From Demequina sp. B12 (lineage in GTDB: Bacteria > Actinomycetota > Actinomycetes > Actinomycetales > Demequinaceae): a stretch of DNA of 64,000 nt. This document shows positions 1 to 64,000 of the stretch, piece by piece. Location of the stretch: the NCBI RefSeq assembly GCF_028823635.1, contig NZ_JAPEHU010000001.1, positions 682,001 through 746,000 on the forward strand, written 5' to 3'. The notes below the pieces were generated by a model. That model ran no database searches. It had not been told where the DNA came from and worked only from the letters and a program-made list of their open reading frames with translations. The number at the start of each line of letters is the position of its first letter. Positions within the stretch are counted from its first letter, which is position 1. The position numbers were made by a program, and so were the translations under genes.

Positions 1-2
1 CC

Positions 3-374
3 ATGGCTATCACCATCAAGGGCAAGGGGAAGACGGTTGCGCGCAAGCGTCGCCACTTCCGCCTGCGCAAGAAGATCTCGGGCACCACTGCGCGTCCGCG
101 CCTGGTCGTGACCCGTTCGTCCCGCCACATGGTGGCCCAGGTTGTCGACGACACCGTTGGCAAGACCCTCGTGTCTGCATCGACCCTCGAGGCCGATGTC
201 CGGGCCCTCGACGGCGACAAGACCGCCAAGGCCACCAAGGTCGGCGAACTCATCGCCGAGCGTGCCAAGGCTGCCGGCATCGACACCGTGGTCTTTGACC
301 GCGGCGGTAACAAGTACCACGGTCGTGTGGCCGCGGTCGCAGACGGCGCTCGAGAGGGTGGCCTGGCTCTGTAG
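3..374 (+). CDS. rplR: 50S ribosomal protein L18
   Basis: L18 binds 5S rRNA and helps seat it in the central protuberance of the large subunit. The 123-residue product has the usual basic N-terminus ([16 protein letters not shown]) and the conserved tail with [12 protein letters not shown] followed by a short ADGAREGGL end, which is the family signature. It is complete: the ATG lies two bases into the window. It is the first gene here of the spc-type operon, followed after 23 bp by rpsE and then rpmD and rplO in the standard order. The rest of the operon lies upstream, outside the window. Confidence 0.97.
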
Positions 375-397
375 CCGGGTCCAGAGAAGGAATTCGT

Positions 398-961
398 ATG
401 GCTGACAACAGCAACCGCCGCGACAACCGCCGCGGCAACGAGCCTGACAACAAGTTCATCGAACGCGTGGTCACCATCAACCGCGTCTCCAAGGTCGTGA
501 AGGGCGGTCGCCGCTTCAGTTTCACGGCTCTGGTGGTCGTCGGTGACGGCGAAGGCAACGTGGGCGTGGGCTACGGCAAGGCCAAGGAGGTGCCCGCGGC
601 TATCTCCAAGGGTGTCGAAGAGGCCAAGCGCAGCTTCTTCCGCGTGCCCCGTATCCAGGGCACCATCCCGCACGCAGTGCAGGGTGAGGCAGCTGCCGGT
701 GTTGTGTTCCTGCGTCCGGCTTCGCCGGGTACCGGTGTGATCGCCGGTGGTCCGGTGCGTGCCGTGCTGGAGTGCGCTGGTATCCACGACGTTCTGTCCA
801 AGTCGCTTGGTTCGTCCAACGCGATCAACATCGTTCACGCGACCGTCGCGGCCCTCAAGGGTCTCGAGCAGCCTGAGGCTGTTGCTGCTCGCCGTGGCAA
901 GCCTGTCGAGGACGTGGCTCCGGCCGCAATGCTCCGCGCTCAGGCAGCGGGGGTGAAGTGA
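398..961 (+). CDS. rpsE: 30S ribosomal protein S5
   Basis: S5 sits at the mRNA entry side of the small subunit and affects translational accuracy. The 187-residue protein opens with a polar tail ([19 protein letters not shown]) typical of actinobacteria, then the double-stranded-RNA-binding fold with [20 protein letters not shown] and [12 protein letters not shown], and a C-terminal domain with [24 protein letters not shown] ribosome-binding site precedes the ATG. The stop is one base away from the rpmD start, so the two are translated closely together. Confidence 0.98.
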
Positions 962-962
962 C

Positions 963-1145
963 ATGGCACGTCTGAAGGTTCAGCAGAAGAAGTCGATCAT
1001 TGGCGTGAAGCCGCAGCACCGCGAAACCATGCGGTCGCTCGGCCTCAAGCGGATCGGCGACATTGTCGTGAAGGAAGACCGTCCCGAGATTCGCGGAATG
1101 GTCAAGGCGGTGGACCACCTGGTCACCGTGGAGGAGGTTGAGTAA
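963..1145 (+). CDS. rpmD: 50S ribosomal protein L30
   Basis: A 60-residue protein of normal L30 length. It carries the family core [20 protein letters not shown] and the C-terminal half [18 protein letters not shown]30 is a small globular protein of the large subunit. Its TAA stop shares one base with the ATG of rplO (TAATG), so translation is probably coupled. Position between rpsE and rplO is the standard spc-operon order. Confidence 0.97.
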
Positions 1146-1825
1146 TGGCTGAGGAGAAGACTCCCGCCGACGAGACCGCGGCCAAGAAGCCTGCTGCGAA
1201 GAAGCCGGCTGCCAAGAAGCCCGCTGCTTCGAAGGCCACCGCCGAGAAGAAGCCTGCCGCCAAGAAGGCCACGGCTTCCAAGGCAACCGCGGCAAAGAAG
1301 GATGCGGCTGACAAGCCCGCTGCCAAGAAGGCTCCGGCCAAGAAGGCTGCTCCCAAGAAGGAGGAGTCGGAGGCCAAGGTGACCACGCTGAAGATGCACC
1401 ACCTGCGTCCTGCAGAGGGTGCTCACACCAGGAAGACCCGTGTGGGTCGTGGTGAGGCGTCGAAGGGTAAGACTGCGGGTCGCGGTACCAAGGGTACGGG
1501 CGCGCGTTACCAGGTTCCCGAGCGCTTCGAGGGTGGTCAGACGCCCATCCACATGCGTATCCCGAAGCTGCCCGGCTTCAAGAACCCGTTCAAGGTCTAC
1601 TACCAGGTCGTGAACGTGGCTCAGATTGCCGAGCTCTTCCCCAAGGGCGGCAAGATCACCAAGGCTGATCTGGTCGCTAAGGGTGCCGTTCGTAAGAACC
1701 AGCCGGTCAAGGTTCTCGGTGAGGGCGACATCGCCGTCAAGGTCGAGATCGTTGACGTCGAGAAGGTTTCGCAGTCCGCGAAGACCAAGATCGAAGCTGC
1801 CGGCGGTTCGGTTAACGAGGGCTAG
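1145..1825 (+). CDS. rplO: 50S ribosomal protein L15 with a long Lys/Ala-rich N-terminal extension
   Basis: L15 is a late-assembly protein of the large subunit. The conserved L15 core starts only at about residue 80 ([13 protein letters not shown], then [23 protein letters not shown]) and runs to the end. Before it lie about 78 residues made almost only of Lys and Ala with Pro, in [10 protein letters not shown]-like repeats, resembling histone-H1-like tails. A typical L15 is near 147 residues, whereas this one has 226. The ATG overlaps the rpmD stop, and the repeat-rich part stays in the same frame, so the extension looks genuinely translated. It is probably disordered and may contact rRNA; its role is unknown. 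Confidence 0.93.
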
Positions 1826-1839
1826 CAGGACTAGAGTCG

Positions 1840-1873
1840 GGGGCGGATCGCGTTACATGACGCGGTCCGCCCC
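1840..1873 (+). terminator. Strong hairpin between rplO and secY
   Basis: Arms 1840-1852 (GGGGCGGATCGCG) and 1861-1873 (CGCGGTCCGCCCC) pair over 13 bp in RNA if one U-G wobble is allowed, with an 8-base loop. There is no T run after it, as is common in high-G+C bacteria. A second short inverted repeat (GGCCCAA-AG-TTGGGCC, 1882-1897) follows just before the secY ribosome-binding site. Together they could end or attenuate ribosomal-protein transcription before secY. Confidence 0.6.
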
Positions 1874-1914
1874 GCTCATCTGGCCCAAAGTTGGGCCCAA
1901 TCTGTGGAGGATCA

Positions 1915-3212
<1,298 letters not shown>

Positions 3213-3213
<1 letters not shown>

Positions 3214-3779
3214 TGCGAATTGTTCTCCTTGGTCCTCCCGGAGCCGGCAAGGGCACTCAGGCCGCACGTTTGGCAGAGCGCTACTCCATCCCTGCGATCT
3301 CCACTGGAGACATCTTCCGCGCGAACGTCTCCGGCAAGACCCCTCTGGGTGTCAAGGCCCAGGAGTACATGAGCGCAGGTGCGCTGGTGCCGGACGAGAT
3401 TACGAACGCCATGGTGCGGGACCGCCTCGCTCAGGATGACGTTGTCGACGGGTTCCTGCTTGACGGCTACCCCCGCAACCCCGACCAGGCTGTGGTGCTT
3501 GACGGCATGCTTGCTGACCTTGGCGTGAAGCTGGATGTCGCGATTGAGATCACGGCGGACTCGGACGAGGTCACTCAGCGACTGTTGAAGCGTGCCGAGA
3601 TCGAGGGCCGTGCGGACGACACTGAACCAGTGATCCGCAAGCGCCTTGAGGTCTACGCCACGCAGACCGCCCCGTTGACGGCGTTCTTTGAGGGCCGTGG
3701 CCTGCTGGTGCAGGTCGACGGTTTGGGCGACATCGACGAGGTCACCGAACGCATCGTTTCCTCTGTCGAGTCCCGCTAA
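3213..3779 (+). CDS. adk: Adenylate kinase
   Basis: Catalyses ATP + AMP to 2 ADP in the cytoplasm. The P-loop GPPGAGKGTQA is at residues 7-17, the AMP-binding STGDIFR follows, and GFLLDGYPRN is the conserved lid-side motif. With 188 residues it is the short form without the long LID insertion, as usual in Actinobacteria. The start codon overlaps the secY stop, so secY-adk-map is one translational chain; this order is conserved in many bacteria. Confidence 0.97.
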
Positions 3780-3799
3780 GACAGCGAAGCGCAGTACCC

Positions 3800-4609
3800 A
3801 TGGCCGACCGTATTGAGTACAAGACCCGCGAGCAGATGCGGATCATGGCTCAAGTTGGCGTGATCGTCGAGAAAGCCCTCGCTGCTGCGCGGGAAGCGGC
3901 GGTAGTAGGTGCTACGACGAAGCAGGTCGACGCGGCTGCCGCTCAGGTGATCGCTGACGCTGGTGCCACGTCCAACTTCCTGGGCTATCACGGTTTTCCC
4001 GCCACCGCGTGCGTGTCGGTCAACGAGGAGATCGTCCACGGCATCCCCGGTGACCGCGTCTTGCATGATGGCGACGTGGTCTCGGTGGACTGCGGCGCGA
4101 TTGTCGACGGCTGGCATGGCGACTCCGCGGTGTCCTTCATTGTGGGCACGCCACGCAGCGGCCAGGACGTGAAGTTGGTGGAGGATACTCGGCGATCGCT
4201 GTGGGCAGGGATCGCTGCGCTTGCGACTGCGAAGAAACTTGATGAGGTGGGCGCTGCCATCGAAGACGTCTCGGACGCTGCCGGTCTGCACCCGCTCGTG
4301 GGCTACGTGGGCCATGGCATCGGTACGGCGATGCACCAGTCTCCTGACGTGATGAACTACCGCACCAAGGGCCGTCACGCTCGCGTGAAGCCTGGCTTGT
4401 GCGTCGCGATCGAGCCGATGCTGGTGTTGGGCACGGAAGACAGCCGCGTGCTGGATGACGACTGGACCGTGGTGTCGGCGGATGGTTCGCGTGGTGCCCA
4501 CTGGGAGCACTCGATCGCTGTTCACGAGGACGGCATCTGGGTCCTGACTGCGTCCGATGGGGGAGCCTCCGGCTTGGCGCCCTTCGGCGTTCGGCCGGCA
4601 CCGCTGTAG
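3800..4609 (+). CDS. map: Methionine aminopeptidase, type I
   Basis: Removes the initiator Met from new proteins. The 269-residue enzyme shows the pita-bread fold markers: GFPATACVSVNEEIVHGIP, the metal ligands in DVVSVDCGAIVDGWHGDSA (two Asp), the His in GYVGHGIGTAMHQ, the Glu in CVAIEPML and the last Glu in GAHWEHSIAV. No N-terminal zinc-finger extension is present. It lies 20 bp after adk. The following 151 bp contain no gene; a CCCCC/GGGGG hairpin sits before the next ribosome-binding site. Confidence 0.97.
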   Translation: MADRIEYKTREQMRIMAQVGVIVEKALAAAREAAVVGATTKQVDAAAAQVIADAGATSNFLGYHGFPATACVSVNEEIVHGIPGDRVLHDGDVVSVDCGAIVDGWHGDSAVSFIVGTPRSGQDVKLVEDTRRSLWAGIAALATAKKLDEVGAAIEDVSDAAGLHPLVGYVGHGIGTAMHQSPDVMNYRTKGRHARVKPGLCVAIEPMLVLGTEDSRVLDDDWTVVSADGSRGAHWEHSIAVHEDGIWVLTASDGGASGLAPFGVRPAPL

Positions 4610-4760
4610 TCGTAAGAGACCTGGCATCTCGCTGTGTGACACATTGCATAGCGAGTAACAGGACTGTCACTTGAGCGCCATGTAGCGGCAAACCTCCCGC
4701 GATACCTTCAGTTATGTCGACGCCCCCAACAAAGCTAGGGGGTTCGACTGGAGGTGGAAC

Positions 4761-5534
4761 ATGGCCCGGGGATTCAACTATGCGCCAGGCTCAAGTGCTG
4801 AAGTAGAACGCGCTCGACAGCCTGTGGTGCACAAGACTGAACTTGCCGTGTTGGCGGCCAGTAAGAACTCTGTGGTCAAGGAAGCCTTGGCGCGACGCGA
4901 TGATCTCCCGCTCGGTGTGATGGTGACACTCGCTCATGACCGGCACACTGAAGTGCGTGCCGCACTCGCGACGAACCCTCACATCACGGAAGCGATCCTC
5001 GACCACCTTGTGGGGGACCGGCACGCCGAGGTTCTTGAGGGTTTGCTCACCAATCCAGCGCTGCCGGTGGCGCTCGTGGAGAAACTCGCATTCCACAAGC
5101 GGGATTCGGTGCGTTCCGCGGCCGCCGACCGGCTGAATGCCGATGCGGCGAACGCCAGCCCCCGCCACGACGACTCCGGGACGGGGCCCTTGACCACATA
5201 CCACGATCGGGAGAGTGAAGCGGAAGGGCTTCGGTGGCGCAACGCCTCGGAGCATGTTGAGCCTGCGACGCAGGAGCCAGCGTTGTCGACGGACGAACTC
5301 CCCACCGCGCCCATGCCACAGGTAGTGACTGAACCTCACCATGCAGAGGCCAGCGGCCAGTGGATGCCTGGGGGTCAGGAGGAAGCCCCGACGCCAAGCG
5401 CTGAGCCTTCCTCCAACGTGGTGCGGTTCCCGGAAGGAACTGCACTGACCCCACCCACAGAACGCCAGGCGGCGCCGACGCCTCAAGAGCGGCCCACGCG
5501 TACAGCGCCTATCCGAGGCTTCAAGATCAGCTGA
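4761..5534 (+). CDS. LRV/HEAT-like repeat protein A, function unknown
   Basis: The 257-residue protein has two parts. Residues about 25-125 hold three to four repeats of about 23 residues (LARRDDLPLGVMVTLAHD, TEVRAALATNPHITEAILDH, AEVLEGLLTNPALPVALVEK, HKRDSVRSAAADRL). The pattern of VR-A-A-NP, a turn, then a second helix fits leucine-rich-repeat-variant or HEAT-like solenoids. The rest is Pro/Thr/Glu-rich and probably disordered, ending in APIRGFKIS. There is no signal peptide or membrane segment. ATG at 4761 has a strong GGAGGTGG site. Such solenoids usually bind proteins; I cannot name a partner. It is related to the next two genes. Confidence 0.75.
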   Translation: MARGFNYAPGSSAEVERARQPVVHKTELAVLAASKNSVVKEALARRDDLPLGVMVTLAHDRHTEVRAALATNPHITEAILDHLVGDRHAEVLEGLLTNPALPVALVEKLAFHKRDSVRSAAADRLNADAANASPRHDDSGTGPLTTYHDRESEAEGLRWRNASEHVEPATQEPALSTDELPTAPMPQVVTEPHHAEASGQWMPGGQEEAPTPSAEPSSNVVRFPEGTALTPPTERQAAPTPQERPTRTAPIRGFKIS

Positions 5535-5656
5535 TCGCACAACTGTTACCCATCGTTCAACTTTCGCTCACCTGGCCGACAGGCCCCGGCAAGCCGCAGC
5601 GCGTAGCGTTCGAAGGCAATACCAGGTGGGATAGATGAGAGTTGGGGCGGTGGGGC

Positions 5657-6400
5657 ATGGGCCGGCAAGCGGACGATGGTTCGTGGTCGCGAGCGTACTT
5701 GGCGGGCTCGGGCTTGTCGATGTCGAGTCGTTCGGACGGGGGAGAGGACGTCCGCCACATCGCTGAAGGCGCGGAGTTGCCCCGCGAGCGCGTGGTCGAA
5801 CTGGCGAAACACAGGGATGCCAGAGTGCGTGAAGCTGTCGCTCGCAGAGACGACGTGCCGTTCGGCGCCTTGGCTTCGCTCGCCCACGACACCCGTCCAG
5901 CAGTCCGCATCGCGGTGGCGTCGCATCCGCGCGCTGGCTCCACCGTGTTGGCCCATCTCGCGGCTGACCGTGACCCTCATGTCGTCAAGGCGGTGATCCG
6001 CAACCCACGAGTGCCCCAGGATCTCCTCGCCCGGTTGACGGAGCATCGCCGGGAAGAGGTCCGGGTGCTGGCGAGGAAGGTGCGTGCGGAACTCGACGCG
6101 CGTGACGAGGGCGCACCGCAGCAAGCGCTGCCGGTTCCTTGGGTGCGGCCTGGAGTGGCGCGCCTGCACGCATCGGCCGATGCTGTGCCTGAGGAAGCGG
6201 CGGCCCCTGCGCAGGCACCGCAGCGCAGGCACGCGCCGGCGGTGTTGGCGCCCCGTCCCGTGGTGGGGGAGAGGGCAGCGGCACGGCCCGAGGCTCGTCC
6301 CGCCCCTTTGGTCTTTGTGCCGCACCTCGAGGCGAGCACGGCACCCGCTTCACGCACCCGTGTCAGTACGGGACAAAACGGATGTGCCCTCGTATCATGA
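5657..6400 (+). CDS. LRV/HEAT-like repeat protein B, function unknown
   Basis: Paralogue of the preceding gene. VARRDDVPFGALASLAHD matches its ARRDDLPLGVMVTLAHD almost residue for residue, followed by PAVRIAVASHPRAGSTVLAH, DPHVVKAVIRNPRVPQDLLA and EEVRVLARKV repeats. The last about 90 residues are Ala/Pro/Arg-rich and look disordered. The start is uncertain: I give the ATG at 5657 (about 247 residues); an in-frame TTG lies at 5642 and an ATG at 5720. None has a convincing ribosome-binding site. It has no membrane segment. Confidence 0.65.
   Translation: MGRQADDGSWSRAYLAGSGLSMSSRSDGGEDVRHIAEGAELPRERVVELAKHRDARVREAVARRDDVPFGALASLAHDTRPAVRIAVASHPRAGSTVLAHLAADRDPHVVKAVIRNPRVPQDLLARLTEHRREEVRVLARKVRAELDARDEGAPQQALPVPWVRPGVARLHASADAVPEEAAAPAQAPQRRHAPAVLAPRPVVGERAAARPEARPAPLVFVPHLEASTAPASRTRVSTGQNGCALVS
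6170..6183. repeat. Back-to-back copy of the GCCGATGC octamer (palindrome)
   Basis: GCATCGGCCGATGC is a perfect 14-bp palindrome formed by two overlapping copies of the octamer that recurs about 53 times in this window. It lies inside the disordered tail of LRV protein B. A near-palindromic partner without coding function is at 8217-8231. Confidence 0.7.
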
Positions 6401-6448
6401 AGGTGACGGGGCGCCGGCCCCGGTAGACGCCCTCATGGTGGAGGAGCA

Positions 6449-6754
6449 TTGGACGCCGAACCAGTAGCGGTCGAAACGGCCCAAGCAACGCGGGACACGA
6501 GTGCTGATGTGTCCGCGGACTTGATGCGCATGGCCGCCGACCGCGACCCGGAGGTGCGCGCGACTGCAGCGGCACACCGCGAGTGCCCCATTGCGGCCCT
6601 GACCGCCTTGAGCCACGATCCATCTGATCAGGTTCTCCACGCGTTGTTGACGAATCCGCGAACGCCGTCGTCTGTGATCCGTCGCCTCGCGGATCACAAA
6701 GATGAGAGAATCGCCGATGCCGCAGTGCAGCGGCTGCGCAACAGTTTCCGTTAA
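6449..6754 (+). CDS. LRV/HEAT-like repeat protein C, small, function unknown
   Basis: A 101-residue protein made almost wholly of repeats: AADRDPEVRATAAAHRECPI, ALSHDPSDQVLHALLTNP, TPSSVIRRLADHKDERIADA. VLHALLTNP matches VLEGLLTNP of protein A, so all three genes of the cluster derive from one ancestor. It has no disordered tail. I take the TTG at 6449 as start because GTGGAGGAG lies at the right distance upstream. It ends about 15 bp before the infA promoter, so it probably belongs to the same unit as A and B. Confidence 0.7.
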   Translation: MDAEPVAVETAQATRDTSADVSADLMRMAADRDPEVRATAAAHRECPIAALTALSHDPSDQVLHALLTNPRTPSSVIRRLADHKDERIADAAVQRLRNSFR

Positions 6755-6768
6755 CATTCCGGCTCAGT

Positions 6769-6797
6769 TTGAGCCCAGGCGGACAAGCGCGTATAGT
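6769..6797 (+). promoter_or_regulatory. Promoter of infA
   Basis: TTGAGC (6769-6774), 17-bp spacer, TATAGT (6792-6797): a good match to the housekeeping sigma consensus. It would start RNA near 6804, about 50 bases before the infA ATG, and makes infA-rpmJ-rpsM-rpsK independent of the LRV gene cluster. Confidence 0.75.
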
Positions 6798-6854
6798 GGA
6801 ACGTCGGGCGCTTTGCCGCGCCCGAAAACCAGTCAACTAATGTGAGTGGAGTTC

Positions 6855-7076
6855 ATGGCCAAGAAAGACGGAGTCATCGAGGTCGAAGGCACCGTGGTCG
6901 AGGCGCTACCCAATGCGTCGTTCCGAGTGGAACTGACCAACGGACACCTCGTCCTCGCCCACATCTCGGGCAAGATGCGACAGCACTACATCCGAATCCT
7001 CCCCGAGGACCGGGTCGTAGTGGAGTTGAGCCCGTACGACCTGTCCCGCGGCCGCATCGTCTACCGCTACAAGTGA
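6855..7076 (+). CDS. infA: Translation initiation factor IF-1
   Basis: IF-1 blocks the ribosomal A site during initiation and aids IF-2 and IF-3. The 73-residue OB-fold protein has [38 protein letters not shown] and the end [12 protein letters not shown], all standard. I use the ATG at 6855 (MAKKDG), the universal IF-1 start, rather than an in-frame GTG three codons upstream. It is followed by rpmJ and rpsM, the common order. Confidence 0.97.
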
Positions 7077-7138
7077 TCGTCGCCCCCGGCGCGCCCTGAC
7101 GGGCCGCGTCTAGGCACGCCGAGAGCGAAGAAGGAATC

Positions 7139-7252
7139 ATGAAGGTTAAGCCCAGCGTCAAGCCCATCTGCGACAAGTGCAAGGTGATTCGTCGCAATGG
7201 CCGAGTCATGGTCATTTGCGACAACCTGCGCCACAAGCAGCGTCAGGGCTAG
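7139..7252 (+). CDS. rpmJ: 50S ribosomal protein L36
   Basis: A 37-residue protein starting [19 protein letters not shown] and ending NLRHKQRQG. It keeps the zinc-ribbon ligands (C11, C14, C27 and H32), so this is the zinc-binding C+ form of L36. An AAGGAA site precedes the ATG. The 131 bp between it and rpsM hold no gene. Confidence 0.97.
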
Positions 7253-7383
7253 ACACACCCAGAAAAGACCACGTTCAGGCAGCCGCAAGGCAAGCCCCCG
7301 GCTCGGAGGCCGGGGCCCGCACCACAAACCGCGGGAGAGCTTGAGCGTCAGACCTCCGACTACTGAGGAGTAGAAGAAAAACA

Positions 7384-7752
7384 ATGGCACGCATTGTCGG
7401 CGTTGACCTCCCGCGCGAAAAGCGCATGGAGATCGCGCTCACTTACATCTACGGCATCGGCCGTACCCGCTCGCACGAAATTCTCGCCGCTACCGGCGTG
7501 AGTGCAGATCTGCGCGTCAAGGACGCCGGTGACGCTGAGCTCGTTGCGATCCGTGACTACATCGAGGCCAACTTCCAGGTTGAGGGTGACCTTCGCCGCG
7601 AGGTGCAGGCTGACATTCGCCGCAAGGTTGAGATTGGTAACTACCAGGGTCTGCGCCACCGTCGTGGCATGCCGGTCCGCGGTCAGCGCACCAAGACCAA
7701 CGCTCGCACTCGCAAGGGCCCCAAGAAGACCGTCGCCGGAAAGAAGAAGTAA
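7384..7752 (+). CDS. rpsM: 30S ribosomal protein S13
   Basis: S13 forms part of the head of the small subunit and contacts the P-site tRNA and the large subunit. The 122-residue protein begins [20 protein letters not shown], has [12 protein letters not shown], and ends with the basic [19 protein letters not shown] tail that reaches the decoding site. It is directly followed by rpsK (3 bp gap), then rpoA. rpsD is not between rpsK and rpoA here, in contrast to mycobacteria. Confidence 0.98.
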
Positions 7753-7755
7753 GCC

Positions 7756-8145
7756 ATGGCCGCACCTACTCGCAAGCCGCGCAAGAAGATCAAGAAGACC
7801 GTCGCGCACGGTCAGGCTCACATCAAGTCGACCTTCAACAACACGATCATCTCCATCACCGACCCCTCGGGTGCCGTGGTGTCGTGGTCGTCGTCCGGTC
7901 AGGTGGGCTTCAAGGGTTCGCGCAAGTCGACCCCTTACGCCGCGCAGATGGCCGCAGAGGCCGCTGCACGCCGTGCGCAGGACGCTGGCATGAGCAAGGT
8001 TGACGTGTTCGTCAAGGGCCCGGGTTCGGGCCGCGACACCGCGATCCGCTCGCTGACGGCCGCTGGCCTCGAAGTGACCTCCATCAAGGACGTCACCCCT
8101 CAGGCTCACAACGGCTGCCGTCCCCCCAAGCGCCGCCGCAACTAG
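7756..8145 (+). CDS. rpsK: 30S ribosomal protein S11
   Basis: S11 lies on the platform of the small subunit near the E site. The 129-residue protein has [48 protein letters not shown] and the end [15 protein letters not shown], all typical. The ATG follows the rpsM stop after 3 bases. The gene is followed by a 174-bp spacer with a hairpin before rpoA. Confidence 0.98.
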
Positions 8146-8152
8146 CGAACGG

Positions 8153-8190
8153 AGGCCGCCGCTCGCGCCCCTGGTGTCAAGCGGCGGCCT
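8153..8190 (+). terminator. Hairpin between rpsK and rpoA
   Basis: AGGCCGCCGCT (8153-8163) and AGCGGCGGCCT (8180-8190) are perfect inverted arms of 11 bp around a 16-base loop. No T run follows. It may attenuate read-through from rpsM-rpsK into rpoA, or end an RNA with a separate rpoA promoter downstream. The spacer also carries the near-palindrome GCATCGGCCCGATGC at 8217-8231. Confidence 0.5.
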
Positions 8191-8216
8191 GCCCCGTCGT
8201 TCGGGAGATGCCTTGA

Positions 8217-8231
8217 GCATCGGCCCGATGC
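8217..8231. repeat. Intergenic inverted pair of the GCATCGGC octamer
   Basis: GCATCGGCCCGATGC contains one perfect octamer and its near mirror. It is outside any gene, so protein coding cannot explain it. Other intergenic copies of the octamer begin at 21127, 22786, 40835, 43783 and 59338. Confidence 0.6.
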
Positions 8232-8319
8232 CTTTCAACTGAAGAACTCCCACCCTGGCGGACCGAACCCGTCAGGTTTGCGAGCATCAAATAGCGGGTG
8301 CTCGGAAAGGAAATGAACC

Positions 8320-9312
8320 GTGCTGATCGCACAGCGTCCCACGCTGACCGAGAAGGTCATTTCGGACAACCGTTCGCAGTTCTCTCTCAAGCCGCTCGAG
8401 CCTGGCTTCGGCTACACGCTCGGCAACTCGCTCCGTCGCACCCTGCTGTCGTCCATCCCGGGCGCAGCAGTGACGTCGGTGCGTTTCGAGGGCGTCCTCC
8501 ACGAATTCACGACCATTGAGGGCGTGAAGGAGGACGTGACTGAGATCCTGCTTAACCTGAAGAACCTCGTGGTCTCCTCGGAGAACGACGAGCCGGTCGT
8601 GATGTACCTGCGGAAGTCCGGCGCTGGCGCCGTGACCGCCGCTGACATCGCACCGCCCGCCGGCGTCGAGATCCACAACCCCGAGCTGCACATCGCGACG
8701 CTCAACTCGAAGGCAAAGTTCGAGGTCGAGCTGACCGTGGAGCGTGGCCGTGGCTACGTCCCCGCTTCGATGAACAAGAGCTACGACGCGGAGATCGGCC
8801 AGATCCCCGTTGACTCGATCTACTCGCCGGTGCTCAAGGTCACCTACAAGGTGGAAGCCACCCGTGTGGCACAGCGCACCGACTTCGACGAGCTGATCAT
8901 CGATGTGGAGACCAAGAACGCCATCTCGCCTCGCGATGCACTGGCTTCCGCTGGTTCCACCCTGGTGGAACTGTTCTCGCTCGCCAAGGGCCTGAACGAG
9001 GCAGCCGAGGGTATCGAGATCGGTCCGTCGGACTCCGACGAGACCCTCGAAGAGGACTACAACCAGCCCATCGAAGAGCTGAACCTCACCCAGCGTTCGT
9101 ACAACTGCCTCAAGCGCGAGGGCATCCACACGGTGGGCGAACTGACCGCCCGCTCGGAAGCCGACCTCATGGACATCCGCAACTTCGGCCAGAAGTCCAT
9201 CACCGAGGTCAAGGAGAAGCTCCAGGAACTGGGCTTCACCCTCAAGGACGGCGGCACCGAGTACGACGGCGGCTCTGCAGCCGGCGTGTACTTCTCGGGC
9301 AGCGACCAGTAA
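8320..9312 (+). CDS. rpoA: DNA-directed RNA polymerase subunit alpha
   Basis: The alpha subunit starts polymerase assembly and contacts activators and UP elements. The 330-residue protein has the N-terminal dimerisation domain ([20 protein letters not shown], then [17 protein letters not shown]) and the C-terminal helix-hairpin-helix domain ([40 protein letters not shown]). The start is GTG at 8320, with AAAGGAAA upstream. rplQ follows after 18 bp, as is nearly universal. Confidence 0.98.
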
Positions 9313-9330
9313 CAAGGAGAACCAAGCACA

Positions 9331-9840
9331 ATGCCTACCCCCACCAAGGGTGCCCGCCTCGGCGGCGGTCCTGCGCACGAGCGTCAGATGCTGGCGAACC
9401 TCGCGCAGAGCCTGTTCGAGCACGGCCGCATCACCACCACCGTGACCAAGGCCAAGCGCCTTCGCCCCTACGCAGAGCGTCTCATCACCTTCGCCAAGCG
9501 CGGCGACCTCGCCTCGCGCCGCAAGGTGCTGGGTCTGCTGTCGGACAAGGGCGTGGTCCACACCCTGTTCACCGAGATCGGCCCCGGCTTTGCCGAGCGC
9601 GACGGTGGCTACACCCGCATCACGAAGGTCGGTAACCGCAAGGGCGACAACGCTCCCCTCGCAGTGATCGAGCTCGTGGAGTTCGGTGCCCCCGCCAAGA
9701 AGGCCGTCAAGGCTGAGGCAGAGAAGGCCACCAAGAAGGCTGCTCCGAAGAAGGCCGACAAGGTCGAGGAGCCCGTCGAAGAGGCCAAGGCTGAAGAGGT
9801 CGAAGAGACCACCGAAGCTGCCGAGGGCGACGACAAGTAA
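9331..9840 (+). CDS. rplQ: 50S ribosomal protein L17 with an acidic/basic C-terminal tail
   Basis: L17 lies near the exit tunnel of the large subunit. The core (about residues 1-120) has [39 protein letters not shown] and [20 protein letters not shown]. It is followed by about 48 extra residues rich in Lys, Ala and Glu ([20 protein letters not shown] and on to EGDDK). Tails of this kind are frequent on actinobacterial L17. The tail is less basic than that of L15 in this window. Confidence 0.96.
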
Positions 9841-9849
9841 TTCACGACT

Positions 9850-9894
9850 GAGCCCGCTGTCATGGCGGGGAAGTCTGTATCGCGAGGCGGGCTC
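9850..9894 (+). terminator. Inverted repeat just before truA
   Basis: GAGCCCGC (9850-9857) and GCGGGCTC (9887-9894) can pair over 8 bp and enclose 29 bases. The second arm ends two bases before the truA ATG, so the pairing would cover the truA initiation region. It could be an attenuator or a translational control element. Confidence 0.4.
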
Positions 9895-9896
9895 TC

Positions 9897-10811
9897 ATGA
9901 CTGAACTGGATTCCAGTGATGTTGTGAGGGCCCGCCTCGTTTTTTCCTATGACGGCACCGACTTTGCCGGTTGGGCCGCGCAGCCTGCCTTGCGCACCGT
10001 GCAAGGTGAGCTTGAGGCAGGGCTGTCGCGAATCGTCCGTGACCCAGCGACGGGGGAGCCTGCTCCGTTGCGTTTGACGGTGGCGGGGCGGACCGATGCG
10101 GGGGTTCACGCCCGGGGTCAGGTGGCGCATGTGGATGTGCCTGCGGCCGCGTGGGCAAAGATGCCGGGACGTTCAGACCGTACGCCCGAGGTGGGCCTGC
10201 GGGACCGCCTCGATGGCGTCACCCCTGCGGACATCACCGTCCATGACGTCACGGTCGCTCCTGAGGGCTTTGACGCGCGTTTCTCTGCCACGGAGCGGCG
10301 TTACGCGTACCGCGTGTGCGATGACCGTGCGCTGCGCGATCCACTGGCGCGTCGGCATGTGTGGTGGGTGGACGACTCGCTCGACATCGATTCGCTGAAT
10401 GCGGCATCTGCCACTCTGACTGGCTTGCGGGATTTTGCCGCGTTCTGCAAGGCCCGCGAGGGAGCCACGTCGATCCGGGAGCTCAAGGAGTTCTCGTGGG
10501 CACGGCTCAGCAGTGGGCCTGACACGGGTCTCGTCGTGGCCACGGTGCGAGCCGATGCCTTTTGTCACTCCATGGTGCGGTCCTTGGTGGGCGCAGTGAT
10601 GCCGGTGGGGCAGGGGCGCAGGGACCTGACGTGGCTTGCTGAGGTGGCGGAGAGCGCTGCGCGGTCACAGGCCGTGGCGGTCGCGCCCGCGCACGGGTTG
10701 ACACTTGAACAGGTGAGCTATCCGGCCGATGCCGATCTGGGGTCGCGAGCTTCCCGAACCCGGGCACGACGCGACAGTTCGGACGTGCTTGCGGGCTCCG
10801 AGGGCTGCTGA
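9897..10811 (+). CDS. truA: tRNA pseudouridine synthase A
   Basis: Makes pseudouridine at positions 38-40 of the tRNA anticodon arm. The 304-residue enzyme has the entry motif VFSYDGTDFAGWAAQP, the catalytic Asp in VAGRTDAGVHARGQVAHVD, RRYAYRVCD, the DFAAFCKAREG stretch and the C-terminal DAFCHSMVRSLVGAVMPVG. The last about 30 residues (after ADLGSRASRTRARRD) exceed the usual family end. The order rplQ-truA-rplM-rpsI is widespread. Confidence 0.95.
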   Translation: MTELDSSDVVRARLVFSYDGTDFAGWAAQPALRTVQGELEAGLSRIVRDPATGEPAPLRLTVAGRTDAGVHARGQVAHVDVPAAAWAKMPGRSDRTPEVGLRDRLDGVTPADITVHDVTVAPEGFDARFSATERRYAYRVCDDRALRDPLARRHVWWVDDSLDIDSLNAASATLTGLRDFAAFCKAREGATSIRELKEFSWARLSSGPDTGLVVATVRADAFCHSMVRSLVGAVMPVGQGRRDLTWLAEVAESAARSQAVAVAPAHGLTLEQVSYPADADLGSRASRTRARRDSSDVLAGSEGC

Positions 10812-10822
10812 GTGGTCAGGAA

Positions 10823-10852
10823 TTGACCGTCAAGGGGGCGCGCCGGTAGACT
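10823..10852 (+). promoter_or_regulatory. Promoter of rplM-rpsI
   Basis: TTGACC (10823-10828), 18-bp spacer, TAGACT (10847-10852). A start near 10859 would give a leader of about 118 bases before rplM, long enough for leader-based control, although I recognise no known L13 leader fold. Confidence 0.65.
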
Positions 10853-10976
10853 CGTCTGTCGTTGTGCGTTCCCGAGGAATGGCGCCTCCCACTCGCCTGC
10901 CTTAAGGATCCGCCGACCGAACACTTCGACAGTCATATCGGCTGTCACCCACCTGACCAGTGAAGAAGGCTTAACA

Positions 10977-11420
10977 GTGCGTACGTATTCCCCCAAGCCG
11001 GGTGACGTGACCAAGAACTGGTACGTCATCGATGCAACTGACGTGGTTCTCGGTCGTCTGGCCTCCCAGGCTGCTGCGCTGCTCCGCGGCAAGCACAAGG
11101 CGACCTTTGCCCCCCACGTCGACAACGGCGACTTCGTCATCGTGATCAACGCGGAGAAGATCTCCCTGTCCGGCAACAAGGCCAGCGACAAGATGGTCTA
11201 CCGCCACTCCGGTTACCCGGGCGGCCTGTCGGCAGTGCCGATCGGCGAACTGCTCGAGAAGAACCCTCAGCGCGTCATCGAGAACGCGGTTAAGGGCATG
11301 CTGCCCAAGACCAAGCTCGGCCGTGCCCAGATTTCCAAGCTCAAGGTCTACGCAGGCTCCGAGCACCCCCACGCCGCGCAGCAGCCGCAGGCGTTCGAGA
11401 TTTCGCAGGTCGCGCAGTAA
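10977..11420 (+). CDS. rplM: 50S ribosomal protein L13
   Basis: An early-assembly protein of the large subunit. The 147-residue protein begins [20 protein letters not shown] and has [36 protein letters not shown] and the [20 protein letters not shown] end region, all typical. It starts at a GTG at 10977. It forms a pair with rpsI 28 bp downstream, as in most bacteria. Confidence 0.98.
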
Positions 11421-11448
11421 GCGCGCGCAGCAGAAGGACTGATCGAAA

Positions 11449-11928
11449 GTGGCAGACGTGACTGAGACCGTCGAGAACGACACCCCCACCGAGTACACCT
11501 CCGAGTCCGCTCCCGAGCGCGGCAAGGGCACCTCGGCGATCGCACCCGGCGCTGGCCTTGGCCGCCGCAAGGAAGCTATCGCTCGTGTGCGCCTGGTCCC
11601 CGGCTCCGGCCAGTGGAAGATCAACGGCCGTTCGCTCGAGGAGTACTTCCCGAACAAGGTTCACCAGCAGCTGGTGAACTCGCCGTTCGCGCTCCTCGAC
11701 ATCGAGGGCAAGTTCGACGTTCACGCTCGCATCACCGGTGGTGGCCCCTCGGGTCAGGCCGGCGCGCTGCGCCTGGGCGTGGCCCGTGCGCTGAACGAGA
11801 TCGACGCTGAGACCAACCGTCCCGTGCTCAAGAAGGCAGGCTTCCTGACCCGTGACGCACGTGTGGTTGAGCGTAAGAAGGCTGGTCTGAAGAAGGCCCG
11901 TCGCGCGCCTCAGTACTCGAAGCGTTAA
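11449..11928 (+). CDS. rpsI: 30S ribosomal protein S9
   Basis: S9 contacts the P-site tRNA through its C-terminal Arg, here in the end [10 protein letters not shown]. The conserved part begins around [20 protein letters not shown] and includes [21 protein letters not shown] and [18 protein letters not shown]. About 35 acidic/Thr-rich residues precede it, a common actinobacterial S9 extension. Start is GTG at 11449. glmM begins only 10 bp after its stop. Confidence 0.97.
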
Positions 11929-11938
11929 CATTTCGCGC

Positions 11939-13303
11939 ATGGCGCGACTTTTTGGTACGGACGGGGTCCGCGGCCTAGCTAACCGTTTCATTACGGCAGA
12001 GCTGGCCGTGGACCTCTCTGTTTCTGCAGCCCGGGTCCTCGCTCAACGCGGAGACTTCTCCGGGCATCGTCCCCGTGCGGTGGTGGGCCGTGACACGCGT
12101 GTGTCCGGCCAGTTCCTGTCGCACGCTGTAGCTGCCGGTCTCGCATCGGCGGGTGTGGATGTGTTGGACGTTGGTGTCCTCCCCACGCCCGGCATCGCAT
12201 ACCTGACGGCTTCCACCGGAGCTGACCTGGGTGTCGTGATTTCCGCGTCACACAACCCCATGCCGGACAACGGCATCAAGTTCTTCGCCCGCGGTGGACA
12301 CAAACTTGACGATGGCATCGAAGACGCCATCGAAGCGGGCCTTGGCGCCGCGTGGTCGCGTCCCACCGGAGAAGCCGTAGGGGCCATCAAGGACGCCTCC
12401 GACTTGTCGCAGGAGTATGTGGACCACATCCACCGCGCGGTCACGGAGTTCGCCGGAGTTGCCAAGCCCCTCGAAGGGCTCACCATCGTGGCCGATGCTG
12501 CTCATGGTGCGGCTTTCGAGGTAGGCCCCCGGGCTCTCGAAGCTGCCGGAGCAACGGTCCACGTGCTGCACGCCGAACCCAATGGCTTCAACATCAATGA
12601 CGGCGCGGGCTCCACACACATGCAGGCACTGCAGGCGGAAGTTGTCGCGAAGCGCGCCGACCTGGGCGTGGCGTACGACGGCGACGCCGACCGATGCCTC
12701 GCTGTGGATCACACGGGGGCCGTGGTCAACGGAGATGAGATCATGGGGCTGCTCGCGCTCGCCATGAAGCAAGCGGGTGTGCTGTACCACGACACTTTGG
12801 TCGCGACCGTGATGAGCAACCTGGGACTCCACCGAGCCATGAGCGCCCACGGAATCGACATCATCGAAGCAGCGGTGGGTGACCGGTACGTGCTGGAGGC
12901 TATGCGCGAGGGTGGCTACACGCTTGGTGGCGAGCAGTCGGGCCACATCATCGCCTCGGAGTATGCGACCACCGGTGATGGCGTGTTGACTTCGCTGTTG
13001 GTGGGGGCCGTGGTGAAGGCCGGCGGTTCGCTGCAAGAGCAGTGCGAAGCGATCGAGATGCTGCCGCAGGTCATGATCAACGTCAAGGATGTTGACCGTG
13101 CCCGCGTCTACAGCGATAACCGGGTCCAGCAAGCGGTCTCGGCATCGCGCCGTGAACTTGGCAACGATGGCCGCGTGCTGCTGCGCCCTTCAGGCACAGA
13201 GCCGTTGGTGCGGGTGATGGTGGAAGCTACCACGCTCGCCGATGCGCAGCGCCACGCCGATGACTTGGCAGCGGTGGTGCGCGAGGCACTGGCTCTGCCG
13301 TAG
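11939..13303 (+). CDS. glmM: Phosphoglucosamine mutase
   Basis: Converts glucosamine-6-phosphate to glucosamine-1-phosphate on the way to UDP-GlcNAc for the cell wall. The 454-residue enzyme begins MARLFGTDGVRGLANRFI, has the phosphoserine loop VVISASHNPMPDNGIKFF, the Mg site AYDGDADRCLAVD, the sugar loop GGEQSGHII and the phosphate loop LLRPSGTEPLVRVMVE. It is joined to rpsI by a 10-bp gap. glmS, which makes its substrate, is 2.8 kb downstream in a separate unit. Confidence 0.97.
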   Translation: MARLFGTDGVRGLANRFITAELAVDLSVSAARVLAQRGDFSGHRPRAVVGRDTRVSGQFLSHAVAAGLASAGVDVLDVGVLPTPGIAYLTASTGADLGVVISASHNPMPDNGIKFFARGGHKLDDGIEDAIEAGLGAAWSRPTGEAVGAIKDASDLSQEYVDHIHRAVTEFAGVAKPLEGLTIVADAAHGAAFEVGPRALEAAGATVHVLHAEPNGFNINDGAGSTHMQALQAEVVAKRADLGVAYDGDADRCLAVDHTGAVVNGDEIMGLLALAMKQAGVLYHDTLVATVMSNLGLHRAMSAHGIDIIEAAVGDRYVLEAMREGGYTLGGEQSGHIIASEYATTGDGVLTSLLVGAVVKAGGSLQEQCEAIEMLPQVMINVKDVDRARVYSDNRVQQAVSASRRELGNDGRVLLRPSGTEPLVRVMVEATTLADAQRHADDLAAVVREALALP

Positions 13304-13397
13304 TGGCCTACGGGGGTGACGCCCCCTGATACGCACCGGAGTCCGGCTGTGACCGCGTTCAGGGGGATACCCCATCGCGCGGGGTCGGTGAGCCTGA

Positions 13398-13403
13398 CAG
13401 ACT
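13398..13403 (+). promoter_or_regulatory. -10-like element of a leaderless DedA-family gene
   Basis: CAGACT ends 6 bases before the GTG at 13410, and there is no ribosome-binding site. RNA would then begin at or next to the start codon. No clear -35 is seen. Confidence 0.4.
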
Positions 13404-13409
13404 TGGCGA

Positions 13410-14354
13410 GTGACCGACCCTACCTTCACCGATTGGATTCTCCACTTTTCCTCGACGGTGGAGAACTACATCCTCGACTTCACCGAGTCGTTGTGGATCT
13501 ATCCGGGCATCTTCCTGCTGACCGTGATTGACGGCTTTTTTCCGGTGGTGCCCAGTGAATCGGTCGTGATCGCCACCACCACTGCCTGGGTGCATGAAGG
13601 CACGCCGATCGTGTGGTTCATCTGGCTTTTTGCCGCCACGGGCGCGTGGTGTGGAGACCAGATCGCGTACCTGATCGGCTCCAAACTTGATGTCCGGAAG
13701 TTCCGCATCTTCCGGACCCCGCGCGGGCGCACCACGCTCGACTGGGCCGAACATGCCTTGGAACGTCGCGGAACCTCGTTCATCATTGCGGCGCGTTTCA
13801 TCCCCATGGGCCGCGTAGCGGTCAACATTGGTGCCGGTGCACTGCGATACCCACGCAAACGCTTCATGGGTACGGACGCGATCGGTGCCGTGATTTGGGC
13901 CACCTACTCGGTGGCGCTCGGGTGGTTCTTTGGCGCCCTGTTCGATCACAACTTGCTCTTGTCGATCGTGATTGGTGTGATCGGCGGTGTGGTGCTGGGC
14001 CTTCTGGTCGAGAAGATCCTGGCTCGCTTTGGCATCACGCAGCCTGAGCTTCCTGACCTCGCCGCCGATATCGATCAGCTGATGACCCCGGAGCAGCGTG
14101 CCCGGGCTGAAGAGATCGAACGCCAGCGTGAGGCACGGCGTGAAGACCGTGCGGAGCGCAAGGAAGAGCGTCACGAACGCCGTGAACAGCGCATGGAGTC
14201 CATCACCGGGCAGATCCCCATCCGTCGCAAGAAAGATGACGGAGATGAGGACGCGGCAGTCAGCGCTGAATCGGAGGAGAGTCCATCGACACAGGATGAG
14301 CCTGAGGACATGGACTCTCGTCGAGACAACGGAGCCTCCTCAGGGAAAGATTGA
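13410..14354 (+). CDS. DedA-family membrane protein with charged C-terminal tail
   Basis: DedA proteins are polytopic membrane proteins, several of which are lipid scramblases or undecaprenyl-phosphate flippases. The 314-residue protein has WIYPGIFLLTVIDGFFPVVP, then PSESVVIATT, GAWCGDQIAYLIGSKLD, the amphipathic ERRGTSFIIAARFIPMGRVA and a C-terminal hydrophobic pair. About 90 extra residues follow, highly charged with Glu/Arg runs (EEIERQREARREDRAERKEE), likely a cytoplasmic helix or coiled coil. The GTG start has no leader. Which lipid it handles is not visible. Confidence 0.85.
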   Translation: MTDPTFTDWILHFSSTVENYILDFTESLWIYPGIFLLTVIDGFFPVVPSESVVIATTTAWVHEGTPIVWFIWLFAATGAWCGDQIAYLIGSKLDVRKFRIFRTPRGRTTLDWAEHALERRGTSFIIAARFIPMGRVAVNIGAGALRYPRKRFMGTDAIGAVIWATYSVALGWFFGALFDHNLLLSIVIGVIGGVVLGLLVEKILARFGITQPELPDLAADIDQLMTPEQRARAEEIERQREARREDRAERKEERHERREQRMESITGQIPIRRKKDDGDEDAAVSAESEESPSTQDEPEDMDSRRDNGASSGKD

Positions 14355-14358
14355 GCAC

Positions 14359-15105
14359 ATGGCAGCACCTGCTCACAGCGCGGCCCCCGGTCGCCACGTG
14401 CTCATCGAAATCTGTGTCGAGGACCTGGGCGGTGTCGACGCCGCCGTCCAAGGAGGCGCCGACCGCCTCGAAATCTGTGCAGACGTCAGCACAGGTGGGC
14501 TGACACCCTCCGACGCACTCGTCGACCACGCTGTCGCCGCGGCGCCACCCAGCGGCGTGCAGGTGTTGATCCGGCCGCGCGCAGGCGACTTTGTCTACAC
14601 CCCTGAGGAAGTCGCGGCAATGGCTGCTGACATTGCCCGCATGCGGACGCTGTGGCCGGGGGGTCCTCTTGGCTTTGTGGTGGGCGCGCTCACGGTAGAC
14701 GGGCACGTCGACGTGACCGCAGCATCGGCTCTCCGGGACGCTGCGGGCCCGGCTCCGCTGACCTTCCACCGCGGAATCGACGCTACTCCGGACCCGGTGG
14801 CTGCCATGCAGGTACTTGCGGGCATGGGGTACGACCGAGTGCTGACCACGGGCGGTCATGCGTCCGTGGCGGACGTGGACGGGCTGCGCCGCATGGTGGA
14901 CGCCGGGGGAGAGCAGCTCACGGTGATCGGATCAGGCGGGCTGCGTGCGCACAACGTGGCGCAGGTGGTGCACGATGCGCACCTCACGGAAGTTCACATG
15001 CGGGCACCCTCGGCAAGGGTGGCGCTGTCAGACGCGGCCGCGCCGCTGGGCGAGTCCACCACGGACCGTGCCGAGGTGGAACGGATCGTCGCAGCGTTGG
15101 CCTGA
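14359..15105 (+). CDS. cutC: CutC-family protein
   Basis: CutC is a TIM-barrel protein, named for copper homeostasis in E. coli, although that role is debated. The 248-residue product has LIEICVEDLGGVDAAVQGGA, then RLEICADVSTGGLTPS, VLIRPRAGDFVYTPEE, LTFHRGIDATPDPVAAMQVL, VLTTGGHASVADVDGLRRMV and the ending EVHMRAPS with its Met/His region. The ATG at 14359 is 4 bp after the DedA stop. It converges with coaA. It appears complete. Confidence 0.88.
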   Translation: MAAPAHSAAPGRHVLIEICVEDLGGVDAAVQGGADRLEICADVSTGGLTPSDALVDHAVAAAPPSGVQVLIRPRAGDFVYTPEEVAAMAADIARMRTLWPGGPLGFVVGALTVDGHVDVTAASALRDAAGPAPLTFHRGIDATPDPVAAMQVLAGMGYDRVLTTGGHASVADVDGLRRMVDAGGEQLTVIGSGGLRAHNVAQVVHDAHLTEVHMRAPSARVALSDAAAPLGESTTDRAEVERIVAALA

Positions 15106-15111
15106 GCCCAG

Positions 15112-16068
15112 CTACAGCTTGCGCATGTGGACGGATTCCACCTGATGGTTGGCGCCCTTGGACAGGATGATGGTGGCGCGCGACTTGGTGGGGGCGATGT
15201 TGCGGGCCAGGTTGGGGGCGTTGATGGAGTCCCAGATCTGGCTGGCCCTTTCGACCGCTTCTTCGTCGGAGAGGTCGGCGTAGTTGATGAAGTACGAGTC
15301 CGGCCGTGAGAACGCGGTCTTGCGCAGTGACAGGAAGCGTTCGATGTACCACTGGCGGACGTCGGACGGTTCGGCGTCGACGTAGATCGACACATCGAAG
15401 TAGTCGGAGACTGCCAGCGCGGTCTCGTCCAAGTCGCGCGTGCTCGCGGGCTGCAGGACGTTGAGGCCCTCCACGATGAGGATGTCCGGCTGGTGCACGG
15501 TGGTGACTTGCCCGGGGACGATGTCGTAGGTGATGTGGGAGTACACGGGGGCGTGGACTTCTGGCACCCCTGACTTGACGTCGGCAATGAACTGGCGCAG
15601 CGCGCGACGGTCGTAGGACTCGGGGAAGCCTTTGCGTTGCAGGAGGCCGCGTTCCTTGAGGACAGCGTTGGGGTGGAGGAAGCCGTCAGTGGTGAGCAGC
15701 TCCACGCGCGGGGTTCCGGGCCAACGCGCCATCAGTTCTCGCAGGACACGTGCGGTGGTGGATTTGCCGACCGCGACGGAACCAGCGATGCCGATGACGT
15801 AGGGGGTGCGCCGTGATCGTTCGCCTAGGAATGCGCTGGTGGCGTCGTGGAGGCCACCCACGGCCGATGCGTAGAGGTCGAGTAGTCGGGACAGGGGCCG
15901 GTAGATCCGGTCGACTTCCCGCAGGTCGATGGGGTCGCCGAGGCCGCGGACACGGGTGATGTCGTCCTGGGTCAGCGGGAGGGGAGTGGAATCGGCGAGC
16001 GCGGCCCATTCGTCGCGATTGAAGGTGACGAAGGGACTGGCGCCGTCCACGGGAATGCGTTCGCTCAC
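15112..16068 (-). CDS. coaA: Pantothenate kinase, type I
   Basis: Phosphorylates pantothenate, the first and controlled step of coenzyme A synthesis. The 318-residue protein has the P-loop [20 protein letters not shown], the [17 protein letters not shown] region, [19 protein letters not shown] and [13 protein letters not shown], all typical of the prokaryotic type I enzyme. The GTG at 16068 lies 6 bases after an AAGAAT hexamer and has no ribosome-binding site, so the message is probably leaderless. It is divergent from glmS. Confidence 0.95.
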
Positions 16069-16074
16069 GGTCCC

Positions 16075-16080
16075 ATTCTT
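16075..16080 (-). promoter_or_regulatory. -10-like element of leaderless coaA
   Basis: On the minus strand AAGAAT is followed by 6 bases and then the coaA GTG. There is no ribosome-binding site in between. Confidence 0.45.
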
Positions 16081-16136
16081 GCGTATGGCAGCACGAGGGC
16101 CCGTCGTGGCTGCACGGAGTGGGCCGCGCAGGGACG

Positions 16137-16142
16137 TACACT
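16137..16142 (+). promoter_or_regulatory. -10-like element of leaderless glmS
   Basis: TACACT ends 7 bases before the glmS ATG. This leaves no room for a leader, and therefore none for a glmS ribozyme. Confidence 0.5.
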
Positions 16143-16149
16143 CGTCGCC

Positions 16150-18015
16150 ATGTGCGGAATTGTTGGATACGTCAGCAAATTAGCTGATGGGGGTCGAGCG
16201 CAGGCCGTCGTCATGGGCGGACTGGCGCGTTTGGAGTACCGGGGATACGACTCGGCAGGCATCGCTTTGGTGACGGATGACCGGTCCCGAGTCGCCACCG
16301 CCAAGAAGGCTGGCAAGCTAGCTCGGCTCGCAGAAGCGCTCGAGGAAACGCCGTTGCCGGCAGGCACCGCTGCCATCGGCCACACCCGCTGGGCCACGCA
16401 CGGCCCGCCCACGGACGCGAACGCCCACCCCCACCTTGCCGCGGGTGGACGCATCGCTGTCATTCACAACGGCATCATCGAGAACCACGGTCCGTTGCGC
16501 GACGAACTCGCCGCGCAAGGAATCGACTTCCTCTCCGACACCGACACGGAAGTCGCGGGACATCTGCTGGGATCGCTCGTCGAATCCGGCCTCAGCCTCG
16601 CAGACGCCATGCGTAGCGCCGCCCGCCGCCTCGAAGGTGCCTTCACCCTCCTGGCCGTCGACGCATCGGACCCCCACACGGTCGTGGGCGCGCGCCGCAA
16701 CTCACCGCTGGTGGTGGGACTCGGTGAAGGCGAGAACTTCCTTGGCTCGGACGTGGTGGCGTTTATCGAGCACACCCGCTCTGCGCTAGAACTGGGACAA
16801 GACGAAGTCGTCGAAATCACACCCGACTCCGTCACCGTCACCGACACCCACGGCAACCCCGTCAGCCGCGAGCCGTATCACGTGGACTGGGACGCCGCCG
16901 CGGCCGAAAAGGGCGGGTTCGCGACCTTCATGGACAAAGAGATCCACGACCAGCCTGCCGCCGTCGCCGACACTCTCCGTGGCCGCGTCGACGACCAGGG
17001 CCGGCTCAAGCTCGACGAAGGAATCGTCGACGAGTACGTCCTGAAGTCCATCGACAAGATCATCGTGATCGCTTGCGGCACCGCGGCCTACGCCGGCCAG
17101 GTCGCCCGCTACGCGATCGAGCACTGGACACGTGTGCCTGTCGAGGTCGAACTCGCCCACGAGTTCCGCTACCGAGACCCCATCGTCTCCGTGAAGACGC
17201 TCGTGGTCGCGGTCAGCCAGTCCGGCGAGACGATGGACACCATCATGGCGGTGCGTCACGCGCAGCAGCAGGGTGCGACCGTCATCGGAATCGTCAATGC
17301 GCAAGGGTCCACGATCGCGCGTGAAGCCGATGCTGTGCTCTACACCCGTGCGGGGCCAGAGATTGCGGTGGCATCGACCAAGGCCTTCCTGGCGCAGATC
17401 ACCGCGGGCTACTTGCTGGGTATCTACCTGGCGGACCTGCGCGGCAATAAGTTCCCCGACGAGATCGACGCGCTGTTGCGAGAACTCGATGAGATTCCGG
17501 CCAAGATCCAACGCGTCCTCGACACCGCAGCTCCCATTCGCGAGGTCGCCCGTTCCATGGCGGACGAGCGGACGGTGTTGTTCCTGGGCCGGCACGTGGG
17601 CTTCCCCGTGGCCATGGAGGGTGCACTCAAGCTCAAGGAGCTGGCGTACATCCATGCGGAGGGCTTCGCGGCTGGCGAGCTCAAGCACGGGCCTATTGCG
17701 CTGGTGGAACAGGACCAGCCGGTGTTCGTCGTGGTGCCGAGCCCGCGCGGACGCGAGTCGCTGCACTCGAAGGTGCTGTCGAACGTGCAGGAAGTCCGCG
17801 CTCGCGGTGCGCGCACCTTGGTGATTGCGGAAGAAGGGGACACCGTGGCAGCCGACCACGCCGCGCACGTGTTCTATGTTCCTAGCGCGCCGGTGCTGAT
17901 GACTCCGCTGCTTTCTGTGATTCCGTTGCAGATCTTTGCTCTGGAGTTGGCCTCCGCGAAGGGGTATGACGTCGATCAGCCGCGTAATCTAGCGAAGTCG
18001 GTGACAGTCGAGTAG
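16150..18015 (+). CDS. glmS: Glutamine-fructose-6-phosphate aminotransferase (isomerizing)
   Basis: Makes glucosamine-6-phosphate from fructose-6-phosphate and glutamine, the entry to amino-sugar synthesis. The 621-residue protein begins [10 protein letters not shown], where Cys1 after Met removal is the glutaminase nucleophile. [18 protein letters not shown] is the Gln loop. Two SIS domains follow, with [26 protein letters not shown] and the end [15 protein letters not shown]. acpS starts 10 bp later, so glmS-acpS-alr-tsaE probably form one unit. Confidence 0.97.
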
Positions 18016-18025
18016 AGGAGCACGC

Positions 18026-18382
18026 ATGGCCGTGAAGGGCGTCGGAATCGACGTAGTCGCGATTGAGCGATTCGAAGACACGGTCCGCAAGTCTCCTACC
18101 TTCGTCACGCGCGTCTTCACTCCGGCAGAACGCGACGTCGGCACGGCGTCGCTGGCGGCCCGATGGGCGGCAAAGGAAGCGCTCGCGAAGGCCCTGGGCG
18201 CGCCCTCAGGTTTGCATTGGCATGACTGCGAGGTGGTGCGCGAAGATGGGGGGCGTCCCACCATGGTGATGCGCGGCTCCGTGGCCGCTCGCGCTGAGTT
18301 GCTTGGCATCACCAGCGTGCATGTGTCGTTGTCCCACGACGCAGGCATCGCCTCCGCCGTGGTGGTCGCGGAAGGAGACTGA
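18026..18382 (+). CDS. acpS: Holo-[acyl-carrier-protein] synthase
   Basis: Transfers phosphopantetheine from CoA to apo-ACP, needed for fatty acid synthesis. The 118-residue protein has the metal-binding [12 protein letters not shown] at residues 6-17, FTPAERD and the catalytic [28 protein letters not shown] forms the end. A GAGGAG site precedes the ATG. The stop overlaps the alr ATG (TGATG), so the two are coupled. Confidence 0.95.
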
Positions 18383-19488
18383 TGAGCGCCCTGCAGGTCA
18401 GCGTCGACTACGACGCGATCACAGCGAACGTTCGCACGCTACGTTCCCGTACTGACGCTGACGTGATGGCGGTGGTGAAAGCCGATGCCTACGGTCACGG
18501 TCTCGTGGAGGCCGCGCGTGCCGCACGGGCTGGGGGAGCGGCGTGGCTGGGTGTTGCGCAACCTCACGAGGCTTTGGCGCTGCGTGCCGCTGGTGACACG
18601 GGCAGGATTTTCACGTGGTTGTACGGCACTGAGGTGCCTGCGCGTGCGCTCATCGCCGCCGACGTGGATCTGTCGGTCAGTTCAGCCGATGTCCTGGGGG
18701 AGATGGTGGCGGTGGCCCGTGACCTCACCGTCGCGCCACGAGTTCACCTGTGTATCGACACTGGTTTGGGCCGTGAAGGGGTGACTCTTCACGACCTCCC
18801 GGACCTGCTGGGAGTGGCTCAGGCAGCCCAGGACCAGGGCCTGGTTCGCATCGTGGGCATGTGGTCGCATTTGGCGTGGGCGGATCAGCCCGGTCATCCC
18901 ACCATCGACGTGCAGGCGGAGAACTTCCGGGCCGCGATTGTGTTGGCGGAAGAGCGGGACATTGACCTCGAAGTGCGTCATCTTGCGAACTCTGCATGCA
19001 CTCTCACCCGGGCCGATCTTCACTTTGATCTGGTCCGACCAGGCATTGCCGTCTACGGCCTTCCTCCGGTGGAGGACCCCGAGCGGCAGAACTTTGGACT
19101 ACGCCCCGCGATGGCGGTGCGCTCCAGCGTGGTCCTCGTGAAAGACGTCCCCGCAGGGCAGGGCGTGAGCTACGGGCACGAGTACGTCACTCCGTACCGC
19201 ACCACGCTGGGACTTGTCAGCGCCGGCTATGCCGACGGAGTGTTCCGCTCCGGTGGCAACCGTGCTGAAGTTCAGATTCGTGGCCGTCGCTACCGCATCG
19301 CGGGGCGTGTCTGCATGGATCAGTTCGTCGTGGACCTGGGCCCCGCAACAGAGGTGTGCGAAGGCGACACCGTCACCCTCATCGGTCCCGATGGCCCCAC
19401 TGCGCGGGACTGGGCGACCGCCACCGACACCATCGACTACGAAATCGTCTGCCGCTTTGGTGGACTACGAGACAAGGAGAGCGCGTGA
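18382..19488 (+). CDS. alr: Alanine racemase
   Basis: Interconverts L- and D-alanine with PLP, supplying D-Ala for peptidoglycan. The 368-residue enzyme has the PLP lysine in VMAVVKADAYGHGLVEAARA, the RIVGMWSHLAWAD segment, LDLVRPGIAVYG-like FDLVRPGIAVYGLPP, the catalytic Tyr in SAGYADGV, and GRVCMDQFVVDLG of the beta domain. It overlaps acpS at its start and tsaE at its end (GTGA). Confidence 0.96.
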   Translation: MSALQVSVDYDAITANVRTLRSRTDADVMAVVKADAYGHGLVEAARAARAGGAAWLGVAQPHEALALRAAGDTGRIFTWLYGTEVPARALIAADVDLSVSSADVLGEMVAVARDLTVAPRVHLCIDTGLGREGVTLHDLPDLLGVAQAAQDQGLVRIVGMWSHLAWADQPGHPTIDVQAENFRAAIVLAEERDIDLEVRHLANSACTLTRADLHFDLVRPGIAVYGLPPVEDPERQNFGLRPAMAVRSSVVLVKDVPAGQGVSYGHEYVTPYRTTLGLVSAGYADGVFRSGGNRAEVQIRGRRYRIAGRVCMDQFVVDLGPATEVCEGDTVTLIGPDGPTARDWATATDTIDYEIVCRFGGLRDKESA

Positions 19489-19982
19489 GCGCCGCGACCA
19501 TCACCATCCCTGACGCCGATGCCATGCGCACCTTCGCCGCCGAGGTCATCGCGCCACAGTTGCGGCCAGGAGACCTGCTGATCCTCACCGGTGATCTGGG
19601 AGCAGGGAAGACGACCTTCACGCAGGGCCTGGGTGACGCGCTCGGAGTCCGTGGACCTATTGCGAGCCCCACCTTCATCATTGCTCGCACGCACCCCTCG
19701 GAGGTCAACGGGCCCTCTCTGATCCACGTCGACGCCTACCGGTTGGGGTCGCTCGCGGAACTCGACGACCTTGACTTGGACTCCACGCTCGAAGATTCCG
19801 TCACCGTCGTGGAATGGGGCGAAGGCAAAGCCGAGGCGCTCGCGGCCGACCGGCTCCACATCACGCTCGCACGTGAACGCGGGGGAGACGTAGACCTGGC
19901 GAACCCGGATCGCGGCACGAGGGAAGTCACCATCAGCGCCCACGGGTCCCGGTGGGCAGACGTGAGCTTCAGCGACAACTAG
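19485..19982 (+). CDS. tsaE: tRNA t6A synthesis ATPase TsaE
   Basis: TsaE is the ATPase that resets the TsaB-TsaD complex in t6A37 tRNA modification. The 165-residue protein has the P-loop LTGDLGAGKTTFTQGLGDAL, then SPTFIIARTH, the LIHVDAYRL segment and VTVVEWGEGKAEAL. I chose the GTG at 19485, which overlaps the alr TGA by four bases; the open frame continues upstream but lies inside alr. tsaB follows after 10 bp. Confidence 0.94.
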   Translation: MSAATITIPDADAMRTFAAEVIAPQLRPGDLLILTGDLGAGKTTFTQGLGDALGVRGPIASPTFIIARTHPSEVNGPSLIHVDAYRLGSLAELDDLDLDSTLEDSVTVVEWGEGKAEALAADRLHITLARERGGDVDLANPDRGTREVTISAHGSRWADVSFSDN

Positions 19983-19985
19983 GCT
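19980..19985 (+). promoter_or_regulatory. -10-like element 7 bases before tsaB
   Basis: TAGGCT spans the tsaE stop and ends 7 bases before the tsaB GTG. It could add a leaderless start within the operon. The evidence is only the hexamer and its spacing. Confidence 0.3.
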
Positions 19986-19992
19986 TGACCTC

Positions 19993-20601
19993 GTGATTCT
20001 CGCGATCGACACCTCCGCCGCAGTCTCCGCAGCACTCGTCCGCGACGACGCTGTGCTCGCCGAACGTGCCGAGTTCGCCCCCCGCGGCCACGCTGAGCTC
20101 CTCAGCGGGTTCATCGAGGGTTTGCTGGCCGATGCTGACGCCACCGGCGCCGACATCGAAGCGATCGTCGTGGGAACCGGCCCCGCCCCCTTCACCGGTT
20201 TGCGTGTGGGCCTGGTGACGGCCCGCACCATGGGATTCGCTTGGAACGTTCCCGTGTACGGCGTGTGCTCACTGGATGCACTCGCCGCCGCCCATGGAGG
20301 AGACGTCACCGTCGTCACGGACGCCCGCCGCAAAGAGGTCTACTGGGCCACGTATCGCGACGGCGAACGTCTCGATGGGCCACAGGTCTGCGCCGCCACC
20401 GACGTTCAGCCACACGGCACGGTCATCGGCCGGGGCGCACTGCTGTACCCCGAGGCCTTTCCCGGTGCCGAAGGAGGCGACCCCGACCCTGCCTGGCTCG
20501 CCCGCGTCTACCGCACCCAAGCATCGGCCGGCATCACCGACTTCCCGCTGGAACCGCTCTACCTGCGCCGCCCCGACGTTCACGGAGTACCCGGCGCTTG
20601 A
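19993..20601 (+). CDS. tsaB: tRNA t6A synthesis protein TsaB
   Basis: TsaB pairs with TsaD to make t6A at position 37 of ANN-reading tRNAs. The 202-residue ASKHA-fold protein begins MILAIDTSAAVSAALVRDDA and has VVGTGPAPFTGLRVGLVTAR and GVCSLDALAAAHGGDVTVVT, where the G-P-FTGLR motif is diagnostic. It lacks the TsaD metal-binding histidines. The stop TGA overlaps the rimI start (TTGA). Confidence 0.94.
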   Translation: MILAIDTSAAVSAALVRDDAVLAERAEFAPRGHAELLSGFIEGLLADADATGADIEAIVVGTGPAPFTGLRVGLVTARTMGFAWNVPVYGVCSLDALAAAHGGDVTVVTDARRKEVYWATYRDGERLDGPQVCAATDVQPHGTVIGRGALLYPEAFPGAEGGDPDPAWLARVYRTQASAGITDFPLEPLYLRRPDVHGVPGA

Positions 20602-21077
20602 TCGGAGTGACCGGCGCGCTCGGGGACAGCGACCAAGTCGCGGTCCGCGACCTCACGTACGAAGACCTCGAATGGGTAGCGCAACGCGAACGCGACATCT
20701 TTGGTCTCTCCGCCTGGTCGATCGGACTGATCCGCGAAGACTTCACCCACGGTTTCTCCCGGTGGCGCGGGATCGAAGTCGACGGACTCCTGTCCGGCTA
20801 CGCCGTCTACGGCTTCGAAGGTGACGCCTTCCACCTCATGAACCTTGCCATCGTCCCCGAAGCTCAACGCCAAGGCCTCGGCAAGGTCCTCATGGAGGAC
20901 TTCCTCGCCGAAGCGACCCGCGTTCAAGCGCCCGATGCCTGGCTCGAAGTTGCCGTGACCAACCGCTCCGCGCTCGCGCTCTACCGCACCTACGGGTTCG
21001 AAGACGTCCGCATCCGCGCCCGCTACTACCAACCCGAAGGCGTCGACGCATTGGTCATGCGCAAGCGATTGAGGTAA
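20598..21077 (+). CDS. rimI: Ribosomal-protein-alanine N-acetyltransferase (RimI-like)
   Basis: GNAT-fold enzyme that acetylates N-terminal Ala of S18 in E. coli; other targets are possible in Actinobacteria. About 159 residues with REDFTHGFSRWRGIEVDG, the acetyl-CoA loop LAIVPEAQRQGLGKVLMEDF and LEVAVTNRSALALYRTYGFE. The start is TTG at 20598, overlapping the tsaB stop, or an in-frame GTG at 20607. tsaE-tsaB-rimI is a classic cluster, but tsaD is displaced by 3.7 kb. Confidence 0.9.
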   Translation: MIGVTGALGDSDQVAVRDLTYEDLEWVAQRERDIFGLSAWSIGLIREDFTHGFSRWRGIEVDGLLSGYAVYGFEGDAFHLMNLAIVPEAQRQGLGKVLMEDFLAEATRVQAPDAWLEVAVTNRSALALYRTYGFEDVRIRARYYQPEGVDALVMRKRLR

Positions 21078-21085
21078 GGTCTGCG

Positions 21086-21143
21086 GCGGTCTGCCCAGCG
21101 CGCAGGCGCACGCGCGCCCCGCACGCGCATCGGCCCAGACCGC
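21086..21143 (+). terminator. Possible hairpin after rimI
   Basis: GCGGTCTG (21086-21093) and CAGACCGC (21136-21143) are perfect 8-bp arms around 42 bases that are themselves G+C-rich with GCGCG elements. It may end the glmS-rimI unit. One copy of the recurrent octamer (21127-21134) sits in the loop. Confidence 0.35.
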
Positions 21144-21183
21144 ACCGCCCGCAGCATTCCCGCACACCCGTGAGGACACCCCT

Positions 21184-22731
21184 GTGTCAACGAACGCCCC
21201 GATGACCGACCCCGCACCACAACCCACCCCCGTCACCGGCGCACCCGAAGCAGACGCGTCCTTCTCCGTGCGTGCCGCACTGCGCTCACCACGCATGCTC
21301 AAGACCGAAGTGCTGGCCGGCCTCGTCGTCGCACTCGCGCTCATCCCAGAAGCCATCGCGTTCTCCATCATCGCCGGCGTAGACCCGCGCATCGGCCTGT
21401 TCGCGTCCTTCACGATGGCCGTCACCATTGCGATCGTTGGTGGCCGCCCCGCGATGATCTCCGCCGCCACCGGAGCCGTTGCCCTCGTGGTGGCGCCCGT
21501 GGTCGCCGACCACGGAGTCGACTACCTCATCGCGACCGTCATCGTCGCAGGTGTACTCCAAGTGCTCATGGGCGTCCTGGGCGTCGCGAAGTTGATGCGC
21601 TTCATTCCCCGCTCCGTCATGGTGGGCTTCGTCAACGCGCTCGCAATCCTCATCTTCATGTCGCAGGTCACGCACCTTGTCGACGTGCCGTGGGCCGTCT
21701 ACCCGCTCGTCGCTGTGGGAATCGCCATCATGGTGCTCCTTCCCAAGTGGACCCAGATTGTGCCCGCACCGCTCATTGCGATCGTGCTGCTCACCGCGAC
21801 CACCGTGCTCGCCGCCATCAACGTCCCCACGGTCGGAGACGAAGGCGAACTGCCCGAGTCACTGCCGGAACTGCTCATCCCCGACGTGCCGTTCACATGG
21901 GAAACCCTCCAGATCGTGTTCCCCTTCGCCATGGCCATGGCACTCGTGGGACTGCTGGAGTCCCTGCTGACGGCGAAGCTCGTCGATGACGTCACCGACA
22001 CCCACTCCAACAAGACCCGCGAGGCCTGGGGCCAGGGCGTCGCCAACGTCGTCACCGGTTTCTTTGGCGGCATGGGTGGTTGCGCGATGATCGGCCAGAC
22101 CATGATCAACGTGAAGGCCTCCGGTGCCCGCACCCGCATCTCCACATTCCTGGCAGGTGTATTCCTGCTCATCCTGGTCGTGGGACTCGGCGACATCGTC
22201 GCCGTCATCCCCATGGCGGCCCTGGTAGCCGTAATGATCATGGTGTCCGTCGGCACCTTCGACTGGCACTCCATCAACCCCCGCACCCTGCGCGCCATGC
22301 CCAAGTCCGAAACCGCAGTGATGCTCATCACCGTCATCGTGACCGTCGCCACCCACAACCTGGCCTACGGCGTCCTCGCGGGCGTCCTGGTCGCCATGGT
22401 GTTGTTCGCACGCCGCGTCGCCCACATGACCACCGTCACCCGCCTCGATGCCTCCGACGAAGACGGCGAACGCGTGTACGCCGTATCCGGAGAACTGTTC
22501 TTCGCCTCGTCCAACGACCTGGTGTACCAGTTCGACTACTCCGGCGACCCGCAGCGCATCGTGATCGACATGTCCGGAGCCCACATCTGGGACGCCTCCA
22601 CCGTCGCATCGCTCGATGCCGTCAAGACCAAGTATGAGTCCCGTGGCAAGACCGTCGAGATCATCGGCTTGAACGACGACTCCGCTGCACGGCACGGCCG
22701 ACTGTCCGGGAACCTCGGAGCCGGGCACTAG
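21184..22731 (+). CDS. SulP-family anion transporter with STAS domain
   Basis: SulP/SLC26 transporters move sulfate, bicarbonate or related anions across the cytoplasmic membrane. The 515-residue protein has a polar N-tail of about 30 residues, then about ten or more hydrophobic segments starting with LAGLVVALALIPEAIAFSII. The family markers GVDPRIGLFASFTMAV and GGMGGCAMIGQTMIN are present. A shortened C-terminal STAS domain ends with IVIDMSGAHIWDASTVASLD. Start is GTG at 21184 after GAGGACA. The anion is not deducible from sequence; there are no sulfate-assimilation genes near by. Confidence 0.9.
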   Translation: MSTNAPMTDPAPQPTPVTGAPEADASFSVRAALRSPRMLKTEVLAGLVVALALIPEAIAFSIIAGVDPRIGLFASFTMAVTIAIVGGRPAMISAATGAVALVVAPVVADHGVDYLIATVIVAGVLQVLMGVLGVAKLMRFIPRSVMVGFVNALAILIFMSQVTHLVDVPWAVYPLVAVGIAIMVLLPKWTQIVPAPLIAIVLLTATTVLAAINVPTVGDEGELPESLPELLIPDVPFTWETLQIVFPFAMAMALVGLLESLLTAKLVDDVTDTHSNKTREAWGQGVANVVTGFFGGMGGCAMIGQTMINVKASGARTRISTFLAGVFLLILVVGLGDIVAVIPMAALVAVMIMVSVGTFDWHSINPRTLRAMPKSETAVMLITVIVTVATHNLAYGVLAGVLVAMVLFARRVAHMTTVTRLDASDEDGERVYAVSGELFFASSNDLVYQFDYSGDPQRIVIDMSGAHIWDASTVASLDAVKTKYESRGKTVEIIGLNDDSAARHGRLSGNLGAGH

Positions 22732-22891
22732 CGCCGCACCTCCCTTGTGCGGGCTGCTGGTGCGTGCCAAAGTGACTGAACTCCAGCATCGGCCCGCTTG
22801 AAGCCCGGCGTGTCCGGCCCCAACGTCCCGTATCTCAGTCAGTTCTGCACAGGACCAGTCGCGATGGGTAGCGAAAGCTGCCCCCGGTCGC

Positions 22892-22897
22892 TAGCGT
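22892..22897 (+). promoter_or_regulatory. -10-like element of a leaderless acetyltransferase gene
   Basis: TAGCGT ends 6 bases before the ATG at 22904. No ribosome-binding site or clear -35 is seen. Confidence 0.45.
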
Positions 22898-22903
22898 TGC
22901 GCC

Positions 22904-23593
22904 ATGTCGCACCGCCCTGTAGACCCTGACCTCGCACGGCTCTGGCCTGCAGCCGCGCTGAGCGTGCGCGCCGGCGACCTGGAACTGCGCTGGATGGACG
23001 ACGCCCTGTTGCTCGATGTCGCAGACCTCGCCGGACAGGGCATCCACGCGGATGGCGCTACGCCGTTCACCGTCCCGTGGACGCAAGGCACCCCGGACCA
23101 GGTGGCTCGGAATGCTCTGACCTATCAGTGGTCTGCCCGCAACCAGGTCAGTCCGCAGGTGTTGGTGCTCGAACTCGCCGTGCTACGCGACGGCAAGCCC
23201 GTGGGCGTGCAGGCCGCGCACAGCACGAACTGGGCAGTCCTCAAGGAAGCCGAGACCGGCTCCTGGCTGGGCCTCGACTATCACGGACAGGGGATCGGCA
23301 CCCGCATGCGGATCATGATGCTTGCGCTGATGTTCGATGGCCTGGGTGCGGCTCACATCACCTCGGCTGCCTATGACGACAACGGACCCTCCAACGCGGT
23401 GTCACGCAAGGCCGGGTACCAGCCGGACGGCCTTCTACGGGATGTGCGCCAGGGCGAAGCCGCGATCCTGAACCGGTGGCGCATGACCCGCGAACGCTGG
23501 AGCGAAGTGCGGGACCACAACCTAGGCGTACTAGGAGCACCTCTCGTCATCGACGGTGCTGAGGCCGTGCGGGAACAGATCCAGGAAGCCTGA
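22904..23593 (+). CDS. GNAT-family N-acetyltransferase
   Basis: A 229-residue acetyltransferase of the RimJ/RimL-like type. After an N-terminal beta region come VLVLELAVLRDGKPVGVQAA, GSWLGLDYHGQGIGTRMRIM (the acetyl-CoA loop, G-x-GIGT) and SAAYDDNGPSNAVSRKAGYQ, the usual 'SNAVSRKxGY' motif. The substrate is unknown. It stands alone and is convergent with the DUF3817 gene. It is part of the block inserted between rimI and tsaD. Confidence 0.88.
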   Translation: MSHRPVDPDLARLWPAAALSVRAGDLELRWMDDALLLDVADLAGQGIHADGATPFTVPWTQGTPDQVARNALTYQWSARNQVSPQVLVLELAVLRDGKPVGVQAAHSTNWAVLKEAETGSWLGLDYHGQGIGTRMRIMMLALMFDGLGAAHITSAAYDDNGPSNAVSRKAGYQPDGLLRDVRQGEAAILNRWRMTRERWSEVRDHNLGVLGAPLVIDGAEAVREQIQEA

Positions 23594-23642
23594 CCGCGAG
23601 TTGCTGCCGTGCACAAGGCCGCAGCGCCACCGACAACGCCAG

Positions 23643-23996
23643 TTAGACCGCGTCGAGCCGGCCCGTCTTGCGCAGCCACATCTCCATGGGCACGGTGGTG
23701 AAGGGCGGCACGGCTGCGATGAGTGCGGCCAGCAGAACCCACAGGCTCCACTTGCGTTGATAAGCGACGATCAGCGTGACAAGGCCGTACACCATGAAGG
23801 CGATGCCGTGGATGGGGCCAAAGATGGTGACACCCAGCTCGGTGACGTGCAGCACATGCTCCATCAGCATGCCGATCAGCAGGCCGGCCCACGTGACCGC
23901 CTCCACCAACGCCAGCGCGACATAGGCGCGGGACGTGGCAGGAAGGTGGGCGAAGGGGGTGCGGGTGGCAGCGGGGGACGGCGCTGTCTGGGTCAC
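23643..23996 (-). CDS. DUF3817 integral membrane protein
   Basis: A 117-residue protein with about three membrane segments: YVALALVEAVTWAGLLIGML, FGPIHGIAFMVYGLVTLIVA and WVLLAALIAAVPPFTTVPME. GPIHGIAFM is a family marker. DUF3817 proteins are small actinobacterial membrane proteins of unknown role. The GTG start shares a base with the TAG stop of the nitroreductase gene upstream, so the two are co-translated. A second DUF3817 gene is at 49278-49661. Confidence 0.85.
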   Translation of the reverse strand: MTQTAPSPAATRTPFAHLPATSRAYVALALVEAVTWAGLLIGMLMEHVLHVTELGVTIFGPIHGIAFMVYGLVTLIVAYQRKWSLWVLLAALIAAVPPFTTVPMEMWLRKTGRLDAV

Positions 23997-24592
23997 TAGA
24001 ACTCCTTGATGGCGATGTCGGTGGTGATGCGGCCCTTGCGGTCGCCGGCTCCGTGGTCGTCGGCTGGGTGGCCCACGAGGAGGATAAGTTCGGACCGCCA
24101 GGTTGAGTCGTCGAAGAGGTCGGCGTCGAGGGCGTCGCGGTCGAACCCGCCAACGGGACGCACCGCGAGACCGGCGCCACGCAGGCCAACGATCAGGTAG
24201 CCAATCTGCAGCATCGCGTTGGTGTGTGCGGTGCGGATGCGGGACTCGGGATTGGCCTCGAGTTTGGCGGCGAGGTCCGGTGAACCGCCAGTGAGTGCGT
24301 GGTGGTCGTGGAAGCGGTCGTCACGTGCGGCCACGAGTACGAGCGGTGCGGACTCCACCTTGGCCTGGTTGCCTGCGGCGGCGTGCTGGGTGACGCGGGC
24401 GCGGCCTTCCTGGGACGTGATGGCGGCGAGGCGGAGCGGCACGGTGTTGAACGCGGTGGGTCCCCACTTGATGAGGTCCCAGACGTCGCGGACGGTATCC
24501 ATGGACACCGGCTCATCGGAGAAGTTCAGGGTGGAGCGCGCTGCGAGAAAGAGCGCGTCGCGTGCGGCAGCGTCGAGCGTAAAACGGGACAT
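23996..24592 (-). CDS. Nitroreductase-family protein (RutE/HadB-like)
   Basis: FMN-dependent oxidoreductase fold. About 198 residues with ARSTLNFSDEPVSMDTVRDV, the WDLIKWGPTAFNTVPLRLAA stretch, HTNAMLQIGYLIVGLRGAGL and RPVGGFDRDAL. This resembles the malonic-semialdehyde reductase (RutE) branch, but there are no pyrimidine-degradation genes around it. I use the ATG at 24592 (MSRFTLD); an ATG three codons upstream (24601) is an alternative. Co-translated with DUF3817. Confidence 0.85.
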   Translation of the reverse strand: MSRFTLDAAARDALFLAARSTLNFSDEPVSMDTVRDVWDLIKWGPTAFNTVPLRLAAITSQEGRARVTQHAAAGNQAKVESAPLVLVAARDDRFHDHHALTGGSPDLAAKLEANPESRIRTAHTNAMLQIGYLIVGLRGAGLAVRPVGGFDRDALDADLFDDSTWRSELILLVGHPADDHGAGDRKGRITTDIAIKEF

Positions 24593-24773
24593 GTCAACCA
24601 TTGTCGCGTGGATTTTGGGGTCCTTGGTCCGGTTGGTGTGCGGGGTGTGTGCCGTCCCTGACATGAGGGTGCTCGCCTGGGCGGCGTGTCGGGCCCGGCG
24701 CGCCGCGTCTGCCAGAGTGTTGGTGTCAGGGACGGCCCGGCTGCCCCCTCATCTGAGGCTCATACTCAGCAAC

Positions 24774-24779
24774 TAGACT
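24774..24779 (+). promoter_or_regulatory. -10 element of leaderless tsaD
   Basis: TAGACT ends 6 bases before the tsaD GTG. This is the clearest of the leaderless cases: good -10, exact spacing and no ribosome-binding site. Confidence 0.5.
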
Positions 24780-24785
24780 CGTGCC

Positions 24786-25823
24786 GTGGCTTTGGTACTG
24801 GGAATTGAGAGCACCTGCGATGAGACGGGTGTGGCACTTGTGGAGGACACCGAACTCCTGGTGGATGTGACGGCGTCCTCGATGGATGAGCATGCGCGCT
24901 TTGGCGGGATTGTGCCTGAGGTTGCGAGCCGTGCTCATTTGGAGGCGTTTGTTCCCACGCTTGAGGAGGCGCTCACGCGTGCGGGCAAGACTCTGAGCGA
25001 CGTGGATGCGATTGCGGTTGCTGCGGGTCCGGGCCTGGTGGGTTCGTTGACGGTGGGTAATGCGGCAGCGAAGTCGCTTGCGGTGGCGTTGGGCAAGCCC
25101 CTGCATGGCGTGAACCACGTGATTGGCCACGCGGCGGTGGATGAGCTTGTCCACGGTGAGTTCCCTGAGAAGGTCATGGCGCTGGTGGTGTCGGGCGGTC
25201 ACACGTCGTTGCTGAAGATCGACGATGTCGCGACCAAGGTGACGGAGCTTGGCCACACGCTGGACGATGCTGCGGGTGAGGCCTTCGACAAGGTGGGACG
25301 TCTGCTCGAACTGCCGTACCCCGGTGGACCCCACATTGACCGCCTCGCACGCGAAGGCGACCCCACTGCGATTCCGTTCCCGCGTGCCCTCACTGCGCCC
25401 AAGTTTCAAGAGAAGCACGCCTATGACTTTTCGTTCTCTGGCCTCAAGACCGCGGTGGCGCGGTGGGTGGAGCGTGAGCGTGATGCGGGACGCGAGATTC
25501 CGATCGAGGACGTCGCGGCATCGTTCGCCGATGCCGTGGCCGACGTGCTCGTCATGAAAACCCTCAACGCGTGCCGCGAGCACGACATTGACACCCTCGT
25601 CATTGGCGGTGGCTTCTCCGCCAACTCGCAGCTGCGCGAGATGGCGACCCGGCGCGGTGAGGAGGCGGGCATTGATGTCCGCATTCCGCCCATCCGGTAT
25701 TGCACGGATAACGGCGCGATGATTGCGGCGCTCGGGTCTGCGGTGGTGCGGCGGGGGATCGCGCCGTCGAGTGTGGGCTACGGCGTGGATTCGTCGATGC
25801 CGTTGACTCGCGTGGTTGCTTGA
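24786..25823 (+). CDS. tsaD: tRNA N6-adenosine threonylcarbamoyltransferase TsaD
   Basis: The catalytic subunit of t6A synthesis; it transfers the threonylcarbamoyl group to A37 of tRNA. The 345-residue protein begins [20 protein letters not shown], has the metal-binding [14 protein letters not shown] (two His), [15 protein letters not shown], the [19 protein letters not shown] segment and [14 protein letters not shown]. Start is GTG. It is separated from tsaE-tsaB-rimI by four unrelated genes. Confidence 0.96.
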
Positions 25824-25829
25824 GTCGCT

Positions 25830-27548
25830 GTGGCGGGCCGGCGTCATTCGGCAGCGTGGGGGGCGCTGGCTGCGCTGATGGTGGCGTTCACATTGACGAT
25901 GGTGGTGACGGCGTCGCCGTGGGGCGGCGCTCCGGAGCAGTCCGATGCAGGGGCCGGGCAGGAGTCGCGCGCACCTGACGCTGGGGACGACGACGCGGAT
26001 GACGCGGGCGAGGTGACAGCGTCGCCGGTGCCAGGAGTGCCGGCGGATGCGGGGACGTGGGGTGCGTTGTTTCCAGCGCTTGAAGTTCGTGGCCCGGGTT
26101 TGGTGTGGGGGCCGTCGTTGACGGAGGTCGCTGCGGCGAAGGCCGATGCGCAGGCACTGTCACTGGAGGATGCTGCCGGCCAGGTGGTGGTGGCGCAGTG
26201 GAACAGCCCTGATGCGGCTGGTGCTGCGGAGTTGGTGGCTGAGCTGAACTTGGCGGGCATCATCGTGATGGGCGGCGCTGTCGAGAGCGCCAACCAAGTG
26301 AGTGAACTTACTCAGGCGATTCGCGAGGCGGGTGGAGATCGCGACTGGGGGACGATCGTCAGCGTGGACGAAGAGGGCGGCACGGTGTCGCGTTTGCGCG
26401 GTGTTGTGCCTGGGATGCCTGGTTTCATGGCGGCGGGCGCGGCGCGGGACAAGTCCGCGGTGACGCAGGCGTACCTGCACCAGGCTGCCGATGTCCGGAG
26501 TCTGGGCTTCACGATGGACTTTGCGCCGGTGGCCGATGTCACGGCGGGCCTGAGCGATCCCGTCATTCGTTCCCGTGCAGCGGGCGACGATCCGCAGAAC
26601 GTCGCCAGCACAGTGGTGGCCGCCACCGGTGGCTACGTGCAGGGCGGGGTTGTCCCCGTCATCAAACACTTCCCGGGGCACGGGTCGGTCGACGTGGACT
26701 CCCACTACGGACTGCCGGCTCAGACGGACCGGGTCGCGACGCTGGAGAAGCGTGACTTTGTGCCTTTCGCCCAAGCGATTGACGCGGGTGCGCCGGCGGT
26801 CATGATGGGCCACATCGCGGTGAAGGAGTGGGGTGACCTCCCGGCCTCGCTCAACCCCAAGGCGTACAGCTACCTGCGTGAGCAGTTGGGATTCACGGGG
26901 CTTGCGGTGACGGATGCGCTCAACATGGGCGCGATCCAGGATGAGTGGGATTCGGGGGAGTCAGCAGTGGCCGCTCTTGCTGCAGGAGCCGATGTGGTGT
27001 TGCTGCCGCAGGATCCGCGGGCGGCACGTGATGCGATCGTTGCGGCCGTGGAGGCGGGAGACCTGGACCGCGCACGGTTGGATGACGCGGTGGCGCGGGT
27101 GATCGTGGCGGGGCGCTGGCAAGCGGGGCTCGACACGTCCGTCGAGGCCGGGGGAGGGTACGCGTATGACCTTGCGCTCGCTGGTGCCACGGTGGCCACC
27201 TCCGAGTGTGGGGGGTCGCTGGTCGGGGACAGCGTCACGATCTCCGGTGGCTCGGACGGTAACCGGGCGGCACTGACCAAGGCGCTTGAAGCGCGTGGTG
27301 TCACGGTGGGGAGTGGCGGCACCAGCATCGGCTTGACGGGAAGTGATAGCTCCGCAGCATCAGCCGATGTCGTGGTGGCGTTGCGAGGTCCGTGGGGGCT
27401 GGAAGACGCGAAAGCGCGCACGTATGTGGGGATGTATGGCAGCAGTGGTTCTGTCATGAATGCGCTCGCGGACATCCTCACGGGTGCCGCTCCGCCAGGT
27501 GGGACGTGGCCGGTCGCTCTCGACCTGCCCGTCGAGGTGTGTTCCTGA
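25830..27548 (+). CDS. Exported glycoside hydrolase family 3 (beta-N-acetylhexosaminidase-like)
   Basis: Likely cleaves GlcNAc residues from peptidoglycan fragments or other glycans outside the membrane. The 572-residue protein has an N-terminal signal/anchor (WGALAALMVAFTLTMVVTAS) and an Asp/Glu-rich linker. The GH3 barrel follows, with IVSVDEEGGTVSRLRG, then VIKHFPGHGSVDVDSHYGLP (the NagZ KHFPGHG motif), VMMGHIAVKEW and the nucleophile Asp in LAVTDALNMGAI. A Ser/Gly-rich C-terminal domain ends the protein. GTG start, 6 bp after tsaD. Confidence 0.88.
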   Translation: MAGRRHSAAWGALAALMVAFTLTMVVTASPWGGAPEQSDAGAGQESRAPDAGDDDADDAGEVTASPVPGVPADAGTWGALFPALEVRGPGLVWGPSLTEVAAAKADAQALSLEDAAGQVVVAQWNSPDAAGAAELVAELNLAGIIVMGGAVESANQVSELTQAIREAGGDRDWGTIVSVDEEGGTVSRLRGVVPGMPGFMAAGAARDKSAVTQAYLHQAADVRSLGFTMDFAPVADVTAGLSDPVIRSRAAGDDPQNVASTVVAATGGYVQGGVVPVIKHFPGHGSVDVDSHYGLPAQTDRVATLEKRDFVPFAQAIDAGAPAVMMGHIAVKEWGDLPASLNPKAYSYLREQLGFTGLAVTDALNMGAIQDEWDSGESAVAALAAGADVVLLPQDPRAARDAIVAAVEAGDLDRARLDDAVARVIVAGRWQAGLDTSVEAGGGYAYDLALAGATVATSECGGSLVGDSVTISGGSDGNRAALTKALEARGVTVGSGGTSIGLTGSDSSAASADVVVALRGPWGLEDAKARTYVGMYGSSGSVMNALADILTGAAPPGGTWPVALDLPVEVCS

Positions 27549-27578
27549 CGAGGGTCCTGTGACCGTCGGCAGAGGCGC

Positions 27579-28748
27579 CTAGAGAGGCTCCACGATCAAC
27601 GCCGCCCGGTGGCCGGGCATCCGGGTCAGGATGAGGGTGGCGCGCTGGGTGCCGCGGAGCTTGAGTTGTGGGCGCAACTGTTCTGGGGTGATGTCGACGC
27701 CGCGCTTCTTGATGTCAACGGCGCCCACGTTGCGAGCCTTCAGCGCTGCGGCGATCGCTTTGGTTTTCAAGGGAAGGACCTCGACAACCCGGTAGCCCCT
27801 CATGAAGGGGGAGTCGATCGCGGTGTTCGCGGTGAGGTAGGCGATGGACTCGTCGATGAGGTGAGTTGCGGTCCGGTCTGCCACGGCACCAATAAGGCCC
27901 GCGCGGATGACGGCGCCGTCAGGTTCGTACACGTACTCCCCAAGGTCACCTGTATCTGCCCGGTGGGTGTCCCCGGCGATCCGGTGTGCCTGGCCGTCGC
28001 GTAGCACGAGCGCCACGTGTCCTGGAGTGTGTGCCAACGGCCCGCACCACAGTGACGCCTCCACCACGCTGCCGTCCACGCTGACCCATTCCGCTTCCAC
28101 TTCAGGGGGAATCATGTCGTGGGCGACGGCCGGGCCCACCTTCACGCCCACGGCGGGGTGCAGGTCACGAAGGCCCAGCACCCAGTCCAGGGAAGGGGAG
28201 TAGTCCTGAGGATCGTGGCGGCGGCCGCGAGCATTGCGGCGGGCGGGGTCCACGAAGTAGCCGTCTACCTCGAGGTGGGCCGCGACCTCTGTCGAGTCGG
28301 CGTGTACGACCTGTGCTTCTGGCCAGTGGCGGAGGTTGTGATCAGCGATCAGGGCGGTGGCCTCGTCCCTTTCGACAGCGGTCACCGTGAGACCCAGCGC
28401 GCTCATTGCCATGGCATCCGCGCCGATGCCACAGGTCAGGTCCGCTACCCGCGTCACTCCCGCATCGCGAAAGCGGGCCGCGTGGCGGGCCGCGACCTCG
28501 AGCCGGGTTGCCTGCTCAAGACCATCCTGGGTGAGCAACATCCCGGCGGCAAAGTCGCCAAACTTTACTCGGGCATCGGCCCGTAGCCGTGACTGCGTGA
28601 GCACACCGGACACCAGTTCCGGAGCTACCCCTTGAGCACGCATGGAGGTGCCTAACGCCATCGCTTCTGCTTCGACGTACGGCGGCATGGCCTCGACCAA
28701 GGCCCACCCGTCGGGGGAGGTCAGGAGGCGCGCAATCGCAGGGTCCAT
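27579..28748 (-). CDS. Class I SAM-dependent methyltransferase with THUMP-like domain
   Basis: A 389-residue protein. The middle holds a Rossmann methyltransferase fold: VADLTCGIGADAMAMSALGL (SAM loop), VTAVERDEATALIADHNL and YFVDPARRNARGRRHDP, an NPPY-like catalytic position. The C-terminal region (VEVLPLKTKAIAAALKARNV, DIKKRGVDITPEQLRPQL) matches the THUMP-like domain found with RNA methyltransferases. The substrate is unknown and probably RNA. The ATG at 28748 is 6 bases after an AAGACT hexamer. Confidence 0.8.
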   Translation of the reverse strand: MDPAIARLLTSPDGWALVEAMPPYVEAEAMALGTSMRAQGVAPELVSGVLTQSRLRADARVKFGDFAAGMLLTQDGLEQATRLEVAARHAARFRDAGVTRVADLTCGIGADAMAMSALGLTVTAVERDEATALIADHNLRHWPEAQVVHADSTEVAAHLEVDGYFVDPARRNARGRRHDPQDYSPSLDWVLGLRDLHPAVGVKVGPAVAHDMIPPEVEAEWVSVDGSVVEASLWCGPLAHTPGHVALVLRDGQAHRIAGDTHRADTGDLGEYVYEPDGAVIRAGLIGAVADRTATHLIDESIAYLTANTAIDSPFMRGYRVVEVLPLKTKAIAAALKARNVGAVDIKKRGVDITPEQLRPQLKLRGTQRATLILTRMPGHRAALIVEPL

Positions 28749-28754
28749 GGGGTG

Positions 28755-28760
28755 AGTCTT
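28755..28760 (-). promoter_or_regulatory. -10-like element of the leaderless methyltransferase gene
   Basis: Minus-strand AAGACT ends 6 bases before the ATG at 28748. It lies back to back with the groES promoter region. Confidence 0.4.
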
Positions 28761-28787
28761 TCACGGTGGGTGAACAGGCGGCATATT
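28760..28787 (+). promoter_or_regulatory. Possible groES promoter
   Basis: TTCACG (28760-28765), 16-bp spacer, CATATT (28782-28787). RNA would start inside the CIRCE operator, the usual arrangement for HrcA-repressed promoters. The match to consensus is only moderate. Confidence 0.4.
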
Positions 28788-28790
28788 CGT

Positions 28791-28817
28791 TTAGCACTCG
28801 CTAGGCGTGAGTGCTAA
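28791..28817 (+). promoter_or_regulatory. CIRCE operator (HrcA binding site)
   Basis: TTAGCACTC, nine bases, GAGTGCTAA: an exact match to the CIRCE consensus. HrcA binds here and represses chaperonin genes until heat shock. The operator lies 125 bp before the groES start. It implies that an hrcA gene exists elsewhere in the genome. Confidence 0.97.
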
Positions 28818-28942
28818 ATTGGGCAGTGCTCCGCACCTGGAGCCCGTAGTTCTTATGGCAGCCGGACTGACCCCCGCGACGGCAGCACGGACGCCAGAAC
28901 ACGGAACCTAACTGTCAAGGATTACGGAAGGTGAGGTCCGCT

Positions 28943-29236
28943 GTGTCGGTCTCTATCAAGCCTCTTGAAGACAAGGTCGTGGTGAAGCCCTCTGCCGCAG
29001 AGCAGACCACCGCGTCCGGTCTTGTCATCCCCGACGCCGCAAAGGAAAAGCCCCAGGAGGGTGAAGTCCTGGCGGTGGGCCCGGGTCGTTTCGACGACAA
29101 CGGCAACCGCATCCCGCTGGACGTCGCGGTCGGTGACAAGGTCATCTACAGCAAGTACGGCGGCACCGAGGTGAAGTACGGCGGCGAAGAGCTGCTCATT
29201 CTCTCGGCTCGCGACCTGCTGGGTGTTGTCTCCTAA
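28943..29236 (+). CDS. groES: Co-chaperonin GroES
   Basis: Lid of the GroEL folding chamber. The 97-residue protein begins [20 protein letters not shown] and has the mobile loop [33 protein letters not shown] and [21 protein letters not shown] take the GTG at 28943, which has GAGGTCC upstream and gives the standard length; an in-frame GTG four codons upstream would add residues not found in the family. No groEL follows, so GroEL is encoded elsewhere. Confidence 0.96.
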
Positions 29237-29258
29237 GCAAAGCAGCTGAAGTAAGAAT

Positions 29259-29308
29259 GGCCCCGCGAGGACGGGCCCGCCGGCGGCCCCTCCCCGGCGA
29301 CCGGGGCC
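29259..29308 (+). terminator. Terminator of groES
   Basis: CCCCGG-CGA-CCGGGG (29292-29306) is a tight hairpin followed by CCTTCTTTGT. The alternative long pairing GGCCCCG (29259-29265) with CGGGGCC (29302-29308) covers the same end. The T-containing tail makes this one of the better intrinsic terminators in the window. Confidence 0.7.
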
Positions 29309-29368
29309 TTCTTTGTCCGGGCGCTGGCAAGGGGGGCTAGCCGCGCTCCAGACATCTATCCGCAGAAG

Positions 29369-29659
29369 TCAACTGGCCTTCTGCAAGCGGTTCGCAATCA
29401 TGGAGTGACGTTCGTCTTCGCTGATCCCGCCCCAGACTCCGAACGGTTCCCGCGCATCCAATGATCGCTCGCGACATAGTTTCATAACCGGGCATTTCTC
29501 GCAATACGCCTTGGCTGCTTCTGCGCGCCTTCGCCGTGCTGCGCCTCGCTCGCCTTCCGGATGGAAGAAGAGATCCGGGTCCGCCTCACGGCATGCCCCG
29601 CTGTATTGCCACTCCCATTCTTCTTGTGTAGGTGCCGGAAGTTTCGCGACTGTACTCAT
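29369..29659 (-). CDS. whiD: WhiB-family iron-sulfur regulator, WhiB3/WhiD-like
   Basis: WhiB proteins carry a [4Fe-4S] cluster sensitive to O2 and NO and work with the principal sigma factor. The four Cys ligands are in YSGACREADPD, AYCEKCPVMKLC, and the turn FGVWGGISEDE follows. The WEWQYSGAC opening and LFFHPEGERG are typical of the WhiB3/WhiD branch. The place next to groES and guaB also matches whiD in Streptomyces, from memory. I use the ATG at 29659; four extra codons precede it in frame. 251 bp to guaB probably holds its regulatory region. Confidence 0.85.
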   Translation of the reverse strand: MSTVAKLPAPTQEEWEWQYSGACREADPDLFFHPEGERGAARRRRAEAAKAYCEKCPVMKLCRERSLDAREPFGVWGGISEDERHSMIANRLQKAS

Positions 29660-29898
29660 GGCGCTCCTCACATCAGGTCAGGTGACCCTGGTTGCCGTGC
29701 CTCGCCATTGAGGCATGGGTGATTGCAGTTGTCCGATGCGTCCGGTTTCCTGCTCCAACCCTTGAAAACCAGGCGTAATGTTGCCATCTCCACCATTCAT
29801 ACTCCGATGTTCGCCGCTTGGCTACCCCCTTTTTGAACCTGAGAATGAAGGTTTACTGGTCGTTAGCCCCTTGTTCGCTCTGGGCGTGGCTGTCCCCG

Positions 29899-31419
<1,521 letters not shown>

Positions 31420-31436
31420 CGACCGCGAGTCCCCTC

Positions 31437-32186
31437 GTGGAGATCACCTGGCAACTGCTCGCCATCCTTGCGGTGGTGGCGTTGCTTGCCGGATGTTTGG
31501 ACACCCTCGCCGGTGGCGGCGGGCTCATCACTGTGCCCGCGCTGCTGCTGGCGGGGGTTCCGCCGCTTCAGGCCTTGGGTACCAACAAGTTGCAAGGCAC
31601 TGCTGGGACCTTCATGGCGACTACTCAGGTGATCCGGCGCCACGGGGTGAAGTGGAGTGACGTCAAACGGCCGATGCTGTGGGCCTTCGCAGGTTCGGCC
31701 GTGGGTTCCGTAGCGATCCAGTTCGTGTCGGCGGACGCGCTCACTGTGGTGATCCCTGTGGTGCTGGCGGTGATTGCTGCCTACTTCTTGTTCGTTCCCA
31801 AGTCTCATGAGCCGCCCGCGCAACCGCGCATCGGCTCTCCTGCCTACCGCCGCGCGGTAGTGCCTGCGATTGGCGCGTACGACGGGGCGTTTGGGCCCGG
31901 TACTGGCTCCTTGTTTGCGCTGTCCGGAGTGGCGTTGCGTGCGCTTCCGTTGCGCCAGTCCACGGCGGTCGCGAAGACCCTGAACTTCGCGACGAACATT
32001 GCGTCGCTGCTGGTGTTCGCGGTGGCCGGGCAGATGATGTGGCTGGTGGGCGGCGTCATGATTGTGGGCCAGCTTGTGGGCGCCTACATTGGCTCGCACA
32101 TTCTGCTGCGGGTCAACCCCATGGTGCTGCGCGTGCTGATTGTGGTGGTGTCCCTCACGATGCTGGTGCGCGTACTGGTGGGCTGA
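31437..32186 (+). CDS. TauE/SafE-family anion exporter
   Basis: A 249-residue membrane protein with about seven or eight hydrophobic segments. It begins ITWQLLAILAVVALLAGCLD, then TLAGGGGLITVPALLLAGVP (the family's GGGGxxxxP loop), ALGTNKLQGTAGTFMATTQV, and in the second half AYDGAFGPGTGSLFAL and AVAKTLNFATNIASLLVFAV. The family exports sulfite, sulfoacetate or similar anions; the substrate is not known here. GTG start, 17 bp after guaB, so probably read from the guaB promoter. Confidence 0.88.
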   Translation: MEITWQLLAILAVVALLAGCLDTLAGGGGLITVPALLLAGVPPLQALGTNKLQGTAGTFMATTQVIRRHGVKWSDVKRPMLWAFAGSAVGSVAIQFVSADALTVVIPVVLAVIAAYFLFVPKSHEPPAQPRIGSPAYRRAVVPAIGAYDGAFGPGTGSLFALSGVALRALPLRQSTAVAKTLNFATNIASLLVFAVAGQMMWLVGGVMIVGQLVGAYIGSHILLRVNPMVLRVLIVVVSLTMLVRVLVG

Positions 32187-32200
32187 CCCGTGCGAGCGGC

Positions 32201-33475
32201 TTACGGGTAGAGGCCTCGGAGGTCGTGGGCTTCGAGGACTCGGCGCACCGCGAGGGATGTTGCGGCTTGTCGGTAGGTCAGGCCGTGGGCGCCTGCGTAG
32301 TCCACCACGTCGTGCCATGCGGCTGTCATCTTTTCTTCGAGCCGTTCGTTCACTTCGCTTTCGCGCCATTGGTAGGCCTGGTTGGACTGCACCCATTCAA
32401 AGTAGGAAACGATCACGCCGCCTGCGTTAGCGAGGATGTCGGGGACAACCAGCACGCCGCGGTCGGTGAGGATGGCATCCGCGGCCTGAGTGGTGGGGCC
32501 GTTCGCACCTTCGACCACGATCGAGGCCCGGACGTGCGGCGCGTTCGCCTCCGTGATGACACCTTCGATGGCGGCGGGGACCAGGACGTCGATGTCGAGC
32601 GTCAACAGGTCCGCGGGGTCGAGCGGCTGTGCGCCGTCAAAGCCCACGACCGTGCCTTCGCGGTCCACGTGCGCACCTAGGCGCGTGATGTCGATACCGT
32701 CCGGCGCAAAGATGGCCCCGTCAACGTCGGAGATCGCACGAACTGTCACCCCGGATTCGGCGAGGAGGCGTGCTGCACCGCGCCCCACCTTGCCGAACCC
32801 CTGGACGGCGGCCGATGCTGTGGTGGGCTCGAGTCCGCGGCTGGCCATGGCCATGAGTGCCACGTGGGCGACGCCCCGGGAGGTTGCTGAGGCGCGGCCG
32901 AGCGAACCGCCGAGCGCGATGGGTTTACCGGTGACGACGCCCGGCACTGTGTGGCCTTTCGCGACGGAGAAGGTGTCCATGATCCACGCCATGGTCTGTT
33001 CGTCGGTGCCGATGTCCGGTGCAGGGACGTCTGTTCCGGGGCCGATGATGGGGAGGATCTCTGAGGTGTAGCGGCGTGTGACGCGTTCGAGTTCGCCGAT
33101 GGAGTGGTCGCGCGGTTCAATCGCGACGCCACCCTTGGCGCCGCCGTAGGGAACGTCGACCAGCGCACATTTCCAGGTCATCCACATGGCCAGTGCGCGG
33201 ACCTCGTCGAGGTCGACGGCGGTGGAGAAGCGGAGCCCACCTTTGGCGGGGCCGCGGGAGAAGTTGTGTTGGACGCGGTAGCCGGAGTACACGGCGGTGC
33301 TGCCGTCGTCGCGTCTGAGGGGTACGGCGACCATGAGTTCGCGGCGCGGCATGGCGAGCATTTCGTGCAAGCCGGGCGGGCACTTCAGATGCTCAACTGC
33401 TTCCGCCAGTTGGGCTTGTGCGTCCTGCAATGGTCCATGAACAGCCGATGCGCTTGCGCCGGCAGATGCGTTCAT
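32201..33475 (-). CDS. Glu/Leu/Phe/Val dehydrogenase (glutamate dehydrogenase type)
   Basis: Oxidative deamination of glutamate to 2-oxoglutarate, or the reverse. The 424-residue protein has the substrate loop GPAKGGLRFSTAVDLDEVRA and the catalytic Lys in DVPYGGAKGGVAIEP. GPGTDVPAPDIGTDEQTMAW and GKPIALGGSLGRASATSRGV follow, with a Rossmann fold around VQGFGKVGRGAARLLAESG. Length and motifs fit the hexameric RocG/GudB branch. An AACGAGGAGGC site precedes the ATG. It converges with the TauE gene. Confidence 0.93.
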   Translation of the reverse strand: MNASAGASASAVHGPLQDAQAQLAEAVEHLKCPPGLHEMLAMPRRELMVAVPLRRDDGSTAVYSGYRVQHNFSRGPAKGGLRFSTAVDLDEVRALAMWMTWKCALVDVPYGGAKGGVAIEPRDHSIGELERVTRRYTSEILPIIGPGTDVPAPDIGTDEQTMAWIMDTFSVAKGHTVPGVVTGKPIALGGSLGRASATSRGVAHVALMAMASRGLEPTTASAAVQGFGKVGRGAARLLAESGVTVRAISDVDGAIFAPDGIDITRLGAHVDREGTVVGFDGAQPLDPADLLTLDIDVLVPAAIEGVITEANAPHVRASIVVEGANGPTTQAADAILTDRGVLVVPDILANAGGVIVSYFEWVQSNQAYQWRESEVNERLEEKMTAAWHDVVDYAGAHGLTYRQAATSLAVRRVLEAHDLRGLYP

Positions 33476-33530
33476 CCGCGCCTCCTCGTTGAGTCACTTT
33501 GACTCTAACCCGGCGCGTGGGTTGTCGCGG

Positions 33531-34247
33531 TCAGGACGAGGCGGGAACCACAGGCCATTCGGGCTGGGGGAGGTCCTCGGTACGGCCTTTGGACCGTAGC
33601 CAGGAGGCGAACTCGGTTGCCCACACGCGGTGTGCTTCGACTTGCTGTCCTTGGAGGTCAGCCAAGTCGATGGTGGCGAGTGCGCGGTGGCGTTGCGCCA
33701 TGGCAGGCAGGAGGTCCAGGGTGGCGGCAACATCGGCGTCTGCGGCGTGGAGGTCGTCGGCCACGACGGAGACGCCGTAGTGCTCGCACATGTTGATCAG
33801 TTTGCGTGGTCCGCGGCGCCACCGGTCCAAGTGCCTGTCCAGCACCAGGGGGTCCACCACGGGGCCGATGCTGCCGGCAGGGATGCGGGAAGCCAGGGAG
33901 GGGAGTCCGTGACGGGCGAGCTCGTTCTCCAGGATGGTGAGATCGAACTGGGCGTTGAACGCGACCACGGGGAACCCGGCCCCCATCGCCGCTGCAAGGA
34001 CGGACGCGATCTCTTCTAGGGCATCGGCTGGTTGAACACCATGCGTCCGGGCGTGCTCAGTTGAGATGCCGTGTACTTCCGTAGCCCGTGCGGGAATCTC
34101 TACGCCCGGGTCGATGAGCCAGGTGCGCACGGCGGTGTCCCCGTCAGTGCGGGTCAGGATGGCTGCGGTCACGATCCGGTCCTGGGACGTGGACACGCCC
34201 GTGGTTTCGGTGTCGAACCCCACCATGGTCTCTTCAAGCCAGCTCAT
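33531..34247 (-). CDS. DEDDh 3'-5' exonuclease
   Basis: A DnaQ-like nuclease of 238 residues. Exo I is VGFDTETTGVSTSQDRIVTA (Asp, Glu); exo II is AFNAQFDLTILENELARHG (Asp); exo III is HAADADVAATLDLLPAM (His, Asp). It is a free-standing exonuclease, not part of a large polymerase subunit, and may proofread or process RNA/DNA. The ATG at 34247 (MSWLEETMVG) is 7 bases after a GAGAGT hexamer. It overlaps the start of its upstream neighbour's stop by 14 bp. Confidence 0.87.
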   Translation of the reverse strand: MSWLEETMVGFDTETTGVSTSQDRIVTAAILTRTDGDTAVRTWLIDPGVEIPARATEVHGISTEHARTHGVQPADALEEIASVLAAAMGAGFPVVAFNAQFDLTILENELARHGLPSLASRIPAGSIGPVVDPLVLDRHLDRWRRGPRKLINMCEHYGVSVVADDLHAADADVAATLDLLPAMAQRHRALATIDLADLQGQQVEAHRVWATEFASWLRSKGRTEDLPQPEWPVVPASS

Positions 34248-34680
34248 GGGGCCTACTCTCCCACGCACCTGTGACACTGGAGCCGAGCACGTGGCGGACG
34301 GCATCAAAGTCCGCGTGTGTGGTCTCCTGCGCGGCGGGCACGCAGGTTTGCGTGGATGGCAGGCTCTGTGCCACGGCCCAGGCGCTGAGCGCCACGGTGG
34401 TCCAACCGACGAGCGCTGCGCTGCCCACCACGGTCGCGATCATGGCGGTGGTGCGCCGTTGGGCCTCGGCTGGTGACGCAGGTGTGGTGGGCGTGGCGAG
34501 GGAAGCGGGTGTGGCGCAGGCGGGCGCGGCTGGGGTGGTGGCGGGTGCCGGTTGGTGACGCTCCCGAGTCGCTGGAGGCGTCGCCTGAGCCGTCCACTCA
34601 GACCCGTCCCAGAACCGCACCGAACCCGCGCCTGGCGCGTGTGGATCGTCGTACCACCCTGGTGGGGTGTGTCCCGTCAT
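34234..34680 (-). CDS. DUF2510-domain small membrane protein
   Basis: A 148-residue protein. The N-terminus is a DUF2510 module (GHTPPGWYDDPHAPGAGSVR and FWDGSEWTAQ), followed by an Ala/Pro/Thr linker, one membrane segment (ATVVGSAALVGWTTVALSAW) and a short outside part with two Cys-less helices, ending HVLGSSVTGAWESRPHELA. DUF2510 is an actinobacterial module of unknown role. It overlaps the exonuclease start. An AAGGGGG site lies upstream of the ATG at 34680. Confidence 0.75.
   Translation of the reverse strand: MTGHTPPGWYDDPHAPGAGSVRFWDGSEWTAQATPPATRERHQPAPATTPAAPACATPASLATPTTPASPAEAQRRTTAMIATVVGSAALVGWTTVALSAWAVAQSLPSTQTCVPAAQETTHADFDAVRHVLGSSVTGAWESRPHELA
34255..34260 (-). promoter_or_regulatory. 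-10-like element before the exonuclease gene
   Basis: Minus-strand GAGAGT ends 7 bases before the exonuclease ATG. Weak match; listed because the spacing equals that of the other leaderless cases. Confidence 0.25.
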
Positions 34681-34836
34681 GCTGCCGTTGCCCCCCTTGT
34701 CGCCCCCTGAGACGGCACGCCTGCGAGGCATAGCCGGCACGCGTATGTGCGCGCTCAGCGGTCAGCGTAGCGAACCGGGACGATGCGCGGAACCAGTTCC
34801 AGGGCGCGCGCCTGTGCTGGGGGTAGCGGTGGACGA

Positions 34837-34842
34837 TAGGGT
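34837..34842 (+). promoter_or_regulatory. -10 element of leaderless guaB3
   Basis: TAGGGT ends 6 bases before the guaB3 GTG. No ribosome-binding site is present. Confidence 0.45.
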
Positions 34843-34848
34843 GGTCCG

Positions 34849-35982
34849 GTGAGCAACGAGATCGAGATTGGCCGCGGCAAGCGCGGCCGCCGCGCCTACT
34901 CCTTCGACGACATCGCCGTGGTGCCTTCGCGCCGCACGCGCGACCCCAAGCAGGTGTCGCTGGGATGGCAGATCGATGCGTTCCAGTTCGACATCCCCGT
35001 GATTGCCGCGCCGATGGACTCAGTGATGAGCCCCGCGACTGCGATCGCGTTGGGCCGTTTGGGCGGTCTGGGTGTGCTGGACCTGGAAGGGCTCTGGACC
35101 AGGTACGAGGACCCCACCTCGTTGTTTGAGGAAATCTCGCAGCTGGAAGGTGAGGCCGCTACGGCCCGCATGCAGGAGATTTACCGTGAGCCCATCAAGG
35201 ATGAACTGATCGCAGAGCGCCTGCGTGAGGTCCGTGCCGCTGATGTCACGGTGGCTGGCGCCTTGAGCCCGCAGCGCACTCAGGATCACTACGAGACGGT
35301 GCTGAAGGCCGGCGTGGATCTGTTCGTGATCCGTGGCACCACCGTGTCCGCAGAGCACGTGTCCGAGCACGTAGAGCCGCTGAACCTGAAGAAGTTCATC
35401 TACGACCTGGACGTACCGGTCATCGTGGGTGGTGCCTCCACGTACCAGGCCGGTCTGCACTTGATGCGGACGGGTGCCGCGGGTGTGTTGGTGGGCTTTG
35501 GTGGCGGTTCAGCGCAGCGCACGCGCACCACGCTCGGCATTCACGCGCCCATGGCGACCGCCGTGTCTGACGTTGCTGCGGCCCGCCGCGACTACCTGGA
35601 TGAGTCCGGTGGCCGTTACGTTCACGTGATCGCTGACGGTGGTTTGGGACGTTCCGGTGACCTGGTGAAGGCTTTCGCTTGTGGCGCCGATGCTGTGATG
35701 CTGGGCTCCGCACTTGCCCGCGCTTCGGAGGCGCCTGGGGCTGGGTTCCACTGGGGCCAGGAGGCGTACCACTCGGAGCTTCCGCGTGGTGAACGCGTCG
35801 AGGTCGGTACCGGTGGCACGCTCGAGGAGATCCTCAACGGTCCTGCACATTCGGCTGACGGCTCCACGAACATCATGGGCGCCCTGCGCCGTTCGATGGC
35901 CACCACCGGATACTCGGACCTCAAGGAGTTCCAGCGCGTGGACGTGGTGGTGTCGCCTTACCACCCGGCTACCTCGGTTTAA
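34849..35982 (+). CDS. guaB3: IMP dehydrogenase-related protein GuaB3
   Basis: A 377-residue IMPDH/GMPR-barrel protein without CBS domains. It begins IEIGRGKRGRRAYSFDDIAV and has IAAPMDSVMSPATAIALGRL and HVIADGGLGRSGDLVKAFAC. At the place of the IMPDH catalytic loop (GSICTT in guaB) it reads GFGGGSAQRTRTTLGIHAP, so the active-site Cys is absent. It fits the actinobacterial GuaB3 (IMP_DH_rel_2) family, usually next to guaB. It cannot use the standard Cys mechanism at that position; its reaction is not evident from sequence. Confidence 0.9.
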   Translation: MSNEIEIGRGKRGRRAYSFDDIAVVPSRRTRDPKQVSLGWQIDAFQFDIPVIAAPMDSVMSPATAIALGRLGGLGVLDLEGLWTRYEDPTSLFEEISQLEGEAATARMQEIYREPIKDELIAERLREVRAADVTVAGALSPQRTQDHYETVLKAGVDLFVIRGTTVSAEHVSEHVEPLNLKKFIYDLDVPVIVGGASTYQAGLHLMRTGAAGVLVGFGGGSAQRTRTTLGIHAPMATAVSDVAAARRDYLDESGGRYVHVIADGGLGRSGDLVKAFACGADAVMLGSALARASEAPGAGFHWGQEAYHSELPRGERVEVGTGGTLEEILNGPAHSADGSTNIMGALRRSMATTGYSDLKEFQRVDVVVSPYHPATSV

Positions 35983-35986
35983 CCGC

Positions 35987-38443
35987 TTACTCGTTGTCGC
36001 CGCCGGTGTCCTGAACCCCGGCCATGGCTTCACGGGTCTCTGCCCCGGCATCGGGCCATACCCAGTTCGCGACCTCGGGCAGGTCTGCGCCGTTCTCCCT
36101 CGCGTACCTGCGCGCTGCGAGGCGCTGGTCGTGGAGTTGCTGGCGCAGCAATGCTGCACGGGTGCCCAGGCCGGGAACACGATCGATGACATCCATCACC
36201 AGGTGGTAGCGGTCAATGTCGTTCAGCATCGCCATGTCAAACGGCGTTGTGGTGGTGCCCTCCTCCTTAAACCCGCGCACATGCAGGTTCGAGTGACCGT
36301 TGCGGCGGTACGTCAGGCGATGGATCAGCCACGGGTATCCGTGATAGTTGAAAATGATGGGCTTGTCCGTCGTGAAGAGTTGATCGAAAGCGCGGTCGGA
36401 GATCCCATGCGGATGCTCCTCTTCGGGTTGGAGCCGCATGAGGTCCACGACGTTGATCATGCGGACCTTCAACTCGGGAAGCTCACGCCGAATGATGTCG
36501 ATAGCGGCCAGCACCTCAAGGGTGGGGACGTCTCCGGCGGCCGCCATCACCACGTCGGGCTCGTCTCCCAGCGGCACATTGGACGCGAAGTCCCAAATCC
36601 CCAACCCTCGTGTGCAATGGTCGATCGCCTGCTCCATCGTCAACCACTGAGGTGCCGGCTGCTTGCCGGCAATAACGACATTGACGTAGTCGCGGGACCG
36701 CAAGCAGTGGTCGTATGTCGACAACAGCGTGTTGGCATCGGCCGGTAGGTAGACGCGCACCACCTCCGCCTTCTTGTTCACCACATGGTCGATGAAACCG
36801 GGGTCCTGGTGGGAGAAGCCGTTGTGGTCCTGGCGCCACACGTGGCTCGACAACAGGTAGTTCAAGGAGGCGATGGGGCGCCGCCACGGCAGCTCCCGGG
36901 ACACCTTCAGCCACTTGGCATGCTGGTTGAACATGGAGTCCACGATGTGGATGAAGGCCTCATACGAGGTGAACAGGCCGTGGCGGCCCGTCAACAGATA
37001 GCCTTCGAGCCAGCCTTGGCATTGATGCTCGGACAGCATCTCCACTACTTGGCCGCGAGGACCCGTGTGTGCTCCGTCGTCCTCCCGGGCGCCTTGCCAC
37101 ACCTTGTCGGTGACGTCCAGGACCGCATGGATGCGGTTGGACGCCAACTCGTCCGGCGCAAAGACCCGGAAGTTATCCATATTCGCTTCCATCACGCCGC
37201 GCAGGTAAGTGCCCAGGACGCGGGTCGCTTCCACCGGTCCGGCCCCCGGTTGTGGGACGTCCACGGCATAGTCGCGATAGTCCGGCAGCCGGAGATCCCG
37301 CAACACCAGCCCGCCGTTGGCTTCCGGACGGGCCGACATCCGCAGGTCACCCTCCGGCGCGATCGCCCTGGTCTGTTCGTATGGCGCCCCCGATGCGTCG
37401 AACAGTTCGTCTGGGCGGTAGGACTCCAACCACGATTCCAAGGTGTGCAGATGTGCGTCCGTGTCGCGAGCATTCGACAGCGGCACCTGGTGCGCGCGCC
37501 ACGACCCCTCGGTGGTCTCGCCGTCGATCTGAGGCGGGCATGTCCATCCCTTGGGTGTCCGCAATACGATCATGGGCCACGCGGGACGGTCCATGTGGGG
37601 GTTGGTCGCGGCCTCGGCCTTGATGGTGGCGATGTGGTCCATCACCTCATCGAGCAGTTGCGAGAACCGCTGGTGAATGTCGAACGCGTCCTCGTCGTCG
37701 AAACCCGCCTCAAAGAAGTACGGAGTATGTCCATAGCCGCGCATGAGCGCATCGAGTTCATCATCGCTGATGCGCGCCAGCACGGTGGGGTTGGCGATCT
37801 TGTAGCCGTTGAGATGCAAGATGGGCAAGACCACGCCGTCGGTGGTGGGGTCAACGAACTTGTTGGAGTGCCAACTGGTCGCGAGCGGGCCCGTTTCTGC
37901 TTCGCCGTCACCCACAATGGCTGCCACCAAGAGGTGCGGGTTGTTGAACGCGGCACCGTACGCATGAGACAGCGCATAACCCAGCTCGCCGCCTTCATGG
38001 ATGGACCCGGGCGTCTCTGGTGCCACGTGTGACGGAATGCCGCCGGGGAAAGAGAACTGCTTGAAGAGCCGGGTGAGACCAGCTTCGTCGGGGGAGAGGT
38101 CGGGGTAGGTCTCGGTATAGGTGCCGTCCAGGAAGCTGGAGGCCACCAGGCCTGGGCCTCCGTGGCCGGGGCCGATGATGTACATCGTGGGTTGTTGACG
38201 TGCCCGAATCATGCGGTTCAGGTGGGCATACACAAAGTTCAGGCCCGGGGTGGTGCCCCAGTGCCCCACCAGGCGCGGCTTGACGTGGTCGCGGTGCAGA
38301 GGCTCCCTCAGCAGGGGATTGGCGAGGAGGTAGATCTGCCCCACGGACATGTAGTTGGTGGCGCGCCACCACCGGTCGATGGCGTCGATTTCCTCGGCGC
38401 TCGCGGCGGGGGCGGTGCGGGGTGCCCACGGGGTGTTATCCAT
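35987..38443 (-). CDS. xfp: Phosphoketolase (xylulose-5-P / fructose-6-P)
   Basis: Thiamine-diphosphate enzyme that splits xylulose-5-P or fructose-6-P with phosphate to acetyl phosphate and a sugar phosphate. The 818-residue protein has [20 protein letters not shown]-like [16 protein letters not shown], the ThDP motif [34 protein letters not shown] and [17 protein letters not shown]. Start: ATG at 38443, right after GGAGG; an ATG codon one triplet before is equivalent. Acetyl phosphate can feed AckA (43.9 kb). It converges with guaB3, 4 bp apart. Confidence 0.96.
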
Positions 38444-38637
38444 CATGACCTCCATCGAAGTGAACGTTCCCAGCGTCGCACTGCCGGAGGAGTCCTGCAC
38501 GGCGAACGGTCCGGACGCGTGCTGGACCATTGATGACGCCCGGTAGCACCGGCATTGTCGTCCCTGGGGATGACCAGATCAGGGGTTGATGTCACCTAGG
38601 GTGGAGGCGGGTCCCGCCGTCGTGAGAAGGAGCGTCC

Positions 38638-39543
38638 TTGCCCACCCTTGAGATTGACTCACTAGCCAAGTCCTACGGCACCGTCCGTGCACTTGATGGA
38701 GTCTCATTCGACGTGAACAGCGGCGAACTATTCGGCTTTGTAGGGTCCAATGGTGCCGGAAAAACCACCACGATGCGCATCATCCTGGGCGTGCTCCGTG
38801 GCGACTTCGGGGAGGTGCGCTGGGATGGCGCACCTGTTGACCTGGACGTCCGCAAGCGCATCGGCTACATGCCCGAAGAGCGCGGCCTCTACCCGCGCAT
38901 GAAGGTGGGCGAACAGTTGGTATACCTGGCGCGGCTCCACGGCCTCGACGCCGGTGCGGCTCACGCAGCCATGGAGCATTGGACGGAAGTGCTGGGGGTC
39001 GCGGAACGCCGTGGCGACGAGGTCGAAAAACTCTCACTCGGCAACCAGCAACGCGTGCAGCTCGCGTCCGCCCTGGTGCATCAGCCCGACATCCTCGTGT
39101 TGGACGAACCCTTCTCCGGACTCGACCCGGTCGCCGTGGCCGTCATGAGCGACGTCCTCCGCACTCAGGCCGATCGCGGCGTGCCCGTGATTTTCTCTTC
39201 CCATCAACTCGAACTCGTGGAACGACTCTGCGACCGCGTCGGGATCGTGAAGGCCGGCCGCTTGGTCGCATCCGGCACCATTGACGAACTCCGCGCCACC
39301 GACCAACTCCAGTGGCACCTCACCGGCACCATGCCTGAGACATGGACCCCAGACGCTCCTGGCGCCACCCTCACTCCGCAGGGCCCCGGCGTCTGGCGCG
39401 TGGAAGCCGAATCCACCGATGCCGCCCAAGCTGTCGTGGCATCGGCCCTCCACCACGGCGTGGTCAGTGAGTTCACGCAGGTGCGCCCCACGCTGACCGA
39501 CCTCTTCCAAGGCGTCGTGTCGGAAGAGGAGGTGGCGGCATGA
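38638..39543 (+). CDS. ABC transporter ATP-binding protein (NatA-like)
   Basis: The ATPase of an ABC-2 exporter. The 301-residue protein has the Walker A GFVGSNGAGKTTTMRIILGV, the Q-loop region IGYMPEERGLYPRMKV, the signature LSLGNQQRVQLASALVHQP, Walker B ILVLDEPFSGLDPVAVAVM and the H-loop IFSSHQLELVERLCDRVG. MPEERGLYP is characteristic of the sodium/multidrug NatA-type branch. A C-terminal DUF4162-like domain follows. TTG start at 38638 with AAGGAG. It overlaps the permease gene by 4 bp. Confidence 0.93.
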   Translation: MPTLEIDSLAKSYGTVRALDGVSFDVNSGELFGFVGSNGAGKTTTMRIILGVLRGDFGEVRWDGAPVDLDVRKRIGYMPEERGLYPRMKVGEQLVYLARLHGLDAGAAHAAMEHWTEVLGVAERRGDEVEKLSLGNQQRVQLASALVHQPDILVLDEPFSGLDPVAVAVMSDVLRTQADRGVPVIFSSHQLELVERLCDRVGIVKAGRLVASGTIDELRATDQLQWHLTGTMPETWTPDAPGATLTPQGPGVWRVEAESTDAAQAVVASALHHGVVSEFTQVRPTLTDLFQGVVSEEEVAA

Positions 39544-40724
39544 TCGCTCTGATTGCGAAGCGCGAGTTCCGCACCCGCGCGCTGTCAAAGGCCAACCTCA
39601 TCACCTCCGCGATCATGGTGGTCCTCGTTCTGGGTGGGGCACTGATCGCGAAGCCGTTCCTCGCAGACGACGGCGAGCCCGCGGTGGTGAACGTGGACTC
39701 TGCGATCGCTGGGGATCTGGTTCCGTACCTGGAGGCCACGGCGCAAGCACAAGACGCTCACGTGGTGTTCGAAAGCGTGGACGCCCCCGACACCGTCGAC
39801 GTGGATCAGGACGGCGCCTTGGGTGAGGACATCGCAGGACTCATCACTGGGCCGCTTGACGCACCGCGGCTGTACTTGGCGGGAGGGGACGATGCGCTGA
39901 CGAGCGTGGTGCAGTCGGCCACCCAGGCCGCGGCGCTCGACAGCGCCGTCGAGGACCTCGGTGGTGACGCGGCGGCAGTGAGTGCGTCGCTCGCCAACTC
40001 CGTTCCGGCGGTCACCATCGTGGGCGAGACCAACGAGTTCAACGCCGGTCAGTTCTTCTCCGGCATGGTGGTCGTCATCCTGTTGTTCTTCGTGCTGATT
40101 CAGAGTGCCTCGGTCATCATGATGGGCGTCGTCGAAGAGAAGTCCTCCCGCGTGGTGGAGATTCTGCTGGCCACCGTGAAGCCCGCAACGCTGTTGGGCG
40201 GCAAGGTGCTGGGCGTGGGCATGTACTCGCTGCTTCAAGCCGCCACCATGTTCCTGCCCGTGGTGTTTGCTGCCTGGTACCTCGACCTGTTTGGCACGCT
40301 GGACGTGGAAGTGGGAACCCTGGTCGCTAACTTTGCCGTGTGGTTCGTGTTGGGCTTTGCGCTGTTCACGATCCTCTTTGGCGGGCTCGCCGCATTGGTG
40401 TCCCGTCAGGAAGACATCGGGGCCATCACCACCCCCATGATGTTCCTCATGATGGCTCCGCTGTACCTCGCGATCTACCTGGTGCCGAACAACCCCGACA
40501 GCACCATCAGCATGGTGCTCACCCAGGTACCGTTCTTCGCGCCATTCATGGTGCCGATGCGCTCGGCCTTTGGAGCCATCTCCACGGGAGAGGTGATCCT
40601 TGCGGTGGCGTTGTGCGTGGTGACCATTCCGGTGCTCACCTGGATCGCCGGGCGTGTCTACGCCGGTGCCGTCCTCAACACGGGTGGGCGCATGAAACTC
40701 GCGGAGGCGTTCAAGCGCGGCTGA
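39540..40724 (+). CDS. ABC-2 transporter permease (NatB-like)
   Basis: A 394-residue membrane partner of the preceding ATPase. One N-terminal segment (NLITSAIMVVLVLGGALIAK) is followed by a large outside domain of about 150 residues. Then five or six C-terminal segments follow, including VILLFFVLIQSASVIMMGVV, VEEKSSRVVEILLATVKPAT and LFTILFGGLAALVSRQEDIG. The VEEKSSRVVEILL motif is typical of NatB/YhaP-type permeases. The substrate (Na+, drug or peptide) cannot be told. ATG overlaps the ATPase stop (ATGA). Confidence 0.9.
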   Translation: MIALIAKREFRTRALSKANLITSAIMVVLVLGGALIAKPFLADDGEPAVVNVDSAIAGDLVPYLEATAQAQDAHVVFESVDAPDTVDVDQDGALGEDIAGLITGPLDAPRLYLAGGDDALTSVVQSATQAAALDSAVEDLGGDAAAVSASLANSVPAVTIVGETNEFNAGQFFSGMVVVILLFFVLIQSASVIMMGVVEEKSSRVVEILLATVKPATLLGGKVLGVGMYSLLQAATMFLPVVFAAWYLDLFGTLDVEVGTLVANFAVWFVLGFALFTILFGGLAALVSRQEDIGAITTPMMFLMMAPLYLAIYLVPNNPDSTISMVLTQVPFFAPFMVPMRSAFGAISTGEVILAVALCVVTIPVLTWIAGRVYAGAVLNTGGRMKLAEAFKRG

Positions 40725-40740
40725 GCCGCTGCGCGCTGGC

Positions 40741-40888
40741 AGTCGCCGAGTTGCTCGGACAGTTCCAGCCAGCGCTCTTCGAGTTCGGCAGCGACTGTCC
40801 GGTGCGCGTGTCCCCAACTGACTGAGATGTGGGAGCCGATGCGTGGCTCGCCGGCGTGGTGCGGGTCCCGCAGGGTCGTTTCAGTCAC
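40741..40888 (-). pseudogene. Remnant of a duplicated ABC-F 3' end
   Basis: The first 51 bp (40741-40791) are identical to the 3' end of the ABC-F gene at 40967-41017. Read on the minus strand it gives HRTVAAELEERWLELSEQLG, the ABC-F C-terminus, in the same frame. Upstream of that, an ATG at 40888 opens a reading frame without ABC-F similarity (TETTLRDPHHAGEPRI). The frame then runs into the permease end. It looks like a decayed copy left by a local duplication, not a working gene. Confidence 0.6.
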
Positions 40889-41017
40889 TTTGGGACGGCG
40901 GGGACGGCGGGGACGGAACGCACGGGGAGCGCGACGGGGACGGCCAGGACGCGGCTACGCCCGGTTAGTCGCCGAGTTGCTCGGACAGTTCCAGCCAGCG
41001 CTCTTCGAGTTCGGCAG
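40741..41017. repeat. 51-bp direct repeat flanking a G-rich spacer
   Basis: Copies at 40741-40791 and 40967-41017 match base for base. The spacer holds three near-copies of GGGACGGCG (40892 to about 40917) and more GGGGACGG units to 40950. One recurrent octamer is at 40835. This is a likely product of slippage or recombination at the ABC-F end. Confidence 0.85.
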
Positions 41018-42770
41018 TCTCGTCAGCGTGCGCTTTGAGCTGCTGGTTCAGGTCGGCCAGGCCCGCAAAGTCGGACTGGTCGTGGACGGCCATCTTGTCG
41101 TGAACCTTCGCTGACTCGTTGCCGAGCTTCTGAATGCGTCGCTCTACGGCAGCGAGTTCCTTCTCCACGGCACGCCGTTCCGCACCACCCAAGGCGGCGG
41201 TCCCGGTGCTGGCTGCGGTCCCGAAGGTACCGACGCCGCCCTCGGCTGTGCGGAGGGAACGGGTGATCTCGACGTACTCGTCGATGCCACCGGGGAGGTG
41301 ACGCAGGCCGCCGTCAAGAACGGCGTACTGCTGGTCGGTGACTCGTTCCAAGAGGTAGCGGTCGTGGCTGACCACGATGAGCGTGCCCGGCCACGAGTCC
41401 AGGAGGTCTTCCATGGCTGCCAGGACATCGGTGTCGAGGTCGTTGGTGGGTTCGTCAAGCACCAACACGTTGGGTTCAGTCAGCAGGACCAGGAGCAGCT
41501 GAAGACGCCTGCGCTGCCCGCCAGACAAGCGCCCTACCTGCGTCTTGAGTTGCGCGCTCGTGAATCCCAGACGTTCCAGCAACTGGGTGGGCGTCATCTC
41601 GGAGCCGTCGGACAGTTCGATGGACTGGAACCGCTTCACCAGTCCGGAGACGCGTTCGTCGGCGACATCATCGAGTTCTGCGAGCTGCTGCGACAAGGTG
41701 GCGACACGGACGGTTTGACCGGTCTTCACACGCCCGGAGGTGGGCTCAAGGGCACCGGTGATCAGCTTCAGGAGGGTCGACTTGCCTGCACCGTTGGTGC
41801 CGAGGATTCCGGTGCGTTCTCCAGGGCCGATGTTCCAGTCCACCTCGCGAAGCACCTCGCGAGTGCCGCCGTCAGGCAGGGGGTAGGAGACAGAGCAGCG
41901 GATGAGTTCCACCACGTCCTTGCCAAGACGTGCAGCGGCCATGCGTTGCAACTGAACCTTGTCGCGCACGGGAGGGACGTCCGCGATGAGGGCGTTGGCG
42001 GCGTCGATGCGGAACTTGGGCTTGGAGGTTCGCGCGGGTGCTCCACGGCGTAGCCAGGCAAGTTCCTTGCGCATGAGGTTTTGGCGCTTGGCTTCGGTGG
42101 CGGCGGCGATGCGGTCGCGTTCCACACGTTGCAGCACGTACGCGGCGTATCCGCCTTCGTACTGGTCGAGGGTACCGTCGTGCACTTCCCAGGTGCGTTC
42201 GGTGACGGCGTCGAGGAACCACCGGTCGTGGGTTACGACCGCGAGCGCACCTTTGCCTCGCGCCCAACGCCGGTTGAGATGGTCGGCGAGCCAGGCGACA
42301 CCGTCGACGTCAAGGTGGTTGGTGGGCTCGTCGAGGAACACCACATCGTGATCGCCCACCAGGACGTGGGCAAGTGCCACGCGTCGCTGCTGGCCACCCG
42401 ACAGGGTGCCCACCACGGCATCGGCCGGAAGGTCGGGGACGAGCCCGGACATGATGTCGCGGACGCGTGGGTCGGACGCCCATTCGTGGGTGTCGGCGTC
42501 GCCCACGATTGCTTGGATGACGGTGAGTGACTCGTCGACGTGATCGGACTGGTCCAGGGTGCCGGTGCGGGTGCCACGGGTGATGGTGACGTGGCCGGAG
42601 TGCGGTTTGAGCCGTCCGGCCAGGATGGCCATCAGTGAGGACTTGCCGGCGCCGTTGGCACCCACAATGCCGATGCGGTCGCCGTCTTCTAGTCCGATGG
42701 TGACGGAGTCCAGGACGGTGCCGGTGCCAAAGTCCAGGTGTACGTTCTGAGCGCCGGTGAGATGAGCCAC
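40965..42770 (-). CDS. ABC-F family ATPase (Uup/EttA-like)
   Basis: ABC-F proteins have two ATPase domains and no membrane part; many act on the ribosome, and some give antibiotic resistance. The 601-residue protein has Walker A GIVGANGAGKSSLMAI and GILGTNGAGKSTLLKL. The signatures are TLSGGQQRRVALAHVLV and RLSGGQRRRLQLLLVLL; LDEPTNHLDVDGVAWLA and LDEPTNDLDTDVLAAME follow. A C-terminal coiled coil (about 540-601) resembles the Uup tail. GTG start, 6 bases after minus-strand TACCCT. Confidence 0.94.
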   Translation of the reverse strand: MAHLTGAQNVHLDFGTGTVLDSVTIGLEDGDRIGIVGANGAGKSSLMAILAGRLKPHSGHVTITRGTRTGTLDQSDHVDESLTVIQAIVGDADTHEWASDPRVRDIMSGLVPDLPADAVVGTLSGGQQRRVALAHVLVGDHDVVFLDEPTNHLDVDGVAWLADHLNRRWARGKGALAVVTHDRWFLDAVTERTWEVHDGTLDQYEGGYAAYVLQRVERDRIAAATEAKRQNLMRKELAWLRRGAPARTSKPKFRIDAANALIADVPPVRDKVQLQRMAAARLGKDVVELIRCSVSYPLPDGGTREVLREVDWNIGPGERTGILGTNGAGKSTLLKLITGALEPTSGRVKTGQTVRVATLSQQLAELDDVADERVSGLVKRFQSIELSDGSEMTPTQLLERLGFTSAQLKTQVGRLSGGQRRRLQLLLVLLTEPNVLVLDEPTNDLDTDVLAAMEDLLDSWPGTLIVVSHDRYLLERVTDQQYAVLDGGLRHLPGGIDEYVEITRSLRTAEGGVGTFGTAASTGTAALGGAERRAVEKELAAVERRIQKLGNESAKVHDKMAVHDQSDFAGLADLNQQLKAHADETAELEERWLELSEQLGD

Positions 42771-42776
42771 CCGACA

Positions 42777-42782
42777 AGGGTA
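42777..42782 (-). promoter_or_regulatory. -10 element of the leaderless ABC-F gene
   Basis: Minus-strand TACCCT ends 6 bases before the GTG at 42770, with no ribosome-binding site. Confidence 0.4.
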
Positions 42783-42848
42783 GACGGCTTCCCTGGGGGC
42801 GCGGTGCCCGATAGCCCGGGTGACGCTGCGCGTGCGCGGCGAGCGGCG

Positions 42849-43628
42849 CTAGCGCGCTCCCTGCTGTGTCTGTTCGGCGTTTTCGTGGCTGCGGCATCGG
42901 TCCGGGTCCCAACTGGAGTCCGAGCGCACGGTGACGAGTGGCCACTGGGGGTTGCCGAGCATGACACGGGCGTGGGCGTCTGCTTTGAGGTGGGCGATGT
43001 CGTCGAGGACGTCTTCCAGCAGTAGTGCGACGTTCCGGTGGATCTGCGCGGCGTCGTCGCGGGTGAAGTCCACGTCGACGGTGTAGGCGCTGAACCCTCC
43101 TGCGCGGAGCAGGTTCTCGCGGGCGTCCACGTCGTCGAGGTCTTCACCGGCAGGCGCATACAGGAACGGCAGCACGACACCGTGGATGTCTGAACGCAGT
43201 CCGGTCGCGGAGTGCGATTCGAAGCATTCAACCTCGGTGTACTGGCGTTCCGTGATGACGGGAACCGCGAGGACGTTGGGGTCGGACTTGGCAAGTTCGA
43301 GCGCTGCGGCGAGCGGGTCGGCTGCGTGGCGCGCGTCTAGTTCTTGGGGGCCAAACATGTCTCCGGACACCAGATCCGACATCGCAGTGAAGCCGTGACC
43401 TTCGCGGTGACCGTCACCGGTGGTGAAGAACACGGCACGGAGCCGCCGCCTGTGCGCGACGCGGTCCACGTGAGTCGTGATGAACGTGTGCATGGCGTCT
43501 CGTTGCCATCGACAACCGGGTGAGGCTGAGGCCGCGAGCCCGTCCCGCCAACGGCGGTCGAGTGCCGTGAGGAAGTCGTCGGAAGGTTCACGCGTGGTGT
43601 GCATCACCCACACGGAGACGTCTGTCAT
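42849..43628 (-). CDS. Unknown soluble protein, 259 residues
   Basis: I do not recognise this protein. It has no signal peptide or clear membrane segment, and is rich in Asp, Ala and Arg. Features are WVMHTTREPSDDFLTALDRR, then HTFITTHVDRVAHRRRLRAV, MFGPQELDARHAADPLAAAL, VITERQYTEVECFESHSATG and LRSDIHGVVLPFLYAPAGED. It ends in a polar tail. GGAGCTGAC lies 13-15 bases before the ATG. It stands alone between the ABC-F gene and ackA. The conserved-looking middle suggests a real protein; codon use is like its neighbours. Confidence 0.6.
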   Translation of the reverse strand: MTDVSVWVMHTTREPSDDFLTALDRRWRDGLAASASPGCRWQRDAMHTFITTHVDRVAHRRRLRAVFFTTGDGHREGHGFTAMSDLVSGDMFGPQELDARHAADPLAAALELAKSDPNVLAVPVITERQYTEVECFESHSATGLRSDIHGVVLPFLYAPAGEDLDDVDARENLLRAGGFSAYTVDVDFTRDDAAQIHRNVALLLEDVLDDIAHLKADAHARVMLGNPQWPLVTVRSDSSWDPDRCRSHENAEQTQQGAR

Positions 43629-43803
43629 AAGTAGTGTCAGCTCCTTGCGCCCGCGCGTGCCATCCGCGCGTTGTTGAGCAACTGTAGACCGGGGAATGTT
43701 CTCAATTGTGAGGGCACGGACGAAACGGACATGTGGGATAAGTCACAGCACCGTCACCCCTGGTGTTGGCGCACTATCGCGGGCCGATGCCCGGATACGA
43801 CTC

Positions 43804-43847
43804 AGCCGCGCCCGTCACCTCCTGCGAGGGGTGGGACGGACGCGGCT
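43804..43847 (-). terminator. Terminator of ackA
   Basis: Arms 43804-43816 and 43835-43847 form a 13-bp stem. On the plus strand one pair is a C/A mismatch, but in minus-strand RNA it becomes G-U, so the stem is complete only in the ackA direction. It lies about 20 bp after the ackA stop. No U run. Confidence 0.65.
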
Positions 43848-43865
43848 GGAGCGTCTACGTGCGGG

Positions 43866-45002
43866 TTAGGAAACCGCTGCGACGGACTGCGTGGCGATCT
43901 CTCGTTCTTCGTTGGTGGGGATGACCCACACCTGGATACGGGAGTCGTCGGCGCTAATCAGTGTGGGCTGCTTCTTGCGGCCTGCGTTGCGTTCCAGGTC
44001 GATCTTGATGCCGAGTTCTTCGAGGCCTTCGAGCGATCCGGCACGCACCACGTCGTCGTTCTCGCCAACGCCGGCCGTGAAGGTCACGGCGTCGAGGTGT
44101 CCGAGCTGTGCGTAGTACTGACCGATGTATCCACGGATGCGACGGCAGTACACGTCCATCGCGACCTTCGCTTCGTGCGAGCCGGCGTCGATCGCGTCGT
44201 TGACGTCACGCATGTCGGAGTAGCCGGTGAGACCCAGCATGCCGGACTGGCGGTTCAGCAACGTGTCGACCTCATCGACGGTCATGCCAGCGGTACGAGC
44301 CAGGTGGGTGACGACGGCGGGGTCGATGTCACCGGAGCGAGTGCCCATGACGAGGCCTTCGAGGGGGGTGAGCCCCATCGAGGTGTCGACGGACTTTCCG
44401 GCCTTCACTGCAGTGGCCGATGCGCCGTTGCCCAGGTGCAGGACGATCGTGTTGAGGTCTTCAACCTGCTTGCCCATGAGGCGGGCGGTCTCGCGGGACA
44501 CGTACGAGTGGGAGGTGCCGTGGAAGCCGTAGCGGCGGACGCCGTGTTCGGCAGCGACCCGGCGGTCGATGGCGTACGTGTACGCGGCCTCGGGCAGGGT
44601 GGCGTGGAACGCGGTGTCGAAGATCGCGACGTGCGGGATGTTCGGGAACGCGGCACGTGCGGCGGAGATGCCGGCAAGGTTCGGCGGGTTGTGCAGCGGG
44701 GCCAGGGTAGCCAGCACAGCGATCTTCTTCTCCACCTCATCGTCGATGATGGTGGGTGCGGAGAACTCAGCGCCACCTTGCACGACGCGGTGGCCCACGA
44801 CGGTCAGGTCGGCAAGGGTCACCCCGGAGCCCGGTTCGTCGAGCGAAGCAATGATCTGCTGGATCGCTTCGGCGTGGTTGTCGACGCGCTCCACCAGGCC
44901 TACGGCCAAGGGCTCTTCCTGAGTGGTGTCGACGACTTGGTACTTCACCGAACTGGAACCACAGTTCAGTACGAGTGCGATTCCGGCGTAGTTGACGCTC
45001 AC
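43866..45002 (-). CDS. ackA: Acetate kinase
   Basis: Converts acetyl phosphate and ADP to acetate and ATP. The 378-residue enzyme has ALVLNCGSSSVKYQVVDTT, the RYGFHGTSHSYVSRETARL segment, the nucleotide loop VLHLGNGASATAVKAGKSVD and TSMGLTPLEGLVMGTRSGDI, then FTAGVGENDDVVR. It is slightly shorter than the usual 395-400 residues, mostly in the N-terminal half. Its start overlaps the pta stop by 4 bases. Together they turn acetyl-CoA into acetate, and AckA can also use acetyl phosphate from the phosphoketolase. Confidence 0.96.
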   Translation of the reverse strand: MSVNYAGIALVLNCGSSSVKYQVVDTTQEEPLAVGLVERVDNHAEAIQQIIASLDEPGSGVTLADLTVVGHRVVQGGAEFSAPTIIDDEVEKKIAVLATLAPLHNPPNLAGISAARAAFPNIPHVAIFDTAFHATLPEAAYTYAIDRRVAAEHGVRRYGFHGTSHSYVSRETARLMGKQVEDLNTIVLHLGNGASATAVKAGKSVDTSMGLTPLEGLVMGTRSGDIDPAVVTHLARTAGMTVDEVDTLLNRQSGMLGLTGYSDMRDVNDAIDAGSHEAKVAMDVYCRRIRGYIGQYYAQLGHLDAVTFTAGVGENDDVVRAGSLEGLEELGIKIDLERNAGRKKQPTLISADDSRIQVWVIPTNEEREIATQSVAAVS

Positions 45003-47077
45003 GCGTCTCCCTCCTTGGCATCCAGTCCTTGAGCCTGGATAGCCGTGATTGCGACAGTGTTGACAATGTCCTGGACGAGGGTTCCGCGTGACAGGTCGTT
45101 GACCGGCTTGCGAAGTCCTTGGAGTACAGGGCCGACGGCGACGGCGCCAGCCGAGCGCTGGACCGCCTTGTACGTGTTGTTACCGGTGTTGAGGTCAGGG
45201 AAGACCAGCACCGTAGCGCGGCCCGCTACCGGGGAGTTCGGGGCCTTGGAGGCGGCCACCGATGGCTCGACCGCAGCATCGTATTGCATGGGACCGTCGA
45301 CCAGGAGGTCGGGGCGGCGCTCGCGGACGATGCGGGTGGCTTCACGAACCTTGTCGACGTCCTGTCCTGTGCCGGACTCGCCGGTGGAGTAGGACAGCAT
45401 GGCGACGCGGGGTTCGATGTGGAACTGCTGGGCTGTTTCCGCCGAAGAGATCGCGATGTCCGCGAGCTGTTCGGCGGTGGGGTCGGGGTTGACGGCGCAG
45501 TCGCCGTAGACGAGGACCTTGTCTGGCAGACACATGAAGAACACGGAGGACACCACGCCCACGCCAGGCGGGGACTTGATGACCCGGAAGGCCGGGGTGA
45601 TGGTGTGTGCGGTGGTGTGGGCGGCGCCGGACACCATGCCGTCGGCGAGGCCTTCGAGCACCATCATGGTTCCGAAGTAGCTGACGTCCTGCACCAGTTC
45701 GCGTGCGTGCTCCATGGTGACGCCCTTGGAGGCGCGGATCTCCGCGTACTTGGTGGCAAAGCGTTCGACCAGTTCGGGGTCTTCGGGCGACAGGATGCGC
45801 GCGCCGTCGATGTCGATACCGAGTTCTGCGGCTCGCTGCCGGATGGACGCTTCGGGGCCCAGGATGGTGAGGTCGACGACGTCACGGGTAAGCAGGCTGG
45901 AGGCGGCACGCAGGATGCGGTCGTCGGAACCTTCCGGAAGGACGATGTGCTTGCGGGAACCGCGAGCACGCACCAGGAGGTCGTATTCGAACATCAGGGG
46001 GGTGACCACGTCGGTTTGGGCAACGTCGAGCAGGGCGCTCAGTGCGTCGATGTCGACGTAGCGCTCAAACAGGCTGAGCGCCACATCGATTTTGACGGCG
46101 GATTCGCGCGACAGGCGGCCGCGGGTGTTCCAGCAGCGGTGTGCAGTTTCGTAGGTGCCCAGTTCCGTGGTGATGATGGGCAGCGGTGAGCCGAAGCCTG
46201 CCACGAGTTCCATCAGTAGCGCGGGTGGCGTGTGCCCGCCGTTGAGGATGATGCCGGACAGCGACGGGAAGCCTTCTGCGGCGTGGGCCGCGAGGAGGGC
46301 GATGAGGGCGTCGGTGCGGTCACCGGGGGTGATGACGACGGCGTCGTCCTTGAGGTGGGCGAGCAGATGCTCGGTTGACATGGCGCCCACGAGGACCTTG
46401 CGGACTTCACGGCCCATGAGTTCGGGGTCGCCGGCGATGACGTGGCCGTCGACGGCTTCTGCGAGTGCGCTGAGCTGCGGGGCCACCAGCAGGCTGTCCT
46501 CGGGCAGGGCGCCCATGGCGAGGCCCTCGGGAAGCTGCGCGCGAACCGCATCGATCTGGTCGGGGTCGCACCGGTTCGCGAACACTGCGGCAACGTGGGC
46601 GTGCGAGCCTGCGAGCTCGGTACGGGCCTGGTCGACTACTCGTGCCACGTCCTTGGGCGTGCGGTCTTGACCGTGGACGACGAGCGCGACGGGGGCGCCG
46701 AGGTTGGCGGCGATACGGCCGTTGAACTCGAGTTCCGCTGCTGCGGAGACGTCGGTGTAGTCGGTGCCCACGATGACGACAGCATCACACTTGCGTTCGA
46801 CCTCGCGGTAGCGAGACACGATCGTCGCCAGGGCGGCCTCGGTGTCGTGGTGGAGGTCGTCATAGGTGACACCTACGGCTTCCTCGTATGAGAGGTCGAC
46901 TCCGCCGCGCCCCAGAAGCAGATCGAGTACGTAGTCAGAGCCGTCTGCCACTCGGGCAACGGGCCGGAACACTCCTACTCGTCCTACTGTGCGCGCCAAA
47001 AGCGACGTGATTCCTAGGGCTACCGTGGACTTCCCGGTGTCACCCTCTGCCGATGCGATGTAAATGCTTCGTGCCAC
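44999..47077 (-). CDS. pta: Phosphate acetyltransferase (long form)
   Basis: Interconverts acetyl-CoA and acetyl phosphate. The 692-residue protein has an N-terminal dethiobiotin-synthetase-like domain (SIYIASAEGDTGKSTVALGI), a middle DRTGG domain (LGAPVALVVHGQDRTP, GDRTDALIALLAAH), and the C-terminal PTA domain from about residue 375 (KHIVLPEGSDDRILRAASSL, FPDLNTGNNTYKAVQRSAGA). The start is GTG at 47077 (MARSIYIA), 6 bases after minus-strand GACAAT; the open frame runs 75 codons further without family similarity. Confidence 0.95.
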   Translation of the reverse strand: MARSIYIASAEGDTGKSTVALGITSLLARTVGRVGVFRPVARVADGSDYVLDLLLGRGGVDLSYEEAVGVTYDDLHHDTEAALATIVSRYREVERKCDAVVIVGTDYTDVSAAAELEFNGRIAANLGAPVALVVHGQDRTPKDVARVVDQARTELAGSHAHVAAVFANRCDPDQIDAVRAQLPEGLAMGALPEDSLLVAPQLSALAEAVDGHVIAGDPELMGREVRKVLVGAMSTEHLLAHLKDDAVVITPGDRTDALIALLAAHAAEGFPSLSGIILNGGHTPPALLMELVAGFGSPLPIITTELGTYETAHRCWNTRGRLSRESAVKIDVALSLFERYVDIDALSALLDVAQTDVVTPLMFEYDLLVRARGSRKHIVLPEGSDDRILRAASSLLTRDVVDLTILGPEASIRQRAAELGIDIDGARILSPEDPELVERFATKYAEIRASKGVTMEHARELVQDVSYFGTMMVLEGLADGMVSGAAHTTAHTITPAFRVIKSPPGVGVVSSVFFMCLPDKVLVYGDCAVNPDPTAEQLADIAISSAETAQQFHIEPRVAMLSYSTGESGTGQDVDKVREATRIVRERRPDLLVDGPMQYDAAVEPSVAASKAPNSPVAGRATVLVFPDLNTGNNTYKAVQRSAGAVAVGPVLQGLRKPVNDLSRGTLVQDIVNTVAITAIQAQGLDAKEGDA

Positions 47078-47083
47078 GGGGTC

Positions 47084-47089
47084 ATTGTC
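47084..47089 (-). promoter_or_regulatory. -10-like element of leaderless pta-ackA
   Basis: Minus-strand GACAAT ends 6 bases before the pta GTG. No ribosome-binding site is present, so it would serve the whole pta-ackA operon. Confidence 0.4.
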
Positions 47090-47284
47090 CCATGTGTCCG
47101 GTGGTGGTGCGCGTGACAGTAGTCCCGACTTAGTTGGCGGTCGCAACCTGATGGGGTCTGTGGAGAAGTGGTCTACCGGTGGAGGTTGTCCGGTGAACTG
47201 CGTACGCTGATGTATCTGAGGGGCGACGGGTCGCATCGGTGGGGACCGAAAAAGGTGCGGGTCGGTCGCGGGGATGAGGGACCC

Positions 47285-48487
47285 ATGGCTGCTGAGGGCC
47301 ACGGCGCGTCAGAGCGCGGCGCTTTCGGTGCGCTGGTGGCGCGCCTGATGGAGCGTCGCGTTGGCGGACTCGAAGGTGAAGCTGGGCGGGCCATCTCGAC
47401 GGCGCACGCGTTCCTCATCTTGTGCCTTGCGGTCACCTTGGCGTACGACATCTTCTACCTGTCCTACAGCGGTCAAAGCATGCCTGCGCTGGTGATGTTC
47501 CATAACCTGTGGATCGTTCTGTACATGGGAGCGATCGTGTTGGCTCGCCTGGGGCATCAGTTGTTGGCTGCTTTGGCTGCGCTCATGATTCCCACGGCCC
47601 AAACGTTGGTGTCGACTCACTATGTGGGCTGGGAGTCCGGCATCCACCTGTTCTTGTTGACCGCGGCGCCGTTGGTGTACGTGATCTTGACGGAACGGCA
47701 GCGCGCGTGGCGCGTGATCTGGATGGGCGTCAGCCTCACCGCATTCTTGGTGTGTCAGTTGGGTATGCCTGCGTCGCGAGCTGTCTACGAGTTGCCGCGT
47801 TTCGTATTGAACGCGATGTTCTCGATCGCTGCCCTGGTGACGGCGACCTTGCTTTTCACGTTCGCCGCGCTGGCGCACTTTCGCGCGGAGCACGCGCGCA
47901 AGCTTGCTGCGCAGAGCGCCCAACGAGCCGAGTATCTTGCCAACACCGATGCGCTCACGGGGCTGGCAACACGGCGCCCAGTGTTGACCCAGTTGGAGGA
48001 GTTGGCGACGCCGGGCGGCCAGTCGTATTGCGTGGCGATCGCGGATCTGGACCGTTTCAAGGAGCTCAACGATGAGCATGGGCATTCGTGTGGTGATGCC
48101 GTCCTGGCGGAGGTAGGAGTCCGTTTGAGGGCGGAGTTACGTGTGACGGATTCCGTGGGACGATGGGGCGGCGAAGAGTTCATCTTTGTCCTCCCCGACG
48201 CCACGCTCGAGCATGCGGGTCTCACCATGGACCGTATTCGGGCTGCGGTGGGTGATCGTGAGATTGCCTGCGCGGGCCATGTGCACAGCGTCACGGTGTC
48301 GGTCGGAGTGACCGAGGGTGAGCATGTGGGCACGGCGCACTACGCGATCAAGCGTGCTGACGACGCTCTGTATAGGTCCAAGCAGGAGGGACGGAACCGG
48401 GTGACTGCGGTACGACGCCAGCCATCAGAGGACGCACCCATGCCACGTGCGGCTGATCGTCGCCGCGTGCGCGGGGCGGGGGCGTGA
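47285..48487 (+). CDS. Membrane-bound diguanylate cyclase (GGDEF)
   Basis: Makes cyclic di-GMP. The 400-residue protein has about six N-terminal membrane segments (residues 40-200; e.g. AHAFLILCLAVTLAYDIFYL) and a GGDEF domain (about 225-375) beginning YLANTDALTGLATRRPVL. The active loop is RWGGEEF. The RVTD sequence five residues before it is a full I-site, so product inhibition is likely. Start is ATG at 47285 with GATGAGGGA; the open frame extends upstream. Its stop overlaps the GTG of the SURF1 gene. Confidence 0.9.
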   Translation: MAAEGHGASERGAFGALVARLMERRVGGLEGEAGRAISTAHAFLILCLAVTLAYDIFYLSYSGQSMPALVMFHNLWIVLYMGAIVLARLGHQLLAALAALMIPTAQTLVSTHYVGWESGIHLFLLTAAPLVYVILTERQRAWRVIWMGVSLTAFLVCQLGMPASRAVYELPRFVLNAMFSIAALVTATLLFTFAALAHFRAEHARKLAAQSAQRAEYLANTDALTGLATRRPVLTQLEELATPGGQSYCVAIADLDRFKELNDEHGHSCGDAVLAEVGVRLRAELRVTDSVGRWGGEEFIFVLPDATLEHAGLTMDRIRAAVGDREIACAGHVHSVTVSVGVTEGEHVGTAHYAIKRADDALYRSKQEGRNRVTAVRRQPSEDAPMPRAADRRRVRGAGA

Positions 48488-49281
48488 GCGCACGCGAGCC
48501 GGGCAGTGTGAAGTGGGGCGCCGTCATCGGCGTCGGTTTCTTGGGCCTGGCCGTCATTGCAGTATGTCTGTCGCTCGGTTACTGGCAGTGGTCGCGGGGG
48601 TTCCAGTCCGGCCAGGTGATTGAGGCCAGCGATCCTGTGCCGCTGGCCGATCTTGTGGCACCGGCGAGCGCAGCGGGCGCGGGCGTCGGGAAAACCGTCA
48701 CGGTCGAGGGGCAGTGGGCCGATGCTGACGTCGCACTCGTGTCGGGACGTTCCGTCGACGGTGACGACGCTGTCATGGTGGTCCGCCCGTACACGGTGAG
48801 CGGCGATGCCACCGGGACCGGCGAAGAAGCAACGTTGCCTGTGGTGGTGGGATGGTTGCCGCCCGCAGACGTTCACACAGTGAGTGAGCCGGGGGATGAC
48901 TCCGCCATTGACGGCTACCTCCGTGGGGCTGAAGGTGGGTCCGGCATCGCGGACACCCCCGACCAGGAGATCGCTGGGGCGTTCTGGTCGACCACGCTGT
49001 CGCCCGCGGTGTTCGCTCAGCATTGGGACAGCCCCCTATATTCGGCGCTGCTGGTGGCGGAAACGCCAGAGGAAGGCCTCAACGCCCTCCCTGCGCCAGC
49101 ACCTGACCGCGAGGTGAACTTCCGTTCCCTCACCTACGCGATCGAATGGTGGCTGTTCGGCGCTTTCTTCGCGTTCATTGCCGCACGCTGGATACGGGAC
49201 AATGGTCGCGTGCCGTCCGCTCCCGCCACCGGTGACGCGGACACCGCAGACCCCGCCCATGCCAGGAAGGAACCCACGTGA
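48484..49281 (+). CDS. SURF1-family cytochrome oxidase assembly protein
   Basis: SURF1/Shy1 helps insert heme a into cytochrome c oxidase. The 265-residue protein has two membrane segments, one near the start (WGAVIGVGFLGLAVIAVCLS, then LGYWQWSRG) and one near the end (YAIEWWLFGAFFAFIAARWI). An outside domain with VTVEGQWADADVALVSGRSV lies between them. The LTYAIEWWLFG motif is the family end. This points to an aa3-type oxidase elsewhere. GTG start and 4-bp overlaps at both ends. Confidence 0.9.
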   Translation: MSAREPGSVKWGAVIGVGFLGLAVIAVCLSLGYWQWSRGFQSGQVIEASDPVPLADLVAPASAAGAGVGKTVTVEGQWADADVALVSGRSVDGDDAVMVVRPYTVSGDATGTGEEATLPVVVGWLPPADVHTVSEPGDDSAIDGYLRGAEGGSGIADTPDQEIAGAFWSTTLSPAVFAQHWDSPLYSALLVAETPEEGLNALPAPAPDREVNFRSLTYAIEWWLFGAFFAFIAARWIRDNGRVPSAPATGDADTADPAHARKEPT

Positions 49282-49661
49282 GTGAGCACGTCGCGCCAGC
49301 CGGCGCATCGGCCGTCACCCCCGGAGCGTTGACCCGCTACAAGGTCATGGCCATCATCACTGGAGGCCTGCTCATTGTGGTCTTCCTGGGGATGCTCCGC
49401 TACATCCCCGCGCTGGCTACCCCAGAATCCTGGGAGCCCTTCTTCACGATCCTGGCGCAGGTGCACGGCTTTGTGTACGTGGTGTACCTCGCGACGGTGC
49501 TGCAACTGTGGTTGCAGGCCCGGTGGGGATACGGACGCCTCGCCACCATGTTCCTCGGCGGCGTGGTTCCGCTGCTGTCATTCTTTGTGGAGAAGCGCAT
49601 CGCGCGTGAACTCTCCACCACCCCTCAGACTGAAACCACTCCCCAGCAGGAGGCCGCATGA
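49278..49661 (+). CDS. DUF3817 integral membrane protein (second copy)
   Basis: A 127-residue paralogue of the gene at 23643-23996. It has three membrane segments: [40 protein letters not shown] and [31 protein letters not shown] corresponds to GPIHGIAFMVYG of the other copy. Start and stop overlap SURF1 and guaA by 4 bases each (GTGA, ATGA), so the chain GGDEF-SURF1-DUF3817-guaA is translationally linked. The DUF3817-guaA neighbourhood is common in Actinobacteria, from memory. Confidence 0.85.
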
Positions 49662-51235
49662 CCGTCCAGCCCACCGAGCATCGGCCCGTTCTGGTCGTCG
49701 ACTTTGGTGCCCAGTACGCCCAACTGATCGCACGCCGTGTGCGCGAAGCGTCCGTGTACTCGGAGATCGTTCCCCACACCATGAGTGCGGCAGACATGCT
49801 CGCCAAGAACCCTGCAGGCATCATCTTGTCCGGCGGCCCCTCATCCGTCTATGAAGAAGGCGCCCCCCGCATCGACGAAGCGATCTTCGACGCAGGCGTG
49901 CCCATGATGGGTATCTGCTACGGCTTCCAAGCCATGGCCCAGGCCATGGGTGGCACCGTTGCTCAGACCGGTAAGCGTGAGTACGGCCGGACCGTCGCAG
50001 AGATCGCAGACCAGGGCGCCGCGCTCGCGGGCAGCCCCACCGAGCAGACCGTGTGGATGAGTCACGGTGACGCGGTTCACGCCGCACCTGAAGGCTTCAC
50101 CGTGCTGGCGCAGACCGACGGTGCCCCCGTCGCCGCATTCGAAAACCTCGACAAGCGCATGTGTGGTGTCCAGTGGCACCCCGAAGTCAAGCATTCACCG
50201 CTCGGTCAGGAATCCATCGAGAACTTCCTGTACCGCGTCGCTGGCCTGACGCCCGACTGGACGTCTGCGAACGTCATTGACGAGCAGGTCGAACGCATCC
50301 GCGCCCAGGTGGGCGACAAGCGCGTCATCTGTGCCCTATCTGGCGGAGTCGACTCTGCGGTCGCCGCCGCCATCGTGCAGAAGGCCGTAGGCGATCAGCT
50401 CACCTGTATTCACGTCGACCACGGGCTCATGCGTGCCGGCGAGGTGGAACAGATCGAGAAAGACTTCGTCGCGTCGACCGGCGTCCGCCTCATCATCCGC
50501 GACGAGAAGCAGCGCTTCCTGGACGCCCTCGCAGGCGTATCCGACCCCGAAACCAAGCGCAAGATCATTGGCCGCGAGTTCATTCGTGTGTTCGAGGATT
50601 CCGCTCGCCAGGTGGTGGAAGAAGCCGGCGCACACGGCGAGGCAGTGGAGTTCCTGGTCCAGGGAACCCTGTACCCCGATGTGGTCGAGTCAGGCGGCGG
50701 TGAAGGTACTGCCAACATCAAGAGCCACCACAACGTGGGCGGACTGCCCGACGACCTGCAGTTCTCCCTCGTGGAGCCTTTGCGCACCTTGTTCAAGGAC
50801 GAGGTCCGCGCTGTGGGCCGCGAGTTGGGGATCCCCGAAGACATTGTGGGACGCCAGCCGTTCCCCGGCCCCGGGCTGGGAATCCGCATCATCGGCGAAG
50901 TGACCGAGGAACGCCTCGACATCCTGCGTGCCGCGGACGCGATCGCCCGTGAAGAACTTACCAAGGCGGGCTTGGACGACGAGATCTGGCAGTGCCCCGT
51001 AGTGCTGCTGGCCGATGTCCGCTCGGTGGGCGTGCAGGGCGATGGCCGCACCTACGGTCACCCCATTGTGTTGCGTCCCGTGTCTTCCGAAGACGCGATG
51101 ACTGCCGACTGGTCGCGGTTGCCCTATGAAGTCATCGCTCACATCTCGAACCGCATCACCAACGAGGTGTCGGACGTGAACCGCGTCGTCATCGATGTGA
51201 CCAGCAAGCCGCCGGGCACCATCGAGTGGGAGTAA
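49658..51235 (+). CDS. guaA: GMP synthase (glutamine-hydrolysing)
   Basis: Converts XMP to GMP with glutamine and ATP. The 525-residue enzyme has the glutaminase domain ([19 protein letters not shown], Cys in [25 protein letters not shown]) and the PP-loop [20 protein letters not shown]. The dimer part has [20 protein letters not shown] and ends [10 protein letters not shown], the normal C-terminus. guaB and guaB3 lie 20 kb and 15 kb upstream. Confidence 0.98.
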
Positions 51236-51244
51236 GCCACTGAC

Positions 51245-51360
<116 letters not shown>

Positions 51361-51375
51361 CGCGTTTGTGCGTGA

Positions 51376-51412
51376 AGGGCCCGGGAACTGTGAGAGTCAG
51401 TTCCCGGGCCCT
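51376..51412. terminator. Bidirectional terminator between guaA and the PspC operon
   Basis: AGGGCCCGGGAACTG (51376-51390) and CAGTTCCCGGGCCCT (51398-51412) form a perfect 15-bp stem with a 7-base loop. It sits between two convergent units, ending guaA from the left and the membrane-protein gene from the right. There is no T run on either side. Confidence 0.75.
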
Positions 51413-51426
51413 GGTGTCTGTGACAG

Positions 51427-51762
51427 CTACTTGGTGTCGGTGTCGGTGAGGGGGTCCGCCAGGTCCGCCATGGCGTCGTCGACCTCGCCGAGCGTGTCCT
51501 CAACATCGGCGAGGGTTTCCTCCACGACGGGGGCGGTGGCGCGCTTCACTTCCCGTGACCGCCCAAGGCCGGACAGTGCTGCCGACAGGATCAGCCATCC
51601 TCCCAGTGAGCCAAGCAGGATGATCGCGAGCAGCTCCAGGTCCACGTCGTAGCCGGAGAACGACACGATCATCAGCGCGCCTGCGCCCATGACGAGCAGG
51701 CCCCACAGTGCGGAGGACAAGCGCTGACCGATGCGGCGGCGGGGGGTTGTGGTGGTGATCAC
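51427..51762 (-). CDS. Small membrane protein of unknown function
   Basis: A 111-residue protein with two membrane segments (SALWGLLVMGAGALMIVSFS and LELLAIILLGSLGGWLILSA). A Lys/Arg stretch (GLGRSREVKRAT) and an acidic cytoplasmic tail (EETLADVEDTLGEVDDAMAD) follow. I do not recognise the family. Its GTG overlaps the stop of the PspC-domain gene by 4 bp (GTGA), so it belongs to that operon and may share its envelope-stress context. Confidence 0.65.
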   Translation of the reverse strand: MITTTTPRRRIGQRLSSALWGLLVMGAGALMIVSFSGYDVDLELLAIILLGSLGGWLILSAALSGLGRSREVKRATAPVVEETLADVEDTLGEVDDAMADLADPLTDTDTK

Positions 51763-53402
51763 GGGGTGACCTCCTCGTTGATGATGAGAGTTCCGCCGTC
51801 ATACGCCGACAGTGTGAGTACGGGCGTATCGGGGTTGGTCAGTTCAACCACGGGGCCGTCGGGTTCACCGGACCACACGCTGCAACTGACGTTGCGTGCG
51901 GGCCAGACCACGAGCTGCGAGTCCGCGTTCGTGATGGCGAGCGACGTGTTCGCAGGCACCGTGACATCGGTGACCATGGCACGCAGTGCGACTGTGCTGT
52001 CTTTGTCGATCGTGGAGTAGCGCAGCACAGCGTTGGCGGGCGCCTGTCCGTCGTAACCGAACCAGTATTCGAGTTCGGTGTTGCCGGGCATGCCCACGTA
52101 GCACTCGCCTTCGATGTAGACGGCCGCGTAGTCGTCGCCGAAGGCCTCTGCGACGGAGATAGTGTCGGGGCCGGCGTAGGTGGGGGTGGGCTCGATATGC
52201 GGTTCGGAACCAGAGTCCCAGCCGATCTCGACACGGGCGTCGTCATAGATGTCGCGTAGATCGTCGGAGTTCGCAGATAGCGTCACGCCGGCCAGCACCA
52301 CCAGGACCGACAGAAAACCCAGGAACCCGAGCCTGCGTCCCGACAGTGCGACGACCACCAGGATTGCTCCCAGCCCGATCGCGACACCAGCAAACCAGGC
52401 CAAAGGCCAGGCCACGGCTAGGGTGCTGACACGTTCCGCGATCACGACGGCGGCTCCGGACACCAGCATGACTCCTAGAAGTGCGAGCCATGCTCCCTTG
52501 CCGGGCCCCGGAACCTTCCACGACTGCCGGGGCGGTGTGGGGGTTGGTGGCTGCGGGGGAGCCGGAGCGACAGGCGGTGTGCTCCATCCCTGGCCGGCGG
52601 CAGAGGGCTGGGGTGCTGCGCTGCCAGGCTGAGGGGCGGCTGGGGCCTGCGGGTGAGGCGAAGAGTTCTGAGAGGGAAGGCCTGTACGAGGGTCACCAGG
52701 CAAGAGCGCTGGTTCCCACGGCTGAGGCTTGTACTCCGCATGCGGGCCGTCGGGTGCGGGAGTGCTGTCCACGGGCTCGCTGGCGGCGTGGCTGTCCGGG
52801 GACTGTGCCGGCACAGCGGACGGTGCGGAGGGCGCCGATGGGGCGGACGGTGCAGCGGCACTGGTCCAGGTTGTTCCGGGCGTCCCCGGCGGCGGGGTGG
52901 GGCCCGTGGTGCGGTTGCCGCGCTTGACGAGGTACACCACGAGGAAGATGCCGCCGCCGATGATGACGAGCGGGATGAGGACGGCGAAGAAAGCGATCAC
53001 GGCACCGAGGTCTCCGTGGTAGCCATCCCAGGGAAAGCCGCCGAAGCGGAACAGGTTGAAGGCGGGCCCGCTGTCGAGGCCCAGGAGGCCCAACAGCGTG
53101 AGGACTGCGATGCCTAGGAGAGCTCCCACGTTGGTCACCCCGCGACCGAAGTCTTGGATGACGATGCGGCCTTGGCGGTCAGGGAGTAGTCCCCAGGCAG
53201 CGGCGTAGGCCAGCATGAACAGTCCGGGGAAGATCAAGAAGGCGAGGACCGCGAGGAGACGGGCCGGTGCGGGTGCGAGGCCCACTCTGGCGCCAAGCCC
53301 GGAGGCGACGCCGCCAAGGCCCTGACCGGATCTCACGAGTCCCCATTCACGGATGCTCGTGAAGAATGCGGCCTCGGTGGGAGGCTGCGGATTCTCGCTC
53401 AT
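51759..53402 (-). CDS. PspC-domain membrane protein
   Basis: A 547-residue protein. The N-terminal PspC domain (residues about 10-75) includes VRSGQGLGGVASGLGARVGL and FLIFPGLFMLAYAAAWGLLP. Two more membrane segments follow, then a long Pro/Ala/Ser-rich linker (about 160-290), then about four membrane segments with GAWLALLGVMLVSGAAVVIA, and a soluble outside domain to the end. PspC proteins sense or transmit envelope stress. It is divergent from the two-component pair at 53583-55250, a LiaF/LiaS/LiaR-like layout. Start: ATG at 53402. Confidence 0.82.
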   Translation of the reverse strand: MSENPQPPTEAAFFTSIREWGLVRSGQGLGGVASGLGARVGLAPAPARLLAVLAFLIFPGLFMLAYAAAWGLLPDRQGRIVIQDFGRGVTNVGALLGIAVLTLLGLLGLDSGPAFNLFRFGGFPWDGYHGDLGAVIAFFAVLIPLVIIGGGIFLVVYLVKRGNRTTGPTPPPGTPGTTWTSAAAPSAPSAPSAPSAVPAQSPDSHAASEPVDSTPAPDGPHAEYKPQPWEPALLPGDPRTGLPSQNSSPHPQAPAAPQPGSAAPQPSAAGQGWSTPPVAPAPPQPPTPTPPRQSWKVPGPGKGAWLALLGVMLVSGAAVVIAERVSTLAVAWPLAWFAGVAIGLGAILVVVALSGRRLGFLGFLSVLVVLAGVTLSANSDDLRDIYDDARVEIGWDSGSEPHIEPTPTYAGPDTISVAEAFGDDYAAVYIEGECYVGMPGNTELEYWFGYDGQAPANAVLRYSTIDKDSTVALRAMVTDVTVPANTSLAITNADSQLVVWPARNVSCSVWSGEPDGPVVELTNPDTPVLTLSAYDGGTLIINEEVTP

Positions 53403-53570
53403 GATGCTCCTTCTCACGTGTGGGGTGCCTGCACACCCGGCGTTGCTTCCAGTGTTTCGGGACCGGGGGTCAGGACGCTATGAGGTATCTCCCTGATTCC
53501 CACCCTGAACTCCATGCGCAGCACCCCCTGATATCACTGCCAACGCGCAGGTAGAAACAGGTGCGTGTGT

Positions 53571-53576
53571 GACGAT
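53571..53576 (+). promoter_or_regulatory. -10-like element before the histidine kinase gene
   Basis: GACGAT ends 6 bases before the GTG at 53583, with no ribosome-binding site. Weak hexamer, same spacing as the others. Confidence 0.3.
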
Positions 53577-53582
53577 GGTGCC

Positions 53583-54599
53583 GTGAGCACTCCCGCTGCG
53601 ACACGTGTCGCACGTCCCTTGGCTCGGCGCAGTTCTGCGCCGGTGTGGTGGCGTGCGCTCTTGGGGGTCGCGATGCTGGCAGGGGCAGGGGTGCTCGCAC
53701 TGCAGCGGTGGAGCACCGAGGACATCCCCGGGTGGCTCCTGCCCGCGTTGTTGTTTTTGTTGTCATTGGGGCTGACCTGGAGTCCGCTCGACGGTGCCTT
53801 TGGGCAGGATGCCCGGCGCCTCAATGTCCAAGGGTTGTTCCGTCGCGACGACTGGTTGCGGTTGTTCGTAGGGTTCGGACTAGGAATCACGGCCCTGGGC
53901 TGGTTTGCGACCTGGGACTACACCGAATCGATTGCTGTGCGTTCCATCGTCACGTCTGTCGTGGTGGTCCTCGGTGTGGCGTTGATGCTGGCGCCGTGGT
54001 GGTTGCGCTTGATCCGGCAAGTCTCGATCGAACGGATGGAGCGCATCCGGGAACACGAACGTGCAGAGATCGCTGCGCACCTGCACGACTCCGTTTTGCA
54101 GACGTTGACGTTGATCCGGGCCCGCGCCGATGAACCGGAGACGGTGTCGCGACTCGCTCGTGCGCAAGAGCGCGACCTGCGCTCGTACCTCTATGCCGAC
54201 CGTGCGGACCCCTCGGACTCTGTGGCGACTGCGCTCGCCGACGCCATCGCAGAAGTGGAAGACGTGCATTCCGTCGCGATCGATACCGTGACCGTGGGAG
54301 ATGCTCCGCTCAGCGCCAACCTGGCCGCGGCTGTCGCCGCGTCAAAGGAAGCCGCCACCAACGCGGCACGTCACGGCATCGGCCCTATTTCTGTGTATGC
54401 GGAAGTCACGGCCGATGCGTTCGAAGTGTTTGTGCGCGATGGTGGCCCGGGCTTCGATGCGGACGCGATTCCGGAGGACCGGATGGGAATTCGGCAGTCG
54501 ATCATGGGACGAGTCCAGCGTCACCACGGCCGCGCAGTCGTGCAGTCGAACGAGGGCGGCAAGACTGAAGTGACAATCACGGTGCCAAAGGAGAGTTAA
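53583..54599 (+). CDS. Sensor histidine kinase (HisKA_3 type)
   Basis: A 338-residue membrane kinase. Four membrane segments fill the N-terminal half (e.g. WRALLGVAMLAGAGVLALQR, LLPALLFLLSLGLTW, LFVGFGLGITALGWFATWDY, SIVTSVVVVLGVALMLAPWW). The phosphoacceptor His is in AEIAAHLHDSVLQTLTLI, and the ATPase part has AASKEAATNAARHGIGPIS and VRDGGPGFDADAIPEDRMGI. It forms an operon with the LuxR-type regulator that starts right after its stop. It faces the PspC gene, which suggests an envelope-stress role. Confidence 0.9.
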   Translation: MSTPAATRVARPLARRSSAPVWWRALLGVAMLAGAGVLALQRWSTEDIPGWLLPALLFLLSLGLTWSPLDGAFGQDARRLNVQGLFRRDDWLRLFVGFGLGITALGWFATWDYTESIAVRSIVTSVVVVLGVALMLAPWWLRLIRQVSIERMERIREHERAEIAAHLHDSVLQTLTLIRARADEPETVSRLARAQERDLRSYLYADRADPSDSVATALADAIAEVEDVHSVAIDTVTVGDAPLSANLAAAVAASKEAATNAARHGIGPISVYAEVTADAFEVFVRDGGPGFDADAIPEDRMGIRQSIMGRVQRHHGRAVVQSNEGGKTEVTITVPKES

Positions 54600-55250
54600 A
54601 TGACGGTTTCTGTGGTGATTGTTGATGATCACGACGTGATTCGTGTGGGCGTGCGCGAGTCGCTGGACCCTGACATCGATGTGCTGGGGGAAGCGCGGGA
54701 TGTTGAGTCCGCGATCGCTGAAATCCTCGACAAGCGTCCCGACGTCGTGATCTTGGACGTCCACCTGCCCGGAGGCACGGGTGCCGGCGCGCTGGACGTC
54801 CTTGCCGAGACGCGCGGCCGGATCGACGGCACACGCGTGCTTGCGCTGTCTGTCTCCGATGCTGCGGAGGACGTGGTTTCCGTGATTCGCGGGGGCGCTC
54901 GCGGCTACGTCACCAAGTCCATTTCCGGCCCGGATTTGTCCGATGCGGTGCGCAGGGTGGCGGGCGGTGACGCGGTGTTTTCGCCGAGGCTCGCTGGCTT
55001 CGTTTTGGATGCCTTTGGAGCGGCAGGGGGAGAAGTCGCAGTGGAAGACGACGAACTCGACCAACTGACTGCCCGTGAACAAGAAGTGATGCGCCTCATC
55101 GCACGCGGCTACACGTACCGCGAGGTGGGGGAGAAGCTGTTTATCTCGATCAAGACAGTCGAGACCCACGTCGGCAAAGTGCTGCACAAGCTGCAGTTGT
55201 CGAACCGGCATGAACTGGCGCATTGGGCTGCTCAACGTCGCATCGTGTGA
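54600..55250 (+). CDS. LuxR/NarL-family response regulator
   Basis: A 216-residue regulator. Receiver domain at residues 1-120, with phospho-Asp in DVVILDVHLPGGTG and the acidic pair in VVIVDDHDVIRVGV; Lys in GYVTKSISGPDLSDAV. The DNA-binding domain is at about 150-212 (LTAREQEVMRLIARGYTYRE, LFISIKTVETHVGKVLHKLQ). Its ATG follows the kinase TAA without a gap, so they act as a pair. The target genes are not known, but the divergent PspC operon is a natural guess. Confidence 0.93.
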   Translation: MTVSVVIVDDHDVIRVGVRESLDPDIDVLGEARDVESAIAEILDKRPDVVILDVHLPGGTGAGALDVLAETRGRIDGTRVLALSVSDAAEDVVSVIRGGARGYVTKSISGPDLSDAVRRVAGGDAVFSPRLAGFVLDAFGAAGGEVAVEDDELDQLTAREQEVMRLIARGYTYREVGEKLFISIKTVETHVGKVLHKLQLSNRHELAHWAAQRRIV

Positions 55251-55346
55251 CATTCCTCACAGGTATCTGAGAGTGCTCCGGAGGTAGCCTGCGGCGACGC
55301 CTCGTCAACCGGGATAGGGGCGTCGTCTCAGGACGGTGGCACAACA

Positions 55347-55763
55347 ATGACGGCGACGATGGCTAGCGCGCCCACGCAGCGTGACGTAAGTCAGGAACGT
55401 TTGCGTGCGCTTGCCTTCTGGGTGGGACACCACCAGATGGCTGAGCCTCAGCCTCACATTGGACCCCGGCCCGACGACTGGCACGCCCGTGAAGAGGCGA
55501 TCCAGCGTCGTGTGGGAGAGCTCGAGTTGATGGTGCCCGAGCTCAAACGCCTTGCAGGTGATGCACGCCCCCAGGTGCGCACCACTGTGGCGAAGGGGTT
55601 CGCGATGCTGGCCCAAGCGGGTCGAGGGCCAGCAGACCGCGACGTGTGGGGACTGCTACTGGACCTGTCGAAGTACGACACCGATCCCGTGGTGCGCGCA
55701 GCCGCCGAGGAAGCCCTCGACGCGCTCGAGCGCCACGGGGCGGTGGCCCGGACCGTCACGTGA
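55347..55763 (+). CDS. Small HEAT-like repeat protein
   Basis: A 138-residue soluble protein of unknown role. The N-terminal half has LAFWVGHHQMAEPQPHIGPR and ELELMVPELKRLAGDARPQV. The C-terminal part has two HEAT-like helix pairs: DARPQVRTTVAKGFAMLAQA and DTDPVVRAAAEEALDALERH. The P-VR-A-A pattern recalls the LRV cluster at 4.7-6.8 kb, but the sequences are not close. The stop overlaps the GTG of the lipoprotein gene by 3 bases, so the two are co-translated. Confidence 0.7.
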   Translation: MTATMASAPTQRDVSQERLRALAFWVGHHQMAEPQPHIGPRPDDWHAREEAIQRRVGELELMVPELKRLAGDARPQVRTTVAKGFAMLAQAGRGPADRDVWGLLLDLSKYDTDPVVRAAAEEALDALERHGAVARTVT

Positions 55764-56548
55764 GGCGCGGCTGGCGAGCCGTCACGCTAGGAGTCGTGGG
55801 GGGCGCAGTGAGTGTGGCAATGGCGCTGGGAGGGTGTACTCCGGCACCGACAAGCCCGGAACCCTACGGCCTGGCAGGGCCCATCGAAGCCAGTGCAGCA
55901 CCGCTCCCCGGTGGAGCAGAGTCCGCGATCCTCGCTCAAGGTTTGGGCAGTGAGGCATACGAAGTCTCCGACCCCACCGCCGGACAAGTCGTAGAAACAG
56001 ACACACAGGTCGCTGTCGCTCACGAAGGCACCATCGCTGAACGGTGGCCCACGTGCGATGACATGCGCACGCTCCTCAGCCCGGGCGCACTCCGATGGCT
56101 CGAACCTGACAACGGTGAGGGTCGCTACTCCGACACCGGCTACTCGCGGACCCTGTCCTGCTCATGGCTTGTCCAGACCCCAGAGGACCTGGAAGGTGCT
56201 GCCCCCTTGTCGAGCGGTGGAGCCATCGCAGTGTTGCTTGATGTCTCCGCGGACCCCATGACCTGGATTGACGTGGAAGGACTCGAAGGAGCCATCGCTG
56301 AGCCCCGGCTCGCTGAGATGGGCGGGTTCATCCTCTCCACCCTCGAAGACCTTGGCGATCCCATCGGAACCGTAGGGCCCACCGTCCATGTGGGCGCGGT
56401 GTCCTTGGGGTGCTCGGTGAACGGGGTCACCGTCCTCGATGAAGCCGAGTCCTCACCCTTCACTGGCCACTGGTGCCTCGACACCGCGCTACGCGTCAGC
56501 ACTGACCTCGCGGAGCGCGGCCTTGCCCACTACCTGCCCGCTGACTGA
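55760..56548 (+). CDS. Putative lipoprotein, function unknown
   Basis: A 262-residue protein. From the GTG at 55760 it reads MRRGWRAVTLGVVGGAVSVA, then MALGGCTPAP, giving a clean lipobox (LGGC) with lipid-bearing Cys near residue 23. The exported part has EGTIAERWPTCDDMRTLLSP, YSRTLSCSWLVQ, VGAVSLGCSVNGVTV and GHWCLDTALRV. Four Cys in the mature part could form two disulfides. The open frame extends upstream, but only this start gives a signal peptide and coupling to the HEAT gene. Confidence 0.8.
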   Translation: MRRGWRAVTLGVVGGAVSVAMALGGCTPAPTSPEPYGLAGPIEASAAPLPGGAESAILAQGLGSEAYEVSDPTAGQVVETDTQVAVAHEGTIAERWPTCDDMRTLLSPGALRWLEPDNGEGRYSDTGYSRTLSCSWLVQTPEDLEGAAPLSSGGAIAVLLDVSADPMTWIDVEGLEGAIAEPRLAEMGGFILSTLEDLGDPIGTVGPTVHVGAVSLGCSVNGVTVLDEAESSPFTGHWCLDTALRVSTDLAERGLAHYLPAD

Positions 56549-56644
56549 CCCTGACGAGTTGCACTAGGGCGCTGCGCCGGGACCGCAGTGCAGTGTCCAC
56601 AGCGGTGTCGCGCGTCGGTGGCAGCGCCTAGAATCGTGGCCGTC

Positions 56645-59293
56645 ATGGATGCGCTTTTCGAACTCGACGGCTCCGACTCATCGAAGCCCCAGTCCGCCCG
56701 CCCGAACCCTCCCCAGCAGCCTTCCGCTACACCAGCGGCGAGCGCCACAGGGGAACCCGGATGGGAACCGGCTCCGGAACCTGACTGGGAGCCCGCCCCC
56801 GAACCTGAAGACGAACCCATGCCAGCAGAAGCCTGGACACCGCCCGCGCCGGTGACGGCGTCGCCTTCCCCAGCATCGTCAGTCTCTCCAGCATCGTCAG
56901 TCTCTTCAGCATCGTCCCGCCCCACGCCCTTGGGCGAGGACTCGCCCCTGGTTCAGGGGCTCAACCCGTCCCAGGCGGAAGCGGTCCTGCACCAGGGCGA
57001 AGCGCTCCTGATCATGGCGGGTGCCGGATCAGGCAAGACCCGGGTGCTGACGCACCGCATCGCGTACCTGCTCGAATCGGGGCGTGCCCGTCCTCACGAG
57101 ATTCTCGCGATCACGTTCACGAACAAGGCCGCCGGCGAAATGCGTGAACGTGTAGAGAACTTGGTGGGCCCGGAAGCCCGCCGCATGTGGGTGTCAACCT
57201 TCCACTCCGCGTGCGTGCGGATGCTGCGCGCCGACTATGAGGCCGCGGGCCTGAAGTCGTCGTTCTCGATCTACGACTCTTCCGACTCTGCCAACCTGAT
57301 GAAGTTGGTGGCGAAGGAACTGGACATTGACCCCAAGAAGTTCAACGCCAAGGCGCTGCTGAACCGGATTGGCAAGTTCAAAGACGAACTGATCACTCCC
57401 CAGCAGGCGCTCGCGGTCACAGAGAAGGCCTCCAAGTTCTCCATCGACCACGCCGCTGGCCGTGCATACGGGGAGTATCAGAAGCGCCTGGACGCTGCGA
57501 ACGCCGTGGACTTTGACGACATCATTGTCCGCACGGTGCGCCTGCTGCAGAACAACCCGGATGTGGCCCACAAATACCGGGAGCGTTTCCGCCATGTGCT
57601 GGTGGACGAGTACCAGGACACCAACCACGCCCAGTACATCCTGGTGCGTGAACTCATTGGTCGAGCTGATGATGCGGCGCTCCCGCCGGGTGAACTCACC
57701 GTGGTCGGTGACGCAGACCAGTCGATCTACGCCTTCCGTGGTGCGACCATTCGCAACATCTTGGAGTTTGAGAAGGACTACCCGCAGGCGCATATTGTGC
57801 GACTGGAACAGAACTACCGTTCCACGCAGAACATTCTGAGCGCCGCGAACGCCGTGATCAAGAACAACACGGACCGCCGGCCCAAGAACCTGTGGACCGA
57901 CTCAGGCGAGGGCGCCAAGATTTCCGGCTACGCCGCCGAAAGCGAGCAGGACGAAGCCAAGTGGATTGCCGACCAGATCGCGGCATTGCGCGACAGCGGC
58001 GACTACTCGCCGGGGGACATGGCCGTCATGTACCGCGCAAACGCGCAGTCGCGTGCCCTAGAAGAACGCTTCATGCGTGCCGACATCCCTTACAAGGTGA
58101 TCGGCGGCACGCGCTTCTATGAGCGCAAAGAGATCAAGGACATGCTCGCCTACTTGGCAGCCGTCGTGAACGAAGACGACGACATCGCCATGCGCCGCAT
58201 CATCAACACCCCCAAACGCGGCATTGGAGATACAGCCGTGGAGGGCGTTGACGCGTTGCGGCGTTCGCTGACCACAGCCGATGCTCCGGTGAGTTTCGGT
58301 GTGGCGTTGCGCAAGGCGGAGGACGCAGGGCTGCAGGCGCGCGCGGTGCGGGCGCTCGGCGATTTTGTGGCGTTGATGGATGACTTGCGTGCGCTTGCCG
58401 TGGACAACGGCCCGGCCGGAGTGTTGGACGCGATCGCCGACCGTTCCGGGATGCTCACGGCATACCGAGCGTCCGATGACCCGCAGGACGCCAGCCGCGT
58501 GGAGAACATCATGGAGCTGGTGGCCGTGGGACGTGAGTTCTCGGAGGAGAACCCGGACGGCACCCTTGAGGACTTCCTGGAGAAGGTGGCGCTGGTGGCG
58601 GATGCTGACCAGCTTCCGGACGAGGACGGCTCTGGCGGTGTGGTCACGATGATGACACTGCACACCGCGAAGGGCCTCGAGTTCCCCGTGGTGTTCCTCA
58701 CCGGCATGGAAGACGGCACTTTCCCGCACATGCGTTCCATTGAGTCCGGTTCCGCGAAGGACATGGAAGAGGAACGCCGCCTGGCGTACGTGGGCCTGAC
58801 GCGTGCCCGCCAGAAGCTCTACCTGACCCGTGCCCAGGTGCGTTCCAGTTGGGGTTCGCCGCAGTATTTTGGGGCTTCTCGGTTCACGGAAGAGATCCCC
58901 GCGGAGCTCGTGGAGTGGCAGGTCGCACAGTCCTCCATGGCGGCGTTGCGTGCCCGGTCAGACCGCGGTTCCAGCCGTTCCGGTTCGTGGTCCTCGATGG
59001 GCTACGGATCCGGGGGAGCTGGAGGCTTGGGAGGCTCGCAAGACCGGGCCGATGGCAACACCTACTCACGTGCGGGAGCCGTCAGCACGCGCCGCGTGCC
59101 ACCCAGCCCGCCGGGCGGCGCGAATGCGGACATCGGCTTTGACGTGGGCGAGCGAGTGATGAGTGACAAGTTCGGTATGGGCAAGGTGGTGGGCACGGAA
59201 GGTGCAGGCCGCAATGCCGTGGTCAAGGTGGACTTTGGATCAGAAGGCGTCAAGCGTCTCGTATTGCGATTCAACTCGATCGAAAAGCTGTAA
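56645..59293 (+). CDS. pcrA: ATP-dependent DNA helicase PcrA/UvrD1
   Basis: Superfamily 1A 3'-5' helicase in repair and replication restart. The 882-residue protein begins with a Pro/Ser/Glu-rich, disordered stretch of about 100 residues. The helicase core has Q-motif GLNPSQAEAVLHQGEALLIM, Walker A GAGSGKTRVLTHRIAYLL, ITFTNKAAGEMRERV, LVDEYQDTNHAQYILV, GDADQSIYAFRGATI, RLEQNYRST and the end-region VALTRARQKL-like YVGLTRARQKLYLTRAQV. The last about 55 residues (VGERVMSDKFGMGKVVGTEG) form the Tudor-like RNA-polymerase-binding domain. TAGAAT lies 10 bases before the ATG. Confidence 0.95.
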   Translation: MDALFELDGSDSSKPQSARPNPPQQPSATPAASATGEPGWEPAPEPDWEPAPEPEDEPMPAEAWTPPAPVTASPSPASSVSPASSVSSASSRPTPLGEDSPLVQGLNPSQAEAVLHQGEALLIMAGAGSGKTRVLTHRIAYLLESGRARPHEILAITFTNKAAGEMRERVENLVGPEARRMWVSTFHSACVRMLRADYEAAGLKSSFSIYDSSDSANLMKLVAKELDIDPKKFNAKALLNRIGKFKDELITPQQALAVTEKASKFSIDHAAGRAYGEYQKRLDAANAVDFDDIIVRTVRLLQNNPDVAHKYRERFRHVLVDEYQDTNHAQYILVRELIGRADDAALPPGELTVVGDADQSIYAFRGATIRNILEFEKDYPQAHIVRLEQNYRSTQNILSAANAVIKNNTDRRPKNLWTDSGEGAKISGYAAESEQDEAKWIADQIAALRDSGDYSPGDMAVMYRANAQSRALEERFMRADIPYKVIGGTRFYERKEIKDMLAYLAAVVNEDDDIAMRRIINTPKRGIGDTAVEGVDALRRSLTTADAPVSFGVALRKAEDAGLQARAVRALGDFVALMDDLRALAVDNGPAGVLDAIADRSGMLTAYRASDDPQDASRVENIMELVAVGREFSEENPDGTLEDFLEKVALVADADQLPDEDGSGGVVTMMTLHTAKGLEFPVVFLTGMEDGTFPHMRSIESGSAKDMEEERRLAYVGLTRARQKLYLTRAQVRSSWGSPQYFGASRFTEEIPAELVEWQVAQSSMAALRARSDRGSSRSGSWSSMGYGSGGAGGLGGSQDRADGNTYSRAGAVSTRRVPPSPPGGANADIGFDVGERVMSDKFGMGKVVGTEGAGRNAVVKVDFGSEGVKRLVLRFNSIEKL
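56870..56916 (+). repeat. 18-bp in-frame tandem repeat in the pcrA N-terminus
   Basis: CCAGCATCGTCAGTCTCT occurs twice (56870-56887 and 56888-56905), with a partial third copy to 56916. It encodes PASSVSPASSVSSASS in the disordered tail. The unit length keeps frame, so copy number could vary without damage. Confidence 0.9.
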
Positions 59294-59391
59294 CTGACCC
59301 TCACGCCTGGTGGACCGTGGCTGCCCTCCCGGCACGCGCATCGGCCCGCTAGGCTTGCCGCAGGCTTGACCCGAACCCCAGGGAGAGAAAC

Positions 59392-60342
59392 GTGGAAACT
59401 AAGACCTCGAAGGTATCGATCGTTGGCGCTGGCGCCGTGGGGTCGACCCTCGCCTATGCAGGCCTGATGCGTGGCTTCGCGCGCACGGTGGCCCTGTTCG
59501 ACATCAACAAGTCCAAGGTTGAAGCAGAAGCGCTGGACCTCGCTCAGGGCATCCAGTTCATGCCGGAGGCCACGGTGCTGGGCTCAGACGACGTCAGCGT
59601 TGTTGAGGGCTCCGATGTGGTGGTCATTACGGCTGGTGCCAAGCAGCAGCCCGGACAGTCCCGCATGGACTTGGCGGGAGCCACCATCGGTCTGATGGAC
59701 AAGGTGCTGCCGCCCCTCCTGAAGGCCGCTCCGGACGCGATCTACATTCTGGTGACCAACCCGGTGGATGTGGTGACGCTCGCCGCGATCAAGAAGTCGG
59801 GCATGGACCCGGCTCAGATGTTCGGCTCCGGCACGGCGCTGGACACGTCGCGTCTGCGCCACCAGATTGCCGCCCAGTGCGACATCGCGGTCGGCAATGT
59901 GCACGCCTACATCGCGGGCGAGCACGGCGACTCTGAGGTTGCGCTGTGGTCGTCGGCCACGATTGGCGGACAGCCGCTGACCGAATGGCGTGGCCGCGAC
60001 GGTGAGATCGTGATGGATGAGAAGTCGCGTGAGCAGATTCACCATGACGTGATGCGGTCCGCGTACACGATCATCGAAGGCAAGGGTGCGACCAACTATG
60101 CGGTGGGTGCCGCCGGTGCCCGCATCGTTGAAGCCGTGCTGGGCGACCAGCGCCGCATCATGCCCGTGTCGACCCTGATCGACTACGAGGGCGTCGGCGA
60201 AGTGTGCATGTCGCTGCCGGCCGTCATCGGTCGCAACGGCATTGAGCACCACGCTACGGTGCCCATGAACGACGAAGAACGCGCAGCGCTACTGGAATCG
60301 GCGCGTTCGATCCGCGCGACTGCAGACAAGTTCGGCGTGTAA
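59392..60342 (+). CDS. ldh: L-lactate dehydrogenase
   Basis: Reduces pyruvate to lactate with NADH. The 316-residue enzyme has the NAD loop IVGAGAVGSTLAYAGLMRG. The specificity loop AKQQPGQSRMDLAGA has Gln where malate dehydrogenases have Arg. NPVDVVTLAAIKKSGMDP and the catalytic His in YIAGEHGDSEVALWSSATIG complete the signature. GTG start after GGGAGAG. A TAGGCT at 59350 could be its -10. With Xfp, Pta and AckA it suggests lactate and acetate as end products under low oxygen. Confidence 0.96.
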   Translation: METKTSKVSIVGAGAVGSTLAYAGLMRGFARTVALFDINKSKVEAEALDLAQGIQFMPEATVLGSDDVSVVEGSDVVVITAGAKQQPGQSRMDLAGATIGLMDKVLPPLLKAAPDAIYILVTNPVDVVTLAAIKKSGMDPAQMFGSGTALDTSRLRHQIAAQCDIAVGNVHAYIAGEHGDSEVALWSSATIGGQPLTEWRGRDGEIVMDEKSREQIHHDVMRSAYTIIEGKGATNYAVGAAGARIVEAVLGDQRRIMPVSTLIDYEGVGEVCMSLPAVIGRNGIEHHATVPMNDEERAALLESARSIRATADKFGV

Positions 60343-60357
60343 CACCACGCTCACCGC

Positions 60358-60402
60358 AAGGCCGGTGGGGCGGACACTTCACGTGTTCGCCCCACCGGCC
60401 TT
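60358..60402 (+). terminator. Terminator of ldh
   Basis: AAGGCCGGTGGGGCG (60358-60372) and CGCCCCACCGGCCTT (60388-60402) are perfect 15-bp arms. The loop can pair further through ACAC/GTGT. It lies 15 bp after the ldh stop. It may also serve the convergent MMPL gene, whose stop is at 60472. Confidence 0.85.
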
Positions 60403-60471
60403 GTGCGTGGTGGGTGTCACCACGGCAAGCCGCGTTCCGGCCCCGAGAAGGGTGAGGCCGGAGCGCCGCGC

Positions 60472-62673
60472 TTAGGTCAGGGAAGGTACGGGCTCGCGTT
60501 CATCCTTGCTCGCGCTGGTCCCGGAGCCCGATGCCAACGCGGCGGGCGACGGTGCCTCGATCGTGACGTGGGGGAGCCACTGCAGCCAGCCTGGGAGATA
60601 CCAGTTGTGCTTGCCCAGCATGGTCATGACTGCCGGCACCAGGATCGAGCGGACCACGGTGGCGTCGATGATGACGGCGGCCGCAAGTCCGAAGCCCATC
60701 TGGGCGAACTCCGCTAGGTCGCTGAGGGCGAACCCTGCGAACACGGCCACCATGATCAGTGCCGCGCCAGTGATGAGTGAACCCGTGTGCGCAAGGCCGT
60801 AGGCCACGGATTCGCGAGTGTGCGCACCGGAGTCGTGCTTTTCCTTGATGCGGCTGAGCAGGAACACGTGATAGTCCATCGACAGTCCGAACAGCACGGC
60901 AAAGAGGAGCAGCGGGATCCAGGGGGCAATCCCGTCAACCTGGGGGAACCCGAACAGCGATGCGCCCCAACCGAACTGGAACACGGCCACCAGCATGCCG
61001 AACGCGGCCCCGGTGGAAAGCAGGTTCAGCACGATCGCCACCACGGGTACCACGACGGACCGGAAGGACACCATCAGCAACAGGAAACTGATGCCCAGCA
61101 CGGCCAGGAGCACCCAGGGTGCGGAGTCCATGATGATGTCGGTGAAGTCCACCTGCTCGGCTTGTGCACCGCCGACGTAAGCAACGGTGTCGGTGTCGCC
61201 CAAATACTGCGGGATGGTGGTGTCGCGTAGGGCCACGATGGCATCGGATGCTTCGGGATCGGCGCTGTCGTACAAGCTGGTGGCGTCGATGATGGCGTCG
61301 GGGCCGATGTACTCCACGTGGGCGTCCGCAAACGCGGGGTCGCGGTTCATGTCGGCAACGAGGTTCTCCACCTCCGCGGTGTAGGACGCTCCGTCATGGA
61401 TCGCTACTACAGTGTCACCCTGACCGATCCCGTAGTCCTCTCGCAGAGTGTCAACAGCGATGCGTAGGTCGTTGTCTTCTGGCAGGGAATCAAGTCCGGG
61501 AAACGCAAGCCTCATCGACGCAATCGGGGCGGCGAGGATCGCAAGCAGCAGGAAGCCCGAGACAGCCCAGGTGACGGGGCGGCGGCTCACGGCGTGCGCA
61601 ATCGAGGTCCAGGCTCGCGACTCTCGTCCGGGATGGGCGGTGGGAACACGGCCCTTGTTGACGCGGTGTCCCAGCAGGGCCAGGATCGCGGGCAGCAGCG
61701 TGAGCGCGGCGGCGACGGACATGAGTGCCACGACGATGGCGCCCGCGCCCAAGGAACGCATGATCGTGGAAGGCACGAGCAGCAAGCCCATGAGCGAGAT
61801 GACGACGGTCAGCCCGGAGAAGAACACCGCGCGGTTGGCGGTGCTACCAGCGATGGTGACGGCGTCCCGGACCTCATGCCCGGCGGCCAGTTCCTCCCGG
61901 AAGCGTTGCACCATCACGAGTGAGTAGTCGATGCCGAGCGCGAGTCCCATCATCGTGATCATGTTGACCACGAAGAACGACAGTTCGAAGGCTTGGCCGA
62001 CCACTGCGGTCGCACCGATCGAGGTGATGATCGACACGATGGCGACCAGGATGGGGATTCCGGCGGCTGCGAGTGCCCCGAAGACGACCACCAGGATGAC
62101 CAGAGCCACGCCGATGCCGATTGCTTCGCCGCGGATCAGTCCTTCCTCCGCGAGGGTGTCGAACACGACTTCTCCGGAGGCGTCGCCTACGGTGCGGACC
62201 TCGAACCCTGCGGGCGCCGCTGACTCCAGGGTGTCGAGGTAGTGCTCGACGAGCGTGCCGTCATCGCCCGGTTCGATGTCCACGCTCATCAGTGCGGAGT
62301 GGAGATCGGCTGCGACGGGGACGGGCGCATCGGCGGTAGGTGCAGAAACGGTGCCGACTCCGTCCAGGTTCTCGATGGCGGCACGGATGCCCGCCAGGGC
62401 TTCGGTGAAACGGGGGGAACCGAACTCGTGGTCGGCGGAGGCCACCACAATCGTCTCGGTGTCCGGTCCTTCGTCGGGACGATGCTCGTCAACCAGCGTG
62501 GTGGCGTCACCGGACTCGGTGGCGACCTGGACGGAGTCGTCTTGGGTGAGAACGTCGTCCAGTCCGCTTGCGGCGGCGATCGCGGCGGCCATGGCGATGA
62601 GCCATGCGGTGATGGTGAGCCACGGCCTTCGCGCGGCTGTGTGGGCTATGCGCCCCGTGAATCCTGTCGACAT
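60472..62673 (-). CDS. MMPL-family transporter (RND superfamily)
   Basis: A 733-residue membrane protein with the two-fold MMPL pattern: one segment (RRPWLTITAWLIAMAAAIAA), a large outside domain, five segments (e.g. AIGIGVALVILVVVFGALAA), then the same again. The family motif is GLALGIDYSLVMVQRFREEL and, in the second half, LFGLSMDYHVFLLSRIKEKH. MMPL/YdfJ proteins export lipids, lipopeptides or drugs in Actinobacteria. The C-terminal tail is polar. I use the ATG at 62673 with GAGGAGGA upstream; the frame continues 65 codons further. Confidence 0.9.
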   Translation of the reverse strand: MSTGFTGRIAHTAARRPWLTITAWLIAMAAAIAAASGLDDVLTQDDSVQVATESGDATTLVDEHRPDEGPDTETIVVASADHEFGSPRFTEALAGIRAAIENLDGVGTVSAPTADAPVPVAADLHSALMSVDIEPGDDGTLVEHYLDTLESAAPAGFEVRTVGDASGEVVFDTLAEEGLIRGEAIGIGVALVILVVVFGALAAAGIPILVAIVSIITSIGATAVVGQAFELSFFVVNMITMMGLALGIDYSLVMVQRFREELAAGHEVRDAVTIAGSTANRAVFFSGLTVVISLMGLLLVPSTIMRSLGAGAIVVALMSVAAALTLLPAILALLGHRVNKGRVPTAHPGRESRAWTSIAHAVSRRPVTWAVSGFLLLAILAAPIASMRLAFPGLDSLPEDNDLRIAVDTLREDYGIGQGDTVVAIHDGASYTAEVENLVADMNRDPAFADAHVEYIGPDAIIDATSLYDSADPEASDAIVALRDTTIPQYLGDTDTVAYVGGAQAEQVDFTDIIMDSAPWVLLAVLGISFLLLMVSFRSVVVPVVAIVLNLLSTGAAFGMLVAVFQFGWGASLFGFPQVDGIAPWIPLLLFAVLFGLSMDYHVFLLSRIKEKHDSGAHTRESVAYGLAHTGSLITGAALIMVAVFAGFALSDLAEFAQMGFGLAAAVIIDATVVRSILVPAVMTMLGKHNWYLPGWLQWLPHVTIEAPSPAALASGSGTSASKDEREPVPSLT

Positions 62674-62883
62674 GCTTCCTCCTCGATGCGGGTACATGAC
62701 CGAAGGTAGAAATGGGGTGGGGGTGCTGTCTGCGCGCAGGAGGGGGATTGTGGGTGGCTGGAAGAGGGGAATCGTGGTCACTCCTGCGAGGGTTGGGGCT
62801 GGCGTTGTCCCTCGTGAGGGGGAGGTGCGGTTCGGTCCCGGGAGTGTAGGCATGTCAGGGATGTCCACGGCAGGATGGGGGCT

Positions 62884-64000
62884 ATGCGCGCACTAGGTCG
62901 GTACTTCGCTGCGACGTGGTCCCCGGTCACGTGGCGCGAAGTGACGTACATGCTTGCGGGCTTGCCCCTGGGGATCCTCTGGTTCACGTCCATGGTGACG
63001 ATGTACGCGTTGGGCATCGGTTTGCTGATCGTGTGGGTGGGAGTTCCGATCTTGGCGGTCGCGCAAGTGAGCATCCGCCCTATCGCTGGGATCGAGCGGC
63101 GCTTCGCTAACACTGCGCTGTGTTCTCAGATCGAGGACCCAGGCCCCCGGCGTTACCGGGTTCACGAACCCGGCGAGCCGCCCACGTTCCAGACCATCAA
63201 ACTCTGGGCTCACGAGCTGCTCCACGACGAAGTGTCGTGGAAGAACCTGGCGTGGATCATGGCGCGAGTCGTGTTGGGGCCGGTGGGCTTTGCGCTCGCG
63301 GTGTGCGCAATCGTGGTGCCCGTAGCCCTGGTGGGCGCGTGGCTGATCTCGTTCGTCGTGGTGTTGGGCATTTTCCCCCAGAACGATCCGGCGGACGCAG
63401 CCGTGATGGACATCGTGGAAACGACTGCGTTCTGGACCCTGGTGGGGACGCCGGTCGTGCTGTTCGCGGTGCCGATGTTCGCTTGGGTCAACCACTACTT
63501 TGGCTGCCTGATGTCGCTGTTCGGGCGCTGGTCCCTGGGGCCGCGTGAGGCTGACCGAACTGCCGCTGCTACCGCGCGAGCCGAACTCGCGGAAACGCAG
63601 GTGCGGGTCGACCAAGAGTTGCACGACTCGATCGGCCACATGATCACCATGAACATCATTCAGGCGGGGGCCGGGGCGCACGTGTTCGACTCTGACCCGG
63701 AGTTCGCCCGTCAGGCGTTGAAGAACATCGAGGAACGCGGGCGTGCCGCGATGGGCGAGCTCGACCGCATCATCGCGACCATCCGTGGTGACGACCCGCA
63801 ACCGCGTGCACCATTGCCGGGTATCGCTCAACTTCCCGACCTCATCGCGTCCGCAAGGGCAGCCGGAATGGAAGTCGACGACCGCATCGGCCCTGCGGAC
63901 GTTCCTGTCGCGCTTTCGCGCGCCACGTATGCCGTGGTCCGTGAGGCCGTGACGAACGCCGCCCGGTATGCGCCGGGCGCGCAGGTGACCGTTCGTGTCG
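62884..64000 (+). CDS. Sensor histidine kinase, cut by the window end
   Basis: At least 372 residues, C-terminus missing. It starts MRALGRYFAATWSPVTWREV and has a sensor domain with four membrane segments in two pairs (YMLAGLPLGILWFTSMVTMY, MARVVLGPVGFALAVCAIVV and others), the layout of the actinobacterial 'putative sensor' domain. The phosphoacceptor is in VDQELHDSIGHMITMNIIQA (HisKA_3). The ATPase part begins at VVREAVTNAARYAPGA and is truncated. A LuxR-type regulator probably follows outside the window. It is divergent from the MMPL gene. Confidence 0.88.
   Translation, partial: MRALGRYFAATWSPVTWREVTYMLAGLPLGILWFTSMVTMYALGIGLLIVWVGVPILAVAQVSIRPIAGIERRFANTALCSQIEDPGPRRYRVHEPGEPPTFQTIKLWAHELLHDEVSWKNLAWIMARVVLGPVGFALAVCAIVVPVALVGAWLISFVVVLGIFPQNDPADAAVMDIVETTAFWTLVGTPVVLFAVPMFAWVNHYFGCLMSLFGRWSLGPREADRTAAATARAELAETQVRVDQELHDSIGHMITMNIIQAGAGAHVFDSDPEFARQALKNIEERGRAAMGELDRIIATIRGDDPQPRAPLPGIAQLPDLIASARAAGMEVDDRIGPADVPVALSRATYAVVREAVTNAARYAPGAQVTVRV

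Follow-up and report, generated by a model that had tools for sequence, protein, structure and literature searches.

What are the products of the three genes, here termed A, B and C, that lie head-to-tail between map and infA in this Demequina genome (gene order map, A, B, C, infA), and does their place beside infA say anything about what they do? Coordinates below refer to the window, the whole 64,000-nucleotide stretch of DNA that was analysed. The map gene was called as an open reading frame at 3800-4609. Gene A (4761..5534, forward strand; an ORF of 257 amino acids) encodes an LRV solenoid with a long disordered tail, as judged from Pfam family PF01816 and AlphaFold2. Gene B (5657..6400, forward strand; 247 amino acids) encodes an N-terminal SWSRA motif, an LRV solenoid and a basic disordered tail; its frame is open from a TTG at 5642, and the orthologue alignment is best fitted by the ATG at 5657. 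Gene C (6449..6754, forward strand; 101 amino acids; PF01816) has a TTG start and encodes a repeat-only LRV protein with a conserved end, AVQRLRNSFR. The start of infA is at 6846/6856. A search of positions 4500-7400 against Rfam returned no structured-RNA match. Elsewhere in the window, the rplO (L15) ORF (1145-1825) has a long Lys/Ala/Pro-rich N-terminal extension that resembles histone H1 tails and is also present in the sister genus (L114:2942-3625).

Repeat family and predicted fold

An earlier note on this DNA had proposed that the three genes are paralogues that arose by duplication. The shared blocks that it quoted were found, and the proposal is upheld by pairwise BLASTP, with E values from 2e-20 for A and B (41% over 91 amino acids) through 2e-10 for A and C (39% over 72 amino acids) to 1e-8 for B and C. 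The same note had described the repeats as LRV/HEAT-like, and here the profiles separate the two families: all three proteins score above the curated PF01816 LRV cut-off of 21.6 bits (A 25.9, B 27.3 and C 34.9), whereas their scores of 11, 14.3 and 16.7 bits against the HEAT profile PF02985 are all below its cut-off of 23.5.

In the AlphaFold2 models of A and B, some 120 residues of each protein form a helical solenoid with a pLDDT of about 97, followed by low-confidence tails. The solenoid domain of A (residues 11-131; 4791..5153, forward strand) is supported by PF01816, AlphaFold2 and dN/dS, and its modelled helices span residues 13-131 with pLDDT values of 91-98; that of B (5741..6112, forward strand) has helices at residues 29-152, mostly with pLDDT values of 91-98. 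The fold of both is thus predicted to be all-helical and superhelical, as the LRV family requires. The models, together with the homology of the repeat-only C to both proteins, bear out the solenoid fold, and models and sequence agree with the earlier description of two proteins with disordered tails and a third that is repeat-only. Cysteines are scarce, with none in A, one in B (in the tail) and one in C, and none of the proteins has a cysteine cluster. No signal sequence was seen in A, B or C, and we therefore infer that the proteins are cytosolic. The look-alikes in the PDB are for the most part solenoids that bind proteins, and 1LRV ranks with the best of them; by generalization from other solenoids, a protein-binding role is the most likely one for A, B and C.

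Distribution, descent and selection

All 44 Demequina genomes searched have between one and six LRV genes upstream of infA. In total, 130 LRV ORFs were found in the map-infA interval across these genomes, all on the infA strand, and the interval is 0.76-6.8 kb long in the genomes with map on the fetched piece (in the G056 draft map lies off it). When the genes are sorted by motifs, the commonest order is A-B-C or A-E-B-C. In the domain tree, C (40 members), D (25) and E (9) each form an exact clade; a gene of G021 that was first filed as B groups with A, and B is a clade once this gene is left out. Each of the classes A, B, C, D and E therefore forms its own clade, which places the duplications before the origin of the genus Demequina. 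Class C is well conserved, with a mean column identity of 75% over 80 residues in 39 orthologues, and is the class nearest to infA wherever it occurs. The sister genus (G179) has a single LRV gene here, which the tree places in class C. It is flanked by adk and infA, and map is missing from this stretch (L114:5553-5674). A profile of C found only weak matches beyond the window's genome in 396 genomes across the phylum (best E value 3.9e-8). In a survey of the order, matches to A at E values below 1e-20 occur only in the two genera that make up this family, the best elsewhere being 1.1e-12; the single LRV proteins inspected in other genera are built differently and located elsewhere. The A/B/C array is inherited vertically with its order kept.

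The genes of the array are maintained by purifying selection. Comparison of 13 species pairs gave dN/dS values of 0.07-0.33 for the domain of A and 0.17-0.46 for its tail, 0.10-0.48 for B and 0.04-0.20 for C, compared with 0.03-0.24 for map. These ratios, well below 1, and the presence of orthologues in all 44 Demequina genomes exclude chance ORFs for A, B and C. They also bear on whether the array could be a defence or conflict module in which repeat proteins diversified by duplication, a reading that we regard as very improbable. The variable gene number among genomes would suit such a module, as would the fact that phages also encode LRV proteins, and a search of a viral structure library with B did return phage LRV proteins, a kinship of fold only. 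However, the order is fixed, the orthology is clean, selection is purifying and none of the 44 genomes lacks it; moreover, none of A, B and C has a PADLOC match at E values up to 1.

Class-specific peptides

The array proteins carry short conserved peptides outside the repeats. Orthologues of A begin MARGFNYAPGAS, and most of them keep the C-terminal peptide RPTRTAPIRGFKIS (5490..5531, forward strand; from the alignment), so that A ends in RTAP[VI]RGF, usually RTAPVRGF, in most Demequina genomes. The genome of the window contains a single match to RTAP[VI]RG back-translated with CGN codons for arginine. In B, the alignment of 34 orthologues defines the N-terminal motif DDGSWSRAYLAGSG (5672..5713, forward strand), of which W10, A13, A16, S18 and G19 are nearly invariant, and the orthologue alignment also reveals a tail motif, LAPRPVV (6245..6265, forward strand), with the general form LAPRPxV.

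The A peptide and gene C tend to occur together (Fisher p = 0.007, uncorrected for phylogeny). Both are missing from G008, G010 and G019; the sister of G008 is the window's genome and that of G010 is G040, and both sisters keep C and the peptide. The exceptions are G022, which has the peptide without C, and G007, G018 and G046, which have C without the peptide. In a further five genomes (G001, G004, G012, G048 and G057), which form one clade with support of 0.99, A is without the peptide and C is extended at its N-terminus by a long stretch that starts REPFRGF, RQPFRGF or, in G012, TPFTGF. A relocation of the peptide from A to C would be a single evolutionary event in which the shared element is about four residues, and the RGF in C of this clade may have been gained by chance. 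Together, these patterns hint that the paralogues act jointly via short peptides. A more specific proposal, that sibling LRV solenoids are subunits of one adaptor complex, a lineage-specific scaffold system whose subunits are joined or addressed by an RGF peptide mobile between them, seems doubtful to us.

Promoters and upstream elements

The claim of the earlier note that infA has its own promoter, leaving the trio as a separate unit, is supported. The promoter TTGAGC-17-TATAGT lies at 6769..6797 on the forward strand, and a like element, consisting of a TTG-box and a TATAGT-like box with about 17 bases between them and a GC-rich leader after them, is kept upstream of infA in 44 of 44 Demequina genomes. 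The leader in the window (6798-6845) contains a GC-rich inverted repeat (GGGCG, a T-rich loop, then CGCGCCC), which by eye recurs in most Demequina genomes.

Upstream of A, inspection by eye and a pattern search identified a promoter-like block of the type GCCAYGC..GG.GCAA-N10-TASSGT (4673..4708, forward strand) in the window and in most relatives; it ends in a -10-like hexamer of the TASSGT type, at 4703-4708 in the window, and is located some 84-116 bases upstream of the last base of the start codon. The exact pattern was matched in 14 of the 44 genomes searched, every match being at the array locus, and the window's own copy deviates from it. The block was also considered as the mark of a regulon, a reading that was dropped because it occurs only at the array locus and the D genes differ upstream. 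A CRP/GlxR-like half-palindrome, TGTGA-N6 (4635..4650, forward strand), is weak in the window itself; across genomes the best match to TGTGA-N6-TCACA upstream of A averages 7.6 of 10, against 6.1 in mononucleotide shuffles, an apparent enrichment to which we give little weight.

Position beside infA

Does the array belong to translation? Its products could bind ribosomes, IF1 or nascent chains, with the genes kept beside infA for co-regulation. The array adjoins infA in every Demequina genome, C is also there in the sister genus and, where present, C is the class nearest to infA, all of which would fit. The separate conserved promoter of infA, in contrast, argues against this reading, and the setting itself is less telling than the earlier note supposed when it placed the interval inside a highly conserved ribosomal-protein region. 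The distance from infA to map varies among 29 genomes from 25 other genera, being 87-421 bp in 16 and 884-1310 bp in three; map is not within 1.5 kb in eight, and in two the adk-infA interval lacks it. Where the gap between map and infA was inspected in these genera, it is occupied by unrelated genes. The interval forms the boundary of two operons, at which the position of the array looks neutral or incidental; a position at such a boundary lends no support to a role in translation.

Within Demequina, five genomes have no C upstream of infA, with infA and its promoter intact, and in G009 C is separated from infA by 4.5 kb. Insertions of several kilobases with genes resembling those for exported proteins are present in the interval in G009 (L035:5128-8728), where one gene matches TIGR04089 (SipW-dependent exported protein), and in G051 (L051; positions 2943-7386 in infA-strand numbering), where the ORFs are similar by eye and one is signal-peptidase-like.

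The same family is also found far from the ribosomal genes, since a class D gene sits between pfkB and xseA. In 19 regions fetched for an LRV match away from infA, the sister genus included, D adjoins pfkB in 18, and in 17 of these xseA flanks it on the opposite side; xseA was not seen on the G040 piece, and the G022 piece, which has none of the markers, is a different locus. One such gene is G000:C10:840299-840733 (L109:6300-6734), and in many relatives an inverted repeat, TTCAC-N6-GTGAA, overlaps the D ribosome-binding site (L109:6280-6300; by eye). G001, G003 and the sister genus have a second D-like gene, flanked by fumC and pfkB. The variable interval, the location of class D and the genomes with intact infA and no C thus all tell against the suggested link with translation or nascent chains, which we now consider rather improbable. 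The array cautions against inferring function from a ribosomal-gene neighbourhood.

A proposed adaptor set

Our preferred reading, held with slightly more belief than doubt, is that A, B and C, joined by E in some species, constitute a cytosolic LRV adaptor or scaffold set that is specific to the Demequinaceae and acts together. The array would be transcribed from its own promoter upstream of A. Each rigid LRV solenoid would hold a partner protein, while the tail peptides (RTAPVRGF in A; LAPRPxV and SWSRA in B) may dock on another partner or on a sibling, and A may physically associate with C. The array is a tractable system, being made of a handful of small genes that have been gained and lost in nature and offering a defined peptide.

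Comparison with known systems

A weak resemblance is to DUF2336 (PF10098), the helical-repeat family to which SpbR of Caulobacter belongs. It bears on a further explanation, in which the solenoids form a cell-organization scaffold that places a signalling or polar protein in the manner of DUF2336. DUF2336 matches A at an E value of 1.8e-7 and class E at 3e-6, and A has a weak match, at 3e-4, to the SpbR model of NCBIfam. All of these matches are nevertheless below the curated cut-offs (for A, 31.4 against 34.6 bits and 19.9 against 400, respectively; B scores 10.2 against DUF2336), and the similarity covers about 120 residues, the array proteins matching only the first half of a profile of 262 positions. 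Scores of this kind, below cut-off, are expected between two helical-repeat families without a closer tie, and we judge this explanation unlikely.

HEAT and armadillo solenoids (alphaRep, the PP2A A subunit and designed armadillo proteins) are structural look-alikes with Z scores of up to 12.4, which for a helical repeat may reflect only a common arrangement, and they differ in the HEAT profile, for which A, B and C are under the cut-off. The closest relative by family is the LRV protein of Azotobacter vinelandii (1LRV), which shares the repeat family by the PF01816 cut-off, is the sole PDB match by sequence profile (E value 0.03) and is among the best structural matches to the A model (Z score 11.2, r.m.s.d. 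of 3.5 over 110 residues). The Azotobacter protein carries an N-terminal cysteine-rich iron-sulphur domain. A, B and C, unlike it, are without a cysteine cluster and so have LRV repeats without being proteins of the Azotobacter type; they also differ in the conserved peptides in the tails of A and B and in forming an ordered gene array. LRV repeats were already known in the 1990s, and we know of no LRV protein with an established function. The statement in the earlier note that nothing of this kind was known at this position agrees with the searchable literature, in which no paper on the Demequina map-infA LRV array was found. The LRV repeat protein is a known kind; what is new and previously undescribed is its occurrence as an ordered array whose classes carry peptides of their own.
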